Positions 1 through 64,000 of a stretch of 64,000 nucleotides of DNA are shown piece by piece. Made by a program: the position numbers and the translations under genes. The number at the start of each line of letters is the position of its first letter. Position 1 is the stretch's first letter. The notes beneath the pieces are model-generated. The model saw only the letters and a program-made list of their open reading frames with translations, did not search any database and was not told the origin of the DNA. Source of the DNA: Alphaproteobacteria bacterium SO-S41 (lineage in GTDB: Bacteria; Pseudomonadota; Alphaproteobacteria; Micropepsales; Micropepsaceae); assembly GCA_019670725.1 (NCBI GenBank), contig AP024629.1:62001-126000 (forward strand). The letters are read 5' to 3'.

Positions 1-1404
1 ATCGAGGCCGGCGGTCTTGAGCTGGCGCGCGAAACGTTCGGCCTGCGCGCCATGGTCGATCAGGTGATCGAACTGCTGGCGATCCGCGCCTATCAGAAAT
101 CGATCGACATCGCCGCCAGCGTCGATGCCGATGTGCCCGAGGCGCTGCTGGGCGACGAGCAACGCCTGCGCCAGATCCTGCTGAACCTCGCGGGCAATGC
201 GATCAAGTTCACCGAGACCGGCGGCGTCACCATCCGCGTCTCGCGCGTCGCCGGCGGCCAGGAGGCCAACGGCCGCGGCGTGCTGCAATTGCGCTTCGAG
301 ATCGAGGATACCGGCATCGGCATTCCCGACGAAGCGAAGACCCGCATCTTCGGCCATTTCGAGCAGGCGGACTCCACCCACAGCCGCAAGTTCGGCGGCA
401 CCGGCCTTGGCCTTGCGATCTCCAAGAAGATCGTCGAAGCGATGGGCGGCGATATCGGGGTCACCGGCGCGTTCGGCGGCGGCAGCGTCTTCTGGTTCAC
501 CGCGACATTGGTGCCCAACCGCCTGATCGAACTGCCGCCGCCGCCGCCGAACCTCGCCGGCAAGCGCGTCATCCTCGTCAGCTCGTCCCCCATTCTCCGC
601 GAGACGCTGGCGGAACGCCTTCGCCAGAGCGGCGCGGACGTCCAGAGCGTCCCTTCAGCTGCCGAAGCCTCGGTCTCGCTGATGGCCGCGCGCACGGATG
701 CGGTGCTGGTCGACGTCACGCTCGCCGAGGGCGACGCGGAACACCATCTGCCGGCGCTCAAGAGCTGGCTGCCGGACGACGCGGCGCTGATCGCGCTGGT
801 GCCGCCGACGCAGCGCGGGCGTATCCCCTCGCTCCGCGCCGCGGGCGCCACCGGCTATCACATCACGCCGATCCGGCACGGCCGGCTGGAGCGCCGCCTC
901 GCCGCGGCGTTCGGCGGCCTGTCGCTGGATGAGGGCAAGCCGGCGCCGGAAGCCCCGGCTTTGGCGGTCGCGCCTGCGAAAGACACCGATACGCGCGGCA
1001 ACGGCGTGCATATCCTGGTCGCCGAGGATAACGAGATCAACACGCTGCTGACCGTCTCGCTGATCAAGCGCATGGGCCACAATGTGGATTCGGTGCGTGA
1101 CGGCGCCGAGGCGCTGGCGGCGCTGGAGTCGAAGCCCGACTATGATCTGATCCTGATGGACGTTCACATGCCCGGCGTCGACGGCATCGAGGCGACAAGG
1201 CGTATTCGCGAGCAGGAAAAGAAACGCTCGGTCGCCGAACGCAATCGCATGCCGATCATCGCGCTGACCGCCAGCGTCATGGACGAGGACCGCCAGAACT
1301 GTCGCGCGGCTGGCATGGACGACTTCCTGACCAAGCCGCTGGACCCGAACGCCCTGACCGCGGCGATCGCGCGCTGGACGCGGGCACGGGCACGCGCGGC
1401 CTAG
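1..1404 (+). CDS. Hybrid sensor histidine kinase, C-terminal part (5' end outside window)
   Basis: The reading frame is open from base 1, so the N-terminal sensor and most of the dimerisation domain lie upstream. What is visible is the end of the HisKA region (IEAGGLEL, which fits the usual K-I-E-A-G-x-L-x-L), then a HATPase domain. That domain has its N box at LLNLAGNAIKFTETG, its G1 box at DTGIGIP and its G2 box at GGTGLGLAISKKIVE. A degenerate receiver-like segment follows. The final canonical receiver domain has the acidic pair in VAEDNEIN, the phospho-acceptor Asp in LILMDVHMPG and the conserved Lys in LTKPLDP. By family this is a cytoplasmic or membrane-anchored phosphorelay kinase; the signal it senses cannot be inferred. 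It ends on a CTAG shared with the convergent permease gene. Confidence 0.93.
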   Translation: MEAGGLELARETFGLRAMVDQVIELLAIRAYQKSIDIAASVDADVPEALLGDEQRLRQILLNLAGNAIKFTETGGVTIRVSRVAGGQEANGRGVLQLRFEIEDTGIGIPDEAKTRIFGHFEQADSTHSRKFGGTGLGLAISKKIVEAMGGDIGVTGAFGGGSVFWFTATLVPNRLIELPPPPPNLAGKRVILVSSSPILRETLAERLRQSGADVQSVPSAAEASVSLMAARTDAVLVDVTLAEGDAEHHLPALKSWLPDDAALIALVPPTQRGRIPSLRAAGATGYHITPIRHGRLERRLAAAFGGLSLDEGKPAPEAPALAVAPAKDTDTRGNGVHILVAEDNEINTLLTVSLIKRMGHNVDSVRDGAEALAALESKPDYDLILMDVHMPGVDGIEATRRIREQEKKRSVAERNRMPIIALTASVMDEDRQNCRAAGMDDFLTKPLDPNALTAAIARWTRARARAA

Positions 1405-3083
1405 CTGGTCTTAGCGGCCCGCGCGACGCGCACCCACTCAGCGATGCAGGCGAGCACTGCGACCACTCCCAGCAGCGCCGCGAACCGGAACACCGCGCCA
1501 TAGCCATAGGTTTCGATCGCCTCACCCAGCGCGCCACGCCCAAGGGTGCCGACCAGCAAGGTCAATGAGGTAAAGACCGCGAACTGCACCGCGCCGTGCA
1601 TCCGGCTGGCCAGACTCGAAAGGTAGGCGACGAAGGCGGCGCCCGCGAAGCCGGCAGCCAAATTCTCGCCGGTGATCGCCGTCATCAGCCGCGCCATGCG
1701 CAGGTCGAGGCCGCCCCACTCGAAGACCGCATGGAGGCCGGTGAAGTTCAGCACGGCATCGATCCCTGCGGACCCGTCGGCGAGATCGGCGAACAACAGA
1801 TTGCTTGCGGCAGCCAGAATCGCACCGAGCGTGAGGCTGGCCATCCGCCCGAGCTTCACGAGCGCCCACGCGCCCAGCGCGATGCCCGCAATCGTCATGA
1901 TGACGCCGAAGGTCTTGGACGCCAGCGCCACCTCAGTATTCGTGTACTTCATCTCGCCCAAATAAAAGGGGAAGGCGAAAGGTCCCCAGATCGAATCCGT
2001 GATGCGGTAGGTGAGGATCAGGATGAGCACCAGGATCGCCGCGAAACCGAGCCGCGCCATCAACTCCACGAACGGCGAGACGATGCCGGCATAAAGCCGG
2101 TCGGCACGTCCGGCGTGCTGGCCTTCCGCTGCCGTCGCTGGGCGCTGCGCGATCCATGCCGCCAGCCCGCATGGGAGAATGACCGTCGCGATGACAATCA
2201 CAGGCCCCCAGAAAGCGGTGAAGTCGGACGCTTTGACGAGCAGTCTACTCGCACGAAGCAGATCGCAAATGCCCGTACACGCGGCGAGTTCCGCTGGCGA
2301 CACCGGCACCTTCATGGTCAGCGAAATCACCATGAAGGCAATGAGGAGCGCAGCGGCCACAAGCCACGCCGTCATGATGAGGCTGACCACATTGCGACGG
2401 ATCGCCGGCGTGGTGCGCCGGTCCGTGGCAAGCGACGCGGCAGTCACGGCCGGTACGACCGGCTCAGGCGCAGCAAGGGATGCCAGAATGGCGAGCCCCA
2501 TGACCACCGCACCGATCGCGTAGACACCATTCCACGCCATCGTGTCGGCGAGCAGCAGTGCGCCCGCGCCGCCGACCAGCGTCGCGGTGCGATAGCCGAA
2601 CTGGTAGATCGCCGACATCAGATCGATCGGCGCATCAGCCCCTGCGACCTCGATGCGCCAGGCATCGATTGCCATGTCCTGGGTCGCCGAGGCGAAAGCT
2701 GCCACCGCTGCGGCAACCGCCATGACACCGAGGCCCGTCGCAGGGTCGCTAGTGGCAATCACCGCGATCGCACCCGCCATCACGACCTGGCAAAGCACCA
2801 TCCAGCCGCGCCGCCGGCCCAGCGCTTTCAGCCCCGGAGGGGCGGTATTCACCGCCGGCGACCAAAGGAACTTGAAAGCGTAGGCAAGCCCAATCCACGA
2901 CAGGATGCCGATGGTCGCAAGATCTACCTTGGCAGCCGCAAACCAGGCATTCAGGGTTCCGATCAGCAGGACGTTGGGAAATCCGGCCGCGAAGCCGAGA
3001 GCAAGCATGATCGACGTCTTGCGCCCGCCGAGAACCGCCCGCGCGCGGCTCATCGTTGTCGAGGAAGCCTCGTCCACAGCCAT
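1401..3083 (-). CDS. ampG: AmpG-like major facilitator permease (muropeptide uptake)
   Basis: This 560-residue polytopic membrane protein opens with a hydrophobic segment carrying the AmpG-like G-F-x-x-G-x-P pattern (GFAAGFPNVLLIGTLNAWF). Further AmpG-like motifs are IGLAYAFKFLWSPAV and the hallmark SATQDMAIDAWR in the fourth to fifth helix region. AmpG imports anhydro-muropeptides released by wall turnover for recycling. The protein is longer than the E. coli homologue (about 490 residues), with extra hydrophilic sequence near the middle. A second ATG ten codons in (at 3053) is an alternative start. The gene stands alone, convergent with the sensor kinase. Substrate assignment is by family only; no ampD or beta-lactamase gene is nearby. 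Confidence 0.8.
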   Translation of the reverse strand: MAVDEASSTTMSRARAVLGGRKTSIMLALGFAAGFPNVLLIGTLNAWFAAAKVDLATIGILSWIGLAYAFKFLWSPAVNTAPPGLKALGRRRGWMVLCQVVMAGAIAVIATSDPATGLGVMAVAAAVAAFASATQDMAIDAWRIEVAGADAPIDLMSAIYQFGYRTATLVGGAGALLLADTMAWNGVYAIGAVVMGLAILASLAAPEPVVPAVTAASLATDRRTTPAIRRNVVSLIMTAWLVAAALLIAFMVISLTMKVPVSPAELAACTGICDLLRASRLLVKASDFTAFWGPVIVIATVILPCGLAAWIAQRPATAAEGQHAGRADRLYAGIVSPFVELMARLGFAAILVLILILTYRITDSIWGPFAFPFYLGEMKYTNTEVALASKTFGVIMTIAGIALGAWALVKLGRMASLTLGAILAAASNLLFADLADGSAGIDAVLNFTGLHAVFEWGGLDLRMARLMTAITGENLAAGFAGAAFVAYLSSLASRMHGAVQFAVFTSLTLLVGTLGRGALGEAIETYGYGAVFRFAALLGVVAVLACIAEWVRVARAAKTS

Positions 3084-3242
3084 GTCGTTGCGCCCCCGCA
3101 GCGCCGAAATCCGCGCCGAATCGTGATCCCGACCATGGCGCGCGGCTCGTCATGCGTCCAGCACCGCCGAGGCGGCGAGGTGTTTGAACGCCCCGCTCTT
3201 ATCGACTAGCATCGGACTTGCCTGAAACGTTACGAAGAGCGG

Positions 3243-4073
3243 ATGACCGCCACCCCTGCCAGCGGAGATGTACTGGACGCCCAGACCACGGATCGTGCGG
3301 TTCTCGCCCGCTCCGGCGCTCTGGAGGCTCGGCTTGCGCGGACCCCGGCTGAGATCGAGGCGGCGCAGCGTCTGCGCTATGAGGTTTTCTACGACGAGAT
3401 GGGCGCACTGCCGACGCCGGAAATGGCGGCGCGCGGGCTGGACTTCGACCGCTATGACCCGGTCTGCGACCATCTCTTGGTGTTCGACCACGAGGCGGGC
3501 GGCGCGGTCGTCGGCTGCTATCGCCTGCTGAAGCGCGACGTGGCGGAGGCGAACGGCGGCTTCTACAGCGCGGGCGAATACGATCTGGAACCGCTGCTGG
3601 CGGGGTCCCCGGCCGGCTTCAAGTTCCTGGAGCTCGGGCGCAGCTGCGTTGCCAAGGACTACCGCTCAAGCGTCGTGATGCAGTTCATGTGGCGCGGGCT
3701 CATCACCTATCTCATTCGCAACGAGATCGACCTGATGTTCGGCTGTGCCTCGTTGCCCGGCATTGATCCCGAGACGATGAAGCTCGAGCTCGCCTATATG
3801 CACCACTTCCACAGCGTCCCCCCCGAGCTGCCGCAGGTGCGCGCGCTGCCCGCGCGCTACGTCGATATGAACCTGATGGCCAAGGACGAGATCAATACCC
3901 AGGAGGCGCTGCGCGAGCTGCCGCCGCTGGTAAAAGGCTATATCCGCTTCGGCACCTATATCGGCAACGGCGCGGTGATCGACCACCAGTTCAACACGAC
4001 CGACGTCTTCATCTATTTTCCGATCGCGCGCATGGACAAGCGGCTGCGCGCCTTCTTGACGCGACAGCGCTGA
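3243..4073 (+). CDS. olsB: L-ornithine N(alpha)-acyltransferase, OlsB type
   Basis: This 276-residue protein of the GNAT-related acyltransferase family transfers a 3-hydroxyacyl group from acyl carrier protein to ornithine, giving lyso-ornithine lipid. Recognisable OlsB features are AAQRLRYEVFYDEMGA near residue 40, VCDHLLVFD, FLELGRSCVAKDYR near residue 125, LMFGCASLPG, and the C-terminal LPPLVKGYIRFG followed by DHQFNTTDVFIYF. Length and motif order match rhizobial OlsB. The second enzyme, OlsA, is not adjacent; the PlsC-family gene at 31350 is the only candidate in the window. About 160 bases with no gene separate it from the divergent permease and should hold both promoters. Confidence 0.88.
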   Translation: MTATPASGDVLDAQTTDRAVLARSGALEARLARTPAEIEAAQRLRYEVFYDEMGALPTPEMAARGLDFDRYDPVCDHLLVFDHEAGGAVVGCYRLLKRDVAEANGGFYSAGEYDLEPLLAGSPAGFKFLELGRSCVAKDYRSSVVMQFMWRGLITYLIRNEIDLMFGCASLPGIDPETMKLELAYMHHFHSVPPELPQVRALPARYVDMNLMAKDEINTQEALRELPPLVKGYIRFGTYIGNGAVIDHQFNTTDVFIYFPIARMDKRLRAFLTRQR

Positions 4074-4084
4074 ATAGCTCTACC

Positions 4085-4112
4085 TGTCATGCCTGCGAAG
4101 GCAGGCATCCAT
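4085..4112. repeat. REP-like hairpin (family 1, single copy)
   Basis: Between two convergent genes, 4089-4096 (ATGCCTGC) pairs perfectly with 4101-4108 around a GAAG loop. The flanking TGTC and CCATGA match the longer repeats at 7211, 23242 and 59266. This copy has a single half rather than an inverted pair. It may also act as a weak bidirectional terminator for olsB and mtnC. Confidence 0.75.
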
Positions 4113-4145
4113 GATCCAACCGCGGTGCTTGCTGCATGGATTGCT

Positions 4146-4844
4146 CTAGGCGAGCTGTTGCTCCACGACCGTGAAATCCGCAGCGACCCGCAGGCCGGAA
4201 TCCTCCACCTGCGACGTGCCGGGCGCGAGGTTGCGGTCGATGCGGACGGTCTTGAGGCCAGCGGCCAACGCCGCTTCGTTCTCGCGCGGAAGATCGGAAA
4301 GAAACAGGATGTCGGCGGGCGCGTGGCCGATCTCGGCGGCGATCTTCGTATAGGACGCCGCCTCCATCTTCGGACCCGTGCGGGTGTCGAAATAGGCATC
4401 GAAGAGCGGCGTCAGATCGCCGTCCTGCGAATACTTGTAGAGCAGGACCTGCGCCTCGACCGAGCCGGAGGAATAGACATCGAGGCGAAGACCGCGCGCC
4501 TTCCAGGCCCGCATCGCCGCGACGGCATCGGGATAAACGGGCGAGCGGATCGCGCCGCTTTCATAGCCCTGGCGCCAGACCTTGCCCTGCAGCGTCTTCA
4601 GCGGCGTCGCCTTGCGGTCGGCCTTGATCCAGCCCAGCAGAACGTCGATCGCTTCGTCGGTGGAGAGCGCGCGGCCTTCGAGCTCAGCAGTTTCCTTCAA
4701 CGCACCAGCGATCTCGGGATCGGCGGCGTTGGCACGAACGAAATCGGCAAGCCGCGCGGCGGCATAGGGGAACAGCGTTTTGGCGACGAAGGAGATCGGC
4801 GCCGTCGTGCCTTCGATATCGAGCAGAACGGCGCGGATGGTCAT
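4146..4844 (-). CDS. mtnC: Acireductone synthase (enolase-phosphatase E1), methionine salvage
   Basis: This 232-residue HAD-superfamily enzyme enolises and dephosphorylates 2,3-diketo-5-methylthiopentyl-1-phosphate to acireductone. The start is taken at MTIRAVLLDIEGTT because it creates a 4-bp ATGA overlap with mtnD and places HAD motif I (LLDIEGTT) at the N-terminus, as in the family. SSGSVEAQ (motif II) and the acidic motif around FLSDLPRENEAAL (motif III/IV) follow. FVAKTLFPYA is also typical of MtnC. It is the last gene of a three-gene operon (mtnB-mtnD-mtnC). Confidence 0.93.
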   Translation of the reverse strand: MTIRAVLLDIEGTTAPISFVAKTLFPYAAARLADFVRANAADPEIAGALKETAELEGRALSTDEAIDVLLGWIKADRKATPLKTLQGKVWRQGYESGAIRSPVYPDAVAAMRAWKARGLRLDVYSSGSVEAQVLLYKYSQDGDLTPLFDAYFDTRTGPKMEAASYTKIAAEIGHAPADILFLSDLPRENEAALAAGLKTVRIDRNLAPGTSQVEDSGLRVAADFTVVEQQLA

Positions 4845-5404
4845 GCCGCAGCAGTCAGCGGGTTGACGAATTCGGGGAACTGCTTGGCGATCTCGTCGCC
4901 GGTGAATTTCGCGACCCAGCCGTCGGGCGTGGTGAAGAGGCGGATGGCGGCGAAGAGCGGCTTGTCGCCGGCATCGAACCAATGCGTCGTGTTCTTCGGC
5001 ACCGAGATGAGGTCGCCGGCCGCGCAGACCGTGCGATAGACCTTGCCGCCGACGCGCAGATAGAACGCGCCCTGCCCTTCGACGAAGAAGCGGACTTCGT
5101 CGTCCTCGTGGATATGCTCGGCGAGGAACCTGGCGCGCATCGCGGCGCGGTCGGGATGGTCGGGCTTCATGCGCACGACATCGACGGACTGATAGCCGTG
5201 CGCGTTCGAAAGCCGCGCGACATCGGCCTTGTAGGCCTCGAGCACTGCGGCCTGATCGGCGCCTTCGTTCAGCTGCACGCCGGCGTTCCAGCGCTCGAAG
5301 ACGACGCCGATCTTGCTGAGCTCGTCCGCGATGCGGTCAGGGTCGGTCGCAACGACGAGGCGATCCCGGGGGTCGGCGTCGGGGGTGATGATGAGCTCGC
5401 TCAT
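4841..5404 (-). CDS. mtnD: Acireductone dioxygenase (ARD/ARD'), methionine salvage
   Basis: This 187-residue cupin oxidises acireductone with O2 to 4-methylthio-2-oxobutyrate plus formate (iron form) or to off-pathway products including CO (nickel form). The metal ligands are visible as two His and a Glu in HIHEDDEVRFFVEG (the H-x-H-x3-E signature), with the distal His in PKNTTHWFDAG. The start at MSELIIT is chosen because its ATG overlaps the mtnB stop as ATGA, and upstream codons look non-coding in this frame. Translation is probably coupled at both ends. Which metal is used cannot be told from sequence. Confidence 0.95.
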   Translation of the reverse strand: MSELIITPDADPRDRLVVATDPDRIADELSKIGVVFERWNAGVQLNEGADQAAVLEAYKADVARLSNAHGYQSVDVVRMKPDHPDRAAMRARFLAEHIHEDDEVRFFVEGQGAFYLRVGGKVYRTVCAAGDLISVPKNTTHWFDAGDKPLFAAIRLFTTPDGWVAKFTGDEIAKQFPEFVNPLTAAA

Positions 5405-6042
5405 GCGCGGCGCTCCTCTTCCAAAGTGAGATCCAACAGATGGGCGTAGGCTTCGAGGTGACGGCGCGTCTCGCGCAGATCCTTGCCCCAAGCATAGATG
5501 CCGTGGCCCGCGATGAGATAGCCGAAAACCGGGCCGCTCCAATCCTTCATCGCTTCAGAGACCCTTAAGCCGAGGCGGCGCGTGTCCTGATCGTTGGCGA
5601 AGATGGGAAGTTCGATCGTGCTTTCATGCGTGGTGATGCCGCGGATCGCCTTCTGCATCTCCCAGCCTTCGAGCACGATCTTGCCCTGGCTGAGATGGCG
5701 GCGCGAGAGCACCACGGCCGAGACCGGATGGGCATGCGCGACGGCGCCGATCGAGGGATCGTCCTTGTAGAGCTGAAGATGCAGCGGGCCCTCCGCCGAC
5801 AGGCGCGGATGCGGCGTGCCGGTCAGGTTCTCCTCGATGTCGCAGATGATGACGTTCGCTTCCGAGGTCTCGCCCTTGTCGCCGCCAGTCGCGGTGCAGG
5901 CGGCGCGGGCGAGGTCGATGCGCGCCGAGAAATTCCCGGCGGTCGCGGGCACCCAACCCTTCGCGCCGCACCAGCGGGCGAGCGCGATCACCGCCTGGAC
6001 GGCGTCGGGTTCGGTGAGGGCGGGAAAGACCGGAGCGTTCAT
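5401..6042 (-). CDS. mtnB: Methylthioribulose-1-phosphate dehydratase
   Basis: This 213-residue class II aldolase/adducin-fold zinc enzyme dehydrates methylthioribulose-1-phosphate in the methionine salvage pathway. Visible features are RWCGAKGWVPATAGNFSARI near residue 20, the metal-binding HAHPVSAVVLSR near residue 105 and the C-terminal GHGIYAWGKDLRETRRHLE with the third His. The start at MNAPVFPAL leaves the upstream region for a promoter. It is first in the operon and couples to mtnD by a 4-bp overlap. The isomerase (mtnA), the kinase or phosphorylase step and the transaminase are not in this window, so only the middle of the pathway is encoded here. Confidence 0.93.
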   Translation of the reverse strand: MNAPVFPALTEPDAVQAVIALARWCGAKGWVPATAGNFSARIDLARAACTATGGDKGETSEANVIICDIEENLTGTPHPRLSAEGPLHLQLYKDDPSIGAVAHAHPVSAVVLSRRHLSQGKIVLEGWEMQKAIRGITTHESTIELPIFANDQDTRRLGLRVSEAMKDWSGPVFGYLIAGHGIYAWGKDLRETRRHLEAYAHLLDLTLEEERRA

Positions 6043-6248
6043 GGGGGCGTTATATGGGGTGCAGCGCCGGAGGGGAAAGAGCGACAGATTATTTCGCGAG
6101 ATTGGAGAAAAGCATCTTCGTCTGTCATCCCCGTGACAGGGCGAGGTGTAGGGTCCGCCAGAAGTACGTTTTTTATGCAGTTGCGTGCGCCGCGGGGCTA
6201 ACGAAATCAACATGTTAGCCGGTTATGATGTGCGCTTAGCGTGGCTGT

Positions 6249-6323
6249 TGGCCTGTAGCTCAGTGTCAGAGCGGACCCTAGATTGGGGTCAGGTCGCAGG
6301 TTCAAGTCCTGCCAGGCCCACCA
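6249..6323 (+). tRNA. tRNA with isoleucine-like acceptor stem and abnormal anticodon loop
   Basis: A full cloverleaf with encoded CCA can be drawn. Acceptor 6250-6255 (GGCCTG) pairs with 6313-6318, but position 1 (T6249) faces C6319. The D stem is GCTC/GAGC (6258-6261/6269-6272), the anticodon stem GACCC/GGGTC (6274-6278/6286-6290), the variable loop AGGTC, and the T stem GCAGG/CCTGC with loop TTCAAGT. Discriminator A and CCA follow. The anticodon loop reads TAGATTG, which puts GAT (Ile) at 34-36 but has A instead of the invariant T at 33 and T at 37. The D loop is AGTGTCA, lacking the usual GG. All stems are intact, so it may be expressed, but it could be a decayed tRNA-Ile copy. The next gene ends three bases downstream. 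Confidence 0.55.
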
Positions 6324-6326
6324 CGT

Positions 6327-7076
6327 TTAGCCCACCAGCAGCCAGACGCCCTGTACGATCGAGATCGTACCGACGACCAGCACGATGCGGCGGGTCCAGA
6401 GGCGGAAGCCGGCGTTGGACAGCTTTTCCAGGATCGGGCCGGCGAGGGTTGTGCCGATGATCGCGGCTGAAATGGCGGCGCCGTAGACATCCCAGCCGAG
6501 CGTCGTGTTGCCGCTGAGGATCGCCGCGTAATAGCCGATCTTCAGCGTGTGGCTGAGCGCCTGGGTCGTCGCCTTGGTGGCGACGACGGCGCGGCGGTCC
6601 ATGGTCACCGAGCGGACGAAGAAGGTATCGAGCAGCGGCCCGGCGACGCCTGCCAGCAATTGCGTGCCCGCGACGAGGAAGCCGCACAGCACGGCATGCG
6701 ACGAGCGGGAGGCATCGAGTTTCACGGAGTCAGGCAGCGACAGCGCGATCCACGGCACGAGACCGAGCAGGATGAGCGCGGTCGCCTTGTCCGGCACATA
6801 GGCGATGGCGAGCGGCAGCGCGATCGCCGGCAAGGCACCGACCGTGTAGAGCCCGACGATCCGCCAATCGATCCACTTGCGCCACAGTACGGCCCGCCAG
6901 CCGTTCGAGAAGAACTGCGTGATCCCGTGCAGCACCATGGCCGGCGCCACCGCGAGGAACTGGGCGAGGATCAGCATCAGGATCAGCCCGCCGGCCATGC
7001 CGAAAATGCCCGACACGATCGAGGTGAAGATCACCGCGATGAAGAGCAGGAGGCTGAGCGGGAGGACGGCTAGCAT
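6327..7076 (-). CDS. TauE/SafE-family membrane permease
   Basis: This 249-residue protein has about eight hydrophobic segments and the family pattern at the N-terminus (SIVSGIFGMAGGLILMLIL) with a repeat-like second half (FLVAGTQLLAGVAGPLLDTFFV). Members of the family (formerly DUF81) are proposed exporters of sulfite, sulfoacetate or other small organosulfur or carboxylate anions. Nothing beside it reveals the substrate. It is divergent from the LysR-type regulator at 7306, with a REP pair and a shared promoter region between them, so control by that regulator is possible but not shown. Confidence 0.75.
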   Translation of the reverse strand: MLAVLPLSLLLFIAVIFTSIVSGIFGMAGGLILMLILAQFLAVAPAMVLHGITQFFSNGWRAVLWRKWIDWRIVGLYTVGALPAIALPLAIAYVPDKATALILLGLVPWIALSLPDSVKLDASRSSHAVLCGFLVAGTQLLAGVAGPLLDTFFVRSVTMDRRAVVATKATTQALSHTLKIGYYAAILSGNTTLGWDVYGAAISAAIIGTTLAGPILEKLSNAGFRLWTRRIVLVVGTISIVQGVWLLVG

Positions 7077-7210
7077 AGCGAATCCTTAGAACATGGCGGC
7101 GCAATACGCCGGAATGCCCGCGATTGCGCGCAGAGCTTTGCGAGGGTTAGACTCAGGAAAGTTGAGGGTATTCGCCGCTCATGGCCACTGCATACGATTC
7201 GATTCCATCC

Positions 7211-7277
7211 TGTCATGCCCGCGCAGGCGGGCATCCAGGATGCGCGCGGCTGGATGCCCGCCTGCGCGGGCATGACA
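7211..7277. repeat. REP-like inverted pair (family 1)
   Basis: The 28-base arm 7211-7238 is exactly the reverse complement of 7250-7277, with an 11-base spacer. Each arm also contains an internal hairpin (ATGCCCGC...GCGGGCAT). The outer ends are TGTCA/TGACA. The same element recurs at 4085, 23242 and 59266, always between genes. It lies 28 bases before the LysR-type gene start. Confidence 0.9.
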
Positions 7278-7305
7278 GTGAAGGTGAACGTAACAGGAAG
7301 GCGCC

Positions 7306-8178
7306 ATGACCCTGCCCCCGCTGAATGGCCTGCGTGCCTTCGAGGCGGCGGCGCGGACCGGGAGCTATGTCGCGGCCGCCGAGGAGCTGCACGTTTCGCC
7401 GTCGGCGATCAGCCGTCTCGTGAAGCTGCTGGAGGGACGGCTGGGCGTCGCGCTGTTCGTTCGCCGGGCGAACGGGCTCATCCTCACCGATCAGGGCGCG
7501 GCGTATCTGGCGGACCTCACCGCCGCCTTCGCGCGCATCGTCCAGGCGACCGAGCGGCTGCGCGGGGCGGGCCCAAGCGCCCTGGTGGTCGGGGCCGGGC
7601 CGACGCTGGCGATGCGCTGGCTGATCCCGCGTCTGCCCGCCTTCAACGCGGCCTATCCCGAGATCGACGTGCGCCTCTCGACCTCGGTCGCGGGGGCGGA
7701 GCCGATGCGGCCGGACTGGCACGCCGCGATCCGGCTGGGCAGCGGAGCTTGGCCCGGCCTCTCGGCGCATTTCCTCTTCACCGCCGATCTTTTCCCGGTC
7801 TGTGCGCCGAAGGTGGCGGCACGGCTGACCGCGCTCGCCGATTTGGCCAAGGTCGCCATCCTGCAGGCCGCCAGCGCGCCGGAGGACTGGCCGCAATGGC
7901 TGAGCGCGGCGGGCATCGAGGGCGCCGTGAACCTGCGCCGGGCGCAGTCGTTCGACTATCCCGCCTTCGCGCTGCAGGCGGCGCTCGACGGGCTGGGCGT
8001 CGCGATGGCGCGGGCGCCGTTCGTGAAGGACGATCTCGCGGCCGGACGACTGGTCAGGCCCTTCGAACTCGCCGTGCCGAACGGGCGGGGCTGGTATTTC
8101 GTGCATCGCCCGACGGCCGAGCAGGACGCCTCGCTGGCCGCGTTCCGCGACTGGGTGGTCGCGGCGGCGAAGGACTAG
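7306..8178 (+). CDS. LysR-type transcriptional regulator, GcvA-like
   Basis: This 290-residue protein has an N-terminal winged helix-turn-helix (residues about 6-65: PPLNGLRAFEAAARTGSYVA, AAEELHVSPSAISRLVKLLE, LGVALFVRRANGLILTDQG) and a periplasmic-binding-protein-like effector domain. The spacing and the LNGLRAFEAAAR opening match the GcvA/AmpR-like branch. It is divergent from the TauE-like permease, the classical arrangement for a LysR target, although the REP pair lies in the shared region. Its stop codon overlaps the convergent iron-permease-family gene through a shared CTAG. The inducer is unknown. Confidence 0.88.
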   Translation: MTLPPLNGLRAFEAAARTGSYVAAAEELHVSPSAISRLVKLLEGRLGVALFVRRANGLILTDQGAAYLADLTAAFARIVQATERLRGAGPSALVVGAGPTLAMRWLIPRLPAFNAAYPEIDVRLSTSVAGAEPMRPDWHAAIRLGSGAWPGLSAHFLFTADLFPVCAPKVAARLTALADLAKVAILQAASAPEDWPQWLSAAGIEGAVNLRRAQSFDYPAFALQAALDGLGVAMARAPFVKDDLAAGRLVRPFELAVPNGRGWYFVHRPTAEQDASLAAFRDWVVAAAKD

Positions 8179-8678
8179 GACCGGGTTTTCGCCGACGCCT
8201 TTTTGCGCTGCTGCGGCGCGTCGGGCGCGAGGGCATCGAGGACATTGCCCTTGGAGGTCGCCTCGCGGGCGAGCTGTTCATAACGGTGGCGCATTTTTTC
8301 CAGCGTCTGCTCGTCGAGATTGTCGATATCGAGCAGCGCGTTATGCGCGGGGACGGTGGCGCGGATCAGCTCGTCGATCTTGAGATGCAGCGCCGCGGTG
8401 TCGCGGTTCTGGCTCGCCTGGATCACGAAGACCATCAGGAAGGTGATGATCGTCGTGCCGGTATTGATGATGAGCTGCCAGGTTTCGGAATAGCCGACGA
8501 ACGGGCCGGCCACCGCCCAGACGATGACGATCGCGACAGCCGCGATGAACGCTTCCGGCCGGCCGGCATGGCGCGAGATGAAGGCCGAGAAGCGCGTGAA
8601 GAACGAGCCCTTGTCGCGCGTGATCGCCCCGGCGTTCACGGGCGCGGTTTTGCCACTCGGCTTCTTCGTCGCGGCCAT
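8175..8678 (-). CDS. Low-affinity iron permease family protein
   Basis: This 167-residue protein has two close membrane segments (AVAIVIVWAVAGPFVG and a second around ITFLMVFVIQ) and the strongly conserved family stretch ETWQLIINTGTTIITFLMVF followed by QNRDTAALHLKIDELIRA. The family is named after yeast Fet4-like low-affinity iron transporters, but bacterial members are short and their transport role is unproven. The lysine-rich tails at both ends are cytoplasmic by charge. It is convergent with the LysR gene and upstream of (same strand as) nothing obviously related. Confidence 0.82.
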   Translation of the reverse strand: MAATKKPSGKTAPVNAGAITRDKGSFFTRFSAFISRHAGRPEAFIAAVAIVIVWAVAGPFVGYSETWQLIINTGTTIITFLMVFVIQASQNRDTAALHLKIDELIRATVPAHNALLDIDNLDEQTLEKMRHRYEQLAREATSKGNVLDALAPDAPQQRKKASAKTRS

Positions 8679-8737
8679 CGCTGGTTCCTCTTGCGGGACC
8701 CAAACGAGGAGCGCGGCAGGAAGTTCCGCGCCTCGCC

Positions 8738-10999
<2,262 letters not shown>

Positions 11000-11105
11000 G
11001 AGGCGGGGGTTTTAGCCCCAGCCCGCCGCCCGGCTCAACAAAAGTTTCGCGAAATCGGCGTCTGACACAATATCATTGCGGGACGGGTGACCGGCGAGGC
11101 GTCCG

Positions 11106-11927
11106 CTAGGCCCGCCTCCAAGCCCCCGCATGCGCCGTGGCGAAAGCAGCAAAGGTCGTGGGTGCCTGGCCCGTCAGTGTCTGCACATCCGCCGTGCTGC
11201 GGTCCTCGGCGCCTGTCGCGATGGTCGCGTAGCCCGCCGCGAGGAATTGCGCGGTCAGCTCCGGGAGGCCGCGTTGGACGAAGCGGGCGGCCATGGCTTC
11301 GGTCGAGATGTGGGTGTGGGTGATCGTCCGGCCGGTGGCGCGCGTGAGCGTGGCGGCGACGTCGTCATAGGAGAGGCGTTCCGAGCCCGTGAGGGTGAAA
11401 TCGCGGTTGAGGGGCGCGGGCGCGGTCAGGGCGGCATAGGCGCAGGCGGCGATGTCAGCGGCGTCGATGAAGGCGACGCGGCCGTTGCCGGTGTTGGAAT
11501 AGATCGTGTTCTCGTCCCGGATCGAGGCGAGGAAGGGGCCTTCGGAGAAGTTCTGCATGAAGGCGGTGGGACGCAGCACTGCCCAGTCGACGGCGTGGTC
11601 AATCAACCACTGATGGACGAGACCGTGGCCCCAAGGTCCCGCCGGCAGCGACGACATGGAGAGCAACACGAAGCGCGTCACGCCTTTCGCCTGCGCGCGC
11701 TCGCAGAAGGCGATCATGCGGGCATAGGGGTCAGGCACGTTGCCGGGCGCGATGAGATAGATCGCGGTGACGCCCTCCAGCGCCGCGTCCCAGGTGGCGG
11801 GATCGGTCCAGTCGAACGGGGCTGCGCCGCTGCGCGAGGCGGCGCGGTGGGGGATGCCGTTCTGCTGCAGCAGGGGGACGAGGCTGCGGCCGGTCTTCCC
11901 CGTGGCGCCGGTGACGAGGACGGTCAT
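11106..11927 (-). CDS. NmrA-like NAD(P)-binding oxidoreductase
   Basis: This 273-residue atypical short-chain dehydrogenase opens with the Rossmann motif VLVTGATGKTGRSLVPLL (residues 3-20). AIYLIAPG, VTRFVLLSMSS and VLRPTAFMQNF follow, the pattern of NmrA/azoreductase/'ergot alkaloid' type proteins that bind NAD(P)H and act on quinones, azo compounds or unknown substrates. It overlaps the SnoaL-like gene by ATGA and is therefore co-translated with it. The pair faces a TetR regulator across a 71-base gap, suggesting xenobiotic- or metabolite-inducible expression. The substrate is not known. Confidence 0.8.
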   Translation of the reverse strand: MTVLVTGATGKTGRSLVPLLQQNGIPHRAASRSGAAPFDWTDPATWDAALEGVTAIYLIAPGNVPDPYARMIAFCERAQAKGVTRFVLLSMSSLPAGPWGHGLVHQWLIDHAVDWAVLRPTAFMQNFSEGPFLASIRDENTIYSNTGNGRVAFIDAADIAACAYAALTAPAPLNRDFTLTGSERLSYDDVAATLTRATGRTITHTHISTEAMAARFVQRGLPELTAQFLAAGYATIATGAEDRSTADVQTLTGQAPTTFAAFATAHAGAWRRA

Positions 11928-12394
11928 GAGCGCGCCTCCGTTTCGGGGACGCCGAAGGCGGCGGTCCAGGCGTCGCGGCCGCCATTGGCGTCCATCGAGG
12001 CGATGGGGTTCCAGTATTCGCGGTAGCGCCAGATCTTGCCGCCATTGGTCTCGACGATCGAGACATAGCGCTGGGTGATCGGCAGGCCGGTTGCGACGAT
12101 CGTGCCGCTGAGCCCCATTTCGATGCAGACCTTCGCGGGGTCGAGCATGGGGTGGACATCGTAATACTGGAGCCCGCCTGCCTGCATGCGGCCGGAGACG
12201 CCCCGCATATAGGCGACGATCTCGGCCGTCCCGACATAGCGGCTGCGCCGGCCGGGCGGGGCGTAGGGGAATTCCAGCACGCCGTCCTCGGCCCAGAGCG
12301 CCGCGAACCCGTCCCAGTCCTTCTGCGAGAACAGCGCGAGATACTGGTTGGTGAGGGCCAGCGTCGCCGCGCGTTCGGCCGCGGTGTCGGTCAT
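11924..12394 (-). CDS. SnoaL-like/NTF2-fold protein
   Basis: This 156-residue protein has the NTF2-like alpha-plus-beta cone signature: NQYLALFSQKDWDGFAALWAEDGV, then a substrate-pocket region rich in Tyr/Phe (LEFPYAPPG, YVGTAEIVAYM) and KIWRYREYWNP at the C-terminus. Members are isomerases, cyclases, dehydratases or non-catalytic ligand binders. It is first of two genes (followed by the NmrA-like reductase) and divergent from TetR at 12466. A palindromic candidate operator lies between them. The catalytic role cannot be assigned. Confidence 0.75.
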   Translation of the reverse strand: MTDTAAERAATLALTNQYLALFSQKDWDGFAALWAEDGVLEFPYAPPGRRSRYVGTAEIVAYMRGVSGRMQAGGLQYYDVHPMLDPAKVCIEMGLSGTIVATGLPITQRYVSIVETNGGKIWRYREYWNPIASMDANGGRDAWTAAFGVPETEARS

Positions 12395-12435
12395 GTCGGT
12401 CTTCCTTGCATCGTCCCGCCGTCACGCTCTATTTA

Positions 12436-12449
12436 TGAAGGATCGTTCA
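12436..12449. promoter_or_regulatory. Candidate TetR operator between divergent genes
   Basis: The 14-bp sequence TGAAGGATCGTTCA reads TGAA-n-GATC-n-TTCA on both strands (12 of 14 positions symmetric). It lies in the 71-base gap between the SnoaL-like gene and the TetR gene, 17 bases before the tetR start codon. Its shape resembles known TetR-family operators. Binding is inferred from position and symmetry. Confidence 0.5.
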
Positions 12450-12465
12450 GTTTTGGAATTCGCAT

Positions 12466-13122
12466 ATGGCGCGGCTGGCGACAGTGGCCCTTGAGGCACG
12501 GAAACAGCCACGCCAGAGGCGGGCGCAGGCGACGGTCGATGCCATCATGGAAGCGACCATTCAGGTTTTGCTGGAGGGTGGCCTGCAGCGCCTGACGACG
12601 ACGCGAGTGGCGGAGCGGGCCGGGGTCAGCGTCGGGACGATGTACCAGTATTTCCCGCAGAAGCAGGCGCTGCTCTTCGCGCTGCTGCGCCGCTACATGG
12701 AGAAGACGGCGGCGGCGATCGCCGCCTCGTGCGAACGCTCTCGTGGGGCGACCATCGCTGTTATCGCCGAGACGCTGGTCGGCGACTTTCTGGACGCCAA
12801 GACGACCGATATGAACGTTGCGCAGGCGCTGCACGCCGTGGGGATGGAGCTGGCGACGGGCAATCTGCTCGACGAATTCGGGCGGGCGAACCAGGCGGCG
12901 ATCAGGGGCCTTCTGGAAAGCGCCGAAGATGCCGTGTTCGACGATCCCGGTGCGGTTGCCTTCGCCCTGCGCGCGACGCTGTCGGGCACCGCGCGGGCGG
13001 CGACGCGGCCGGATGCCAAGCGCTACGACACGAGGGCGCTTCGCCATGAATTGCAGATCATGGCGGCGGCCTATCTGAAGGCGCGCGCGAGGCCGCGTGA
13101 CGCCGAAGCGGCGCGCCGCTAA
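12466..13122 (+). CDS. TetR-family transcriptional regulator
   Basis: This 218-residue protein has an N-terminal helix-turn-helix at about residues 20-65 ([39 protein letters not shown], the diagnostic TetR recognition helix, then [15 protein letters not shown]). The C-terminal ligand-binding domain is divergent. It starts 71 bases from the divergent SnoaL/NmrA pair, which is its likely target along with itself. It ends only 10 bases before mutS, so some mutS transcription may read through from this promoter. Confidence 0.9.
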
Positions 13123-13132
13123 GACAGCCGCG

Positions 13133-15805
13133 ATGAACGACCTAACCCCGCCCCCTTCTGACGCGCGCGTGACGCCGATGATGGCCCAGTACATGGCCAT
13201 CAAGGCGGATCATCCCGATGCGCTGCTGTTCTATCGGATGGGCGATTTCTACGAGCTGTTCTTCGACGATGCCGTGCAGGCGAGCGCCGCGCTGGACATC
13301 GCGCTGACCAAGCGCGGCAAGCATCTGGATCAGGATATCGCGATGTGCGGCGTGCCCGCGGTCGGGGCCGAGCCGTATCTGGAGAAGCTGATCCGTAGGG
13401 GTTTCAAGGTCGCGGTCTGCGAACAGACCGAGGCGCCGGCGGAAGCGAAAAAGCGTGGCGCGAAATCGGTGGTGGCGCGGGCGGTGATCCGCCTGGTGAC
13501 GCCGGGCACGCTGACCGAGGATGCGCTGCTGGACGCGCGCCGGCGGAATTATCTCGGCTGTCTCGCCAAGGCCGGCGGCGAACTAGCGCTCGCCTATGCG
13601 GATCTGTCCGACGGCGCGTTCGCGGTGGTGCGGCTCGCGCCCGCCGAAGTGGGTGCGGCGCTGGCGCGGATCGACCCGGCTGAGCTGCTGGTCAGCGAGG
13701 CGCTGGCCGACGATGCGGCGCTGGATGGCGCGATCCGGGCGCTGGGCGCGCGGGCGACGATCCTGGCCGCGCCGCGTTTCGACAGCGCGAATGGCGAGGC
13801 GGCGCTGAAGCGGCTCTACGGCATCGCGACGCTTGACGCCTTTGGCGCGTTCGGACGGGCGGAGCTCGCAGCTGCTGGCGCGGTCGCCGACTATATCAAT
13901 CTCACCCAGAAGGGCCGCGACGCGCGGCTGACCCCGCTGCGCTCGGAAGCCGAAAGCGGGATCGTCCAGATCGATCCGGCGACGCGGCGGAACCTCGAAC
14001 TCGTGATGACGCTCAGCGGCACGCGCGAGGGTTCGCTGCTCGCGGTGATCGATCGCACGGTGACGGCGGCGGGCGCGCGTGTGCTGAACGACCGGCTGGC
14101 CAGCCCCTCGACGGCCTTGGGCGTGATCACCCAGCGGCTGGATGCGGTCGGCTATTTCCTGGAGAGGCGCGAGCTGCGCACCGGCGTGCGCACGCAACTC
14201 CGTCAGACGCCGGACATGGCGCGGGCACTGTCGCGCATTGCGCTGGGTCGTGGGGGGCCGCGCGATCTCGCGAGCCTGCGCGACGGACTTGCCGCCGCCG
14301 CGGCGCTCGGCCAGGCGCTTGAGGCCGAGATCGCGCCGCCGCTCGAACTGGAAGAGATCGCGATCGCCCTGCGCAGCGGCGGCGATGCGCGTGCGGCCCT
14401 CGCCGCAAGGCTGGCGGCGGAGCTGAGCGACAGCTTGCCTTTGCAGGCGCGCGACGGCGGCTTCATCGCGGCGGGCGCGAACGGCGATCTGGATGGCGCG
14501 CGGGCGCTGCGCGACGATGCGCGCAAGGTGATCGCGGCACTGGAGACCGAGCTGCGCGCCGAGACGGGCATCGGCTCGCTGAAGATCCGGCACAACAATG
14601 TCGTCGGCTATCATGTCGAAGCGACGGCCGCGCATGCCGCGAAGCTGCTGGCCGAGCCCTACAAGGCGCGCTTCATCCATCGCCAGACGCTGCCCAATGC
14701 CGCGCGCTTCACGACGGCGGAGCTGAGCGATCTCGCGACGCGCATCCTGGAGGCCGGGGCGCGGACGCTGGAGCTGGAGCTCGCGATGTTCGAGGCGCTG
14801 TGCGCTGACGTGCGCGGCCTCGCCGAAGCGATCGGCGCGATTGCCGGCGCGCTCGCCAGCCTCGATGCCAGCGCGGCGCTCGCCGACCTCGCCGAGAGCG
14901 CGCAATGGGTGCGCCCGCTGGTGGACGAGAGCGACGCTTTCCACATCGAGGCCGGGCGGCATCCCGTGGTGGAGGCGGCGCTGCGCAAGGACGGCCAGAC
15001 CTTCACGCCGAACGATTGCGATCTCTCCAACGGGGCGCAGGGGCGACTCTGGCTCGTCACCGGTCCGAACATGGCGGGTAAGTCGACCTTCCTGCGCCAG
15101 AACGCGCTGATCGCCATCCTCGCGCAGATCGGCAGCTTCGTGCCCGCGTCGCGCGCCCATATCGGGATCGCCGATCGCGTCTTCAGCCGCGTGGGCGCGG
15201 CCGACGATCTGGCGCGGGGGCGTTCGACCTTCATGGTCGAGATGGTCGAGACGGCGGCGATCCTGACCCAGGCGGGGCCGCGCGCGCTCGTCATCCTCGA
15301 CGAGATCGGGCGCGGCACGGCGACGTTCGACGGGCTCTCCATCGCCTGGGGCGCGATCGAACATCTGCACGACATCAATCGCAGCCGCACGTTGTTCGCG
15401 ACGCATTATCACGAACTGACCGCGCTGGCCGCGAAGCTCTCCGGCCTTTCCTGCGTCTCGATGCGGGTCAAGGAATGGAAGGGCGATGTCGTCTTCCTGC
15501 ACGAGGTCGCGCCGGGCGCGGCGGATCGCAGCTACGGCATCCAGGTCGCGAAACTCGCGGGGCTCCCCACCGCCGTCGTCAAGCGCGCCGAGGCCGTGCT
15601 GAAGGCGCTGGAGAAAGGCGACACCGGCCGCAAGGCCGCGACGCTCATCGACGACCTGCCGCTGTTCAGCGCCGCGGCGGAGAAGGAAGAGGCGGCGAAA
15701 CCCTTGCCCGTGGTCGAGAAGCTCGCTGGCATCGACCCCGACGCGCTGACGCCGAAGGAGGCGCTGGAGTTGATCTATGCGCTGAAGAAGCTGGCCGCGC
15801 CGTGA
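13133..15805 (+). CDS. mutS: DNA mismatch repair ATPase MutS
   Basis: This 890-residue protein recognises mismatches and recruits MutL. The N-terminal mismatch-binding motif [15 protein letters not shown] (Phe-x-Glu wedge) lies near residue 35. Clamp and lever domains follow, then the ATPase with Walker [10 protein letters not shown] at about residue 644, the STFMVEM segment, Walker B/signature [12 protein letters not shown] and FATHYHEL. The start [10 protein letters not shown] is preferred over an in-frame ATG at 13097, which lies inside tetR. The gene overlaps the following acetyltransferase by GTGA. No mutL in the window. Confidence 0.97.
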
Positions 15806-16269
15806 CCTTGATCCGACCGGCGTGCGCTGACGATGCGCCTGCGCTGATCGCCCTGCTGCACGCCACGTTCCTCGACACCTGGGCGCCGCAGATGTCGGCA
15901 GAGTCGTTGGCGCGGTGGCATGAGCGCGACGATGGGCCTGAGAACTACGTATGCGACAAGGGCGCGGACTTCGTGGTGGCTGAGGTCGACGGCACACTCG
16001 CCGGGATGATCCACTGGCATGAGGGTTTCGTGCATGCGCTGCATGTCGATGCGCGGTTTCGGCGGCGCGGGATCGGGGCGGCGCTGATGGCGGAAGCCGA
16101 AGCCGCGACGCGGGCAGCGGGCATTGCGCGGCTGCGGCTGGAGACCGACACGTTCAACGGCCCAAGCCAGGCACTCTATCGCGCACTCGGCTTTGTTGAG
16201 ATCGATCGCTATCCCGATGCGCAATACGATCCGCGCATCGTGACGGTGCTGCTGGAGAAGGCGCTGTAG
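15802..16269 (+). CDS. GNAT-family N-acetyltransferase
   Basis: This 155-residue protein starts at GTG overlapping the mutS stop by 4 bp. It shows the GNAT core: [20 protein letters not shown] at the N-terminus, motif A as [20 protein letters not shown] (acetyl-CoA pyrophosphate loop R-R-x-G-I-G), and motif B as [20 protein letters not shown]. The substrate is unknown; nothing ties it to mismatch repair beyond co-transcription. Confidence 0.82.
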
Positions 16270-16390
16270 GCCGCCCGCCAAATTGCACCGGCCGGCACCA
16301 TCAACCCTGACGCGCCTGCGGCCAAAGGGGCGCTTGAACTGAGCGCCGAACGCGGGACAGTCGCCGCTTCGCAAGCGGGGCAAGCGAGGC

Positions 16391-17545
16391 ATGTCGGGGG
16401 ACGATTACTGGGCGGATTATAATCGCGGGGCGGCCGGCCTGCCGCCGCGCGATGGTTTGGTCTACAACATGGCCGAGCGGGCCGGTTATGACGCCGCGAA
16501 CACCGGCAACACCAATAGCAGCCCGGCGACCAACGGCGCGGGAGCGCTGGTCCTTCTGGTGGCGGCTATCGCGGCCATTGTCGTCGCAGCAGGGGCGGCG
16601 GCGGTGTCGGCGATCATGGCGCTGCCCTGCGCCTATCTGCTGATCGCGATCACCGCGCTGTTCACGCGCGGCCACCGGATCGGCTTTGGCGATGCCTACA
16701 AAGCGGGCTTCATAGGTTTCGGGATCGCCGTGGTGCTGGCCGCGCTGATCGTGGCGGGGACGATCCAGGGCGTCCTGCCGATCCTGCCGATCCTGCCCGC
16801 CACCGCGCCGGTGATCATCTGGCTGGCCAACGGACTGGATCTTGGCAGCACAACCCTGTCCGGCGGGGTCGTAAGCCTGGTGATCGGCGGCGTGGTGCTG
16901 CTTGTGCCGGGGATCGTCGCCTTTGCCTTTGTGCTCTGGCGCCGCATCGGCAAGCCCTATGCGGGCGTTGCCGGCTTCCTGCGCGGTCTCGTCGCCGGCG
17001 TCTTCGTGCTGGTGGTTCCACTGCTGGCGACCGCGGTCGCCGCGAAGCTCGCCGCGCCCTATGTCGATCCCGCCGTGCGGGGCGGCGAGATCACGACCTA
17101 TCTGATGATCACGCTGACCCTCGTTGCCGTGATGGCGGTGACGGGCGGCCTGCTGCTCGGCCTCATATTGATGGCGTGCGGCGGCGGCATCGCCAAAGGC
17201 GGGCCACTGTTCGGCACCGCCTGGTTCACCGGCGCCGTCGCCATGGCGATTGCCGGCGGCACGGCGGCCATCGCCATCTTCCTTTTCCGCGACGGCGATC
17301 AGATGCTGCAGGCATTGATCGCGCTTACGGGCGTCGGCCTGAAAAACCCGCCGGCGTTCGCCGAGGCCCTGCCCGGCTTCCTGAAGCTGACGGCGCCCGG
17401 CGCGGTCGCCGGCGGCTTTTTCGTGGCCGGCAATCTCTATGCCTATCGCGGCCTTGGCGGCTGGCTGAAGGCATTGGCGATCACCGCGCCCTTTTGCCTC
17501 GCGGCGCTAGGCGGCGCGGTGATGGTTCTGGCGCAGTTGCGTTAG
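16391..17545 (+). CDS. Unassigned polytopic membrane protein
   Basis: This 384-residue protein has a polar N-terminus of about 50 residues rich in Asp, Tyr and Asn (SGDDYWADYNRG), then around ten hydrophobic stretches with many Gly, Ala and Val. No domain was recognised. The base composition fits its neighbours. A short CCGCTT/AAGCGG hairpin (16364-16378) sits just upstream of the start, near the ribosome-binding region. It could be a transporter-like or envelope protein; no function is proposed. Confidence 0.6.
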   Translation: MSGDDYWADYNRGAAGLPPRDGLVYNMAERAGYDAANTGNTNSSPATNGAGALVLLVAAIAAIVVAAGAAAVSAIMALPCAYLLIAITALFTRGHRIGFGDAYKAGFIGFGIAVVLAALIVAGTIQGVLPILPILPATAPVIIWLANGLDLGSTTLSGGVVSLVIGGVVLLVPGIVAFAFVLWRRIGKPYAGVAGFLRGLVAGVFVLVVPLLATAVAAKLAAPYVDPAVRGGEITTYLMITLTLVAVMAVTGGLLLGLILMACGGGIAKGGPLFGTAWFTGAVAMAIAGGTAAIAIFLFRDGDQMLQALIALTGVGLKNPPAFAEALPGFLKLTAPGAVAGGFFVAGNLYAYRGLGGWLKALAITAPFCLAALGGAVMVLAQLR

Positions 17546-17566
17546 GCGACGCGCCGAACCGCAGGT

Positions 17567-17947
17567 TCAGCGCTGCGACAGCACGCGCCAGCCTACCGCG
17601 TAGAGGACGACCAGCGTCGCCTCGACGGCGATGGGCATGATCATGTCCTGCGACAGCCCGAGCAAAGCGAGGGTCAGCAGGCGGCCGCTAAGCGCGAGGC
17701 CGATCATCACGAGCGGCACGACGGCGAGCCGCGCCTCGTTGCGGAAGGCGGCGGCGAGGGCGAACAGCCCGGCAGCGCCGAAGAAGCCGCCGAGATCGGC
17801 GCGCAGCGTCGCGGTGCCGAGCGCACCCATCGCCTGGATGCCGAGCTGGGCCGTCGGCGTCGCCGGATCCTGCCAGATCCGCGCCGCCACCAGCAGCGCC
17901 AGCGCGCCGGACAGGCCGATGAGCACGCGCACGACGATCTGAACCAT
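17567..17947 (-). CDS. Small four-helix membrane protein, DUF4345-like
   Basis: This 126-residue protein has four hydrophobic segments: VVRVLIGLSGALALLVAARI, then FFGAAGLFALAAAF, LAVVPLVMIGLALSGRLLTL and MPIAVEATLVVLYAVGW. The G-x-x-G-F-F-G-A-A-G core and the helix pattern resemble the DUF4345 group, whose role is unknown. It is convergent with the 16391 membrane gene and divergent from the AI-2E family permease. Confidence 0.6.
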   Translation of the reverse strand: MVQIVVRVLIGLSGALALLVAARIWQDPATPTAQLGIQAMGALGTATLRADLGGFFGAAGLFALAAAFRNEARLAVVPLVMIGLALSGRLLTLALLGLSQDMIMPIAVEATLVVLYAVGWRVLSQR

Positions 17948-18082
17948 TTGTCTCTCCCCCGCTTATTGTGACACGAACTATGTCACGAATTTGCGCGGGG
18001 TGAGAGCGTTCGTTGCACGCGGCCCGATTATGCGGCCATCTGCACCCTGCCCTCGCATCGCGGGCGACGACAGGTGAGGCTC

Positions 18083-19207
18083 ATGAACGACAAGACCGCC
18101 CTCAGCGACAGTGAAGACCGCTTCGTGCGCAAGGTGCTGCTGGTCTTCGCGCTGGCCGCGGTGGCGGCGCTGCTCTGGGTGCTGAGCGATCTGCTGTTGC
18201 TGGTTTTTTCGGCGGTGATCGTCGCGGTCGTGCTGCGCGCGGTCGGGAATCTCATCCGCCGCGTACTGCCGATCGGCGAGAGCCTGTCGGTGACGCTGGC
18301 GGCGGTGCTGATCCTCACCGTCATCGTCGTGATCGTCTGGCTGTTCGGCGCGACGCTGGCGGCGCAGACCAGCGAGCTGATCGGCCGCCTGCCCGCGGCG
18401 TGGGAAGGCCTCAAGTCGCTGCTGTCGGGCTATAGCTGGAGCGCCGATCTGATGAAGCAGATGGAGGGGCTCAGCGACTATGCCGGCCAGTTCGCCGCGC
18501 AAGTGCCGCTGGTCGCGCTGGGCGTCGCGGGGGTCATCGCGAATGTCGGTCTCGCCATTGTCGGCGGCATGATGCTGGCGCTGGAGCCCAAGGCCTATCG
18601 CGACGGGACGCTGCTGCTGGTGCCCAAGCCCGCCCGCGAAAACGCCACCCGCGCGGTCGACGCGACCGGCCATGCGCTGGGCGGCTGGCTGGCGGCGCAG
18701 CTCATCTCGATGATCGTGATTGGCACACTGACCGGCGTCGGCCTGTGGATCGTCGGCGTGCCCTCGGCCTTGGGCCTCGGCCTTTTCGCGGGGCTCGCCC
18801 AGTTCGTGCCGGTGATCGGGCCGATCGTCTCGGCCGTGCCGGGCCTGATGATCAGCGCGACGACGGACTGGAACACCTTTGCCTGGGCCGCCGTCGTCTA
18901 TGTCGGGGTGCAGCAGATCGAGGGCAATCTAGTGACGCCCTATGTGCAGAAGCATATCGCCGGCATTCCCATGGCGCTGGCGCTGTTCTCGATCGTCGCG
19001 TTCGGCGTGCTGTTCGGGCCGCTCGGCGTCATCCTGGCGACGCCGCTGACGTTGGTGGCGCTGGTGCTGGTGAAGAGCCTCTATCTGCGCGATATGCTGG
19101 GCGAGGACGTGCACCTGCCCGGCGAGAAGCCGGGCGCCGCCAAGGCGCCGGCGCCTGTGGCGAATGGTGGCAAGCCGCGCGGTGGACGGCGCGGGCGCGG
19201 CGGCTAG
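18083..19207 (+). CDS. AI-2E family membrane permease (YhhQ/PerM-like)
   Basis: This 374-residue protein has about eight membrane segments in the order typical of the AI-2E exporter family, including the conserved PSALGLGLFAGLAQFVPVIG region and YVGVQQIEGNLVTPYVQ near residue 280. The tail is basic and disordered (GGKPRGGRRGRGG). The family includes proposed autoinducer-2 exporters and sodium/proton antiporters, so the substrate is open. The ATG at 18083 is preferred over a GTG three codons earlier because AGGTGAGG precedes it at good spacing. Confidence 0.85.
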   Translation: MNDKTALSDSEDRFVRKVLLVFALAAVAALLWVLSDLLLLVFSAVIVAVVLRAVGNLIRRVLPIGESLSVTLAAVLILTVIVVIVWLFGATLAAQTSELIGRLPAAWEGLKSLLSGYSWSADLMKQMEGLSDYAGQFAAQVPLVALGVAGVIANVGLAIVGGMMLALEPKAYRDGTLLLVPKPARENATRAVDATGHALGGWLAAQLISMIVIGTLTGVGLWIVGVPSALGLGLFAGLAQFVPVIGPIVSAVPGLMISATTDWNTFAWAAVVYVGVQQIEGNLVTPYVQKHIAGIPMALALFSIVAFGVLFGPLGVILATPLTLVALVLVKSLYLRDMLGEDVHLPGEKPGAAKAPAPVANGGKPRGGRRGRGG

Positions 19208-19235
19208 AGTGCCGGTCTTCCGGAGGTCACCGCCG

Positions 19236-19784
19236 ATGCTTCGCCCTTATGCTGTGCCGTTTTTTCTCGCCGCGCTTGCCGGGTCGGCGCTCGCCGACCC
19301 GCCGCCGATCGCCGCGCCCTATGGCCTGACCTGGAAGCAGAGCAAGGAAGCGGTCGAGGCGCTCGGCACGCCGCTGACCGGCTGCGAGCAGCAGGAGACG
19401 ACCGAGGTCTGCGATCTCGCCGCCGTGCCGCAGCCGCCGGCCGGTGTCATCCCTGATTTCTTCCGCGTCCGCTTCGACGCCGAGGGCCTCACCGCCGTCA
19501 GCCTCGCCTCCGCAACCATCGCCAGCGATCCCGACGGCGCCACCGGCAAGACCGTCTACGAAGCGCTGCGCAAGGATATCGTCGCCGTCTATGGCGAGGG
19601 CGAGCGCACCGAGAAGGTCGGGCAGATCATGCCCTATATGGCGCCGAACGAATTCTATGAATGCCTCGATTTCGACGGCTGCGGCACCTGGGAGACCCGC
19701 TGGGGCGGCGGCGATCTGGTGCTGGGCCTCAAGGGCCTGAAGCCCGGCGAGGGCTATGTGATGGTCAATTATTATCGCCCGTAG
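19236..19784 (+). CDS. Exported protein of unknown function
   Basis: This 182-residue protein has a Sec signal peptide (MLRPYAVPFFLAALAGSALA, predicted cleavage before DPPP). The mature part carries four Cys in two pairs (GCEQQETTEVC and CLDFDGC), which suggests disulfides in the periplasm. GLTWKQSKEAVEALG near residue 30 resembles the repeat unit of some periplasmic 'PASTA-like/YcfL-like' hypothetical proteins but no family was recognised. GGAGG precedes the start. The start chosen gives a clean signal peptide; the longer frame from 19164 overlaps the permease gene. Confidence 0.65.
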   Translation: MLRPYAVPFFLAALAGSALADPPPIAAPYGLTWKQSKEAVEALGTPLTGCEQQETTEVCDLAAVPQPPAGVIPDFFRVRFDAEGLTAVSLASATIASDPDGATGKTVYEALRKDIVAVYGEGERTEKVGQIMPYMAPNEFYECLDFDGCGTWETRWGGGDLVLGLKGLKPGEGYVMVNYYRP

Positions 19785-19800
19785 GTCCGGCGCCGCCGCA

Positions 19801-20061
19801 GTGCTGATCGGGTTCGGCGTCGGCCTCGTGGCCGGCGCGGTCGCCTGGTGGGCGGGCTTCTATGGCTGGCTGGCGAACGAGCTGGGCGGCAGTCTCAGCG
19901 AGGTCGTGCCTTGTCTTTTAGTCAGCGACGATACCTGCGCGCTGCTGGCGGGGGTCGGCGGCCTGACGGGGCGGCCGGTCTATTCGCCCGTCGCGCTGTG
20001 GGCCGGGATCGCGGTGTTGGCGATCGGGATCGTCCTGCACCTGCGGCGCGGCGCGCCCTGA
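19801..20061 (+). CDS. Small two-helix membrane protein
   Basis: This 86-residue protein starts at GTG, 16 bases after the exported-protein gene. One hydrophobic helix lies at each end (LIGFGVGLVAGAVAWWAGFY and PVALWAGIAVLAIGIVLHL) with a short loop between them containing two Cys. It probably shares the transcript of the upstream gene. The family was not recognised. It ends exactly where the convergent gene's stop begins. Confidence 0.5.
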   Translation: MLIGFGVGLVAGAVAWWAGFYGWLANELGGSLSEVVPCLLVSDDTCALLAGVGGLTGRPVYSPVALWAGIAVLAIGIVLHLRRGAP

Positions 20062-20382
20062 TCAGACCGGCGGGACGCAGGCTGCCGCCGGCAGCAGCGC
20101 CATGAGCTCGGCCAGCGGCGCGTTGATCGCGAGATAGATGAAGAAGGCGAAGAGCCAGGCGAGGCCAAGGCCGGCATTTAGCCAGCGATTGGCGAGGAAC
20201 AACGGCAGGACAGCCGGCACCGCCGCGATGACCGCCAGCATGACATGGCGGGCAGAGAAGACGCCGGTGCAGTCGGCAATCTCGACGGCGGTCCTAATGA
20301 AGCCGATGACCAGCAGGCCCGAGACGAGGACGGGGATGACCTGCAACCAGCCGCCCCGGCCGAAGCCATAATGGCCCATCAC
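20062..20382 (-). CDS. Small membrane protein of unknown function
   Basis: This 106-residue protein has three hydrophobic segments (WLQVIPVLVSGLLVIGFI, LAVIAAVPAVLPLFLA and GLGLAWLFAFFIYLAIN). Two adjacent ATG codons open it; either could be used. It is convergent with the preceding small membrane gene, with no bases between the stops, and divergent from glnD. No family recognised. Confidence 0.5.
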   Translation of the reverse strand: MMGHYGFGRGGWLQVIPVLVSGLLVIGFIRTAVEIADCTGVFSARHVMLAVIAAVPAVLPLFLANRWLNAGLGLAWLFAFFIYLAINAPLAELMALLPAAACVPPV

Positions 20383-20442
20383 GCGTTCTCCCTTGAGGAA
20401 GGATTGGGTTTACCCGTCCGAAGCGACTATCTTAAGCGCAAC

Positions 20443-23235
20443 ATGAACCTGCCCGCCGCCCTCACCCCGGATACCGACACCCTGCCAATCGACGGCACGG
20501 CGCTGCGCGTCACGCTGACCGCCGCCGCCCATGCCGCGAAGGACCGCGACGCACTGCGCCGCGAGGCGGTCGGTATCTTGAAATGGACCCTCAGTGAGGC
20601 GCGCGATGCGGTGCGCGTTAGACTGGAGGCGGGGACGTCGGGCCTGGAAGCAGCGCGGCTGCTCGCCCACGCGCAGGACACGATCATCGGCGCGCTCTAC
20701 GATTTCACGGTCAAGCACGTCTATTACGCGCAGAACCCCTCGACCTCGGAACGCATCGCGGTGGTCGCGACCGGCGGCTATGGCCGCGGCACGCTGGCGC
20801 CGGGCTCGGACATCGATCTGCTGTTCGTGCTGCCCTACAAGCAGACCGCCTGGGGCGAGAGCGTGACGGAGTTCATGCTCTATGCCCTCTGGGATCTCGG
20901 GCTGAAGGTCGGGCACGCCACGCGCTCGATCGACGAGTGCATCCGCCTCGCGCGCGCCGACATGACGATCCGCACCTCCGTGCTCGAGGCGCGCTATCTG
21001 TGGGGCGACCGGGCGCTGTTCGATCAGCTGAAAGCCCGCTTCGACAAGGAGATCGTCGGAAACGGGGCGCTGGATTTCGTCGATGCGAAGCTGGCGGAAC
21101 GCGATACGCGGCACCGCAAGGCCGGCGAAAGCCGCTATCTCGTCGAGCCGAACGTCAAGGAGAGCAAGGGGGGCCTGCGCGACCTCAACACGCTCTTCTG
21201 GATCGCCAAGTATATCTACCGCGTCGAGGATACCGCCGAACTGGTCGGCAAGGGCGTTTTCACGCAGGACGAGTTCGAGAGCTTCGCGCGGGCCGAGGAT
21301 TTCCTCTGGACTGTGCGCTGCCATCTCCACTTCCTGACCGGGCGGCCGGAAGACCGCCTCAGCTTCGACGTCCAGCGCGAGATGGCGTCGCGCATGGGCT
21401 ACGGCACCGATGGCAACCACGCCATCGAGCGCTTCATGAAGGACTACTTCCTGACGGCGAAGGAGGTGGGTGATCTCACGCGCATCTTCTGCGCGGTGCT
21501 GGAGGACCAGCACAAGACCAAGGCGCCGGGCTTCGGCCGCCTGCTCGGCTTCGGCAGCCGCAAGCAGGTCGTGGCGCCCGGCTTCTATGTCGAGGGCGGG
21601 CGGCTGCATATCGAGGGGCCGGATGTCTTCACCCGCGATCCCGTCAACCTGCTGCGCCTCTTCCAGCTGGCGGACGCCAAGAACGTCCATATCCATCCCG
21701 ACGCGCTGAAGGCGGTGACGCGGGCGCTGCACCTGATCGACGATGCGCTACGGGCTAATCCAGAAGCCAATCGCCTGTTCCTGGAGGTGCTGTCCTCGCG
21801 CACCGATCCCGAACCCGAACTGCGCTGGATGAACGAAAGCGGCGTCTTCGGGAAGTTCGTGCCGGTGTTCGGCCGCATCGTCGCGCTGATGCAGTTCAAC
21901 ATGTACCACCACTACACGGTGGATGAGCACCTGATCCGCGCCATCGGCAATGTCTCGAAGATCGAGCGCGGCGTGCTCAAGACCGAGCATCCGCTCGCCG
22001 CGCAGATCATCCACAAGATCAAGCAGCGCGAGGCGCTGTATGTCGCGATGCTCCTCCACGACATCGCCAAGGGCACCGAGCGCGACCATTCCGAGGAGGG
22101 CGAAGAGATCGCCCGCGAGCTGGGGCCGCGGCTTGGCCTCAGCGCCGGCGATACCGAGACGGTCGCCTGGCTGGTGCGCAACCATCTGATCATGAGCGAC
22201 GTCGCGCAGAAGCGCGATCTCTCCGACCCCAAGACGATCGAGGATTTTGTCGCGATCGTGCAGACGCCGGAGCGCCTGCGCCTGCTGCTGATCCTGACCG
22301 TCGCCGATATCCGCAGCGTCGGGCCCGGCGTCTTCAACGGCTGGAAGGGGCAGCTCCTGCGCGACCTCTACGCCGCCGCCGAGGAGCAGATGCTCGGCGG
22401 GCGGATCGAGGTGTCGCAGAGCGCCCGCGTGCGCGCGATGCGCGACAAGCTCGGCGCCGAGCTGAAGGACTGGCCGGAGGCGGATCGCGAGCGGGCGCTC
22501 GGCCGCCACTACGCCTCGTACTGGCTGACGCTGAACCCCGACATGCATGCCCGCCAGGCCCGTTTCATGCGCGAGGCCGATGCGCGCGGCGAGATCCTGG
22601 CGCTGGAGGCGCGGGCCGATCCGTTCCGCGCGGTCACCGAAATCACCGTCTATACCGGCGACCATCCCGGCCTCTTCCAGCGCCTCGCCGGCGGCTTCGC
22701 GGTCGCGGGCGCCTCGGTGGTCGACGCCAAGGTCTTCACCACGACCGACGGCATGGCGCTCGACGTCTTCTGGGTCCAGGACCATGAGGGCCACGATTTC
22801 GACATGAGCCGCGTCGCACGGCTGAAGGACACGTTGGTCAAGACGCTGAAGGGCGAGATCCTGGCCCGCAAGCAGATCGACGCGCGACGGATCAAGAGCC
22901 GCGAAGAGGCCTTCGCGGTCGCGCCCCAGGTCATCTTCGACAACCAGGCATCGAACGTCTGCACGGTCGTCGAGATCGTCGCCCGCGACCGGCCGAACCT
23001 GCTGCACGACCTGACCCGCGCGCTCTATCTCTCGCAGCTTTCGATCCACTCGGCGGTCATCGCCACCTATGGCGAGCAGGCGGTCGACGTCTTCTACGTC
23101 AAGGACCTGTTCGGCCATAAGCTGACCCATGACGGCAAGATCGCCGCCGTCGAACGCGAGCTGCTGGTTGCGATGGGCGGCGACAGCGTCCGGCCCACCC
23201 GGCCGGTAAAGCCGGCAGCGTCACAGCGCCCCTAA
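20443..23235 (+). CDS. glnD: Bifunctional PII uridylyltransferase/uridylyl-removing enzyme
   Basis: This 930-residue nitrogen sensor uridylylates PII (GlnB/GlnK) under nitrogen limitation and deuridylylates it when glutamine is high. The nucleotidyltransferase motif VVATGGYGRGTLAPGSDIDL (G-x-G-R and D-x-D) is near residue 108. The HD phosphohydrolase motif LLHDIAKG is near 538. Two ACT domains for glutamine sensing start near 730 (ITVYTGDHPGLFQRLAGG) and 840 (EIVARDRPNLLHDLTRAL). The start at MNLPAALTP is chosen because the upstream open frame runs antisense through the divergent membrane gene. Length is standard for alphaproteobacteria. Confidence 0.97.
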   Translation: MNLPAALTPDTDTLPIDGTALRVTLTAAAHAAKDRDALRREAVGILKWTLSEARDAVRVRLEAGTSGLEAARLLAHAQDTIIGALYDFTVKHVYYAQNPSTSERIAVVATGGYGRGTLAPGSDIDLLFVLPYKQTAWGESVTEFMLYALWDLGLKVGHATRSIDECIRLARADMTIRTSVLEARYLWGDRALFDQLKARFDKEIVGNGALDFVDAKLAERDTRHRKAGESRYLVEPNVKESKGGLRDLNTLFWIAKYIYRVEDTAELVGKGVFTQDEFESFARAEDFLWTVRCHLHFLTGRPEDRLSFDVQREMASRMGYGTDGNHAIERFMKDYFLTAKEVGDLTRIFCAVLEDQHKTKAPGFGRLLGFGSRKQVVAPGFYVEGGRLHIEGPDVFTRDPVNLLRLFQLADAKNVHIHPDALKAVTRALHLIDDALRANPEANRLFLEVLSSRTDPEPELRWMNESGVFGKFVPVFGRIVALMQFNMYHHYTVDEHLIRAIGNVSKIERGVLKTEHPLAAQIIHKIKQREALYVAMLLHDIAKGTERDHSEEGEEIARELGPRLGLSAGDTETVAWLVRNHLIMSDVAQKRDLSDPKTIEDFVAIVQTPERLRLLLILTVADIRSVGPGVFNGWKGQLLRDLYAAAEEQMLGGRIEVSQSARVRAMRDKLGAELKDWPEADRERALGRHYASYWLTLNPDMHARQARFMREADARGEILALEARADPFRAVTEITVYTGDHPGLFQRLAGGFAVAGASVVDAKVFTTTDGMALDVFWVQDHEGHDFDMSRVARLKDTLVKTLKGEILARKQIDARRIKSREEAFAVAPQVIFDNQASNVCTVVEIVARDRPNLLHDLTRALYLSQLSIHSAVIATYGEQAVDVFYVKDLFGHKLTHDGKIAAVERELLVAMGGDSVRPTRPVKPAASQRP

Positions 23236-23241
23236 CTCAAC

Positions 23242-23320
23242 TGTCATGCCCGCGCAGGCGGCATCCATGCGCCGGGCTCCGCGCTCGATGAGGTGGATTC
23301 CCGCCTGCGCGGGAATGACA
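23242..23320. repeat. REP-like inverted pair (family 1, diverged)
   Basis: TGTCATGCCCGCGCAGGCGG at 23242 is mirrored by CCGCCTGCGCGGGAATGACA ending at 23320. The arms carry small differences (a lost G, GGAAT for GGCAT) and a spacer of about 28 bases. It lies six bases after the glnD stop and may form its terminator. Confidence 0.85.
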
Positions 23321-23410
23321 AAAGGGGCGGACCGTGGATGGTTCCCTTAACCGGACCGTGACAAAAGGAACGCTGGCGATTCGCCGTTTCTCCTCCTCTA
23401 GGTCGTTCGC

Positions 23411-25000
23411 ATGAGTCTTCTGCGGGGCGCGTTTACGGTCGGCGGCTGGACCCTGGTCAGCCGCGTGCTGGGCTTTGCCCGCGACATGGTGGTCGCGCGC
23501 GCCATCGGCATTTCCTGGGTCGCCGATGCCTGGGCGGTCGCATTCCGCTTTCCCAACCTTTTCCGCCGCCTGCTCGGCGAAGGCGCGATGAACTCCGCCT
23601 TCGTGCCGATGTACGCCAAGCGCCTGGAGGGCGAGGGCAAACCTGCCGCCGACCGGCTGGCGGAGGAAATCCAGAGCGTGATGCTGCCGATCCTGTTCGT
23701 GATCTCGGCCGTCGCCATGCTGACCATGCCGTGGATCATGATCGTCTACGCGCCCGGCTTCGTGGGTGAACCCGCGAAGCTGCAGCTCGCCACGACGATG
23801 ACGCAGATCGCGTTTCCCTACCTCATGTTCATGTCGATGGTCGCGCTCTATTCGGGTGTCCTGAACACCCATGGCCGCTTCGCCGCCGCCACCGCCGTGC
23901 AGAGCCTGCTCAATGTCACGCTGCTGATCGCGGTGCTCGTGGTCCAGCAGCTCTATCACCCGGCGCTGGAAGACCCGCTCTGGGGCCTGGCGCTCGCCTA
24001 TGGCTGCGCCGTCGCGGGCGCGGTGCAGTTTCTCTATCTCATCTTCGCGATGGCGCGGGCCGGCATCCGCCTGAACCTGCGCTGGCCGCGCCTCTCGCCC
24101 GACGCCCGGCGGATGTTCGCGCTGATGGTCCCGGGCATCATCGCGGGCGGGGTCAGCCAGATCTCGATCTTCATCTCGACGGTGATCGCGAGCCTTCAGG
24201 ATAACGGGCCGTCGATCCTCTATTATGCCGACCGGGTCTATCAGTTCCCGCTCAGCATCGTCGGCACCGCCATGGGCGTGGTGCTGCTGCCCACCCTGGC
24301 GCGGCACCTGCGCGGCGGGCGCGAGGACCTCGCGCTCTATTGGCAGAATCGCGGCATCGAACTCGCCATGCTGCTGACCCTGCCGGCCGCGGTGGCGCTG
24401 GTCATCATCTCGACGCCGGTCTGCATCGCGCTGTTCGAGGGCGGCGCGTTCGGCCGCGACGCCTCGACCGCGGTCGGCCAGATCCTGGTCGTCTTCGGCC
24501 TCGGCCTGCCCGCCTTCATCCTGAACAAGGTCCAGGCGCCCGCCTTCTTCGCCCGCGAGGATACGGCGACACCGATGCGCTATGCCGTGTTCACGCTGGC
24601 GATCGACCTGGTGCTGGCGGTCGGCCTCTTCTTCGTCTTCGGCCTGGTCGGCATCGCGATCGGCACGGTGGTCGCGGCGTGGATCAATTGCGGCCTGCTC
24701 GCCTGGACGCTGCGCGCGCGCGGGCTCTACAGGATGGACGCCCGCACGCTCGACCGGCTCTGGCGGATCGCTGCGGCGAGCGTGGTAATGGGCGTCGCGC
24801 TCGTTGCCCTGCGCTTCGGGCTCGATCCCTGGTTCGACGGCGGCACCGGCAAGAAGTTCGCCGCGCTGGCCCTACTCTGCTTCGGCGGCCTCGGCGTCTA
24901 TGTCGTCGCAGCCTTCGCGCTGAAAGCGACGTCGGCCGGGGAACTGAAGGAACAGTTCGCGCGGGAGCGGGCAGTGCCGGCAGCCGAGACCAAGCCGTAA
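23411..25000 (+). CDS. murJ: Lipid II flippase MurJ (MviN)
   Basis: This 529-residue MOP-superfamily protein has about 14 membrane segments and flips lipid II across the inner membrane during wall synthesis. Diagnostic stretches are TLVSRVLGFARDMVVARAIG near residue 15, ADAWAVAFRFPNLFRRLLGE and EGAMNSAFVPMY (with the essential arginines and the G-E-G-A motif), plus YADRVYQFPLSIVGTAMGVV near 277. It sits next to glnD, an order seen in other alphaproteobacteria. No overlap with glnD; the REP pair separates them. Confidence 0.96.
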   Translation: MSLLRGAFTVGGWTLVSRVLGFARDMVVARAIGISWVADAWAVAFRFPNLFRRLLGEGAMNSAFVPMYAKRLEGEGKPAADRLAEEIQSVMLPILFVISAVAMLTMPWIMIVYAPGFVGEPAKLQLATTMTQIAFPYLMFMSMVALYSGVLNTHGRFAAATAVQSLLNVTLLIAVLVVQQLYHPALEDPLWGLALAYGCAVAGAVQFLYLIFAMARAGIRLNLRWPRLSPDARRMFALMVPGIIAGGVSQISIFISTVIASLQDNGPSILYYADRVYQFPLSIVGTAMGVVLLPTLARHLRGGREDLALYWQNRGIELAMLLTLPAAVALVIISTPVCIALFEGGAFGRDASTAVGQILVVFGLGLPAFILNKVQAPAFFAREDTATPMRYAVFTLAIDLVLAVGLFFVFGLVGIAIGTVVAAWINCGLLAWTLRARGLYRMDARTLDRLWRIAAASVVMGVALVALRFGLDPWFDGGTGKKFAALALLCFGGLGVYVVAAFALKATSAGELKEQFARERAVPAAETKP

Positions 25001-25011
25001 GGCAAAACGGA

Positions 25012-25518
25012 GTGGGCACGCAGAATCTTCCCTTTCTTGCTCGCTACTCCGGCCAGACGACAGGCGAACTCCTCGCACTTGAGGGGCAGTTCCGCACCGA
25101 TTCCCTCATTCTCGCTTTTGAGGCGGCCCTTCATCAGAAGTTCGAACGCTCGGGAGCACACTCGTTAAGCGATGAGGAGAAGGTCCTCCTCGCGGTCGAA
25201 GCGCTCGAGCGTGAGGTCAACAATGGCGGCTACCACCAGTTCTTCCTGAACACTGGATGCATCTTCGTACCCCGCATCGTCGCTGACCTCGAACGCCTAG
25301 GCGCCGACAAGGCCGCGCGTATCACCTGCGAGGCGATCGCGCTCCTGAATGTCGAGGATGGCAGCGAGGTTGATGCTTATCTAAGAGCGCTGGACGAAAC
25401 GGAGCCCGAACGGTTCAGCGCCTGCGACAGCGCGTACCAGGCCGAGGCCGGCGATCTCTCTGCACTCCTGATGTCCTTCATCAGAAAGACGGAGTCTCGG
25501 TTCAACTTGACGGCTTAA
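25012..25518 (+). CDS. DMP19-family protein (DUF4375)
   Basis: This 168-residue protein starts at GTG, eleven bases after murJ, behind a purine-rich stretch. The central LAVEALEREVNNGGYHQFFLN motif is the hallmark of the DMP19 group; Neisseria DMP19 is a DNA-mimic protein that blocks a repressor. The sequence is rich in Glu and Asp (net acidic), which fits a DNA-mimic idea but does not prove it. Codon use is less GC-biased than murJ and trpS on either side, suggesting recent arrival. What it binds here is unknown. Confidence 0.7.
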   Translation: MGTQNLPFLARYSGQTTGELLALEGQFRTDSLILAFEAALHQKFERSGAHSLSDEEKVLLAVEALEREVNNGGYHQFFLNTGCIFVPRIVADLERLGADKAARITCEAIALLNVEDGSEVDAYLRALDETEPERFSACDSAYQAEAGDLSALLMSFIRKTESRFNLTA

Positions 25519-25732
25519 TCTCCAACACAGCACCCGGGATGACAGGGCGGCAGCGCCTGAGTATAACCCCCTGCATGATCAGCGGCCGCGACCTCCTGTT
25601 GGCGATGACCGCTCCGGCGACGGGGCGATGGCGGCGTTAGTGCGCCTGCGCTGACCCATCTTTTCCCCGCTTGAATGACGAAGGCGCCTCGGCCATAGAG
25701 CGCGCCCGTCCCTTCCAACAGGACCATTTCCC

Positions 25733-26776
25733 GTGACCGACCAGGCCGTCCAAACGCCCGTTTCCTCGAACCCCGCCGGGCATCCCGAGCGCGTCTTTTC
25801 CGGCGTGCAACCGACCGGCAATCTCCATCTCGGCAATTACCTGGGCGCCATCCGCAACTGGCTGCCGATGCAGGACGAGAAGCCCTGCATCTTCTGCGTC
25901 GTCGACCTGCACGCGATCACCGCGGGCTTCGAGCCCGACCTCGCCGACAAGACGCGCGAGATCGCGGCCGCCTATATCGCGGCGGGGATCGACCCCGAGA
26001 AATCCATCGTCTTCGCCCAGTCACGGGTGCCGGCCCATGCCGAGCTTGCGTGGATTTTGAACTGCGTCGCGCGGATCGGCTGGCTGGACCGGATGACCCA
26101 GTTCAAGGAGAAGGCCGGCAAGAACAAGGAGCGCGTCAGCGTTGGGCTCTACGCCTATCCGGTGCTGATGGCGGCGGACATCCTCGCCTATCGCGGTACG
26201 CATGTGCCGGTGGGCGAGGACCAGAAGCAGCACCTCGAGCTCGCCCGCGACATCGCGCAGAAGTTCAACAACGATCTGAACGTCCCTGGCTTCTTCCCGC
26301 AGCCCGAGCCGATGATCCTTGGCCCGACACCGCGCGTGATGAGCCTGCGCGACGGCAAGGCGAAGATGTCGAAGTCGGACATGTCGGACTTGTCGCGCAT
26401 CAACCTGAAGGACAGCGACGAGGAGATCGCCGCGAAGATCCGCAAGGCGCGCACCGATCCCGAACCGATCGGCGGCACGCTGGAGGAGATCGACGCGCGG
26501 CCCGAGGCTTCGAACCTGATCGGCATCTATGCGGCGCTGTCGGGCAAGACCAAGGCCGAGGTGCTGGAGATCTATGACGGCGCGCAGTTCTCGACCTTCA
26601 AGGGCGAGCTCGCCGATCTCACCATCTCCGTCATCGGCCCGATCCGCGACCGGATGGCGGCGCTGCTGACCGACAAGGGCGAGATCGACCGGGTGCTGAA
26701 CCGCGGCGCGGAGCGGGCGGTGGAGATCGCCATGCCGATCCTGGCCGAGACCAAGAAGGCCGCCGGGTTCTTGTGA
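25733..26776 (+). CDS. trpS: Tryptophanyl-tRNA synthetase
   Basis: This 347-residue class Ic synthetase charges tRNA-Trp. The HIGH-type motif is [13 protein letters not shown] near residue 24, and the KMSKS motif is exact at about residue 208 (AKMSKSD). [20 protein letters not shown] is also typical. The start is GTG; the preceding 214 bases hold no recognisable gene or leader peptide. The murJ-trpS-usp order recurs in alphaproteobacteria. Confidence 0.97.
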
Positions 26777-26807
26777 TCCGGCGCACACAAGGGCTAGGGT
26801 CGCTGAT

Positions 26808-27281
26808 ATGAGCGCGATCCGCCGCCGCAAATTCCTGGTCGTCGTCGACGAGACGCCGGAAAGCCGTCTCGCGATGCGCTATGCCGCGCGGCGCGCCGAG
26901 CATACGGGCGGGGTCGTCAGCCTCGCCCATATTATCGCCCCGCCGGATACCCAGCACTGGCGAGGCGTCGAGGAGCTGATGCGCGCCGAGGCCGAAGCCG
27001 AGGCGGAAGCGACGCTCTACGAAGCCGCGAAATTCGTCTTCGACCTCACCGGCCAGACCTCCGAAGTCGTGCTGCTGGAAGGCAAGAAGAAGGAGGCGCT
27101 GATCGGCCTCATCCGCGAGGACAAGGCGCTGAGCATCCTCGTGCTCGCCGCTGGGTCAGGCCGCGAGGGGCCGGGGCCGCTGGTCGCCGCCGCAGCCGCC
27201 GGCGCGACCGGCGGGTTCACCATCCCCTGCACCATCGTGCCCGGCGGCCTCACCGCCGATGAGATCGACGCGCTAGCGTAA
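26808..27281 (+). CDS. Universal stress protein family
   Basis: This 157-residue UspA-fold protein has FLVVVDETPESRLAMRYAARRA at the N-terminus, VSLAHIIAP, and a C-terminal ILVLAAGSGREGPGPLVA region. The canonical ATP loop G-2x-G-9x-G-(S/T) is not clearly preserved, so it may belong to the non-ATP-binding subtype. It lies 31 bases after trpS and is likely co-transcribed. It is convergent with the cyclase gene, with only three bases between stops. Confidence 0.8.
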   Translation: MSAIRRRKFLVVVDETPESRLAMRYAARRAEHTGGVVSLAHIIAPPDTQHWRGVEELMRAEAEAEAEATLYEAAKFVFDLTGQTSEVVLLEGKKKEALIGLIREDKALSILVLAAGSGREGPGPLVAAAAAGATGGFTIPCTIVPGGLTADEIDALA

Positions 27282-27284
27282 GCC

Positions 27285-28532
27285 TCAGGCCTCGTTCGCG
27301 GCGCCCGCGAGCATGAAGAGCTCCTTGGGTTCGCGCACCCCGCGCAGGCCGTGGAAGCCGAGCGAGACGACGTTCTCGGGGCCTGCAAGTTCGGCATAGG
27401 CGGCCGAAACCAGGATAGGCTGGCCCAGCAGCTTGGTCATCGCCTCGATGCGGAACGCCTCGTTCACGGCCGGGCCGATCAGCGTGAAGTCGAGCCGCGC
27501 GCGGCTGCCGACATTGCCGAAGGTGATCTCGCCCGCATGAAGCGCGAAGCCGGCGCGGAGCGGCCAGACGTTTTCCGGCAGGTCCCCCGGGCCCAGCGCC
27601 GCCAGCGCATCGGCGGCCTGACGCACGGCAGCGGCGGCGCGCCAGGCGAGCGCCCGGCTATCGCTCTCGTCGCTGCCTTCGGGGATGGGGAAGACCGCGA
27701 GAATGCCGTCGGCGATCATCTTCACGATGTCGCCGCCCGCCTTGATCACCGGCTCGGACACCGCGTCGTAATAGGTCGAGAGCGCCGAGAAGACGTCGTC
27801 GGCATTGTGCGTGTCCGTCAGCCGCGTGAAGCCGCGCATGTCGACCGCGAGGACGATGGCGTGGATCGCCGCGCCCCGGACCCGGCGGACATCGCCGCTG
27901 ACGACGCGCGGCGCGGCATAGGTGCCGAGATAGGTCTCCAGCACCTGATCTGCGAGCTGGCGGGTGTGCTCGATCTCAATGCGTTGCCGGAGCTGGGGCA
28001 TCAGCGTTTCGATGAAGGCGAGCTGGTCGGCGCGGAAGCCCTCCGGCTTGTCGGAGGCGAAGGCGATGAACTGGCGCGTGCCGTCGGAAAAGAGCAGCGG
28101 CAGCGCCAGGTAATCGGTCATCCCGTCGGCCGCGAGCTCCTCCAGCACCGGAAAGTCGAGCTGGGCGAGCGGGCCGGCGAGATGGCGGCGCAGCGCCTCC
28201 GCCCCGTCGGCGATGACGCGGATGGGGCTCGCCAGATAGACATTGCCGACCACGGGCACATAGCGGCGATCGACCTGCTCGCCGCCGCGGACGCGGTGCC
28301 AGTTGTACTGCCGGCCGATGAATTCGGGATGGTAGTCGCGGAGCGCGCAGGCGATCCGCGCGACCGGCACGTCCGCCGCCGTCAGGCGCAGTCCCAGTCC
28401 GGCGATGAGATCGAGCAAAGTGGTGCGGTGGCCGCCGTGATCGGAGAGCCAGGCCTGGATCTGGCCGCGGGCGCGGGCGACCATCGGCCCCCGGGCGCGC
28501 AGCGAGACAGGAATGTCCTCGATCAAAGCCAT
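27285..28532 (-). CDS. Class III adenylate/guanylate cyclase with N-terminal sensory region
   Basis: This 415-residue protein has an N-terminal half (about 1-205) that looks like a degenerate GAF-type sensor (LALPLLFSDGTRQFIAFASD). The catalytic domain follows: VLAVDMRGFTRLTD carries the first metal Asp, GGDIVKMIADGILAVFP the base-binding Lys and second metal Asp, and FGNVGSRARLDFTLIGPAVNEAFRIE the Asp and Asn/Arg for specificity and transition-state binding. The usual I-G-D-G reads I-A-D-G here. All catalytic residues appear present, so cAMP synthesis is likely. The ATG at 28532 is preferred to a TTG three codons earlier. Confidence 0.88.
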   Translation of the reverse strand: MALIEDIPVSLRARGPMVARARGQIQAWLSDHGGHRTTLLDLIAGLGLRLTAADVPVARIACALRDYHPEFIGRQYNWHRVRGGEQVDRRYVPVVGNVYLASPIRVIADGAEALRRHLAGPLAQLDFPVLEELAADGMTDYLALPLLFSDGTRQFIAFASDKPEGFRADQLAFIETLMPQLRQRIEIEHTRQLADQVLETYLGTYAAPRVVSGDVRRVRGAAIHAIVLAVDMRGFTRLTDTHNADDVFSALSTYYDAVSEPVIKAGGDIVKMIADGILAVFPIPEGSDESDSRALAWRAAAAVRQAADALAALGPGDLPENVWPLRAGFALHAGEITFGNVGSRARLDFTLIGPAVNEAFRIEAMTKLLGQPILVSAAYAELAGPENVVSLGFHGLRGVREPKELFMLAGAANEA

Positions 28533-28610
28533 GTCAGCCAAATGGTTGTTTCGCGGGGGCGAGACGCCCCATATAGGACGCAGAGCTTAGCCTAACCAGA
28601 AGCGCCCGCC

Positions 28611-29183
28611 ATGTTCATCCAGACCGAACCGACGCCCAACCCGTCTACCTTAAAATTCCTGCCCGGCCGCGATGTCGCAGGCGAGGGTGCGCTTTACGAC
28701 TTTCCGGATACCGCCGCCGGGCAGCGCTCACCGCTCGCCCGCGCGCTGTTCGAGGTCGAGGGCGTCGGGCGCGTCTTCTTCGGCGCCGACTTCGTCGCGG
28801 TGACCAAGACTGAGGGGGAGTGGCAGCACCTGAAGCCCGCGATCCTCGGCGCGATCATGGAGCACTACCAGTTCGAGCGGCCGCTGATGGATGATGGTCC
28901 GTCCGCCGAGGACGCGGACGCGACACTCGGCAAGACCGACCCCGAGGATGACGATGTCGTGGAGCAGATCCTGGAGCTGATCGAGACCCGCGTCCGCCCC
29001 GCCGTCGCGCAGGACGGCGGCGACATCGTGTTCCGCGGCTTCGACAGCGGCTCGGGCACCGTCTATCTCAACATGCGCGGCGCATGCTCGGGCTGCCCCT
29101 CCTCAGCGGCGACGCTGAAGGGCGGGATCGAGAAGATGCTGAAGCACTATATTCCCGAAGTCATGACCGTGGAGCAGGTCTAA
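28611..29183 (+). CDS. NifU-family Fe-S cluster carrier (NfuA-like)
   Basis: This 190-residue scaffold/carrier has an N-terminal Nfu_N domain ([17 protein letters not shown] from residue 3) and a C-terminal NifU domain with the cluster-binding CSGCPSS (residues about 161-167) inside [20 protein letters not shown]. It supplies 4Fe-4S clusters to target enzymes; MiaB, encoded 3.3 kb downstream, is a plausible client. It begins a run of closely spaced genes on the plus strand (four bases to the nitroreductase-family gene). Confidence 0.93.
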
Positions 29184-29187
29184 CCCT

Positions 29188-29781
29188 ATGACGCATCAGC
29201 CGCTGCCCGACGCTTCGCTCGACCAGCTCTTTCGCGCCGCGCGGACCCAGAATGCGTGGACCGATGCGCCGGTGTCGGAGACGCTGATCCGGGCGATCTA
29301 CGACCTGATGCGGATGGGGCCGACATCGGCGAATTGCAGCCCGGCGCGCTTCGTCTTCGTGACAAGCGAAGAGGGTAAGGCGAAGCTCTCGCCGTTCCTG
29401 TCGGCGGGCAACCGCGCCAAGACGATGAAGGCCCCGGCCATCGCGATCATCGGCCACGACATGAAGTTCTACGACGAGATCCCGCGCCTCTTCCCGCATG
29501 CGCCGGGCGCGCGCGAGTGGTTCACCGCCCCCGCCGTCGCCGAGGCCACCGCGTTTCGCAACGGGTCGCTGCAGGGCGCCTATTTCATGCTGGCGGCGCG
29601 CGCGCTCGGGCTCGATTGCGGCCCGATGTCGGGCTTCGACCAGGCGGGCGTCGATGCGGCGTTCTTCTCAGGGACCGACATCAAGTCGAACTTCATCTGC
29701 TCGATCGGCATCGGCGACCCCGCGGCGATCTTCGAGCGCTCGCCGCGCCTTGCCTTCGAAGAAGCCTGCAAGATCGTCTGA
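29188..29781 (+). CDS. Nitroreductase-family protein, malonic semialdehyde reductase (RutE) type
   Basis: This 197-residue flavin enzyme has [42 protein letters not shown] and a C-terminal [14 protein letters not shown], which match the RutE/HadB group rather than classical NfsB. RutE reduces malonic semialdehyde in pyrimidine degradation, but no other rut gene is present, so the physiological substrate is uncertain. It sits between the Nfu-type carrier and tsaB with gaps of four and three bases and is presumably in their operon. Confidence 0.85.
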
Positions 29782-29784
29782 GCC

Positions 29785-30465
29785 TTGATCTGCCTGGGGC
29801 TCGATACGGCGCTCGGCGCCTGCTCGGCGGCCCTGGCGGACGAGACGGGCCTCATCGCGCGGCGCTTTGAGCCGATGGCGATCGGCCATGCCGAAGCCGT
29901 CGCGCCGATGACCGAAGCGCTGCTGAAGGAGGCAGGCCTCACCTTTGTTGATCTTGGCCGGATCGCTGTCACGACGGGGCCGGGCACGTTCACGGGCCAG
30001 CGCATCGGTCTCGCCTTCGCGCGCGGTCTGGCGCTCGCCTTGAAAATCCCCTGTGCGGGCGTGACGACGCTGGAGGCCATCGCAGCGGCGGCGCGGGCCG
30101 AGCATCCCGGCCGCCCCGTTCTGGTGACGAGCGATGCCAAGCGCGGCGAGGCCTACGTCCAGGCGTTCGGCGCGGATTGCGTCGCCCTGAATGAGCCGGC
30201 CTTGGTGACCTACGAAGCCGCGACCGAAATGGCGCGCACATTGGGCGATGACGCCGTTCTGGCAGGAACGGCATCAGCATTGCTGAACCTGCCCGGGCTC
30301 ACCGTCGCGGCCGCCGACCAGCCCGACGCGGCCGTCGTCGCGCGACTGGGACTGGCGCAGCCTGTGCCCGATCACCCGCCCCATCCGCTCTATCTGCGTG
30401 CGCCCGATGCCAAGGTGGCAGGCCCGTTGAAAGCCCCGCCCCCGCAGCGGCGCGACAGGACATGA
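29785..30465 (+). CDS. tsaB: tRNA threonylcarbamoyladenosine biosynthesis protein TsaB
   Basis: This 226-residue ASKHA-fold partner of TsaD is needed for the t6A modification at position 37 of ANN-decoding tRNAs. The N-terminus ICLGLDTALGACSAAL and VTTGPGTFTGQRIGLAFARG (residues about 68-87) are diagnostic. The start appears to be TTG, three bases after the upstream stop, since the first ATG is deep inside the conserved core. It overlaps rimI by ATGA. TsaD and TsaE are not in the window. Confidence 0.92.
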   Translation: MICLGLDTALGACSAALADETGLIARRFEPMAIGHAEAVAPMTEALLKEAGLTFVDLGRIAVTTGPGTFTGQRIGLAFARGLALALKIPCAGVTTLEAIAAAARAEHPGRPVLVTSDAKRGEAYVQAFGADCVALNEPALVTYEAATEMARTLGDDAVLAGTASALLNLPGLTVAAADQPDAAVVARLGLAQPVPDHPPHPLYLRAPDAKVAGPLKAPPPQRRDRT

Positions 30466-30914
30466 GCGCCGTCATCACGCGGGCCGGCGTGGCCGATGCC
30501 GAGCGCCTCGCCCGCCTGCACGCCGCGAGCTTCGCCGATGCGTGGGACGCGCCCTCGATCGCACGGCTGATCTCGGGCCCCGGCGGGTTCGCGCTGATCG
30601 CCGCCGCGCCCGAGGGCGACGAGGGTTTTGCACTGCTGCAATGCGTGGTGCCCGAGGCCGAGCTTCTGTCGATCGGCGTCGTGCCGGCGGCCCGGCGCGG
30701 CGGGCTGGGACGGGCGCTGTTGGCGCGCGCGGCGCGGGAATTGTCGGCGGTCGGGGCCGACACCATGTTTCTCGACGTCGCCGCCGACAATCTGCCCGCG
30801 ATCGGCCTTTACCGCGCGCTCGGATTCGGCGACATGTCGCGGCGACCGCGCTATTATAGAGGCGGGATCGATGCCATCGTGATGCGGGCGGGGCTCGCGG
30901 GCATCGAGGCCTGA
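30462..30914 (+). CDS. rimI: Ribosomal protein S18-alanine N-acetyltransferase
   Basis: This 150-residue GNAT protein has the acetyl-CoA motif LLSIGVVPAARRGGLGRALL (residues about 67-86), FLDVAADNLPAIGLYRALGF and the RRPRYYR segment typical of RimI. The tsaB-rimI-fur order supports the name. It overlaps tsaB by 4 bp. Confidence 0.9.
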   Translation: MSAVITRAGVADAERLARLHAASFADAWDAPSIARLISGPGGFALIAAAPEGDEGFALLQCVVPEAELLSIGVVPAARRGGLGRALLARAARELSAVGADTMFLDVAADNLPAIGLYRALGFGDMSRRPRYYRGGIDAIVMRAGLAGIEA

Positions 30915-30933
30915 GACACAGAAGGAATTCTTC

Positions 30934-31353
30934 ATGCCTCATCGAATCGAGAAACTGTGCATCGACAAGGGTTTGCGCATGACGGAGCAGCGCCGCGTGA
31001 TCGCGCGGGTGCTGTCGGACGCGCATGACCATCCCGATGCCGAGGAACTGCACCGCCGCGCCGCGGCCATCGACAACCGCATCTCGATCGCCACGGTCTA
31101 TCGCACCGTGCGCCTGTTCGAGGAGGCCGGCATCCTGGAGCGCCACGATTTCCGTGACGGCCGCTCGCGCTATGAAGAGGCGCCCGAAGAGCATCACGAC
31201 CACCTGATCGACCTCTCCACCGGCAAGGTCGTGGAGTTCCGCGACGAGGAGATCGAGAAGCTGCAGCAGCTCGTCGCCGAGCGCCTCGGCTTCAAGCTGG
31301 TCGATCACCGCCTGGAACTCTACGGCACGCCGATCGAGACGAAGAAGCCGTGA
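30934..31353 (+). CDS. fur: Fur-family metal-dependent repressor
   Basis: This 139-residue protein has a winged helix (residues about 15-80: GLRMTEQRRVIARVL, SIATVYRTVRLFEEAGIL) and a C-terminal dimerisation and metal domain with EEHHDHLIDLSTGKVVEF (regulatory His cluster). It lacks the C-x-x-C structural zinc pairs found in enterobacterial Fur. In many alphaproteobacteria this position holds Fur/Mur, which may respond to manganese while Irr takes over iron control; irr is present at 55707. It is followed by plsC with a 4-bp GTGA overlap. Confidence 0.92.
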   Translation: MPHRIEKLCIDKGLRMTEQRRVIARVLSDAHDHPDAEELHRRAAAIDNRISIATVYRTVRLFEEAGILERHDFRDGRSRYEEAPEEHHDHLIDLSTGKVVEFRDEEIEKLQQLVAERLGFKLVDHRLELYGTPIETKKP

Positions 31354-32234
31354 GCGAGGCGGCGCTGACCACGCCCGAGATCCGCCGCCCCCGCGCGCCG
31401 GAATGGGACGACGCGCCGCCGCTGAACGCCCTCACCTTCATGCAGAAGCTGCGCGGTTACGTGCGGCTGACGGGCTTCGTGCTGCTGACGCTGGCGATCA
31501 TTCCGTTCCAGTGGGTGCTGGTGAAGCTGAAACTGCCGGGCCGCAAGACGATCCCGCATCTCTATCACCGCATCGTCGCCCGTCTCATCGGAATGCGGGT
31601 CAAGATCACCGGCGCGATCGAAAGCGGCGGCGGCGTGCTGATCGCCTCCAACCACATTTCATGGCTCGACATCATCTCGGTCTCAAATGTCGGACCGATC
31701 AGCCTGATCGCCAAGAAGCAGGTCGACGGCTGGTTCTTCTTCGGCCTGCTCGCCCGCCTGCAGGAGACCGTCTATGTCGAGCGCGAGCGGCGCACCAAGA
31801 CCGCCGAGCAGCGCGACGTCATCAAGGATCGCCTCGCCTTGGGCGACACGATCGTGCTGTTCCCTGAGGGCACCTCCAGCGACGGCAACCGCGTACTGCC
31901 CTTCAAGAGCGCCTTGCTGAGCGTCGCGGAGGGCAATCTGAAGCTGCCGGACGGCACGGAGAAGGCGATCCGCGTGCAGCCGATGAGCATCGCCTATACC
32001 CGCATTCAGGGCCTGCCGATGAACCGCGAGTACCGGCCCTTCGCGGCCTGGTATGGCGACATGGACCTGATCCCGCATTTCGTCGAACTGTTCCGCATCG
32101 GCCCGATGGACTGCGAAATCACGGTCTTTCCCTCGATGACCGTCGAGGAGGTCGGCAGCCGCAAGGCCCTGACGCAGAAATGCGAGGCGATCATCTCGGA
32201 GTCGCTGGCAAAGGCGCTCGCCGGGCGGGGATGA
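31350..32234 (+). CDS. plsC: 1-acylglycerol-3-phosphate O-acyltransferase family (PlsC; possibly OlsA)
   Basis: This 294-residue protein starts at GTG inside the fur stop. One membrane segment lies at about residues 38-58. The acyltransferase motifs are NHISWLD (the N-H-x-x-x-x-D catalytic pair), VYVERERRTKT and FPEGTSSDG. It acylates lysophosphatidate in phospholipid synthesis. The related OlsA acylates lyso-ornithine lipid, and because an OlsB gene is present at 3243 that alternative deserves weight. Its place between fur and miaB is conserved in the class. Confidence 0.9.
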   Translation: MSEAALTTPEIRRPRAPEWDDAPPLNALTFMQKLRGYVRLTGFVLLTLAIIPFQWVLVKLKLPGRKTIPHLYHRIVARLIGMRVKITGAIESGGGVLIASNHISWLDIISVSNVGPISLIAKKQVDGWFFFGLLARLQETVYVERERRTKTAEQRDVIKDRLALGDTIVLFPEGTSSDGNRVLPFKSALLSVAEGNLKLPDGTEKAIRVQPMSIAYTRIQGLPMNREYRPFAAWYGDMDLIPHFVELFRIGPMDCEITVFPSMTVEEVGSRKALTQKCEAIISESLAKALAGRG

Positions 32235-32434
32235 TGCCCGAAGGCATATGTTGGTTTTGCGGGCTCGGGATCGAGCGTTCGGATGAGAACGCAGTTTTGC
32301 TGAAAATTTCCAACCTTTGGCGCATTAGTCAGCTTCCTAGCCAACAGATCTTTGCGCATTCGACTTGCGCAGAAACTCGACTAGCTGGTGCGAGAATGCA
32401 GTTCGATGCGCACACGCTACGCGATGGCGAGTGA
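32231..32434 (+). CDS. Small cysteine-rich (zinc-ribbon-like) protein
   Basis: This 67-residue reading frame starts at ATG overlapping the plsC stop (ATGA), which points to translational coupling. It carries ICWFCGLGIE near the N-terminus and FAHSTCAE near residue 45, a C-x-x-C...H-x-x-C arrangement that could bind zinc. Base composition is markedly lower in GC than in flanking genes (for example GCAGTTTTGCTGAAAATTTC), so it may be recently acquired or weakly selected. No family recognised; the reading frame could also be non-functional. Confidence 0.5.
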   Translation: MMPEGICWFCGLGIERSDENAVLLKISNLWRISQLPSQQIFAHSTCAETRLAGARMQFDAHTLRDGE

Positions 32435-32514
32435 CCGCCTTGCCCCCTACGTTTGCCTCCTTGGGTTCGTTTGAGGCATAAAGCGCGCCCTTTGATCCTC
32501 AGGACTGCCGCCTC

Positions 32515-33849
32515 GTGACCCGCAAGGTCCATATCAAGACCTATGGCTGCCAGATGAATGTCTATGACAGTCAGCGGATGGCTGATGTCCTGGCGCCCAT
32601 CGGCTATGCCACGGCCGACACGCCGGAGGGTGCCGATCTCGTCATCCTGAACACCTGCCATATCCGCGAGAAGGCGGCCGACAAGGTCTATTCCGAGCTC
32701 GGGCGCCTCGCCAAGCTGAAGGCGGCGAAGGACGGCATGATGATCGCCGTCGCGGGCTGCGTCGCGCAGGCCGAAGGCGCGGAGATTTCGCGCCGCGCAC
32801 CGGCCGTCGACATCGTCGTGGGGCCGCAGGCCTATCACCGCCTGCCGCAGATGATCGCCGAGATCCATCGCGGCGCGGGCCGCAGGCTCGACACCGAATT
32901 CCCCGCGCTCGACAAGTTCGACGCCCTGCCCGCCGCCAGCGGCGCGACAGGTCCGGCGCGCTTCCTGACCGTGCAGGAAGGCTGCGACAAGTTCTGCACC
33001 TTCTGCGTCGTGCCTTATACGCGCGGCGCGGAATATTCGCGGCGTGCCGCCTCGATCATCGCGGAAGCCCGCAATATGGTCGCCACCGGCGCGCGCGAGA
33101 TCACGCTGCTCGGCCAGAACGTCAACGCCTATAGCGCCGAAGGGCCGGACGGGAAGGATTGGGGCCTCGCGCGCCTCATCCGCGCGCTGGCCGAGATCGA
33201 TGGCCTCGCACGTATCCGCTACACGACCAGCCATCCGCGCGACATGGGCGACGACCTGATCGCCGCGCATGGCGAGGTGCCGGCGCTGATGCCGTTCCTG
33301 CATCTTCCCGTGCAGTCGGGCTCGGACAAGATCCTCGACGCGATGAACCGCAAGCACACCGCGGACGAGTATCGCCGCCTGATCGACCGCCTGCGCCATG
33401 CGCGCGCCGATCTCGCGCTGTCGTCGGATTTCATCGTCGGCTTTCCCGGCGAGAGTGACGCGGATTTCGCGGCGACCATGCAGCTCATCCGCGATGTCGG
33501 TTTCGTGCAGGCGTTCAGCTTCAAATATTCGCGCCGTCCGGGCACGCCGGCGTCGGCCATGCCGAAGCAGATCGCCGAGCCTGCAAAGGACGCGCGGCTG
33601 CAGGAACTGCAGGAGGAACTCTTCCGCCAGCAGACCGCGTTCAATCTGTCGCTGACCGGCCAGACGCTGCCCGTCCTCTTCGACCGACCCGGCCGCAATC
33701 CCGGACAGGTGGCGGGCCGCAGCCCGTTCCTGCAATCCGTGCATGTCACGGGGCCTTTGTCGCTGATTGGTTCGGTCGCGATGGTTGAAATCACCGGCGG
33801 AAGCCAAAACTCATTGGGTGGGCAGTTGGCCCATGCCGAGGCTGCATGA
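32515..33849 (+). CDS. miaB: tRNA-2-methylthio-N6-dimethylallyladenosine synthase MiaB
   Basis: This 444-residue radical-SAM methylthiotransferase modifies A37. The N-terminal cluster is held by Cys in KTYGCQMN (residue 12), NTCHIREK and AGCVAQAEG. The radical-SAM cysteines are C157, C161 and C164 in [16 protein letters not shown]-binding domain closes the protein (about 380-444). The start is GTG giving [12 protein letters not shown]; the AT-rich 80 bases upstream probably hold its promoter. It overlaps phoH by ATGA. Confidence 0.96.
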
Positions 33850-34835
33850 CGCGTAAACAGAAGGCCGCCGCCGCGCCCGCCCCGCAACCAGCGGGCGTCG
33901 AGCGCAATGTGGTGGTGAACGACAATCGGAAGCTCGGCGCCCTGCTCGGCCCGCTCGATCGCTTCGCCGTGCGGCTGGAGCAGAAGCTGGACGTGCGCGT
34001 CGCGCGGCGCGGCAACCAGTTGACCGTCAGCGGCCAGGCCCACGAGGCCGATGCCGCCGTCGCGGCGCTGCGCGCGCTGGAGGCGCGGCTCGACCTCACC
34101 GGCGAACTCGCGATGGCCGATGTCGATGCGGCGATCAAGGATGCGCTGCACGGCGATGGCGGCTCGCCACACGGCATCATCCGCACCCCGCGCAAGACGA
34201 TCGCGGCACGCGGCCGGGCACAGGCCGACTATGTCGATGCGCTCCTGCGCGAGGAAATGGTGTTCGGCGTCGGCCCGGCCGGCACGGGCAAGACCTATCT
34301 GGCCGTCGCCGCCGCCGCTTCATTCCTCGCTGCGGGACAGGTGGAGCGCATCATCCTGTCGCGTCCGGCGGTCGAGGCCGGCGAACGGCTCGGCTTCCTG
34401 CCCGGCGACATGAAGGAGAAGGTCGATCCGTATCTGCGCCCCCTCTACGACGCGCTGAATGACTGCATGCCCGCCAAGGACGTGGCGCGGCGCATCGAGA
34501 CCGGCGAGATCGAGATCGCGCCGCTCGCCTTCATGCGCGGCCGCACGCTGGCCCATTCCTATGTCATCCTCGACGAGGCGCAGAACGCGACGCCGATGCA
34601 GATGCGCATGTTCCTGACCCGCTTCGGCGAGGGCTCGCGCATGGCGGTGACGGGCGATCCCACCCAGTCGGACCTGCCGCGCGGGCAGATGTCGGGGCTG
34701 GAGGAAGCGCTGAAGATCCTCGACGGCGTGAAGGGCGTTTCGATCAAGCGCTTCGCCGCCGCCGACGTCGTGCGTCACCCGCTGGTCGGCCGCATCGTCA
34801 CCGCCTATGAGCGCCATGGCGACGCCGGCGCCTGA
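33846..34835 (+). CDS. phoH: PhoH-like ATPase
   Basis: This 329-residue protein has a small KH-like N-terminal domain ([20 protein letters not shown]) and a PhoH ATPase core with Walker [14 protein letters not shown] near residue 143, [16 protein letters not shown], Walker [16 protein letters not shown] and [12 protein letters not shown]. PhoH/YbeZ forms a partnership with YbeY in ribosome and RNA quality control; the next gene is ybeY, and their coding regions overlap by 29 bases. Confidence 0.94.
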
Positions 34836-35283
34836 TCTCACTGTCACCGTGCCGAAGGCCGCCTGGCGGCGCGGCGTGCCCGCCCTGGCGCGATTCGCCA
34901 AGGAATTCGCCCAGGCAGCACATGACGCGGCCGTCAAGGACGGCGCCGCGGCGCTGACCGGCGAGACCGTCATCGCCTTCGCCGGAAATGATGCGGTCCA
35001 GGACCTCAACGCGACGTTTCGGGGACAGAACAAGCCAACGAACGTCTTGTCTTTCCCTTCGCCCGGCCATCACGGCGGCGATGTCATCCTGGCGCTGGAA
35101 ACCGTGCGCGACGAGGCCGCCGCGCAGGGCAAGACCCTGGCCGATCACACCGCCCATCTGATCGTGCATGGGATTTTGCATCTGATGGGCTATGATCATC
35201 TGGTGCGTGGGGATGCACGGCGGATGGAACGGCTCGAGCGCCGCGTGCTCGGGACGTTCGGCATCGCCGATCCCTATGCCTAA
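34807..35283 (+). CDS. ybeY: Endoribonuclease YbeY (16S rRNA 3' maturation)
   Basis: This 158-residue metalloprotein has the zinc signature HLIVHGILHLMGYDH (H-x3-H-x5-H) at about residues 118-132 and TNVLSFPSP. It acts in 16S rRNA 3'-end processing and 70S quality control. The start is ambiguous: ATG at 34807 or at 34816, both inside phoH and without a strong ribosome-binding site, so translation is probably coupled to phoH. Confidence 0.94.
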   Translation: MSAMATPAPDLTVTVPKAAWRRGVPALARFAKEFAQAAHDAAVKDGAAALTGETVIAFAGNDAVQDLNATFRGQNKPTNVLSFPSPGHHGGDVILALETVRDEAAAQGKTLADHTAHLIVHGILHLMGYDHLVRGDARRMERLERRVLGTFGIADPYA

Positions 35284-35307
35284 CTTGAAGAGGCCCGATC
35301 CAATCCA

Positions 35308-36252
35308 ATGAGCGACGCCGCCCGCGAGACGACGCCGCCGCCGTCCAAGCCCGCCGAGGAGCCTCCGAGTAGGCAGCCGCGGCCCCTGCTCGGCCTGTTT
35401 GCGCGTATCGGCCACATGATCCGCGGCACGCGCCGCGACAACGACGTCAAGGAATCGATCGAGGACATCCTCGAGGAAGAGGACGCCGAGGATTCGCTGT
35501 CGCCCAAGGAGCGGGTGATGCTGCGCAACCTGCTGAAATTCGGCGAACTCACCGTCTATGACCTCATGACGCCGCGCGCCGACATTGTCGGCGTCGAGAT
35601 CACCATGTCGTTCGACCAGGTGATCGCGATCTTCGCGGAGGCGCAGCATTCGCGCCTGCCGGTCTATCGCGAGACGCTGGACGAGCCCAAGGGCATGGTC
35701 CACCTGAAGGACATGATCCCCGCCATCGCCGACGGCACGGCGCGCGCGAATTTCGATCTGAAGACGCAGATGCGCGAGATGCAGTTCGTGACGCCCTCGA
35801 TGCCGGCGCTCGATCTGCTGCTGAAGATGCAGGCGACGCGCAGCCATCTTGCCCTTGTCATCGACGAGTATGGCGGCACCGACGGCATCATCTCGATCGA
35901 GGATCTCGTCGAGCAGATCGTCGGCGAGATCGACGACGAGCACGACACCGACGAGGACCCCGATCTGGTGCTGCGTCCCGACGGCGGGTTCGACGCCGAT
36001 GCGCGGGTGGCGATCGAGGATCTGGAAAAGGCCGCCGACGTGCGCCTCACCATCGATGGACTGCCGGCCGAAATGGACACGGTGGGCGGCCTCATCGCCG
36101 CGCTGGCCGGCCATGTGCCGCAGACCGGCGAAATCCTGCGCCACCAGTCGGGCCTGGAGTTCGAAGTGACCGACGCCGATCCGCGCCGCGTGAAGCGGGT
36201 GCAGATCCGCCGCTGGATCGAACCCGATCCGGAAACCAGCGCCGCCCTATGA
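35308..36252 (+). CDS. corC: CBS-domain protein of the CorC/HlyC family
   Basis: This 314-residue soluble protein has a proline-rich start (residues 1-30), then paired CBS domains (VYDLMTPRADIVGVE from about residue 87; LALVIDEYGGTDGIISIEDL near 183) and a C-terminal CorC_HlyC domain ending in DADPRRVKRVQIR. The family is linked to Co/Mg efflux and membrane-repair phenotypes. It overlaps lnt by ATGA, the usual order ybeY-corC-lnt. Confidence 0.93.
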   Translation: MSDAARETTPPPSKPAEEPPSRQPRPLLGLFARIGHMIRGTRRDNDVKESIEDILEEEDAEDSLSPKERVMLRNLLKFGELTVYDLMTPRADIVGVEITMSFDQVIAIFAEAQHSRLPVYRETLDEPKGMVHLKDMIPAIADGTARANFDLKTQMREMQFVTPSMPALDLLLKMQATRSHLALVIDEYGGTDGIISIEDLVEQIVGEIDDEHDTDEDPDLVLRPDGGFDADARVAIEDLEKAADVRLTIDGLPAEMDTVGGLIAALAGHVPQTGEILRHQSGLEFEVTDADPRRVKRVQIRRWIEPDPETSAAL

Positions 36253-37766
36253 ACCAGCTCGCCCGCATGGGATTGGCCGCCCTTGCCGGCGGCGCGGCGG
36301 TGTTCGGCATGGCGCCGTTCAACCTCTGGCCTGTGCTGCTGCTGGCGCTCGGCGTCTTCGCCTGGCTGATCGACGATGCCGTCGGGACGGCGCGTCCGAT
36401 CCGCCGCGCGGCGTGGACCGGCTGGGCCTTCGGCTTCGCCTATTTCGCCGGCGGCTTCTACTGGATCGGCGAGGCCTTCTATGTCGATCCGTCCACGATC
36501 TGGATGATGCCCTTTGCGGTCACGCTGCTGCCCGCGGGAATGGCGCTCTATTACGCCCTCGCCGGCGGTGTGGCGGCGGCGTTCGGACGGCGCGGCGCGG
36601 CGGGCGCGCTCATCCTCACCGCCGCGTTTGCTACCGTGGAATTCGTGCGCGGCTTCCTCTTCACGGGCTTCCCGTGGAACCTCTTCGGCAGCGCCTTCAT
36701 CGACGCCCCGATCGCCCAAGGCGCGGCGCTGATCGGCGTCTACGGCCTCACCTTCGCGGCGATGCTGGCGGGTTTTTCGCTGGCGCCGCTGGTCACCGCA
36801 CGCGGTCCTGCCCGCGCCGTGCCCTTCGCGGCGGGACTCGTGCTGCTCGGCGGCCTCTTCGGCTACGGCATGACGCGCGCGAACCCAGATGTCACCGGCG
36901 CGAGTGTGCGCCTGCGCGTGGTGCAACCCGACAATCCGCAAAGCGAAAAGGCCCAGCGCGATTACATGCGCCGGCTGTGGCAGCGGCTGACCGGCCTCAC
37001 CTTCGGCGCGGGCGCCGACAAGATCGACGTCTTCATCTGGCCGGAAGGCGTCATCGGCTTTCTCGATGAGACGCCTGAGGCGCTCACCGCCATCGGCGAG
37101 GCGATGGCGCCCGGCCAGTTCCTGCTCGCCGGTTCGGCGCGGCGCGAACTCACCGATGATGGCGGCACGCGCTATTTCAACGCGCTGCTGGCGATCGACG
37201 GCGAGGGCCGGGTCGAAGCGGTCTACGACAAGGCGCATCTCGTGCCGTTCGGCGAGTACCTGCCCTTTCCCGAAGCCTTCCGCATGCTCGACATCGCCAG
37301 CCTCACGGCGCGGATCGGCGGCGCCTTCACGGCGGGGCCGGGCCTGCGCACGCTCGAACTGCCGGGCGTACCGGCCTTCGGCGCGCTCATCTGCTATGAG
37401 GCGTTGTTTCCCCACGATGTCGTTGCGGTAGGGCCGCGGCCGCGCTGGCTGGTCAATGTCACCGACGATTCCTGGTTCGGCACCCAGACCGGCCCGCACC
37501 AGCACCTGACCGCCGCCCGCTTCCGCGCCATCGAGGAAGGCCTGCCGGTCATTCGCGCGGCGACGACGGGCATCTCGGCCGTCATCGACGCGGAAGGGAC
37601 CATCGTCAGCGCCACCGAACTGCAGACTGCCACGGCGCTCGATGCCGATCTGCCCGCGGCCTATGCGGACACGCTGTTTGCGCGCTTCGGCCACTGGAGC
37701 CTCGCGCTTTTAATCCTGATTTCGCTGGTCTCAGGGCTTGTTCTACCGGGCCAGCGGGCTAAATGA
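36249..37766 (+). CDS. lnt: Apolipoprotein N-acyltransferase
   Basis: This 505-residue inner-membrane enzyme adds the third acyl chain to outer-membrane lipoproteins. About six to seven N-terminal helices are followed by a periplasmic nitrilase-like domain with the triad Glu266 (FIWPEGVIGF), Lys328 (VYDKAHLVPFGEYLPF) and Cys382 (ICYEALFP). NVTDDSWFGTQTGPHQHL is also conserved. A last helix anchors the C-terminus. The complete triad indicates an active enzyme. Confidence 0.96.
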   Translation: MNQLARMGLAALAGGAAVFGMAPFNLWPVLLLALGVFAWLIDDAVGTARPIRRAAWTGWAFGFAYFAGGFYWIGEAFYVDPSTIWMMPFAVTLLPAGMALYYALAGGVAAAFGRRGAAGALILTAAFATVEFVRGFLFTGFPWNLFGSAFIDAPIAQGAALIGVYGLTFAAMLAGFSLAPLVTARGPARAVPFAAGLVLLGGLFGYGMTRANPDVTGASVRLRVVQPDNPQSEKAQRDYMRRLWQRLTGLTFGAGADKIDVFIWPEGVIGFLDETPEALTAIGEAMAPGQFLLAGSARRELTDDGGTRYFNALLAIDGEGRVEAVYDKAHLVPFGEYLPFPEAFRMLDIASLTARIGGAFTAGPGLRTLELPGVPAFGALICYEALFPHDVVAVGPRPRWLVNVTDDSWFGTQTGPHQHLTAARFRAIEEGLPVIRAATTGISAVIDAEGTIVSATELQTATALDADLPAAYADTLFARFGHWSLALLILISLVSGLVLPGQRAK

Positions 37767-37771
37767 TTAGC
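37758..37771. promoter_or_regulatory. Small inverted repeat at the lnt stop, upstream of xre
   Basis: GCTAA-ATGA-TTAGC is a perfect 5-bp-arm inverted repeat spanning the lnt stop codon. A further TTAGC copy lies at 37806-37810 just ahead of the xre promoter. This could be an autoregulatory site for the helix-turn-helix protein, but the arms are short. Confidence 0.3.
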
Positions 37772-37814
37772 ATGATAAGAGTTTACGTTTGCGGCAGCGC
37801 AAATGTTAGCACTG

Positions 37815-37843
37815 TTGACGAATCGTGAGCGCCAAGGTTTAAG
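37815..37843 (+). promoter_or_regulatory. Candidate sigma-70 promoter for xre
   Basis: TTGACG (37815-37820) and TTTAAG (37838-37843) are separated by 17 bases within an unusually AT-rich 140-base gap between lnt and the xre gene. The predicted start would leave a leader of roughly 60 bases. Confidence 0.45.
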
Positions 37844-37907
37844 CGTGCGCGTCAATTTGTGACACTTAATCAGGCCCGATTGCGGGCTGGGGCAAAAGGC
37901 CAATCCG

Positions 37908-38342
37908 ATGCCGAAGCGTTCCATGAATCCGATCGACGCTCATGTCGGCGCCCGTGTGCGGTTGCGTCGCATGTTGATCGGCATGAGCCAGGAAAAGCTC
38001 GGCGAGATGCTCGGCGTCACCTTCCAGCAGATCCAGAAATACGAAAAGGGCGCCAACCGCATCGGCGCCAGCCGGCTCTACGAGGTCTCCAAGATCCTCG
38101 ACGTGCCCGTGCAGTTCTTCTTCGACGACCTGCCCGGCGAAGGTGAAAAGCCGATCGCCCGTCCCCACGGTTTCTCGGAAAACGGCAGCGAACCCTTCGT
38201 GATGGACTTCGTCTCCAGCTCGGAAGGCCTCTCGCTCAACACCGCCTATACCGGGATCAAGGACAGCAAGATCCGGCGCGCCTTCCTCGAACTGGTGCGC
38301 GTCGTCGGCGGCAAGGATGAAGAGGGCGGCGAAGCCGCCTGA
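37908..38342 (+). CDS. Cro/C1-type helix-turn-helix regulator
   Basis: This 144-residue protein has a classical HTH at about residues 15-65 (VGARVRLRRMLIGMSQEKLG, MLGVTFQQIQKYEKGANRIG, ASRLYEVSKILDVPVQFFF). The C-terminal part, ending around KIRRAFLELVRVV, probably mediates oligomerisation. This subtype is widespread in alphaproteobacteria and commonly sits between lnt and metK. Targets are unknown; autoregulation is plausible given the inverted repeat upstream. Confidence 0.88.
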   Translation: MPKRSMNPIDAHVGARVRLRRMLIGMSQEKLGEMLGVTFQQIQKYEKGANRIGASRLYEVSKILDVPVQFFFDDLPGEGEKPIARPHGFSENGSEPFVMDFVSSSEGLSLNTAYTGIKDSKIRRAFLELVRVVGGKDEEGGEAA

Positions 38343-38348
38343 TCTCTT

Positions 38349-38372
38349 GGTTAAGCCGATCTTGGCTTGACC
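38349..38372 (+). promoter_or_regulatory. Nine-base-pair stem-loop upstream of metK
   Basis: GGTTAAGCC (38349-38357) pairs fully with GGCTTGACC (38364-38372, one G-T pair) around a six-base loop, seven bases after the xre stop. No T-run follows, so it is not a typical terminator. It could be an mRNA stability element, a factor-dependent terminator or a regulatory structure in the metK leader. It does not match SAM riboswitch consensus patterns I know. Confidence 0.5.
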
Positions 38373-38455
38373 CCACGACCCAGCTTTGACAGAAGGACGC
38401 AGCCGGCGGCGCCGGATATGCAGTTTCCTTTATATCATCCCAGCGAGGGCCTTCG

Positions 38456-39652
38456 ATGGCACGGTCGTCTTACCTGTTCACGTCCGAGAGCGTGTCCGAA
38501 GGACATCCCGACAAGGTTGCCGACCAGATCTCCGACACCGTCGTCGATCTCTTCCTGTCGCGCGATCCCGAAGCCCGCATCGCGTGCGAGACGCTGTGCA
38601 CCACGAACCGCGTGGTGATCGCCGGCGAAATCCGCGGCAACGGCATCATGGACACCGCCGGCAAGTGGACGCCCGGCATCGAAGAGCAGATCGAGAAAGA
38701 CATCCGCGCGATCGTCAAGGAGATCGGCTACGACCAGGAAGGCTTCTCCTGGAAGAACTTCGAGTTCGCCAACTACCTGCACGGCCAGTCCGCCGACATC
38801 GCTGTCGGCGTCGACGCCGCCGGTAACAAGGACGAAGGCGCCGGCGACCAGGGCATCATGTTCGGCTATGCGACGAACGAGACGCCCGAACTGATGCCGG
38901 CGACGCTGCAGTATTCGCACAACATCCTCTCGGTGCTCGCCGAGGCCCGCAAGTCGGGCAAGGAAAAGGGCCTCGAGCCCGACGCCAAGAGCCAGGTGAC
39001 GCTGGTCTACGAGAACGGCAAGCCGGTGCGCGCGACCTCGATCGTGCTCTCGACCCAGCACAAGGAAGGCCTGTCGTCCAAGGACATCGAGGCGATCGTC
39101 CGCCCCTATATCCTGAAGGTCCTGCCCGCGAGCTTCGTGACCGCAGAGACCGAGTGGCACGTCAACCCGACCGGCAATTTCGTCATCGGCGGCCCCGACG
39201 GCGACACCGGCCTCACGGGACGCAAGATCATCGTCGACACCTACGGCGGCGCAGCCCCGCATGGCGGCGGCGCGTTCTCCGGCAAGGACCCGACCAAGGT
39301 CGACCGCTCGGCCGCCTATATCGCGCGCTATCTCGCGAAGAACGTCGTGGCCGCGGGCCTCAGCGACAAGTGCACCATTCAGCTCGGCTACGCGATCGGC
39401 GTGTCGAAGCCGCTCAGCTTCTATGTCGACCTGCACGAGACCGGCAAAGTCGATCCCGCGAAGCTCGAGAAGATCCTGCCCGAGCTCGTCGGCGGCGCTT
39501 CGCCCCGCGCGATCCGCGAGCACCTGAAGCTCAACCGCCCGATCTATGCGCGCACCGCGTCCTATGGCCATTTCGGCCGCACCGCCGAAGCCGACGGCGG
39601 CTTCTCGTGGGAGAAGACCGATCTCGTGAGCGAGCTCAAGGGCGCGTTCTGA
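38456..39652 (+). CDS. metK: S-adenosylmethionine synthase
   Basis: This 398-residue enzyme makes SAM from methionine and ATP. It begins with [20 protein letters not shown] (catalytic His and metal Asp) and has [13 protein letters not shown] (adenosine region) and a [19 protein letters not shown] phosphate-binding segment. The longer loops (for example [14 protein letters not shown]) fit the alphaproteobacterial type. SAM from this enzyme feeds TrmB and MiaB encoded nearby, and methylthioadenosine from SAM use is recycled by the mtn genes at 4-6 kb. Confidence 0.97.
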
Positions 39653-39674
39653 TCCGGTTTCCTGTGCTGGACAC

Positions 39675-39708
39675 ATCATGGCCGCCTTAGGGGCGGCCAT
39701 GATCTTTT
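39675..39708 (+). terminator. Intrinsic terminator-like hairpin after metK
   Basis: A perfect 12-bp stem (39675-39686 with 39692-39703) closes a five-base loop and is followed by CTTTT. It sits 22 bases after the metK stop and before trmB. Confidence 0.75.
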
Positions 39709-39726
39709 GGGGCTGACGCAAGACTG

Positions 39727-40419
39727 ATGGCCGAGGGACAGGAAAACCGCCGGCTGATCTATGGCCGCCGCCAGGGCCGCCCGCTGCGCGGCCCCGCGCG
39801 TGACGCCTTCGGCACGGACCTGCCGCGCCTTGCGCTCGACCTCGGCGCGCTCGGCGATCTCCAGACCCTGTTCCCCGGCGCGACCGGCTTCGCGCTGGAG
39901 GTCGGTTTCGGCGGCGGCGAGCATCTGGCGGCGCAGGCGACCGCCCATCCCGAAACCGGCTATATCGGCGCCGAGCCCTTCGTGAACGGCGTCGCCAATC
40001 TCGCCTGGCTCGCCCGCGACCTCGCCAATGTCCGCATCCTCCACGGCGATGCGCGCGATGTGCTCGATGGCCTGCCGGACGCCAGCCTGGACGCCATTTT
40101 CGTGCTTTTCCCCGATCCCTGGCCGAAAGCGCGCCATCATAAGCGGCGCTTCATCTCGCAGCCGAACCTCATCCAGATCGCACGCGTACTGAGGCCCGGC
40201 GGGCGGCTGCGCGTCGCCTCTGACATTCCCGACTATGTCAGTTGGACGCTGATCGAGATCGCCGCCTTCAACCGCGACCAGGGCTGCCGCTTCGCCTGGA
40301 CCGCCCGCGCGCCGGAGGATTGGCGCGTCCGCCCCGCGGACTGGCCGGGCACCCGCTACGAGGCAAAGGCGCTGGAGGCGGGCCGGGCGCCCGCCTATCT
40401 GGAATTCACACGCGCCTGA
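39727..40419 (+). CDS. trmB: tRNA (guanine-N7-)-methyltransferase
   Basis: This 230-residue class I methyltransferase makes m7G46 in tRNA. SAM binding is at LEVGFGGGEHLAAQA (residues about 57-71); NVRILHGDARDVL and the diagnostic FPDPWPKARHHKRR with ISQPNLIQIARVLRPGG follow. It is separated from metK by a terminator-like hairpin, so it may have its own promoter. Confidence 0.96.
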   Translation: MAEGQENRRLIYGRRQGRPLRGPARDAFGTDLPRLALDLGALGDLQTLFPGATGFALEVGFGGGEHLAAQATAHPETGYIGAEPFVNGVANLAWLARDLANVRILHGDARDVLDGLPDASLDAIFVLFPDPWPKARHHKRRFISQPNLIQIARVLRPGGRLRVASDIPDYVSWTLIEIAAFNRDQGCRFAWTARAPEDWRVRPADWPGTRYEAKALEAGRAPAYLEFTRA

Positions 40420-40476
40420 CGCCCCCTTGATCCCCACCAGTTTCAGGCGCATATAGCGGTCCAACTAACCGGTCTG

Positions 40477-40492
40477 CTGGTCGAAAGATCAG
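40477..40492 (+). promoter_or_regulatory. GAAA-tetraloop hairpin in the rimP-nusA leader
   Basis: CTGGTC (40477-40482) pairs with GATCAG (40487-40492, one G-T) around a GAAA loop, directly before the terminator hairpin at 40498. Together they form a structured leader ahead of the rimP operon. Confidence 0.55.
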
Positions 40493-40497
40493 AAGAA

Positions 40498-40523
40498 GGT
40501 GGCCCCGACGGGCCGCCTTTTTT
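40498..40523 (+). terminator. Attenuator/terminator in the rimP-nusA-infB leader
   Basis: GGTGGCCC (40498-40505) pairs with GGGCCGCC (40510-40517, one G-T) around CGAC, followed by six T. It lies 25 bases before the rimP start and about 80 bases after trmB. It either terminates trmB transcripts or attenuates the operon encoding NusA, which itself modulates termination. Similar hairpins precede rimP in other alphaproteobacteria, as far as I recall. Confidence 0.8.
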
Positions 40524-40548
40524 GTTGGCCGGCGGAGACCCCAAGGCC

Positions 40549-41049
40549 ATGGCGACGCCAGAAGATCTGACCAACCTGATCAAACCCATCGCGGAAACGC
40601 TGGGCTATGAGCTCGTGCGCATCCGCATCACCGGCACCGCGCACAAGACGCTGCAGGTGATGGCCGAAAAGCCCGACGGCACGATGCTGGTCGACGATTG
40701 CGCGACGCTGAGCCGGGCGATTTCCGACATGCTGGATATCGAGGACCCGATCGCCGAGGACTATGATCTGGAAGTCTCCTCGCCCGGGATCGACCGGCCG
40801 CTGACAAGGCCCAAGGATTTCGCCCGCTATGTCGGGCACAAGGCGAAGATCGAACTTGTGTCGGCCGATGCGCAGGGCCGCCGCCGCTATCAGGTCGTCA
40901 TCGCCGCCGCCGACGACACCACCGTTTCCCTCGCGATCAGCAATGACGAGACGCTGACCGTGCCGTTCTCCGCGATCGGCGATGCCAAGCTCGTCATGAC
41001 CGACCGCCTCATCCAAGAAGCCCAGGCCGCTCGCGCGGCGAAACACTAA
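40549..41049 (+). CDS. rimP: Ribosome maturation factor RimP
   Basis: This 166-residue 30S assembly factor has NLIKPIAETLGYELVRIRI at the N-terminus, the central VDDCATLSRAISDMLDIEDP and YDLEVSSPGIDRPL, then an SH3-like C-terminal domain. The ATG at 40549 follows GGAGA; an upstream TTG would lie in the terminator tail. First gene of the nusA-infB operon. Confidence 0.95.
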   Translation: MATPEDLTNLIKPIAETLGYELVRIRITGTAHKTLQVMAEKPDGTMLVDDCATLSRAISDMLDIEDPIAEDYDLEVSSPGIDRPLTRPKDFARYVGHKAKIELVSADAQGRRRYQVVIAAADDTTVSLAISNDETLTVPFSAIGDAKLVMTDRLIQEAQAARAAKH

Positions 41050-41068
41050 CCTCGAAAAGGGTAGAGCC

Positions 41069-42667
41069 ATGGCCGTCAGCGCCAACAAACTGGAACTGCT
41101 GCAGATCGCCGATGCCGTCGCGCGCGAAGCGCTGATCGACAAGGAGATCGTGATCGCCGCGATGGAAGACGCGATGGCCAAGGCCGCGCGCTCGCGCTAC
41201 GGCACGTCCAGCGAAATCCGCGCCGAGCTCGACACCAAGACCGGTGAGACCCGCCTCCACCGCGTGCTGCTGGTCGTCGACAAGGTCGAGAACGACGCGA
41301 TCGAAATCTCGGTCGAGCAGGCCCAGCGCCGCAACCCCGCCGCGCAGGCGGGCGACACGATCCTCGATCCGCTGCCGCCCTTCGATTTCGGCCGCATCGC
41401 CGCGCAGACCGGCAAGCAGGTCGTCATGCAGAAGGTGCGCGACGCCCAGCGCGAGCGCCAGTTCGACGAGTTCAAGGACCGCATCGGCGACATCATCCAC
41501 GGCATCGTGAAGCGCGTGGAATACGGCAACGTGATCGTCGATCTCGGCCGCGCCGAAGCGATCGTGCGCCGCGACGAGGGCCTGCCGCGCGAAGTCTTCC
41601 GCCCCAACGACCGCATCCGCGCCTATCTCTACGATGTGCGCCGCGAGGCCCGCGGGCCGCAGCTCTTCCTCAGCCGCACGCATCCCCAGTTCATGGCGAA
41701 GCTGTTCGCGCAGGAAGTGCCGGAAATCTATGACGGCGTGATCGAGATCCGCGCCGTGGCGCGCGATCCCGGCAGCCGCGCGAAGATCGCGGTCATTTCG
41801 AAGGATAGCTCCATCGACCCCGTCGGCGCCTGCGTCGGTATGCGCGGCAGCCGCGTCCAGGCCGTCGTGCAGGAACTGCAGGGCGAGAAGATCGACATCA
41901 TCCCGTGGTCGGGCGATGCCGCGACCTTCATCGTCAACGCGCTGCAGCCCGCCGAAGTCGCCAAGGTCGTGCTGGACGAAGACGCCGGCCGCATCGACGT
42001 GGTGGTGCCGGAAGACCAGCTCTCGCTCGCCATCGGCCGCCGCGGCCAGAACGTGCGCCTCGCCTCGCAGCTGACGGGCTGGGACATCAAGATCATGACG
42101 GAGGCCGAGGAATCGGAGCGCCGCCAGAAGGAATTCCGCGCCCGCACCCAGATCTTCATGGATGCGCTGGATGTCGATGAAGTCCTCGCCCAGCTCCTCG
42201 CCTCGGAGGGCTTCTCCAGCCTTGAGGAACTCGCCTATGTCGAACCTCACGAGCTGAACTCGATCGACGGCATCGACGAGGAAACCGGCGCCGAACTGCA
42301 GCGCCGCGCCATCGACGTGATCGAGGCCGCCAACCGCGAAGCCGACGCCAAGCGCATCGAACTCGGCGTCGCCGACGAAGTCGGCGAAGTCCCCGGCGTC
42401 ACGCCGCAGATGATGGTCGCGTTCGGCGAGAACGACGTGAAGAGCGTCGAGGATCTCGCGGGCTGCTCGGGCGACGACCTGCTCGGCTATGACGACAGCA
42501 AGAAGGGCGAGCGCTTCCACGTGAAGGGCATCCTGGAAGGCACCGGCATTTCCAAGGAAGACGCCGAAGCCATCGTCATGGCGGCGCGCGTCATGATGGG
42601 CTGGGTCGAGGCCGAGCCGGAAGCCGTCGAAGAGGAAGCTCCCGCGGAGGCCGAAGAAGAGGCATGA
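41069..42667 (+). CDS. nusA: Transcription termination/antitermination factor NusA
   Basis: This 532-residue protein has an N-terminal RNA-polymerase-binding domain (1-125), an S1 domain (about 130-200, [16 protein letters not shown]), two KH domains ([35 protein letters not shown]) and a C-terminal extension with two helix-hairpin-helix repeats ([38 protein letters not shown]). A very acidic tail closes it. It controls pausing, rho-dependent and intrinsic termination. It overlaps rnpM by ATGA. Confidence 0.97.
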
Positions 42668-43359
42668 GCCGGAAAGCCGCCCAGGATCGCCGCGCCCAGA
42701 TCAGGGGCGGCGATCACGATGCGAAGGGCGGCGATCCCTTGCGCAAGTGCCTGGCGACCGGCGCTTCGCTGCCCAAGGAGAAGATGGTTCGCTTCGTCGC
42801 GAGCCCGGACGGCATCGTCGTGCCCGATACCGGCAACGAGTTGCCCGGGCGCGGGGCGTGGGTGACGGCCGACGCCAAGGCGATCGGCAAGGCGGTCACC
42901 AAGGGCCTGCTCTCGCGGGCGCTGGAGGCCAAGACGCCGATCGACCTGCCGGTCATGGTCGAGGCCTTGTTGATCAAGCGGGCGCTCTCCATGTTGGGAT
43001 TTGCGAAGCGCGCGGGACTGGTGGTCACCGGCTTCGAGCGGGTCAAGGAAGCGCTGGATCACGACGAGGGCGGCGGCAAGCGGCTGGCCGCGCTCATCGA
43101 GGCGTCGGACGGGGCGGCCGATGGACGGCGCTCGGTTCTCGCCAAGGCGAAGGCGATCGAGCTTGCCGCGCCGGTTTGCGGGCAGTTCACATCCGGCGAA
43201 TTGAGCATGGCCTTAGGGTCCGCGAATGTGATACACGCCTGCCTCCTGTCGGCTGGCACCGGCGGGCTCCATGCGCGCTTTCTCGAAGAGATCGGGCGGA
43301 CGGCCGGGTTCCGGGCGATGACGCCCGCCTCCTGGGCACGAGAACTGAGCGATTATTAG
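42664..43359 (+). CDS. rnpM: YlxR/RnpM-domain protein fused to an L7Ae-like RNA-binding domain
   Basis: This 231-residue fusion has residues about 20-100 as YlxR (DUF448: KCLATGASLPKEKMVRFVAS, ELPGRGAWVTADAKAI). Residues about 105-200 are L7Ae/L30e-like (ALSMLGFAKRAGLVVTGFE). In Bacillus the separate YlxR protein modulates RNase P; the alphaproteobacterial fused form is known but its target RNA is not. Always between nusA and infB. Confidence 0.9.
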   Translation: MSRKAAQDRRAQIRGGDHDAKGGDPLRKCLATGASLPKEKMVRFVASPDGIVVPDTGNELPGRGAWVTADAKAIGKAVTKGLLSRALEAKTPIDLPVMVEALLIKRALSMLGFAKRAGLVVTGFERVKEALDHDEGGGKRLAALIEASDGAADGRRSVLAKAKAIELAAPVCGQFTSGELSMALGSANVIHACLLSAGTGGLHARFLEEIGRTAGFRAMTPASWARELSDY

Positions 43360-43393
43360 TGCTGGCGATTAGCGTAGACGAATTAGGCGGTTG

Positions 43394-46033
43394 ATGACGG
43401 ATAACAACGATACGACGGGCAAAACCTTGAGCGCCGGCAACCCGCCGCGCGCGCCGCTGGGCGTGAAGCGCCCCGCGAGCGAGACAGGGACCGTCAAGCA
43501 GAGTTTCAGCCACGGCCGCACTAAGGCCGTGGTGGTGGAGAAGAAGCGCACCGTCGTCCGCCCCGGCACGCCCGGCGCTCCGCACGCCCCGACGCCGCCT
43601 GCCCCAGCCCCGGTCGAGCGCCCCGCTCCCGTCGCCGCAGCCCCGGTCGCGCCGCGGCCCCAGCCCGCTCCGCCGCGTCCGCCGCTGCCCTCCGCCCAGC
43701 GTTCGGGCATGGTGCTGCGCACGCTGACGGAAGAAGAAAAGGCCGCCCGCTCCAAGGCGATCGGCAATGCCCGCGTCGCGGAAGCCGAAGCCCGCCGCCA
43801 GGCCGAGGAAACCGCGCTCCGCCGCGCTGCCGACGACGCGCGCAACAAGGCCGAGGCCGAAGCCGCCGCCCGCCGCAAGGCCGAGGACGAAGCCCGCCGC
43901 GTCGCCGAAGACGATGCGCGCCGCCGTACCGAGGCCGAACAGGCCCGCCGCGCCGAGCAGGATTCCAAGGCGACCATTCCCGTCGCCGCCCAGCCCGCCG
44001 GCCCCAACAAGCAGGCGATGTTCGACGACGAGAACGCCAAGCGCAAAGCCTCGGCGATGACCGGCATGCGCCGCCCCGGTTCGCCGGCGCCGCGTCCGGC
44101 CCCCGCGCCGGCGCGCCCCTCGCCCAAGCCCGGCGCCGATCGCCGCGGCGGCCGTCTGACCGTCACCACCGCCGTCGGCGATGGCGAAGAGCGCCAGCGC
44201 TCGCTCGCCGCGATGCGCCGCCAGACGCAGCGTCGCCTGCATCAAGGCACGCGCCACGACCAGAGCGCCGCCGTCGCGCCGCGCGACATCATCATCCCCG
44301 AAGCGATCTCCGTTCAGGAACTCGCCAACCGCATGGCCCGCCGCGCCGTCGACGTCATCAAAGTGATGATGAAGAACGGCGTGATGGCGACCATCAACGA
44401 CGTGCTCGACGCCGATACCGCGCAGCTGATCGCCGAGGAATACGGCCACATCGTCAAGCGCGTCGCGGAAGACGACGTGCTGGAAGGCCTGAAGGGCACT
44501 GACGACGACGCCGAGACGCTGCAGCCGCGCGCTCCGGTCGTCACGATCATGGGCCATGTCGACCACGGCAAGACCTCGCTGCTCGACGCGCTGCGCCAGA
44601 CCAACGTGGTCGCGGGCGAAGCCGGCGGCATCACCCAGCATATCGGCGCCTACCAGATCGTCGCGCCCTCGGGCGCCAAGATCACCTTCCTCGACACGCC
44701 CGGCCACGCCGCATTCACCGCGATGCGCGCCCGCGGCGCCAAGGTCACCGACATCGTCATCCTGGTCGTCGCGGCCGATGACGGCGTCATGCCGCAGACG
44801 GAAGAAGCCATCGCCCACGCCAAGGCGGCGGGCGTGCCGATCATCGTGGCGATCAACAAGATCGACAAACCCGACGCCAACCCGAACCGCGTGAAGCAGG
44901 AATTGCTGCGTCACGAGATCGTGGTGGAAGACATGGGCGGCGACGTCATCGCCGTCGAAGTCTCGGCCAAGGACAAGCTTGGCCTCGACAAGCTGGAAGA
45001 GGCGATCCTCCTCCAGGCCGAAGTGCTGGAGCTGAAAGCCAATCCCGACCGTCCCGCCGAAGGCGCGATCGTCGAAGCCAAGCTCGACAAGGGCCGCGGT
45101 CCGGTCGCGACCGTCCTCGTGGCGCGCGGCACGATCAAGGTCGGCGACATCGTGGTCGCCGGCGGCGAATGGGGCCGCGTGCGCGCCCTCGTCAACGACC
45201 AGGGCAAGACCGTGCCGTCGGCCGGTCCGTCCGAACCCGTCGAAGTCCTCGGCCTGCAGGGCACGCCCGAAGCCGGCGATGAACTCGTCGTCGTCGAAAG
45301 CGATGCCCGGGCCCGCGAGATCGCGGACTTCCGCACGCGCAAGCGCCGCGAGGCGCGCACCGGCCAGTCCGGCCGCGCGACGATGGAAGACCTCTTGAAG
45401 GACCGCCAAGTCGGCGAGAAGAAGATCCTGCCCGTCGTCATCAAGGGCGACGTGCAGGGCTCGGTCGAAGCGATCGCCCAGGCGCTGCGAGGTCTTGCGA
45501 CCGACGAAGTGCAGGTCCAAGTGCTGCAGCAGGGCGTCGGCGGCGTCACCGAATCCGATGTCGTGCTTGCCCACGCCTCGGGCGCGGTCGTCATCGCGTT
45601 CAACGTGCGCGCCCATGCCGAAGGCCGCGAGCGCGCCAAGCGCGACGGCGTCGACATCCGCTACTACTCGATCATCTACAACATCATCGACGACGTGAAG
45701 GCGGCCATGGGCGGCCTGCTCTCGCCGGTGGTGCGCGAACTCTTCCTCGGCAATGCGACGATCCTGCAGGTCTTCAACATCACGAAGTTCGGCAAGGTCG
45801 CGGGCTGCCGCGTGGTCGAGGGCATGGTGCGCCGCGGCGCCCGCGTGCGCCTGATCCGCGACAAGGTCGTCATCCACGAAGGCAAGCTGTCGACGCTGAA
45901 GCGCTTCAAGGACGAAGTGCGCGAGGTCCAGCAGGGCTACGAATGCGGCATGGCGTTCGAGAACTACCAGGACATCCGCGAAGGCGACACGATCGAGTGC
46001 TTCGACATCGAGGAGGTCGCGCGGACGCTGTAG
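43394..46033 (+). CDS. infB: Translation initiation factor IF-2
   Basis: This 879-residue GTPase brings initiator tRNA to the 30S subunit. The N-terminus (1-230) is low-complexity: a Pro/Ala-rich stretch, then a long charged helix rich in Ala, Glu and Arg (residues about 115-195). The GTPase motifs are [11 protein letters not shown] near 390, [12 protein letters not shown] and NKIDKPDA. Domains II to IV follow, with [19 protein letters not shown] in domain III. ATG at 43394 is preferred over TTG one codon earlier. Confidence 0.97.
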
Positions 46034-46054
46034 TCCGCGCGGCAGCTGTCTGAC

Positions 46055-46465
46055 GTGACAAAGCGCCAACCCTCCACCGGTCCCACGCAGCGCCAGCTGC
46101 GGGTGGCCGAGGAAATCCGCCGCACCACGCACGAGATCCTCGCGCGCGCCAACTGGCGCGAGCCGCTGCTGATCGGCTCGACCGTGACGGTGACGGGCGT
46201 GCGCATCTCGCCCGATCTCACCAACTGCACCCTCTTCATCACGCCGCTGGGCGGCGAAAAGGAAGAAGAGATCGTCAAGGCGCTGAACCTCGCCAAGGCG
46301 TATGTCCGCGGCGAACTCGGCCACGCGCTGAACCAGCTCCGCGTCGTGCCGCAGATCCGCTTCGAGCTCGACCGCTCGTTCGACGAGGCGAAGCATATCG
46401 ACGCGCTGCTGCGCTCGCGCGCCGTCGCCCGCGACCTCGGACCGGACAAAGACGGCGGCGCCTGA
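46055..46465 (+). CDS. rbfA: 30S ribosome-binding factor RbfA
   Basis: This 136-residue KH-type cold-shock ribosome assembly factor has QLRVAEEIRRTTHEILAR at the N-terminus, TGVRISPDLTNCTLFITPLG and LGHALNQLRVVPQIRFELDR, followed by FDEAKHIDALL. The start is GTG. Its stop and the truB start share one base (TGATG). Confidence 0.95.
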   Translation: MTKRQPSTGPTQRQLRVAEEIRRTTHEILARANWREPLLIGSTVTVTGVRISPDLTNCTLFITPLGGEKEEEIVKALNLAKAYVRGELGHALNQLRVVPQIRFELDRSFDEAKHIDALLRSRAVARDLGPDKDGGA

Positions 46466-47406
46466 TGGCGCGCAAGATCAAGGGCGAGAAGCTCGACGGC
46501 TGGCTGATCCTCGACAAGCCCCAGGGCCTGACCTCGACGGATTGCGTCACCCGCGCCAAGCGTTTCTTCAACGCCCAGAAGGCCGGCCATGCCGGGACGC
46601 TGGACCCGATGGCGACCGGCATTCTCGCCATCGCCTTCGGCGAGGCGACCAAGACCGTCCCCTATGCCATGGACGCCGAGAAGATCTATCGCTTCGAGGC
46701 GAGCTGGGGCGCGGCGACCGATACCGACGACGCCGAGGGCAAGGTGATCGCCACCAGCGATGTCCGCCCGGTGCCCGCAGCGGTGCTGGCGGCTCTCCCC
46801 GCTTTCCTTGGCTGGACCCAGCAAATCCCGCCCGCCTATAGCGCGGTCAAGGTCGATGGCGAGCGCGCCTACGATCTTGCGCGCGAGGGGGAAGTCGTGG
46901 AGCTGAAATCCCGCCCCGCCTTCATCCGCCGTCTCGAAGTGGTCGAGACACCCAGTCCTGACCGTACCGTTTTCGAAATGACCTGCGGCAAGGGCGTCTA
47001 TGTCCGGGCCTTCGTGCGGGACATCGCGAAAATCCTGGGGACCTGCGCCCATGTGAGCGTGCTGCGGCGTCTCCGGGTCGGGGGCTTCGGCGAGGCGGGG
47101 GCGATTTCCCTAGAAGCCCTAGGGGAAATGGCGTATAGCGACGCCGCTAAACTTCATGTGCACCCCGTTGAGACCGCGCTGGACGACATCCCGGCACTGG
47201 CCATCGGCGAGGCGGACACGGCCCGGATCCGTTCAGGACAGGCCGTACCGGTGCGCGGAACGGCCTTCGCGACAGCAGAGGCGATGATGGAGGGCGCAGG
47301 CGATGAACCGCCGGTGCTCCTTCTGAAGTCGCAGTCGGGTCGGCCGGTGGCGATGGCCGAGCTGAAGCTCGGGTCATTCCATCCGTTGCGCGTGTTTAAC
47401 CTCTGA
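46465..47406 (+). CDS. truB: tRNA pseudouridine-55 synthase TruB
   Basis: This 313-residue enzyme makes pseudouridine 55 in the T loop. GWLILDKPQGLTSTDCV and GHAGTLDPMATGILAIAFGE (catalytic Asp in the latter) mark the core; PPAYSAVKVDGERAYDLAREG follows, with a C-terminal PUA-like region. Last gene before rpsO. Confidence 0.96.
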   Translation: MARKIKGEKLDGWLILDKPQGLTSTDCVTRAKRFFNAQKAGHAGTLDPMATGILAIAFGEATKTVPYAMDAEKIYRFEASWGAATDTDDAEGKVIATSDVRPVPAAVLAALPAFLGWTQQIPPAYSAVKVDGERAYDLAREGEVVELKSRPAFIRRLEVVETPSPDRTVFEMTCGKGVYVRAFVRDIAKILGTCAHVSVLRRLRVGGFGEAGAISLEALGEMAYSDAAKLHVHPVETALDDIPALAIGEADTARIRSGQAVPVRGTAFATAEAMMEGAGDEPPVLLLKSQSGRPVAMAELKLGSFHPLRVFNL

Positions 47407-47421
47407 CTATAGGAGCACCCG

Positions 47422-47691
47422 ATGTCGATCACTGCTGAACGTAAAGCCGAAGTCATCAAGGGCAACGCCACCAAGCAAGGCGATACCGGTTCGCCGGAAG
47501 TCCAGGTGGCCATTCTTTCCGAGCGCATCACGACGCTGCAGGACCACTTCAAGGCGCACGCGAAGGACAACCATTCGCGCCGCGGCCTGATCAAGATGGT
47601 CTCGCGCCGCCGCAGCCTGCTCGACTATCTCAAGTCGACCGACAAGGAGCGCTATGCCGCTCTGATCGCGAAGCTGGGCCTGCGCCGCTAA
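47422..47691 (+). CDS. rpsO: 30S ribosomal protein S15
   Basis: This 89-residue protein has family-standard length with [39 protein letters not shown] and [25 protein letters not shown] ribosome-binding site precedes the ATG. It is separated from pnp by a strong hairpin, so some transcripts will end between them. Confidence 0.97.
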
Positions 47692-47724
47692 ACGGGCCAC
47701 GGCCCGTTGAACTGAAACTGACGC

Positions 47725-47760
47725 AAAACGCCCGGCCACGCGCGCCCGGGCGTTTTGTTT
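47725..47760 (+). terminator. Intrinsic terminator between rpsO and pnp
   Basis: An 11-bp stem (47725-47735 with 47746-47756), including AAAACG/CGTTTT and six G-C pairs, encloses a ten-base loop and runs into a T-rich tail. A smaller AACGGGCC/GGCCCGTT hairpin lies just after the rpsO stop (47691-47708). Confidence 0.85.
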
Positions 47761-47830
47761 TATCCGCAAAAGCGCGCGAGCTGCATGAGCGTCCGGCAGG
47801 GCCGGCGCTGCTGAACCGAAAGAGAAACAT

Positions 47831-49978
47831 ATGTTCCAAGTCCACAAGCGCGAAGTGATGTGGGGCGGCCGCAAGCTGACCCTCGAAACCGGGCGCATCG
47901 CCCGCCAGGCCGACGGCGCCGTGCTCGCCACCTATGGCGAAACCACCGTGCTCGCGACCGTCGTCAGCGACAAGCAGCCGAAAGTCGGCTTCGATTTCTT
48001 CCCGCTGACCGTCCACTATCAGGAACGCACCTACGCCGCCGGCAAGATCCCCGGCGGCTTTTTCAAGCGCGAAGGCCGTCCGACCGAGAAGGAGACGCTG
48101 GTCTCGCGCCTCATCGACCGCCCGATCCGCCCGCTCTTCGTCGAAGGCTACCAGAACGAGACGCAGGTCATCTGCACCGTCCTCAGCCATGACCTCGAGA
48201 ACGATCCCGATATCGTCGCCCTCGTCGCCGCCTCCGCCGCGCTGACGATTTCCGGCGTGCCCTTCATGGGCCCGATCGGCGCCGCCCGCGTCGGCCTGAT
48301 CGACGGCGAGCTGGTGCTGAACCCGATTCAGGAGAAAGTGAAGGACTCCAAGCTCGATCTCGTCGTCGCCGGCACCGTCGACGCCGTACTGATGGTTGAA
48401 TCCGAAGCGCAGGAACTGAACGAAGAGACGATGCTGGGCGCCGTCATGTTCGGCCACCGCTCGATGCAGCCGGTGATCGACGCGATCATCTCGCTCGCCG
48501 AAGCCGGCGCGAAGGAGCCGCGCAATCACGTCGTGGAAGACAAGTCCGCGACGCTCGCCAAGATCACCGCGCTGGTCGATGCCGACCTCCGCGCCGCCTA
48601 CCAGATCCGCGCCAAGTCCGACCGTCAGGCCGCCGTCGGCGCCGCCAAGGCGAAGGTCATCGCCGAGATGGGCGGCGAAGGCGAGGGCAAGTACACCCCC
48701 GCCGTGCTCTCCAAGCTCTTCAAGGCCGCCGAGCAGCACATCGTGCGCAACGCGACGATCGACGGCCACCGCATCGACGGCCGCGCGCTCGACGCCGTCC
48801 GTCCCATCGTGGCGGAAGTCTCCGTGCTGCCCCGCACGCACGGTTCGGCCCTCTTCACCCGCGGCGAGACGCAGGCCCTGGTGGTCGCGACCCTCGGCAC
48901 GGGCGACGACGAGCAGATGATCGACGCGCTGGAAGGCCGCTACGACGAGGCCTTCATGCTGCACTACAACTTCCCTCCCTACTCGGTCGGTGAAACCGGC
49001 CGCATGGGCGGCGCCGGCCGCCGCGAAATCGGCCACGGCAAGCTCGCCTGGCGCGCGGTGCACCCGATGCTGCCCTCGAAGGAGAGCTTCCCCTACACGA
49101 TCCGCGTGGTGTCCGAGATCACCGAGTCGAACGGTTCGTCCTCGATGGCCTCGGTCTGCGGCGCCTCGCTGGCGATGATGGATGCGGGCGTCCCGCTGAA
49201 GCGTCCGATCGCCGGCATCGCGATGGGCCTGATCAAGGAAGGCGAGCGCTTCGCCGTCCTCAGCGACATCCTGGGTGACGAAGACCACCTCGGCGACATG
49301 GACTTCAAGGTCGCCGGCACGTCGGAAGGCATCACCTCGCTGCAGATGGACATCAAGATCACCGGGATCACCGAGGAGATCATGAAGGTCGCGCTGCACC
49401 AGGCGCATGGCGGCCGCGCCCACATCCTGGGCGAAATGGCGAAGGCGATCGACGCCGGCCGCGCCGAAGTCGGCCCGAATGCCCCGCGCATCGAGACGAT
49501 GAAGATCCCGACCGACAAGATCCGTGAAGTGATCGGCCAGGGCGGCAAGGTGATCCGCGAGATCGTGGAAAAGACCGGCGCCAAGATCGACATCGAGGAT
49601 GACGGCACGATCAAGATCGCCTCGCCGAACGCGGATTCCATCCGCGCCGCGCAGAAGTGGATCAAGGGCATCGTGTCGGAGCCCGAGGTCAACGAGATCT
49701 ATGAAGGCAAGGTCGTCAAGGTGATGGACTTCGGCGCCTTCGTGAACTTCTTCGGCGCGAAGGACGGCCTCGTCCACATCTCGCAGCTCTCGAAGCGCCG
49801 CGTCGCCAAGGTCAACGAAGTGGTCAACGAAGGCGACAAGGTCTTCGTGAAGCTGCTGGGCGTCGACGATCGCGGCAAGGTGCGCCTGTCGATGAAGATG
49901 GTCGACCAGGCCACCGGCGTCGAGATCAAGGAAGAAGAAGGCCAGGCCGGCGAAGGCGAACAGCCCGCCGCGCAGTAG
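47831..49978 (+). CDS. pnp: Polyribonucleotide nucleotidyltransferase (PNPase)
   Basis: This 715-residue phosphorolytic 3'-5' exoribonuclease of the degradosome has two RNase PH domains ([40 protein letters not shown]), a KH domain (about 555-615; [20 protein letters not shown]) and an S1 domain (about 622-690; [17 protein letters not shown]). The C-terminal tail is acidic. The upstream hairpins could also serve as PNPase autoregulation targets, as in other bacteria. Confidence 0.97.
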
Positions 49979-50000
49979 GCATCCTCTCTTTTCTGTCGGA

Positions 50001-50032
50001 AAAGGCGGCCGAAAGGCCGCCTTTTTCTTTTT
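50001..50032 (+). terminator. Intrinsic terminator after pnp
   Basis: AAAGGCGGCC (50001-50010) pairs with GGCCGCCTTT (50015-50024) around a GAAA tetraloop, followed by TTCTTTTT. It is 22 bases after the pnp stop. Confidence 0.92.
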
Positions 50033-50145
50033 CCGTTACGGAAACACCGGGTAGTGTGAACCGAATCAACCCCTTACACGTAGAGGTAGTGCTTCCCCGA
50101 ATCAGCCCGTGGGCAAGCGATAAAACACACGCTTTGGTTTGATAG

Positions 50146-50439
50146 ATGGATGATCTTGGACTGCCTTCAGACGCCGAATTGGAACGCGCGCTCTTCCGTT
50201 ATCTTGCGGCGCGCCGGCCGGTCGAACCCGCCAGTGTCTACGGCCCGCTCGCCGACCAGTTCGCATTGACCGTCACCCAGCGCACTGTTCCCCTGGAAGA
50301 CAATTCGACCCCTGAATGGAGCAACCGCGTCCAGGCCGCGCAGGCGAGCCTCCGCCAGAAAGGCCTGCTGCTGGAGACGCTGACCGTTTGGGGTCTCAGC
50401 GAATACGGGATGAAGGTGGCGCAAAGCCGGACGGTCTGA
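50146..50439 (+). CDS. Standalone winged-helix protein resembling the Mrr N-terminal domain
   Basis: This 97-residue protein, through LPSDAELERALFRYL, VYGPLADQFALTVTQ, STPEWSNRVQAAQASLRQKG and LLLETLTVWGLSEYG, follows the Mrr_N winged-helix pattern: helix, recognition helix, conserved W-x-N-R-V, wing, then W-x-L-T/S-x-x-G. In Mrr-type type IV restriction enzymes this domain precedes a nuclease domain; here no nuclease domain follows. It stands alone behind the pnp terminator and has its own terminator at 50479. A role in DNA binding is inferred from the fold; function unknown. Confidence 0.65.
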   Translation: MDDLGLPSDAELERALFRYLAARRPVEPASVYGPLADQFALTVTQRTVPLEDNSTPEWSNRVQAAQASLRQKGLLLETLTVWGLSEYGMKVAQSRTV

Positions 50440-50454
50440 CCGGACGGTCTGACC
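50429..50454. repeat. Exact 13-bp tandem duplication across the stop codon
   Basis: GGACGGTCTGACC occurs twice in direct succession (50429-50441 and 50442-50454), followed by a partial third copy (GGCCGGTC). The first copy contains the TGA stop of the winged-helix gene. Confidence 0.9.
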
Positions 50455-50478
50455 GGCCGGTCCTCGGCGACGCAAACG

Positions 50479-50507
50479 GGCGGCCCGCAACGGCCGCCTT
50501 TTTCTTT
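50479..50507 (+). terminator. Intrinsic terminator after the winged-helix gene
   Basis: GGCGGCC (50479-50485) and GGCCGCC (50492-50498) form a seven-base-pair stem with a CGCAAC loop, followed by TTTTTCTTT. Confidence 0.88.
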
Positions 50508-50552
50508 GCCCGCAAGCCTGCGCAGAGTGGGGAAAACGAGGCGGAGGAAGAC

Positions 50553-51779
50553 ATGTCGTCACCGAAGACGGGCCCCAAGGGCTTCTTGTGGGGCACCGCG
50601 ATCTCCGCCCATCAGAGCGAAGGCGGAAACATCAATTCCGACTGCTGGCTGCTGGAGAACCTGCCGGGCAGCGCCTTCCGCGAGCCCTCGGGCGATGCCT
50701 GCGACAGCTATCACCGCTATGGCGAGGATATCGCGCTCGCAGCTTCGCTCGGCTTCAACTGCTATCGCTTCGGGATCGAGTGGGCGCGGATCGAGCCTGA
50801 GCCGGGCGTCTTCTCGTGCGCCGCGCTCGATCACTACCGGCGGATGCTGGAGGCCTGCCACGCCCATGGCCTGCAGCCGATGGTCAGCTACAACCATTTC
50901 ACCGTGCCGCGCTGGTATGCGATGCGCGGCGGCTTCGAGGCGGCGGACGGCGCCGCCATCTTCGCCCGCTTCGCCGCGCACGCGACCGCGCATCTCGGCG
51001 ACCTCATTCCCTATGCCGCGACCTTCAACGAGGCGAATATCGCCTTGCTCATCCGCATCATGCGGCGCGGCCGGGGCGGCGACACCATTGCGGCGATGCT
51101 AGCCGCGGCGGCGAAGGCCTCAGGCTCGGACCAGTTCTCGTCCGTGCTCTTCTCCGATGCCGAGCGCATCAATGCCGGCCTGACTGCCGCGCACAAGGCG
51201 GCGATGCAGGCGATCCGGGCGGAGCGCAGCACCATCACGCTCGGCCTCCTGCTGACCATGCAGCAGGTCGAAGGCATCGGTGAAAACAATCTGGCCGCGA
51301 CCGTCGAGAAGGCGCTCTACGGCGACTGGCTGGCGGAGGCCGATCACTGCGACTTCCTGGGCGTCCAGACCTACACGCGCTTTCGCGTCGGTGATAAAGG
51401 CGCATTGCCTTTGCCCGAGGGCGCCGAGCGCACGGCGTCCGGCTACGAGTACCGCCCGCAGGCGCTGGGTGCGACGATCCGGCTTGCCGCAGCCGCCACC
51501 TCAAAGCCGATCTATGTCACCGAAAGCGGCATCGCGACCGACGACGACACGCGACGCGTCGCCTTCATTGATGCGGCGCTGGCCGAAGTGCGCGCCTGTC
51601 TCGACGAGGGCATCGACGTGCGCAGCTTCATTCAGTGGTCGATGCTGGACAATTTCGAATGGACGGCGGGCTACGGCCAGCGCTTCGGCATGGTCGATGT
51701 CGATCGCACGACATTCAAGCGGACGGCGAAGCCGAGCGCGGCGTTTCTCGGCGCACGCGCCCGGGCCAATCTGATCTAG
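50553..51779 (+). CDS. Glycoside hydrolase family 1 protein (beta-glucosidase-like), divergent
   Basis: This 408-residue TIM-barrel enzyme has KGFLWGTAISAHQSEG at the N-terminus, YRFGIEWARIEPEPG, the acid/base Glu in TFNEAN (residue about 169) and the nucleophile Glu in YVTESGIA (near 325), then the conserved SFIQWSMLDNFEW. Both catalytic glutamates are present, but the usual N-E-P reads N-E-A and E-N-G reads E-S-G, and the protein is 40-70 residues shorter than typical GH1. No signal peptide is visible. The substrate is uncertain. GGAGGAAG precedes the ATG. It is convergent with the GST gene through a shared CTAG. Confidence 0.85.
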   Translation: MSSPKTGPKGFLWGTAISAHQSEGGNINSDCWLLENLPGSAFREPSGDACDSYHRYGEDIALAASLGFNCYRFGIEWARIEPEPGVFSCAALDHYRRMLEACHAHGLQPMVSYNHFTVPRWYAMRGGFEAADGAAIFARFAAHATAHLGDLIPYAATFNEANIALLIRIMRRGRGGDTIAAMLAAAAKASGSDQFSSVLFSDAERINAGLTAAHKAAMQAIRAERSTITLGLLLTMQQVEGIGENNLAATVEKALYGDWLAEADHCDFLGVQTYTRFRVGDKGALPLPEGAERTASGYEYRPQALGATIRLAAAATSKPIYVTESGIATDDDTRRVAFIDAALAEVRACLDEGIDVRSFIQWSMLDNFEWTAGYGQRFGMVDVDRTTFKRTAKPSAAFLGARARANLI

Positions 51780-52420
51780 GCGCTCTCGAAATGCCGCGCC
51801 CACAGCGCTGACAGCTTCGGCCGCGCCTTCACGGCCTGGCGCAGCGCTTCGATGCGCGGCGCGTTGGGGCCGCGCCATTCGATCGGATTGTACCAGCCTG
51901 AGATGTTGGCGACGTAGGCGTCGAGCGCCGTGAAGGTCTCGCCGAAGCAGAACGGGCCGGGCAGATTGCGGGCTGCGAGTTCGCGTTCGAACAAAATCCA
52001 GAACCAGCGAATTTCCGAACGGGCCGAGGCTTCGACGGAGGCGCGCTCGTAATAGTTCGAGGTGTAGCGGTTGGGGAATTCGACCCGCCCGACCGCCTCG
52101 TAGATATTGTTGGAGATGTACATGAGCCAGCGCAGCGCCCACGCGCCATCGCTGGTCGCCTGATCCGGGAAGAGTTTTCCTTCCGGGTGCCGCGCACAGA
52201 TCGTCAGCAGGATCGCCGCGGACTCCGTCACGATCGTGCCGTCGGGCAGGACCAGCGTCGGCACGCGGCCGAACGGGTTGATCTCCTTGTAGGGATCTTC
52301 GGTCTGCTCGTATTTCTCGAGATTGATCGTCTTCAGCTCAAAGGGAACGCCGAGTTCCGCAAAGAGCGCTTCTGCCGTGAACGAGCCGGAATCGTTGTCG
52401 CCGTAAAGGATGTAGCTCAT
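51776..52420 (-). CDS. Glutathione S-transferase family protein
   Basis: This 214-residue protein has an N-terminal thioredoxin-like domain (LYGDNDSGSFTAEALFAELG, INPFGRVPTLVLPDG, VTESAAILLTI with the glutathione-binding Glu-Ser) and a C-terminal all-helical domain. The catalytic Ser/Cys position near residue 11-12 reads S-G-S. It overlaps fabI by ATGA and is the last gene of the fab operon. Detoxification of lipid-derived electrophiles would fit the context but is a guess. Confidence 0.85.
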   Translation of the reverse strand: MSYILYGDNDSGSFTAEALFAELGVPFELKTINLEKYEQTEDPYKEINPFGRVPTLVLPDGTIVTESAAILLTICARHPEGKLFPDQATSDGAWALRWLMYISNNIYEAVGRVEFPNRYTSNYYERASVEASARSEIRWFWILFERELAARNLPGPFCFGETFTALDAYVANISGWYNPIEWRGPNAPRIEALRQAVKARPKLSALWARHFESA

Positions 52421-53268
52421 TCCGCGGCGCGCGCCTTCGTGTCGCTCGCGCCTTCTTCGGGCAGGCCCATCAGTTTCAGATCCGCCGTCGAGGGCATGCC
52501 CACGATGTTGTAGCCGCTGTCGACATAGTGGATCTCGCCGGTGACGCCGGCCGAGAGATCACTGAGCAGATAGAGCCCGGCATTGCCGACATGCTCCAGC
52601 TCGATATTGCGCTTCATCGGCGCGTTCATCTTGTTCCAGCGGAACATCAGCCGCGCATCGCCGATGGCGGAACCGGCCAGCGTCCGCATCGGGCCGGCCG
52701 AGATGCAATTCACGCGGATGCCATCCGGGCCGAGATCGGCGGCAAGATAGCGCACGCTCGCTTCAAGCGCCGCCTTGGCAACGCCCATGACGTTGTAGTT
52801 CGGAATGACGCGGACCGCGCCCATATAGGAGAGCGTGATCAGCGAGCCGCCGTTCTTCATCAACGGCGCGGCGCGGCGTGCGATGTCGGTGAACGAGAAG
52901 CAGGAGATGTCGAGCGCGCGGGTGAAGTTCTTGCGGCTCGTGTCGCAATAGCGGCCCTTCAATTCCGTCTTATCGGCGAAGGCGATGCAGTGGACGACGA
53001 AATCAAGCCCACCCCATTCGCGCTCCAGCGTGCCGAACAAAGCTTCCATGCTCTGCTCGTCCTCGACGTCGGCGGGCAGAACCAGCTTCGCGCCGAGCCC
53101 GGCGGCGAGCGGCTTCACGCGCTTGCCGAAGGCATCGCCCTGATAGGTGAAGGCGAGTTCCGCGCCCTGCGCCGCGCAGGACTGCGCGATGCCCCAGGCG
53201 ATGGAGTGATCGTTCGCGACGCCCATGATGAGGCCGCGCTTGCCGGCGAGTAGTCCCTGAACCGTCAT
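52417..53268 (-). CDS. fabI: Enoyl-[acyl-carrier-protein] reductase (NADH)
   Basis: This 283-residue short-chain dehydrogenase catalyses the last step of the fatty acid elongation cycle. LAGKRGLIMGVANDHSIAWG is the FabI cofactor motif. The catalytic pair is in PNYNVMGVAKAALE (Y-x6-K), and SYMGAVRVIPNYN and GPMRTLAGSAIGD are typical. The start MTVQGLL is chosen over an upstream in-frame codon in the fabB-fabI gap. It is the target of triclosan-like inhibitors in the family. It lies 13 bases after fabB. Confidence 0.96.
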   Translation of the reverse strand: MTVQGLLAGKRGLIMGVANDHSIAWGIAQSCAAQGAELAFTYQGDAFGKRVKPLAAGLGAKLVLPADVEDEQSMEALFGTLEREWGGLDFVVHCIAFADKTELKGRYCDTSRKNFTRALDISCFSFTDIARRAAPLMKNGGSLITLSYMGAVRVIPNYNVMGVAKAALEASVRYLAADLGPDGIRVNCISAGPMRTLAGSAIGDARLMFRWNKMNAPMKRNIELEHVGNAGLYLLSDLSAGVTGEIHYVDSGYNIVGMPSTADLKLMGLPEEGASDTKARAAE

Positions 53269-53281
53269 GACCTTCGCCCCC

Positions 53282-54505
53282 TCAGGCCGCGACGCGCTGG
53301 AAGACCAGCGAAGCATTGGTGCCGCCGAAGCCGAACGAATTCGACATGGCGGTGTTGATCGACGCGCCGTCGATGCGCTCGCGCACGATATTCGCGCTGG
53401 CGACGGCGGGATCGATCTCCTCGATATTGGCGCTCTCGGCGATGAAGCCGCCCTGCATCATCAGCAGGGTGTAGATCGCCTCGTGCACGCCGGCCGCGCC
53501 CTGGCTGTGGCCGGAGAGCGACTTGGTCGCGGAGATCGGCGGCATGTTGTCGCCGAACACGGCGCGGATCGCCTCGATCTCGGGAATGTCGCCGACCGGC
53601 GTCGAGGTCGCGTGCGGGTTGATGTAGTCGACTTTCTCTTTGACGTTCTGCAGCGCCATCTTCATGCAGCGCACCGCGCCTTCGCCCGAGGGGGCGACCA
53701 TGTCGGCGCCGTCCGCGGTCGCGCCGTAGCCGGTGAGCTCGGCATAGATCTTCGCGCCCCGCGCCTTGGCGTGCTCGAGCTCTTCCAGCACCAGCATGCC
53801 GCCGCCGCCGGAGATCACGAAGCCGTCGCGGTTCTTGTCATAGGCGCGCGAGGCCTTGGCGGGGGTGTCGTTGTACTTGGACGACATCGCGCCCATCGCG
53901 TCGAAGAGGACGGAGAGCGTCCAGTCCAGCTCCTCGCCGCCGCCCGCGAACATGATGTCCTGCTTGCCCCACTGGATCATCTCGAACGCGTTGCCGATGC
54001 AGTTCGCCGAGGTCGAGCAAGCCGAGGAGATCGAATAGTTAACGCCCTTGGTCTTGAACCAGGTGGAGAGGTTGGCCGAGATCGTCGAGGACATCGCCTT
54101 CGGCACCGCGAAGGGGCCAACGCGCTTGGGGCCCTTGCCGGGGTCACGGGTCGTGTCGGCCGCAGCGACGATCGCCTTGGTCGAGCCGCCGCCCGAGCCC
54201 GCGATGAGGCCGGTGCGTTCGTTGGAGACGAGATCGGGCGTGAGGCCCGCATCGGCGATCGCCTGGTTCATCGCGATCCAGGCATAGGCGGCGCCGTCGC
54301 CCATGAAGCGGCGGGCGCGGCGATCGACGGCTTCGTCGAGATCGACCTTCAGCGAGCCATGCACCTGCGAGCGGAAACCGTGCGCCACATAGTCCTCGGC
54401 GCGCACGATGCCGGAGCGGGCCTCGCGCAGCGACGCGACGACCTCCTGTGCGGTGTTGCCGATGGAGGAAACGATCCCCAGGCCGGTGACGGCGACGCGT
54501 CTCAT
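53282..54505 (-). CDS. fabB: 3-oxoacyl-[acyl-carrier-protein] synthase I
   Basis: This 407-residue condensing enzyme elongates cis-unsaturated intermediates. The active-site Cys is in [16 protein letters not shown] (near residue 163). The two catalytic His are in [12 protein letters not shown] and [14 protein letters not shown], and the C-terminal [14 protein letters not shown] is standard. With FabA it forms the anaerobic unsaturated fatty acid pathway. Confidence 0.96.
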
Positions 54506-54584
54506 GCTGCCTCTTCTGTGCGGGCTATCCGCTGCGCCGTTCTAGTGCCCCACGGCCTCTATGAAAAGGCTGGCGACAGGGCGC

Positions 54585-54962
54585 TCAATACTGCGTGAGG
54601 CTGAGCAGGTTCTTGTCGGGATCGTTGAACCAGCAGACCTTGGCGACCCCGCCCGGCGCGGTCCAGATCCCGGCCTCGTCCTGGCCCATGCCGGGATAGA
54701 CGAGCAGGGTGACGCCCTTCGCCTTCAGTGCGGCGACGGAAGCCGCGATATCGGCGACGCGCCAGCCGAGCGCGGGATGGGCGCCGGCCGTCCAGTCCGG
54801 CAGCTGCGTCAGGCGCAGCGTCGCATCGCCCATCGCAAAGACATGCGCGAAGCCGTCGAAATGCGAATGGGCGAGGCCCAGCGTGTCGCGGTAGAAGGCG
54901 AGCGCGGTATCGAGGTCGCGCGTCTGGATGAAGGTGATCGTACCGGTCGCCGCAATCGACAT
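54585..54962 (-). CDS. VOC (glyoxalase/bleomycin-resistance fold) protein
   Basis: This 125-residue protein has the paired beta-alpha-beta-beta-beta modules of the VOC fold: FIQTRDLDTALAFYRDTLGL at the N-terminus and WFNDPDKNLLSLTQY at the C-terminus, where the metal Glu of classical members is replaced. A His pair is visible in HSHFDGFAHVF. Metal-dependent isomerase, dioxygenase or simple ligand binding are all possible. It sits inside the fab operon (43 bases after fabA, 79 bases before fabB), which is unusual. The start MSIAATG follows a small purine-rich site. Confidence 0.75.
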   Translation of the reverse strand: MSIAATGTITFIQTRDLDTALAFYRDTLGLAHSHFDGFAHVFAMGDATLRLTQLPDWTAGAHPALGWRVADIAASVAALKAKGVTLLVYPGMGQDEAGIWTAPGGVAKVCWFNDPDKNLLSLTQY

Positions 54963-55005
54963 ACTGCTTCCCCCCACAATCAAGGCGGACGCTGACGGCG
55001 TCGCC

Positions 55006-55563
55006 TCAGGCCGGCGCGGTGAGCGGCGCGCCCGTCTGGAACAGGCCGACCCGAAGGTCCTTCGCCTCATAGATCGTCTTGCCGTCGACCTGCATGACGC
55101 CGTCACCGATGCCGAGCACCAGCTTGCGCATGATCACGCGCTTGAGGTCGATGATGTAGGTGATGAGCTTGGCGTCGGGCAGCACCATGCCGGAGAACTT
55201 CACCTCGCCGACGCCGAGCGCACGGCCGCGGCCGGGGGCGCCCTTCCAGCCCAGGAAGAAGCCGACGAGCTGCCACAGCGCGTCGAGGCCGAGACAGCCG
55301 GGCATGACCGGGTCGCCTTCGAAGTGGCACTTGAAGAACCAGAGATCGGGCTTCACGTCGAATTCGGCGACGATCTGACCCTTGCCGTGGGCGCCGCCCT
55401 CGTCCGCGATATGCGTGATGCGGTCGAACATCAGCATCGGCGGCAGCGGCAGCTGCGCATTGCCGGGGCCGAACAGCTTGCCCTTGGCGCAGTCGATCAG
55501 GCTCTGAAAATCAAAGCTCGCCGCGCGCTTGATGAGGTTCGCCGTCACTCCGCTCTCGCTCAT
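55006..55563 (-). CDS. fabA: 3-hydroxydecanoyl-[ACP] dehydratase/isomerase
   Basis: This 185-residue hot-dog-fold enzyme introduces the cis double bond. The catalytic His is in [20 protein letters not shown] (also holding the partner Asp), and [12 protein letters not shown] is conserved. First gene of the fabA-(VOC)-fabB-fabI-gst transcript, divergent from irr with 143 bases between them. This irr/fabA arrangement is common in Rhizobiales-type genomes. Confidence 0.96.
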
Positions 55564-55706
55564 TTTGCCGCGTCCATGCCTTTGCCGACCTTGAGGTCCG
55601 CTCAATTCTGCTGGCTTCAGGTAGCAGCCGTGCGCCCGCCCGGCAAGGCAAAGGGCCGGACGCGGCCCGCTTGAATTCCGCCGCGAACCGGCGGCAGGAT
55701 GGCGTC

Positions 55707-56138
55707 ATGGAGATGACACACGCGTCCGTTGAGGAACGGCCCTATGCGGCGGCCCAGCGCCTGCTGACCGGGGCGGGGCTTCGCCCGACGCGCCAGCGCC
55801 TGCATCTCGCGCGCCTGCTGTTCGCGGACGGTCCCCGCCACCTGACTGCTGAAATGCTGGCGCAGGAGGTCTACGAGCACGGGCTGAAGCTCCCGCTCGG
55901 TACGGTCTACAACGCGCTCCACGCCTTCGCGCGCGCCGGCCTGCTGCGCGAGGTTGCGGTGGACGGTACGCGCACCTGGTTCGACACCCATACCGAACCG
56001 CATCACCATTTCGTCGACGCGAACGGCCGGCTCGCCGATATCCCCGCCGGCGCCATCGAACTCGCCCGCCTGCCCGCCGCGCCCGAGGGTCAGGAAATTC
56101 AATCCGTAGAGATCGTGTTGCGTCTCAAACGCATCTGA
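55707..56138 (+). CDS. irr: Iron-responsive regulator Irr (Fur superfamily)
   Basis: This 143-residue protein has a winged helix (LRPTRQRLHLARLLFADG, LGTVYNALHAFARAGLL) and the Irr-specific histidine cluster in THTEPHHHFVDANGRLADI, the second haem-binding site; no Cys-Pro haem motif is present at the N-terminus, as in many non-Bradyrhizobium Irr. Irr accumulates under iron limitation and represses haem and iron-storage genes. The ATG at 55707 follows an AGGAT. Presence of Irr with Fur at 30934 supports a division of metal control. Confidence 0.93.
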   Translation: MEMTHASVEERPYAAAQRLLTGAGLRPTRQRLHLARLLFADGPRHLTAEMLAQEVYEHGLKLPLGTVYNALHAFARAGLLREVAVDGTRTWFDTHTEPHHHFVDANGRLADIPAGAIELARLPAAPEGQEIQSVEIVLRLKRI

Positions 56139-56163
56139 ATAGATCTGTTTCTGCGACGCATTC

Positions 56164-56178
56164 TTAGAGTAATTCCAA
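56164..56178. promoter_or_regulatory. Candidate Irr box (ICE-like) upstream of rubrerythrin
   Basis: TTAGAGTAATTCCAA has the TTAGA...TTC-n-AA shape of the iron control element, with partial dyad symmetry. It lies between irr and the rubrerythrin gene, about 105 bases before the latter. The match is imperfect. Confidence 0.4.
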
Positions 56179-56188
56179 GTATTCACCT

Positions 56189-56210
56189 AACCGCTTGACC
56201 TCAAGCGGTT
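56189..56210. promoter_or_regulatory. Perfect 22-bp inverted repeat upstream of rubrerythrin
   Basis: AACCGCTTGA (56189-56198) and TCAAGCGGTT (56201-56210) are exact reverse complements around CC. It is followed by CCCTTTTACC, so it could act as a weak terminator for irr, or as an operator; TTGACC within it could serve as a -35 element of the downstream gene. Confidence 0.6.
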
Positions 56211-56283
56211 CCCTTTTACCATGCGTCTATTGAGGCAGGCGGCGCAGACCCATAAGGCGCCCGTAAATCCAGGAGAATGACCA

Positions 56284-56703
56284 GTGAGCGGTCTCGCAGA
56301 CTCCAAGACGCATGAGAATTTGAAGGCCGCCTTCGCCGGCGAATCCCAGGCCAATCGCCGCTATCTCTACTTCGCCCAGAAGGCCGACGTGGAAGGCTAT
56401 AACGACGTCGCCGCGGTCTTCCGCTCGACCGCCGAGGGCGAAACCGGCCACGCGCACGGCCACCTCGCCTTCCTCGAAGAGGTCGGCGATCCCGCGACCG
56501 GCTACAAGATCGGCGAAACCTCCGACAATCTAAAGGCCGCCATCGCCGGCGAGACGCACGAATACACCGACATGTATCCGGGCATGTCGCGCACCGCGCG
56601 CGAAGAAGGCTTCGACGAGATCGCCGACTGGTTCGAGACGCTCGCCAAGGCTGAAAAGAGCCATGCCGGGCGCTTCCAGAAGGCGCTGGATACGCTGGCC
56701 TAG
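56284..56703 (+). CDS. Rubrerythrin family protein (diiron, no rubredoxin domain)
   Basis: This 139-residue ferritin-like four-helix protein has diiron ligands visible as Glu in [21 protein letters not shown]-x-x-H in [16 protein letters not shown], Glu in [16 protein letters not shown] and E-x-x-H in [11 protein letters not shown]. The rubredoxin-like C-terminal domain of classical rubrerythrin is missing ('erythrin'). Peroxide reduction is the usual role, with an unknown electron donor; the Fe-S protein encoded next could fill it. Start is GTG after AGGAG. It lies downstream of irr and a candidate Irr box. Confidence 0.92.
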
Positions 56704-56711
56704 TTTCTATG

Positions 56712-56837
56712 CGTCATCCTCGGACGGCCGTCCGGCCGATCCGAGGACCCATAGCTCGGCGCTTCGGCGCGCGGGTCTTCCAAACATCCCGCTATGGGTC
56801 CTCGGGTTCGCTGCTGCGCAGCGCCCCGAGGATGACG
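56712..56837. repeat. Nested inverted-repeat element (REP-like family 2)
   Basis: Outer arms CGTCATCCTCGG (56712-56723) and its complement (56826-56837) enclose inner 15-base arms 56741-56755 and 56791-56805 that are exact complements. A GGACGGCCGTCC palindrome lies inside. The whole forms a long double hairpin between the rubrerythrin and Fe-S genes. Its sequence differs from the family-1 repeats. Confidence 0.88.
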
Positions 56838-56867
56838 ATTTCTTTTGTGTGAAAGGGTTCCCCACCC

Positions 56868-58223
56868 ATGCGCGAAGGCAGTCTCAGCGCGCCGGTTCGC
56901 CACGAAATCGCGTGGCAGGATCCCGACTTCCTCGACCCCGAGAAGCTGGACGCGGAGCTCCGCCGCGTCTTCGACCTCTGTCACACCTGCCGGCGCTGCT
57001 TCAATCTCTGCGAGAGTTTCCCGCGCCTCTTCGATCTGATCGACGAAGCGCCGACCAACGAGCTCGATTCGGTGAAGTCAGCGGACTTCGCGCCGGTGAT
57101 CGAGGCCTGCACGCTCTGCGACATGTGCTTCATGTCGAAATGCCCCTATGTGCCGCCGCATGAGTGGAACATCGACTTCCCGCATCTGATGCTGCGCGCC
57201 CGCATGGCCGAGGTGAAGGCGGGTAAAAAGAACTGGACCGCCGGTCAGCTCGCCAAGATGGATCGCAACGGCACGCTGGCGCGCGTCGTGGCGCCGGTCG
57301 CCAACTGGGCGACGCGTACATCGAACACGCCGGCCCGCGTCGTGCTGGAGAAGACGCTCGGCATCGACCGCCATGCCGAACTGCCGAAATTCCATGGCCG
57401 CACCTTCACGACGCGCGCTAAGCAGTCGCCGCGCTATCCCGATCGCACCGCGCCCGCCTATGGCAAGCGCAAGGCGGCACTCTTCGCGACCTGTTTCGTC
57501 AACTACAACAAGCCGCCGATCGGCGAGGCGGCCGTCGCGGTGCTGAACAGAATCGGCATCGAGACGATCGTGGAATATCCCGGCTGCTGCGGCATGCCGT
57601 TTCTGGAACAGGCCGAACTCGCCAAGGTCGCGGCGCAGGCCAAGGACGTGGCGGCGAAGCTGCGCCCGTTCATCGACCAAGGCTATGACATCGTCACGCT
57701 GACGGCGTCATGCGGGCTGATGTTCAAGTTTGAATGGCCGCTGATCGTGCCGGACGACGAGAACGTGAAGGCGCTCGCGCAAGCGACCTTCGACATCGAC
57801 GAGTTCGTCGTCGACGTCGCGAAGAAGCAGGGGCTCCCTGAAGGGCTGAAACCCATCGAAGGGGGCGTCAGCGTCCATCTCGCCTGTCACGCGCGGGCGC
57901 AGAACATCGGGCCCAAGGCGGCGGAGATGCTGCGCCTCATCCCCGGCCAGAAGGTCGAGGTGATCGAACGCTGCGCCGGCCATGGCGGCACGTTCGGGGT
58001 CTTGAAGGAAACCCGGCTCTGCGCGGTGAAGGTTGGCACGCCCGCCTTCCGCACGGCGCTTAAATCCAACAACGCCCACCTCGTCAGCGAATGTCCGCTC
58101 GCGGCCGAGCATCTCGTGCAGGGCGTAAAAGCCCTTGCAGCCGACAAGGGCCAGACCGCCAATGTCACGGGTCCGGAACATCCCATCGAGTTGATGGCGA
58201 AAGCCTATGGCCTGACGCCCTGA
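56868..58223 (+). CDS. GlpC/HdrD-like Fe-S protein linked to rubrerythrin and DUF3501
   Basis: This 451-residue protein has an N-terminal double 4Fe-4S ferredoxin domain with CHTCRRCFNLC near residue 38 and CTLCDMCFMSKCPY near 81. Two CCG-type domains follow: FATCFVNYNKP with YPGCCGMPF, then HLACHARAQNIG with ERCAGHGG. In this subfamily the second motif normally reads C-x-G-H-x-G. GlpC and HdrD relatives pass electrons to or from quinone or thiol partners. From my knowledge this subtype occurs beside rubrerythrin and DUF3501, suggesting an electron-delivery role to the diiron protein. No membrane segment is seen, so location is presumably cytoplasmic or peripheral. Confidence 0.9.
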   Translation: MREGSLSAPVRHEIAWQDPDFLDPEKLDAELRRVFDLCHTCRRCFNLCESFPRLFDLIDEAPTNELDSVKSADFAPVIEACTLCDMCFMSKCPYVPPHEWNIDFPHLMLRARMAEVKAGKKNWTAGQLAKMDRNGTLARVVAPVANWATRTSNTPARVVLEKTLGIDRHAELPKFHGRTFTTRAKQSPRYPDRTAPAYGKRKAALFATCFVNYNKPPIGEAAVAVLNRIGIETIVEYPGCCGMPFLEQAELAKVAAQAKDVAAKLRPFIDQGYDIVTLTASCGLMFKFEWPLIVPDDENVKALAQATFDIDEFVVDVAKKQGLPEGLKPIEGGVSVHLACHARAQNIGPKAAEMLRLIPGQKVEVIERCAGHGGTFGVLKETRLCAVKVGTPAFRTALKSNNAHLVSECPLAAEHLVQGVKALAADKGQTANVTGPEHPIELMAKAYGLTP

Positions 58224-58245
58224 CTGCACCAAACCGCGTCTCGCG

Positions 58246-58284
58246 CGTTTCAGGGGTGCGGGCTGCAACCCGCACGCTGAAACG
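58246..58284 (+). promoter_or_regulatory. Long imperfect stem-loop between the Fe-S gene and the secreted protein gene
   Basis: CGTTTCAG (58246-58253) pairs with CTGAAACG (58277-58284), and GTGCGGG (58256-58262) with CCCGCAC (58269-58275), around CTGCAA with a small internal bulge. No T-run follows, so it is more likely an mRNA processing or stability element than an intrinsic terminator. Confidence 0.55.
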
Positions 58285-58300
58285 TCCGGAGAACACGTCC

Positions 58301-58627
58301 ATGAAGACCAGCATCCTCCTCGCCGCCGCGCTTGCCCTGGGCGGCAGCGCACTTGCGCAGAGCCGCGATTTCGTCGTCACCAACGAGTCCGACTACGCCG
58401 TCACCAGCTTCCAGACCGGCGAAAGCCAGGGCTGGAGCAAGGACTGGATCCCCGGCGACATCATCGCGCCCGGCGAGAAGTTCGCGATGAACTTCACGAT
58501 GCGGGAGGGTGCCTGCGTCTTGCCGACCCTCGTCACCTTCGACGACGGGTCGACCTTCGACGTCGATGTCGATTACTGTGTCGCCGCGCATCTCATCCTC
58601 CACAACGACACGATCGACGCGGAGTGA
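58301..58627 (+). CDS. Small exported protein of unknown function
   Basis: This 108-residue protein has a clear signal peptide (MKTSILLAAALALGGSALA, cleavage before QSRD). The mature 89 residues are acidic with two Cys (GACVLP and VDYCVAA), probably one disulfide, and a beta-rich pattern (FVVTNESDYAVTSFQTGES, WSKDWIPGDIIAPGEKF). It resembles small periplasmic or outer-surface beta proteins but no family was recognised. It sits inside the rubrerythrin/Fe-S/DUF3501 cluster, 77 bases after the Fe-S gene and 23 bases before DUF3501. Confidence 0.7.
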   Translation: MKTSILLAAALALGGSALAQSRDFVVTNESDYAVTSFQTGESQGWSKDWIPGDIIAPGEKFAMNFTMREGACVLPTLVTFDDGSTFDVDVDYCVAAHLILHNDTIDAE

Positions 58628-58650
58628 GATGAGTTGAATAGGAGCCGCCC

Positions 58651-59253
58651 ATGAGCACGCCGCGCCGCATCGAACCGGGCGACATCCTGCCATTGGCGAC
58701 CTATGCGACCGAGCGCAAGGAACGCCGCGCCGCGCTGCTGCCGGTGAAAAAGCTGCGCCGCATCGAGGTCGGGCCGTTCGCGACGTTCTACTTCGAGAAC
58801 TACGCGACGATGTGGCTGCAGGTCCACGAGATGCTGTTCATCGAGAAGGGCGGCGACGAACAGGTCGAGGGCGAACTCGCCGCCTACAACCCGCTGATCC
58901 CGCAGGGCTCGGAACTCATCGCCACGATGATGCTGGAGATCGACGATCCCCATCGCCGCGACAAGGTGCTGAAGCGGCTCGGCGGCGTCGAGGCGCATGT
59001 CTTCATCGAGATCCAGGGTCCCGGCGGCGCGTGGCGCATCCAGGCGGAGCCCACTGAAGACGCCGAGCGCACCACGCCCGACGGCAAGACCTCGTCGGTG
59101 CATTTCTTCCATTTCCGGTTTTCGGCGGATGACATCGCCGCCTTCGGCGATCCCGCGCGCGCCGTGCTGCTGGGTATCGACCACGAAAACTACGGCCACA
59201 TGGCCCTCATCAGCCCCGCCAGCCGCGCCGCGCTGGGGCATGATTTCGGTTAA
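58651..59253 (+). CDS. DUF3501 family protein
   Basis: This 200-residue protein has a beginning (RRIEPGDILPLATYATERKE) and centre (FYFENYATMWLQVHEMLFIE, YNPLIPQGSELIATMMLEID) that are characteristic of DUF3501. Conserved acidic and His residues (VHFFHFRF, GIDHENYGHM) could bind metal or a partner. Families of this kind are found with rubrerythrin and GlpC-like Fe-S proteins; the function is not known. GGAGCC precedes the ATG. Confidence 0.85.
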   Translation: MSTPRRIEPGDILPLATYATERKERRAALLPVKKLRRIEVGPFATFYFENYATMWLQVHEMLFIEKGGDEQVEGELAAYNPLIPQGSELIATMMLEIDDPHRRDKVLKRLGGVEAHVFIEIQGPGGAWRIQAEPTEDAERTTPDGKTSSVHFFHFRFSADDIAAFGDPARAVLLGIDHENYGHMALISPASRAALGHDFG

Positions 59254-59265
59254 ATCCCACCATTC

Positions 59266-59335
59266 TGTCATGCCCGCGCAGGCGGGTATCCAGACACTGC
59301 ACTGAAGATGGATGCCCGCCTGCGCGGGCATGACA
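59266..59335. repeat. REP-like inverted pair (family 1)
   Basis: The arm beginning TGTCATGCCCGCGCAGGCGG at 59266 is complementary, with one mismatch, to the arm ending in GCGGGCATGACA at 59335; the spacer is about 16 bases. It lies between the convergent DUF3501 and ABC-permease genes, where it may terminate both. Confidence 0.9.
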
Positions 59336-59358
59336 ATTGTGAGTGACGGGCCCTCGCC

Positions 59359-60891
59359 CTAACTCCCCCGCCGCATCATGCGCCACATCTCGATGAGGCG
59401 CGGCGGTTGGCCGGTGCGGAGGATGGCGCTCTTGAAGAGGCGCGCCATCGCCCAGAGGACGAGGATCGAGAAGAAGAGCGTCACCGCGCCCGTCGCGACG
59501 ACCTCGGTCCAGGGCGGGTTGGTGGAGAGGCGCACCATCATCACGAAGGGCGTGTAGACGGGAATCCAGCCCGCGGTCGTGGCGATCGGCCCGTTCGGGT
59601 CCTCCAGCATCGGCATCAGCAGGAAGAAGGGCAGCATCAGCACGAAGATGAGCGGCGTCAGCAGCGACTGCGCCTCCTGCTGCGAGTTGCAGACGCTGCC
59701 GAGCCCCAGGAACACCGACGCGATGGTGAGGTATCCCACCACAAAATAGAAGGCGAAGGCCGGGATATAGGGCCCCGACAGGATGAGGTTGATCGCGTCA
59801 TGCGCGAAGGCGACCGTCGGGCCCGAGCCGTTGATCATGATGATGAGGCCAACGGTCAGCCAGGCCACGAGAATGGTGAGGCCGATGCCGGCGATGCCGA
59901 GCAGCTTGCCGGCCATGAACTCCTCGGCCGAGACGGATGAGAGCAGCACCTCGATCAGCTTGTTCGAACGCTCCTCGATCACCCCCAGCAGCAGCAAATT
60001 GGCGACCGTGAAGATCGACATCCACAAGAGCAGCGCGAGACCCAGCGGCACGATGTTGAGCAGCCGGTCCTTCATCTCGACCTCGCCGCCGCTCTCCTGC
60101 TTGTCGGGGCTGAAGGGCTGCAGCGCGACGCGGCGCTGCTCGATCGCGGCGACGGCGTCGCGCGACATCCCCTGCTCTTCGTACATTGCGCGCTGCGCCT
60201 CGGCGGTCAGGGCGCGCTCGACCAGGGTCTGCAGGTCGAAATCGTTGATGTTCGTCGTCCAGTACTGGATCGCCGTCGTCGGCCGCGTCAGCACATAGTC
60301 CTGCGGCACGATGAGCGCGGACGAGAGATAGGCGGGCGCGGTCTGCGCGATCGGCTTCTCGGCGCGGAGATAGGGCGACAGCGCCGTGCCGATCGCGGCG
60401 GGATCGGCGGCGGGGTCGACCTCCGGCGGCGGCTCGACGCGCACGAAGCGGGGACCGGGCGGATTGAAGGCCGGCGCGCCCTCGCGCACCAGTTTCGGCA
60501 ACAGCTCCTTCGCCTTCTCGACCCCGCCCCAGGCCTGGAACACCGCAACATCGTCGGCGGTGATGTCGCCGCGGGCGGGCGCCATGGGCGAGAGCATCGG
60601 CACGCTCTCGGGCGGGATATTGTCGGCGGCGTAGTCCTTCAGCGCCGCCAGCGCGCGCTTGGCGTTGTCGGCGGCGATGGTCGCATCGATATCCGCCAGG
60701 ATCGCGCCGCCGGACTGGTCGATGACCGTGAAGGCGCGGGCCGGCTTGTTCTCCTGAACCCATTGCGGGATGAGGCCGGCGAGCGCCGCGATGACCGGCA
60801 CCGCGACCATGGTCAGCCAGAAGCCCTTGGACTGGGCGTGATGCTTGTACTCGCGCTTGGCGACGAGAAAGATGCGGCCGAGCACGCTCAT
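59359..60891 (-). CDS. ABC-2 type transporter permease (NatB-like)
   Basis: This 510-residue membrane component has LVAKREYKHHAQSKGFWLTM and a first helix (MVAVPVIAALAGLIP) at the N-terminus. A large extracytoplasmic domain follows (about 40-300) with Pro-rich stretches. Five helices then follow in the C-terminal part, with the family motif EERSNKLIEVLLSSVSAEEFMAGK... split here at VSAEEF. This is the NatB/ABC2_membrane_3 architecture (sodium or antibiotic/peptide export). The start MSVLGRIF gives a 4-bp overlap with the ATPase gene. Confidence 0.9.
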   Translation of the reverse strand: MSVLGRIFLVAKREYKHHAQSKGFWLTMVAVPVIAALAGLIPQWVQENKPARAFTVIDQSGGAILADIDATIAADNAKRALAALKDYAADNIPPESVPMLSPMAPARGDITADDVAVFQAWGGVEKAKELLPKLVREGAPAFNPPGPRFVRVEPPPEVDPAADPAAIGTALSPYLRAEKPIAQTAPAYLSSALIVPQDYVLTRPTTAIQYWTTNINDFDLQTLVERALTAEAQRAMYEEQGMSRDAVAAIEQRRVALQPFSPDKQESGGEVEMKDRLLNIVPLGLALLLWMSIFTVANLLLLGVIEERSNKLIEVLLSSVSAEEFMAGKLLGIAGIGLTILVAWLTVGLIIMINGSGPTVAFAHDAINLILSGPYIPAFAFYFVVGYLTIASVFLGLGSVCNSQQEAQSLLTPLIFVLMLPFFLLMPMLEDPNGPIATTAGWIPVYTPFVMMVRLSTNPPWTEVVATGAVTLFFSILVLWAMARLFKSAILRTGQPPRLIEMWRMMRRGS

Positions 60892-61838
60892 GGCGCCGTC
60901 CCTCTGGAGTCTGCCACCTCGGCGCCCTCGCCGACCAGCGCGACGAAGATGTCGTGCAGCGCGGGCTCGCTCATGTCGAAACCGGTGAGCTGCAGACCGC
61001 GCTCGAAACATGAGCGGAGCAGGTTCTCACCGTCCGCGCCGTTCTTCATGGTGAGTTCGTAGCTGCCGGCATGAACCGGATCGGCCGCGACCTTGACGAC
61101 GCCCGGCAGCGCCGCGAGATCAGCGGCATCGGCCGAGGTCGTCAGCTTGATCGTCTGGGGCATGCGGTCGCGCGCTTCGTCGAGCGTGCCCTCGAAGGCG
61201 AGCTTGCCGCGCGCGATCAGCAGCAGCCGGTCGCAGAGCCGCTCGGCATGCTGCATGACATGGGTGGAGAACAAGACCGTACGGCCCTCGCGGCGTAAAT
61301 CCTCAACCAGCTCTTCCAGCACTTGCTGGTTCACCGGGTCGAGGCCGGAGAATGGCTCGTCGAGAATCACAAGATCGGGCGCATGCACGATGGTCGCGAG
61401 AATCTGCACCTTCTGCGCCATGCCCTTCGACAGCGCCTCGATCCGCGACTTGGCAAAGGCGGCAAGGCCGAAGCGCTCCAGCAGCTCCAGCGCCTTCTTG
61501 CGCGCGGGCGCGGCATCCATGCCCTTGAGGCGTGCGAGATAGACGATGGTTTCGAGCGGCGTCATGCGGCGATAGAGGCCGCGCTCCTCGGGCAGATAGC
61601 CGACCCGTTCGCGCACGCCCATCGCGCTCGGCGAGCCCAGCACGCTGATCTCGCCGGTGCTGGGCGCGATCATACCCAGCATCATCCTGAGGCTGGTCGT
61701 CTTGCCCGCGCCGTTGGGGCCGAGGAAACCGTAGATCGAGCCCGGCGCGACGTTGAACGACAGCCCCTCCACGGCGCGGAAATCGCCGTAGGACTTGCCG
61801 ACCTCGCGGAAGGAAATGGCGCTCTCGCCGGTGCTCAT
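60888..61838 (-). CDS. ABC transporter ATP-binding protein (NatA-like)
   Basis: This 316-residue ATPase has Walker A FLGPNGAGKTT near residue 39, a degenerate signature EALSKGMAQKVQ (the family L-S-K-G-M-x-Q-K form), Walker B LVILDEPFSGLDP and the switch His in FSTHVMQHAERL. A C-terminal DUF4162-type domain (about 225-310) is typical of NatA. It pairs with the permease downstream. Substrate unknown; the DUF4424 proteins encoded 22 bases upstream on the same strand may be in the same transcript. Confidence 0.93.
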   Translation of the reverse strand: MSTGESAISFREVGKSYGDFRAVEGLSFNVAPGSIYGFLGPNGAGKTTSLRMMLGMIAPSTGEISVLGSPSAMGVRERVGYLPEERGLYRRMTPLETIVYLARLKGMDAAPARKKALELLERFGLAAFAKSRIEALSKGMAQKVQILATIVHAPDLVILDEPFSGLDPVNQQVLEELVEDLRREGRTVLFSTHVMQHAERLCDRLLLIARGKLAFEGTLDEARDRMPQTIKLTTSADAADLAALPGVVKVAADPVHAGSYELTMKNGADGENLLRSCFERGLQLTGFDMSEPALHDIFVALVGEGAEVADSRGTAP

Positions 61839-61860
61839 GGCTGCGCCGTTCCCCCCGGGA

Positions 61861-62919
61861 TTACTGCGGCATGGTGGACTTGTCCGGAATCAGCAGGATG
61901 GAGATATCGCTCGCGGGCGTAAAGTTTTTCTTCTCCACCACGAAGGTCGTGGGTCCCGTCTTCTTGATGCCGTCGACGCAGAGCGAGATGACGTTCTTCG
62001 CATTGCCCTTGTCGATGGTCAGCTTGAAGTCGCCGATCGGCCCCGCCCAGGTATTGGCGGTGGTCAGCACGTAGTCGACATAATAGGCGGTGCCTACGCT
62101 GTACTGGTCGGCGCCTTCGCCTTCCAGACGCAGCGCGTTCAGGATCGCCTTCCCGGTGCCGGTATCGATGCAATATTTCTTGGTGAGCTCGGCCTGCCAG
62201 GTATCGTCTGACGTCGGCTTGCCCTTCCAGATGAAGATGCCGCCCGGGAACGCGCCGTCATAGCTGTGCGCGATCTTCACGTCCTTGCCGTGCGGGAAGG
62301 TCTGCGTCCAGTGATAGCGCTCGATGATCGACCACAGCGGATAGCCGCCATTGTCGTCGAACCCGGCATAGCCGAGCTTCGTCAGATCGTCCTTCGCGGC
62401 CTGCGGCAGCTTGACGAGCGCCGCCGAGACTTTCGCGAAGTCGAGCGACAGAGGGATCTTGTACTTGGTCAGCACTGCGGTGATGTCGGTGCCGGGATCG
62501 TTGTAGCCCCGCGACGCCGGCGGCTCGGTCTCGCCATAGGGCGCTTCCATGACGGCGATGCGGTCGGTCTTCACCGCGACCGCCTTGCCGTCCACGGTTG
62601 CCGTGAAGTTGACGATGTTTTCCTTGTCGAGCTGCTCGCGGTCGATCGCGAAGTCCGACTCGTTGATCGAGCCCAGATTGATCGGCGGCAGCGGGAAGAT
62701 CACCTCGCCCGTCAGGTCTTCATCGCCGCTGTGGCGGAAGACATAGGCAACCTTGATCTTCTCGAGGCTGAGATAGAGGTCTTCCGACAGCATCTGCACG
62801 ACGCCGGTCTGGTCGAACTGCAGACCGGTGGCGGTGAGCCCGCCGAACCCGTCATTGGCAAAAGCAGGCGCGGCGAGAACGGCGGCGAGCGCGGTGACGG
62901 CAACGATACGCTTGATCAT
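61861..62919 (-). CDS. DUF4424 family exported protein (copy 2)
   Basis: This 352-residue protein has a signal peptide (MIKRIVAVTALAAVLAAPAFA, cut before NDGF). The mature start NDGFGGLTATGLQFDQTG and the motif LEKIKVAYVFRHSGDEDLTG, EVIFPLPPINL, are those of DUF4424. Near the C-terminus come KKYCIDTGTGKAI and VDYVLTTANTWAGPIGDF. It is closely similar in plan to the gene just upstream, so the two arose by duplication. Probably a periplasmic or surface protein; function unknown. Confidence 0.85.
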   Translation of the reverse strand: MIKRIVAVTALAAVLAAPAFANDGFGGLTATGLQFDQTGVVQMLSEDLYLSLEKIKVAYVFRHSGDEDLTGEVIFPLPPINLGSINESDFAIDREQLDKENIVNFTATVDGKAVAVKTDRIAVMEAPYGETEPPASRGYNDPGTDITAVLTKYKIPLSLDFAKVSAALVKLPQAAKDDLTKLGYAGFDDNGGYPLWSIIERYHWTQTFPHGKDVKIAHSYDGAFPGGIFIWKGKPTSDDTWQAELTKKYCIDTGTGKAILNALRLEGEGADQYSVGTAYYVDYVLTTANTWAGPIGDFKLTIDKGNAKNVISLCVDGIKKTGPTTFVVEKKNFTPASDISILLIPDKSTMPQ

Positions 62920-62924
62920 GGTGC

Positions 62925-64000
62925 TTATTCTTCCTTGTAGCCGCGGCCGGCGGTGACGACCATGATCTCGAGGTCCTTCTCGGGCGTGTAGTTGTCCTTC
63001 TCGGCCGTGAAGGTGGTGGGGCCGCTCTTGGCGATGCCGTCAAAGCAGACCGAAAGCGTGTTCTTCGCGTCGCCCTTGTCGAGCGTCAGCTTGAACTTGC
63101 CGATCGGGCCCTTCCAGGTATGCGCGGTCGTCAGCACGTACTGGATGTTATAGATCGAGCCGGGGCGATTGCCGTCGGCATCGGCGGGCAACGTCTCCTT
63201 GATCGCCTCACCTGTGGCGTCGTCGATGCAGTATTTCTTCTTGTCGTCGGCGTTGGGATCGGTGTCCCAGTCCTTGGTCGGCTTCGTCCAGTCGTACCAG
63301 TAAAAGAGCCCGCCATTCGGGAAGGTCTTGTAGGTGTGCGAGATCTTCATCTCGGCGCCTGCCGGGAAGGTCTGGTCCCAGTAGTGGCGGATGCCGATGG
63401 TCCAGCCGACCAGCCAACGCATTTCGGGACCGTTGGAGGCTTCCTCGTCCTTCTGGACGAGGCCCTTGTCGGTCAGGATCTTGATCTTGTCGGCGGGCAG
63501 CTTGTCGAGCGCCGCCATGACGGTTTCGGGATCGAGCGACAGGGGCACGCCCATGCCGGTCAGGAGTTCGGTGATGTCCTCGCCGGGCGCGTCATATTCC
63601 TTGCTGGCGGGCGGCGGCACGTAAGGCGCGTTCGGATCGGCCTGCTCGGGTTCCGGGATCGGCGCATAGGCGCGGCGGTCGGTCTTCAGTGCCACAGGCT
63701 TGCCATCGACGGTCGCGGTGAAGTCGAGCGGGTTTTCCTTGTCGAGATCGGCCGGCTTCATATTGGTCGGCGAGAAGGTGAACAGGCTGACCGCGATTGG
63801 CGGCATCGGGAAGGCGATCGTGCCCGAGACGTCGGCGGCGCTGGTGTTCTTGAAGACGTAGTCGACGCTGATCTGGTCGATCCCGATCTTCAGGTCTTCC
63901 GACTGCATCGCGATGTCGTCGGTCTTGGAGAACTCGAGGCCGGTCGCGGTGATGCCCGCAAAGCCGTCATTGGCGGCGGCGGGCAGGGCAAGGATGGCGG
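62925..64000 (-). CDS. DUF4424 family exported protein (copy 1, 5' end outside window)
   Basis: The frame is open to the window edge (reads AILALPAAANDGFAGITATG at the N-terminal end, apparently the tail of a signal peptide plus mature start). It has the same order of motifs as copy 2: IDQISVDYVFKNTSAADVSG, TIAFPMPPIAV, HYWDQTFPAGAEMKISHTYK, KKYCIDDATGEAIKE, YVLTTAHTWKGPIGKFKLTL. Only five bases separate its stop from the copy-2 start. The internal ATG at 63908 is not the true start because homology continues upstream of it. Confidence 0.85.
   Translation of the reverse strand, partial: AILALPAAANDGFAGITATGLEFSKTDDIAMQSEDLKIGIDQISVDYVFKNTSAADVSGTIAFPMPPIAVSLFTFSPTNMKPADLDKENPLDFTATVDGKPVALKTDRRAYAPIPEPEQADPNAPYVPPPASKEYDAPGEDITELLTGMGVPLSLDPETVMAALDKLPADKIKILTDKGLVQKDEEASNGPEMRWLVGWTIGIRHYWDQTFPAGAEMKISHTYKTFPNGGLFYWYDWTKPTKDWDTDPNADDKKKYCIDDATGEAIKETLPADADGNRPGSIYNIQYVLTTAHTWKGPIGKFKLTLDKGDAKNTLSVCFDGIAKSGPTTFTAEKDNYTPEKDLEIMVVTAGRGYKEE

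Follow-up and report, generated by a model that had tools for sequence, protein, structure and literature searches.

Positions 6249 to 6323 of the window (the whole 64,000-nucleotide stretch of DNA that was analysed) hold what is, with a probability that we put at about 80%, a degenerate and redundant tRNA-Ile gene. That is to say, a pseudo-tRNA, recently acquired or duplicated, and non-decoding. The relevant features are listed below, each with its basis. Note that the two protein-coding genes carry family names: the TauE/SafE-type permease and mtnB, methylthioribulose-1-phosphate dehydratase, are what we take these open reading frames to be.

6249-6323, plus strand: tRNA-Ile-like cloverleaf with encoded CCA, the pseudo-tRNA (ARAGORN; Rfam RF00005).
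6249, plus strand: T1, opposite C72 (6319), an unpaired first acceptor position (sequence; a non-pair in the Rfam alignment).
6262-6268, plus strand: D loop AGTGTCA, 2 nt short and without G18G19 (sequence; alignment with Ile tRNAs).
6279-6285, plus strand: anticodon loop TAGATTG, with A33, GAT at 34-36, T37 and G38 (sequence).
6149-6158, plus strand: TAGGGTCCGC, the exact 10-nt reverse complement of 6271-6280, which is the 5' side of the anticodon arm (sequence).
6081-6129, minus strand: one copy of an intergenic motif that is dispersed in the genome; the end of this copy falls at the left end of the insert.
6084-6326, no strand assigned: insert of about 243 bp in the tauE-mtnB gap, specific to this lineage (comparison with the congeners G001, G002 and G004; composition).
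6327-7076, minus strand: TauE/SafE-type permease gene (open reading frame; orthologues in congeners).
5401-6042, minus strand: mtnB-like gene, downstream of tauE (open reading frame; orthologues in congeners).

Divided into its parts, the sequence at 6249-6323 reads TGGCCTG-TA-GCTC-AGTGTCA-GAGC-G-GACCC-TAGATTG-GGGTC-AGGTC-GCAGG-TTCAAGT-CCTGC-CAGGCCC-A-CCA. Six of the seven acceptor-stem pairs form, and all four stems are otherwise formed. ARAGORN, run on the window, calls tRNA-Ile(gat) here, and Rfam RF00005 matches 6249-6320. Since the match scores 47.3 bits, against a gathering score of 29, we conclude from the sequence that this is a real tRNA-derived element; a chance cloverleaf is excluded. 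An earlier note on this DNA described the element correctly: sequence, ARAGORN and Rfam agree with its coordinates, strand, CCA, TAGATTG loop, T1:C72 mismatch and missing D-loop GG. The 7-nt D loop could be explained by one 2-nt deletion from AGTTGGTCA, as found in tRNA-Ile2 of congener G002. Elements A73, C4-G69, U12-A23 and C29-G41, which we take to be those recognised by IleRS, can all be read in the sequence. In the predicted fold of the isolated RNA, T32:G38 and A33:T37 zip the anticodon loop, giving a 7-bp stem with a GAT triloop. We dropped this as a designed feature; 14 of 45 normal tRNA loops could zip likewise. A second ARAGORN call, tRNA-Ala(ggc) at 14812-14901 on the minus strand, was rejected as a false positive, being inside the mutS coding region and without Rfam support.

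The genome is a single 4.44-Mb contig with 49 tRNA hits. The covariance-model check proposed in the earlier note places the element well above the cut-off and yet lowest of all 49; the next lowest hit scores 52.0 bits. T33, a purine at 37 and the D-loop GG are each kept in all 45 other distinct tRNA sequences of the genome. Positions 1 and 72 pair in 44 of these 45, the exception being, as expected, the initiator. A33, T37 and loss of the GG each break a feature with no other exception in the genome, which bears out the description 'non-decoding'. In tRNA structure, U33 makes the U-turn, A37 is the site of t6A, and the D-loop GG makes the elbow contact between D loop and T loop. Hence a transcript, if there is one, would have none of the three and should not decode. 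Compared with a canonical elongator tRNA-Ile, the element passes the covariance-model cut-off, and lacks both U33 with a purine at 37 and G18G19. Furthermore, the genome has a complete tRNA set even if the element is left out: there are two intact copies of Ile(GAU), both in rrn and each directly upstream of Ala(TGC), and one of Ile2(CAU). Therefore, the extra copy is redundant. It has what marks a pseudo-tRNA: derivation from a tRNA, absence of decoding features, intact isoacceptors elsewhere in the genome and, in the comparison with four congeners, lack of conservation at the locus.

In G001, G002 and G004, tauE and mtnB follow one another on the same strand, separated by 40-57 nt; the window has 284 nt at this place. 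A block preceding mtnB, from CCCCATATAA to GCCCCCATG, is common to the window and the congeners. The junctions of the insert, at about 6084 and 6326, were set by eye and are accurate to a few bases. Its right end falls 3 nt past the CCA, placing the tRNA-like gene at the end of the insert; the tauE stop codon is 3 bases from the 3' end of that gene. The part of the insert that is not tRNA has a GC content of 52%, compared with 67% for the window, and lies at the 0.4th percentile of the window. A consensus scan matched no promoter or terminator, though real tRNA promoters here may often depart from that consensus. No tRNA-like gene lies between tauE and mtnB in G001, G002 or G004, and none adjoins either gene in G003, where the two are apart. 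In G003 a tRNA does lie upstream of mtnB, at a distance of about 950 bp, but it was rejected as a counterpart, being a normal Ala(GGC). In the same-locus comparison that the earlier note called for, none of the four congeners has the gene next to tauE or mtnB. Because of this absence, the gene would have been gained in the present lineage or, less simply, lost in the congeners. Note that the nearest congener differs by protein, being G001 for MtnB and G003 for MutS, and this leaves some room for loss in place of gain.

The surroundings also contain repeats. The motif at 6081-6129 belongs to an intergenic family (loci L210-L230) of the form GAnnAACGAA[GC]ATGCTTT...TGTCGC. It has 9 copies in the present genome and 12 in G003; the remaining three congeners have none. 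The other copies, in G000 C1, are at 1298170, 1298285, 2091427, 3569183, 3569250, 3582899, 3725607 and 4383607. On the same strand, most copies are preceded at 66-212 nt by a promoter-like site, TTCCTATATT; in many G003 copies a C-rich stretch, CCCCTCCCC, lies just 5' of the core. The motif, which had no match in Rfam, may represent a small RNA with multiple copies or a mobile intergenic element. Separately, the sequence GCCCACCA occurs at the 3' end of the tRNA-like gene (6316-6323) and, after a gap of 6 nt, once more within the end of tauE (6330-6337).

The best matches to the element are 83% identical. They are tRNA-Ile2(CAU) genes from the bacterium's own family, such as those of G036, G022 and G008, and one Ile(GAU) gene of another family. 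In each of G001, G002 and G004, the best DNA match, and the only one, is a normal Ile2 gene; G003 has no match at E 1e-3. The likeness is split, with the acceptor and T arms matching the Ile2(CAU) of relatives, and the anticodon stem and GAT nearer tRNA-Ile(GAU) of G010. The Ile2 genes of G036, G022 and G008 share with the element the D stem, most of the acceptor stem, and the T arm (GCAGG/CCTGC). However, they have the anticodon loop CTCATAA, rather than TAGATTG, a 9-nt D loop with GG, and a paired G1:C72. The tRNA-Ile(GAU) genes (G010, locus L017; G205, locus L209; the genome's own rrn copies) have GAT at 34-36 in common with the element, and differ by T33, A37, A38 and an intact D loop. The anticodon stem of the G010 gene, CACCC/GGGTG, is very like the GACCC/GGGTC found here. 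Because differences of this kind occur between functional Ile tRNAs, the stem differences from the Ile2 and Ile(GAU) relatives probably predate decay. No donor closer than 83% was found among 385 genomes of the class and 398 of the phylum, and so we can only infer what the gene looked like at first and how many hits it took. The one loop pattern searched, GTAGCTCAG...AGAGC...TAGATTG, had zero matches in 85,000 genomes. Its sole match in the viral collection IMG/VR (L114) was discarded as chance, with no tRNA gene at that place. A viral tRNA-Ile with an identical anticodon stem (L240) was also rejected as a relative; it has another acceptor stem and normal loops.

The sequence itself, its rank by score, its redundancy and its absence from the congeners are observed; from these we infer an order of events, insertion then decay, with no function retained. 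In the present lineage, a segment of about 243 bp that ended in a tRNA-Ile gene would have entered the tauE-mtnB gap. Because intact Ile(GAU) and Ile2(CAU) genes were already in the genome, the extra copy would have been free to change. It may then have taken a few hits, those identifiable being G1 to T, one 2-nt deletion in the D loop, T33 to A, A37 to T and perhaps A38 to G. That the hits so far are few would explain why its stems still fold. Against reading the element as a pseudo-tRNA stand its four arms, which fold with one mismatch, and its Rfam score. The earlier note held that decay normally damages stems first, and this argument is not supported. Stems make up 42 of 73 positions, and random decay would leave at most one stem hit with a probability of about 11% for five hits, or 21% for four, where the hit counts are rough and the starting sequence is reconstructed. 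In addition, G-U pairs mask some stem changes. Since one stem hit or fewer in about five has a P of about 0.1, the intact stems are no evidence of selection.

Could the element instead be a non-decoding tRNA-like RNA under selection, folded, perhaps charged, and with loops that keep it off the ribosome? Models would be tRNA-Other of Bacillus cereus and the staphylococcal cell-wall tRNA-Gly. Such an RNA would account for stems left intact beside an altered decoding loop, and the IleRS-type elements are retained. The upstream 10-nt complement of the anticodon arm also speaks for it. This inverted repeat, with about 110 nt between its halves, has a shuffle p of about 0.01. Nevertheless, the bias between stems and loops is not significant, and no enzyme that uses aminoacyl-tRNA was recognised, by eye, among the adjacent open reading frames. 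Nor is the element kept in several related genomes: it is missing at the locus in four congeners and undetected elsewhere in them, and its loop pattern is unmatched in 85,000 genomes. The same two results count against the 'special purpose' suggested in the earlier note. The Bacillus RNA is likewise a tRNA-like extra copy judged unfit for translation, but it occurs in several Bacilli and is expressed, and its deletion produces a phenotype (PMC3399842); the present gene has no counterpart beside tauE or mtnB in congeners. Selection of this kind is improbable. Recent recruitment of the element into a larger transcript, where pairing of 6149-6158 with 6271-6280 would switch it between two folds, perhaps acting against the opposite-strand tauE-mtnB message, is very unlikely. 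A divergent tRNA-Ile(GAU) that still decodes is hardly credible. While GAT at 34-36, the encoded CCA and an Rfam score above the cut-off would suit such a gene, its A33, T37 and lost GG depart from every other tRNA of the genome, which already has intact Ile(GAU) twice.

The earlier note also raised a remnant of an attachment site, and such an origin is conceivable though unlikely. Here, an integrative element would have had its att site in a tRNA-Ile sequence that it carried, and would since have been deleted. Islands usually leave a partial tRNA beside an intact one, but the present copy is full length and has no tRNA neighbour. The tRNA does lie at one end of the insert, which is specific to this lineage, and GCCCACCA recurs close to the 3' end of the tRNA. 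However, both 8-bp copies are on one side of the insert, rather than flanking it, and neither a matching att pair nor a flanking direct repeat was found around the insert. There is no tyrosine integrase within 180 kb, the nearest PF00589 match being 184 kb away. Among the matches listed for a blastn search of the insert against phages and plasmids, there was only ordinary tRNA similarity. Non-canonical tRNA genes commonly arise through the integration of elements (PMC9897764). Like the present copy, genes of that origin score low and are called standard by automated tools, but they are mostly partial and beside their element (PMC9897764), whereas no element is recognisable here.

A degenerate, redundant tRNA-Ile gene is thus the reading that we prefer, and a degenerate extra tRNA gene is an ordinary kind of find. 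Prokaryotes commonly carry non-canonical tRNA genes of this general kind, and these are often recorded as standard ones (PMC9897764). For annotation, ARAGORN gives a normal tRNA-Ile(GAU) at 6249-6323, and a pseudo-tRNA flag is warranted. More generally, finding the stems intact in a single young tRNA copy is little evidence that it has a function.
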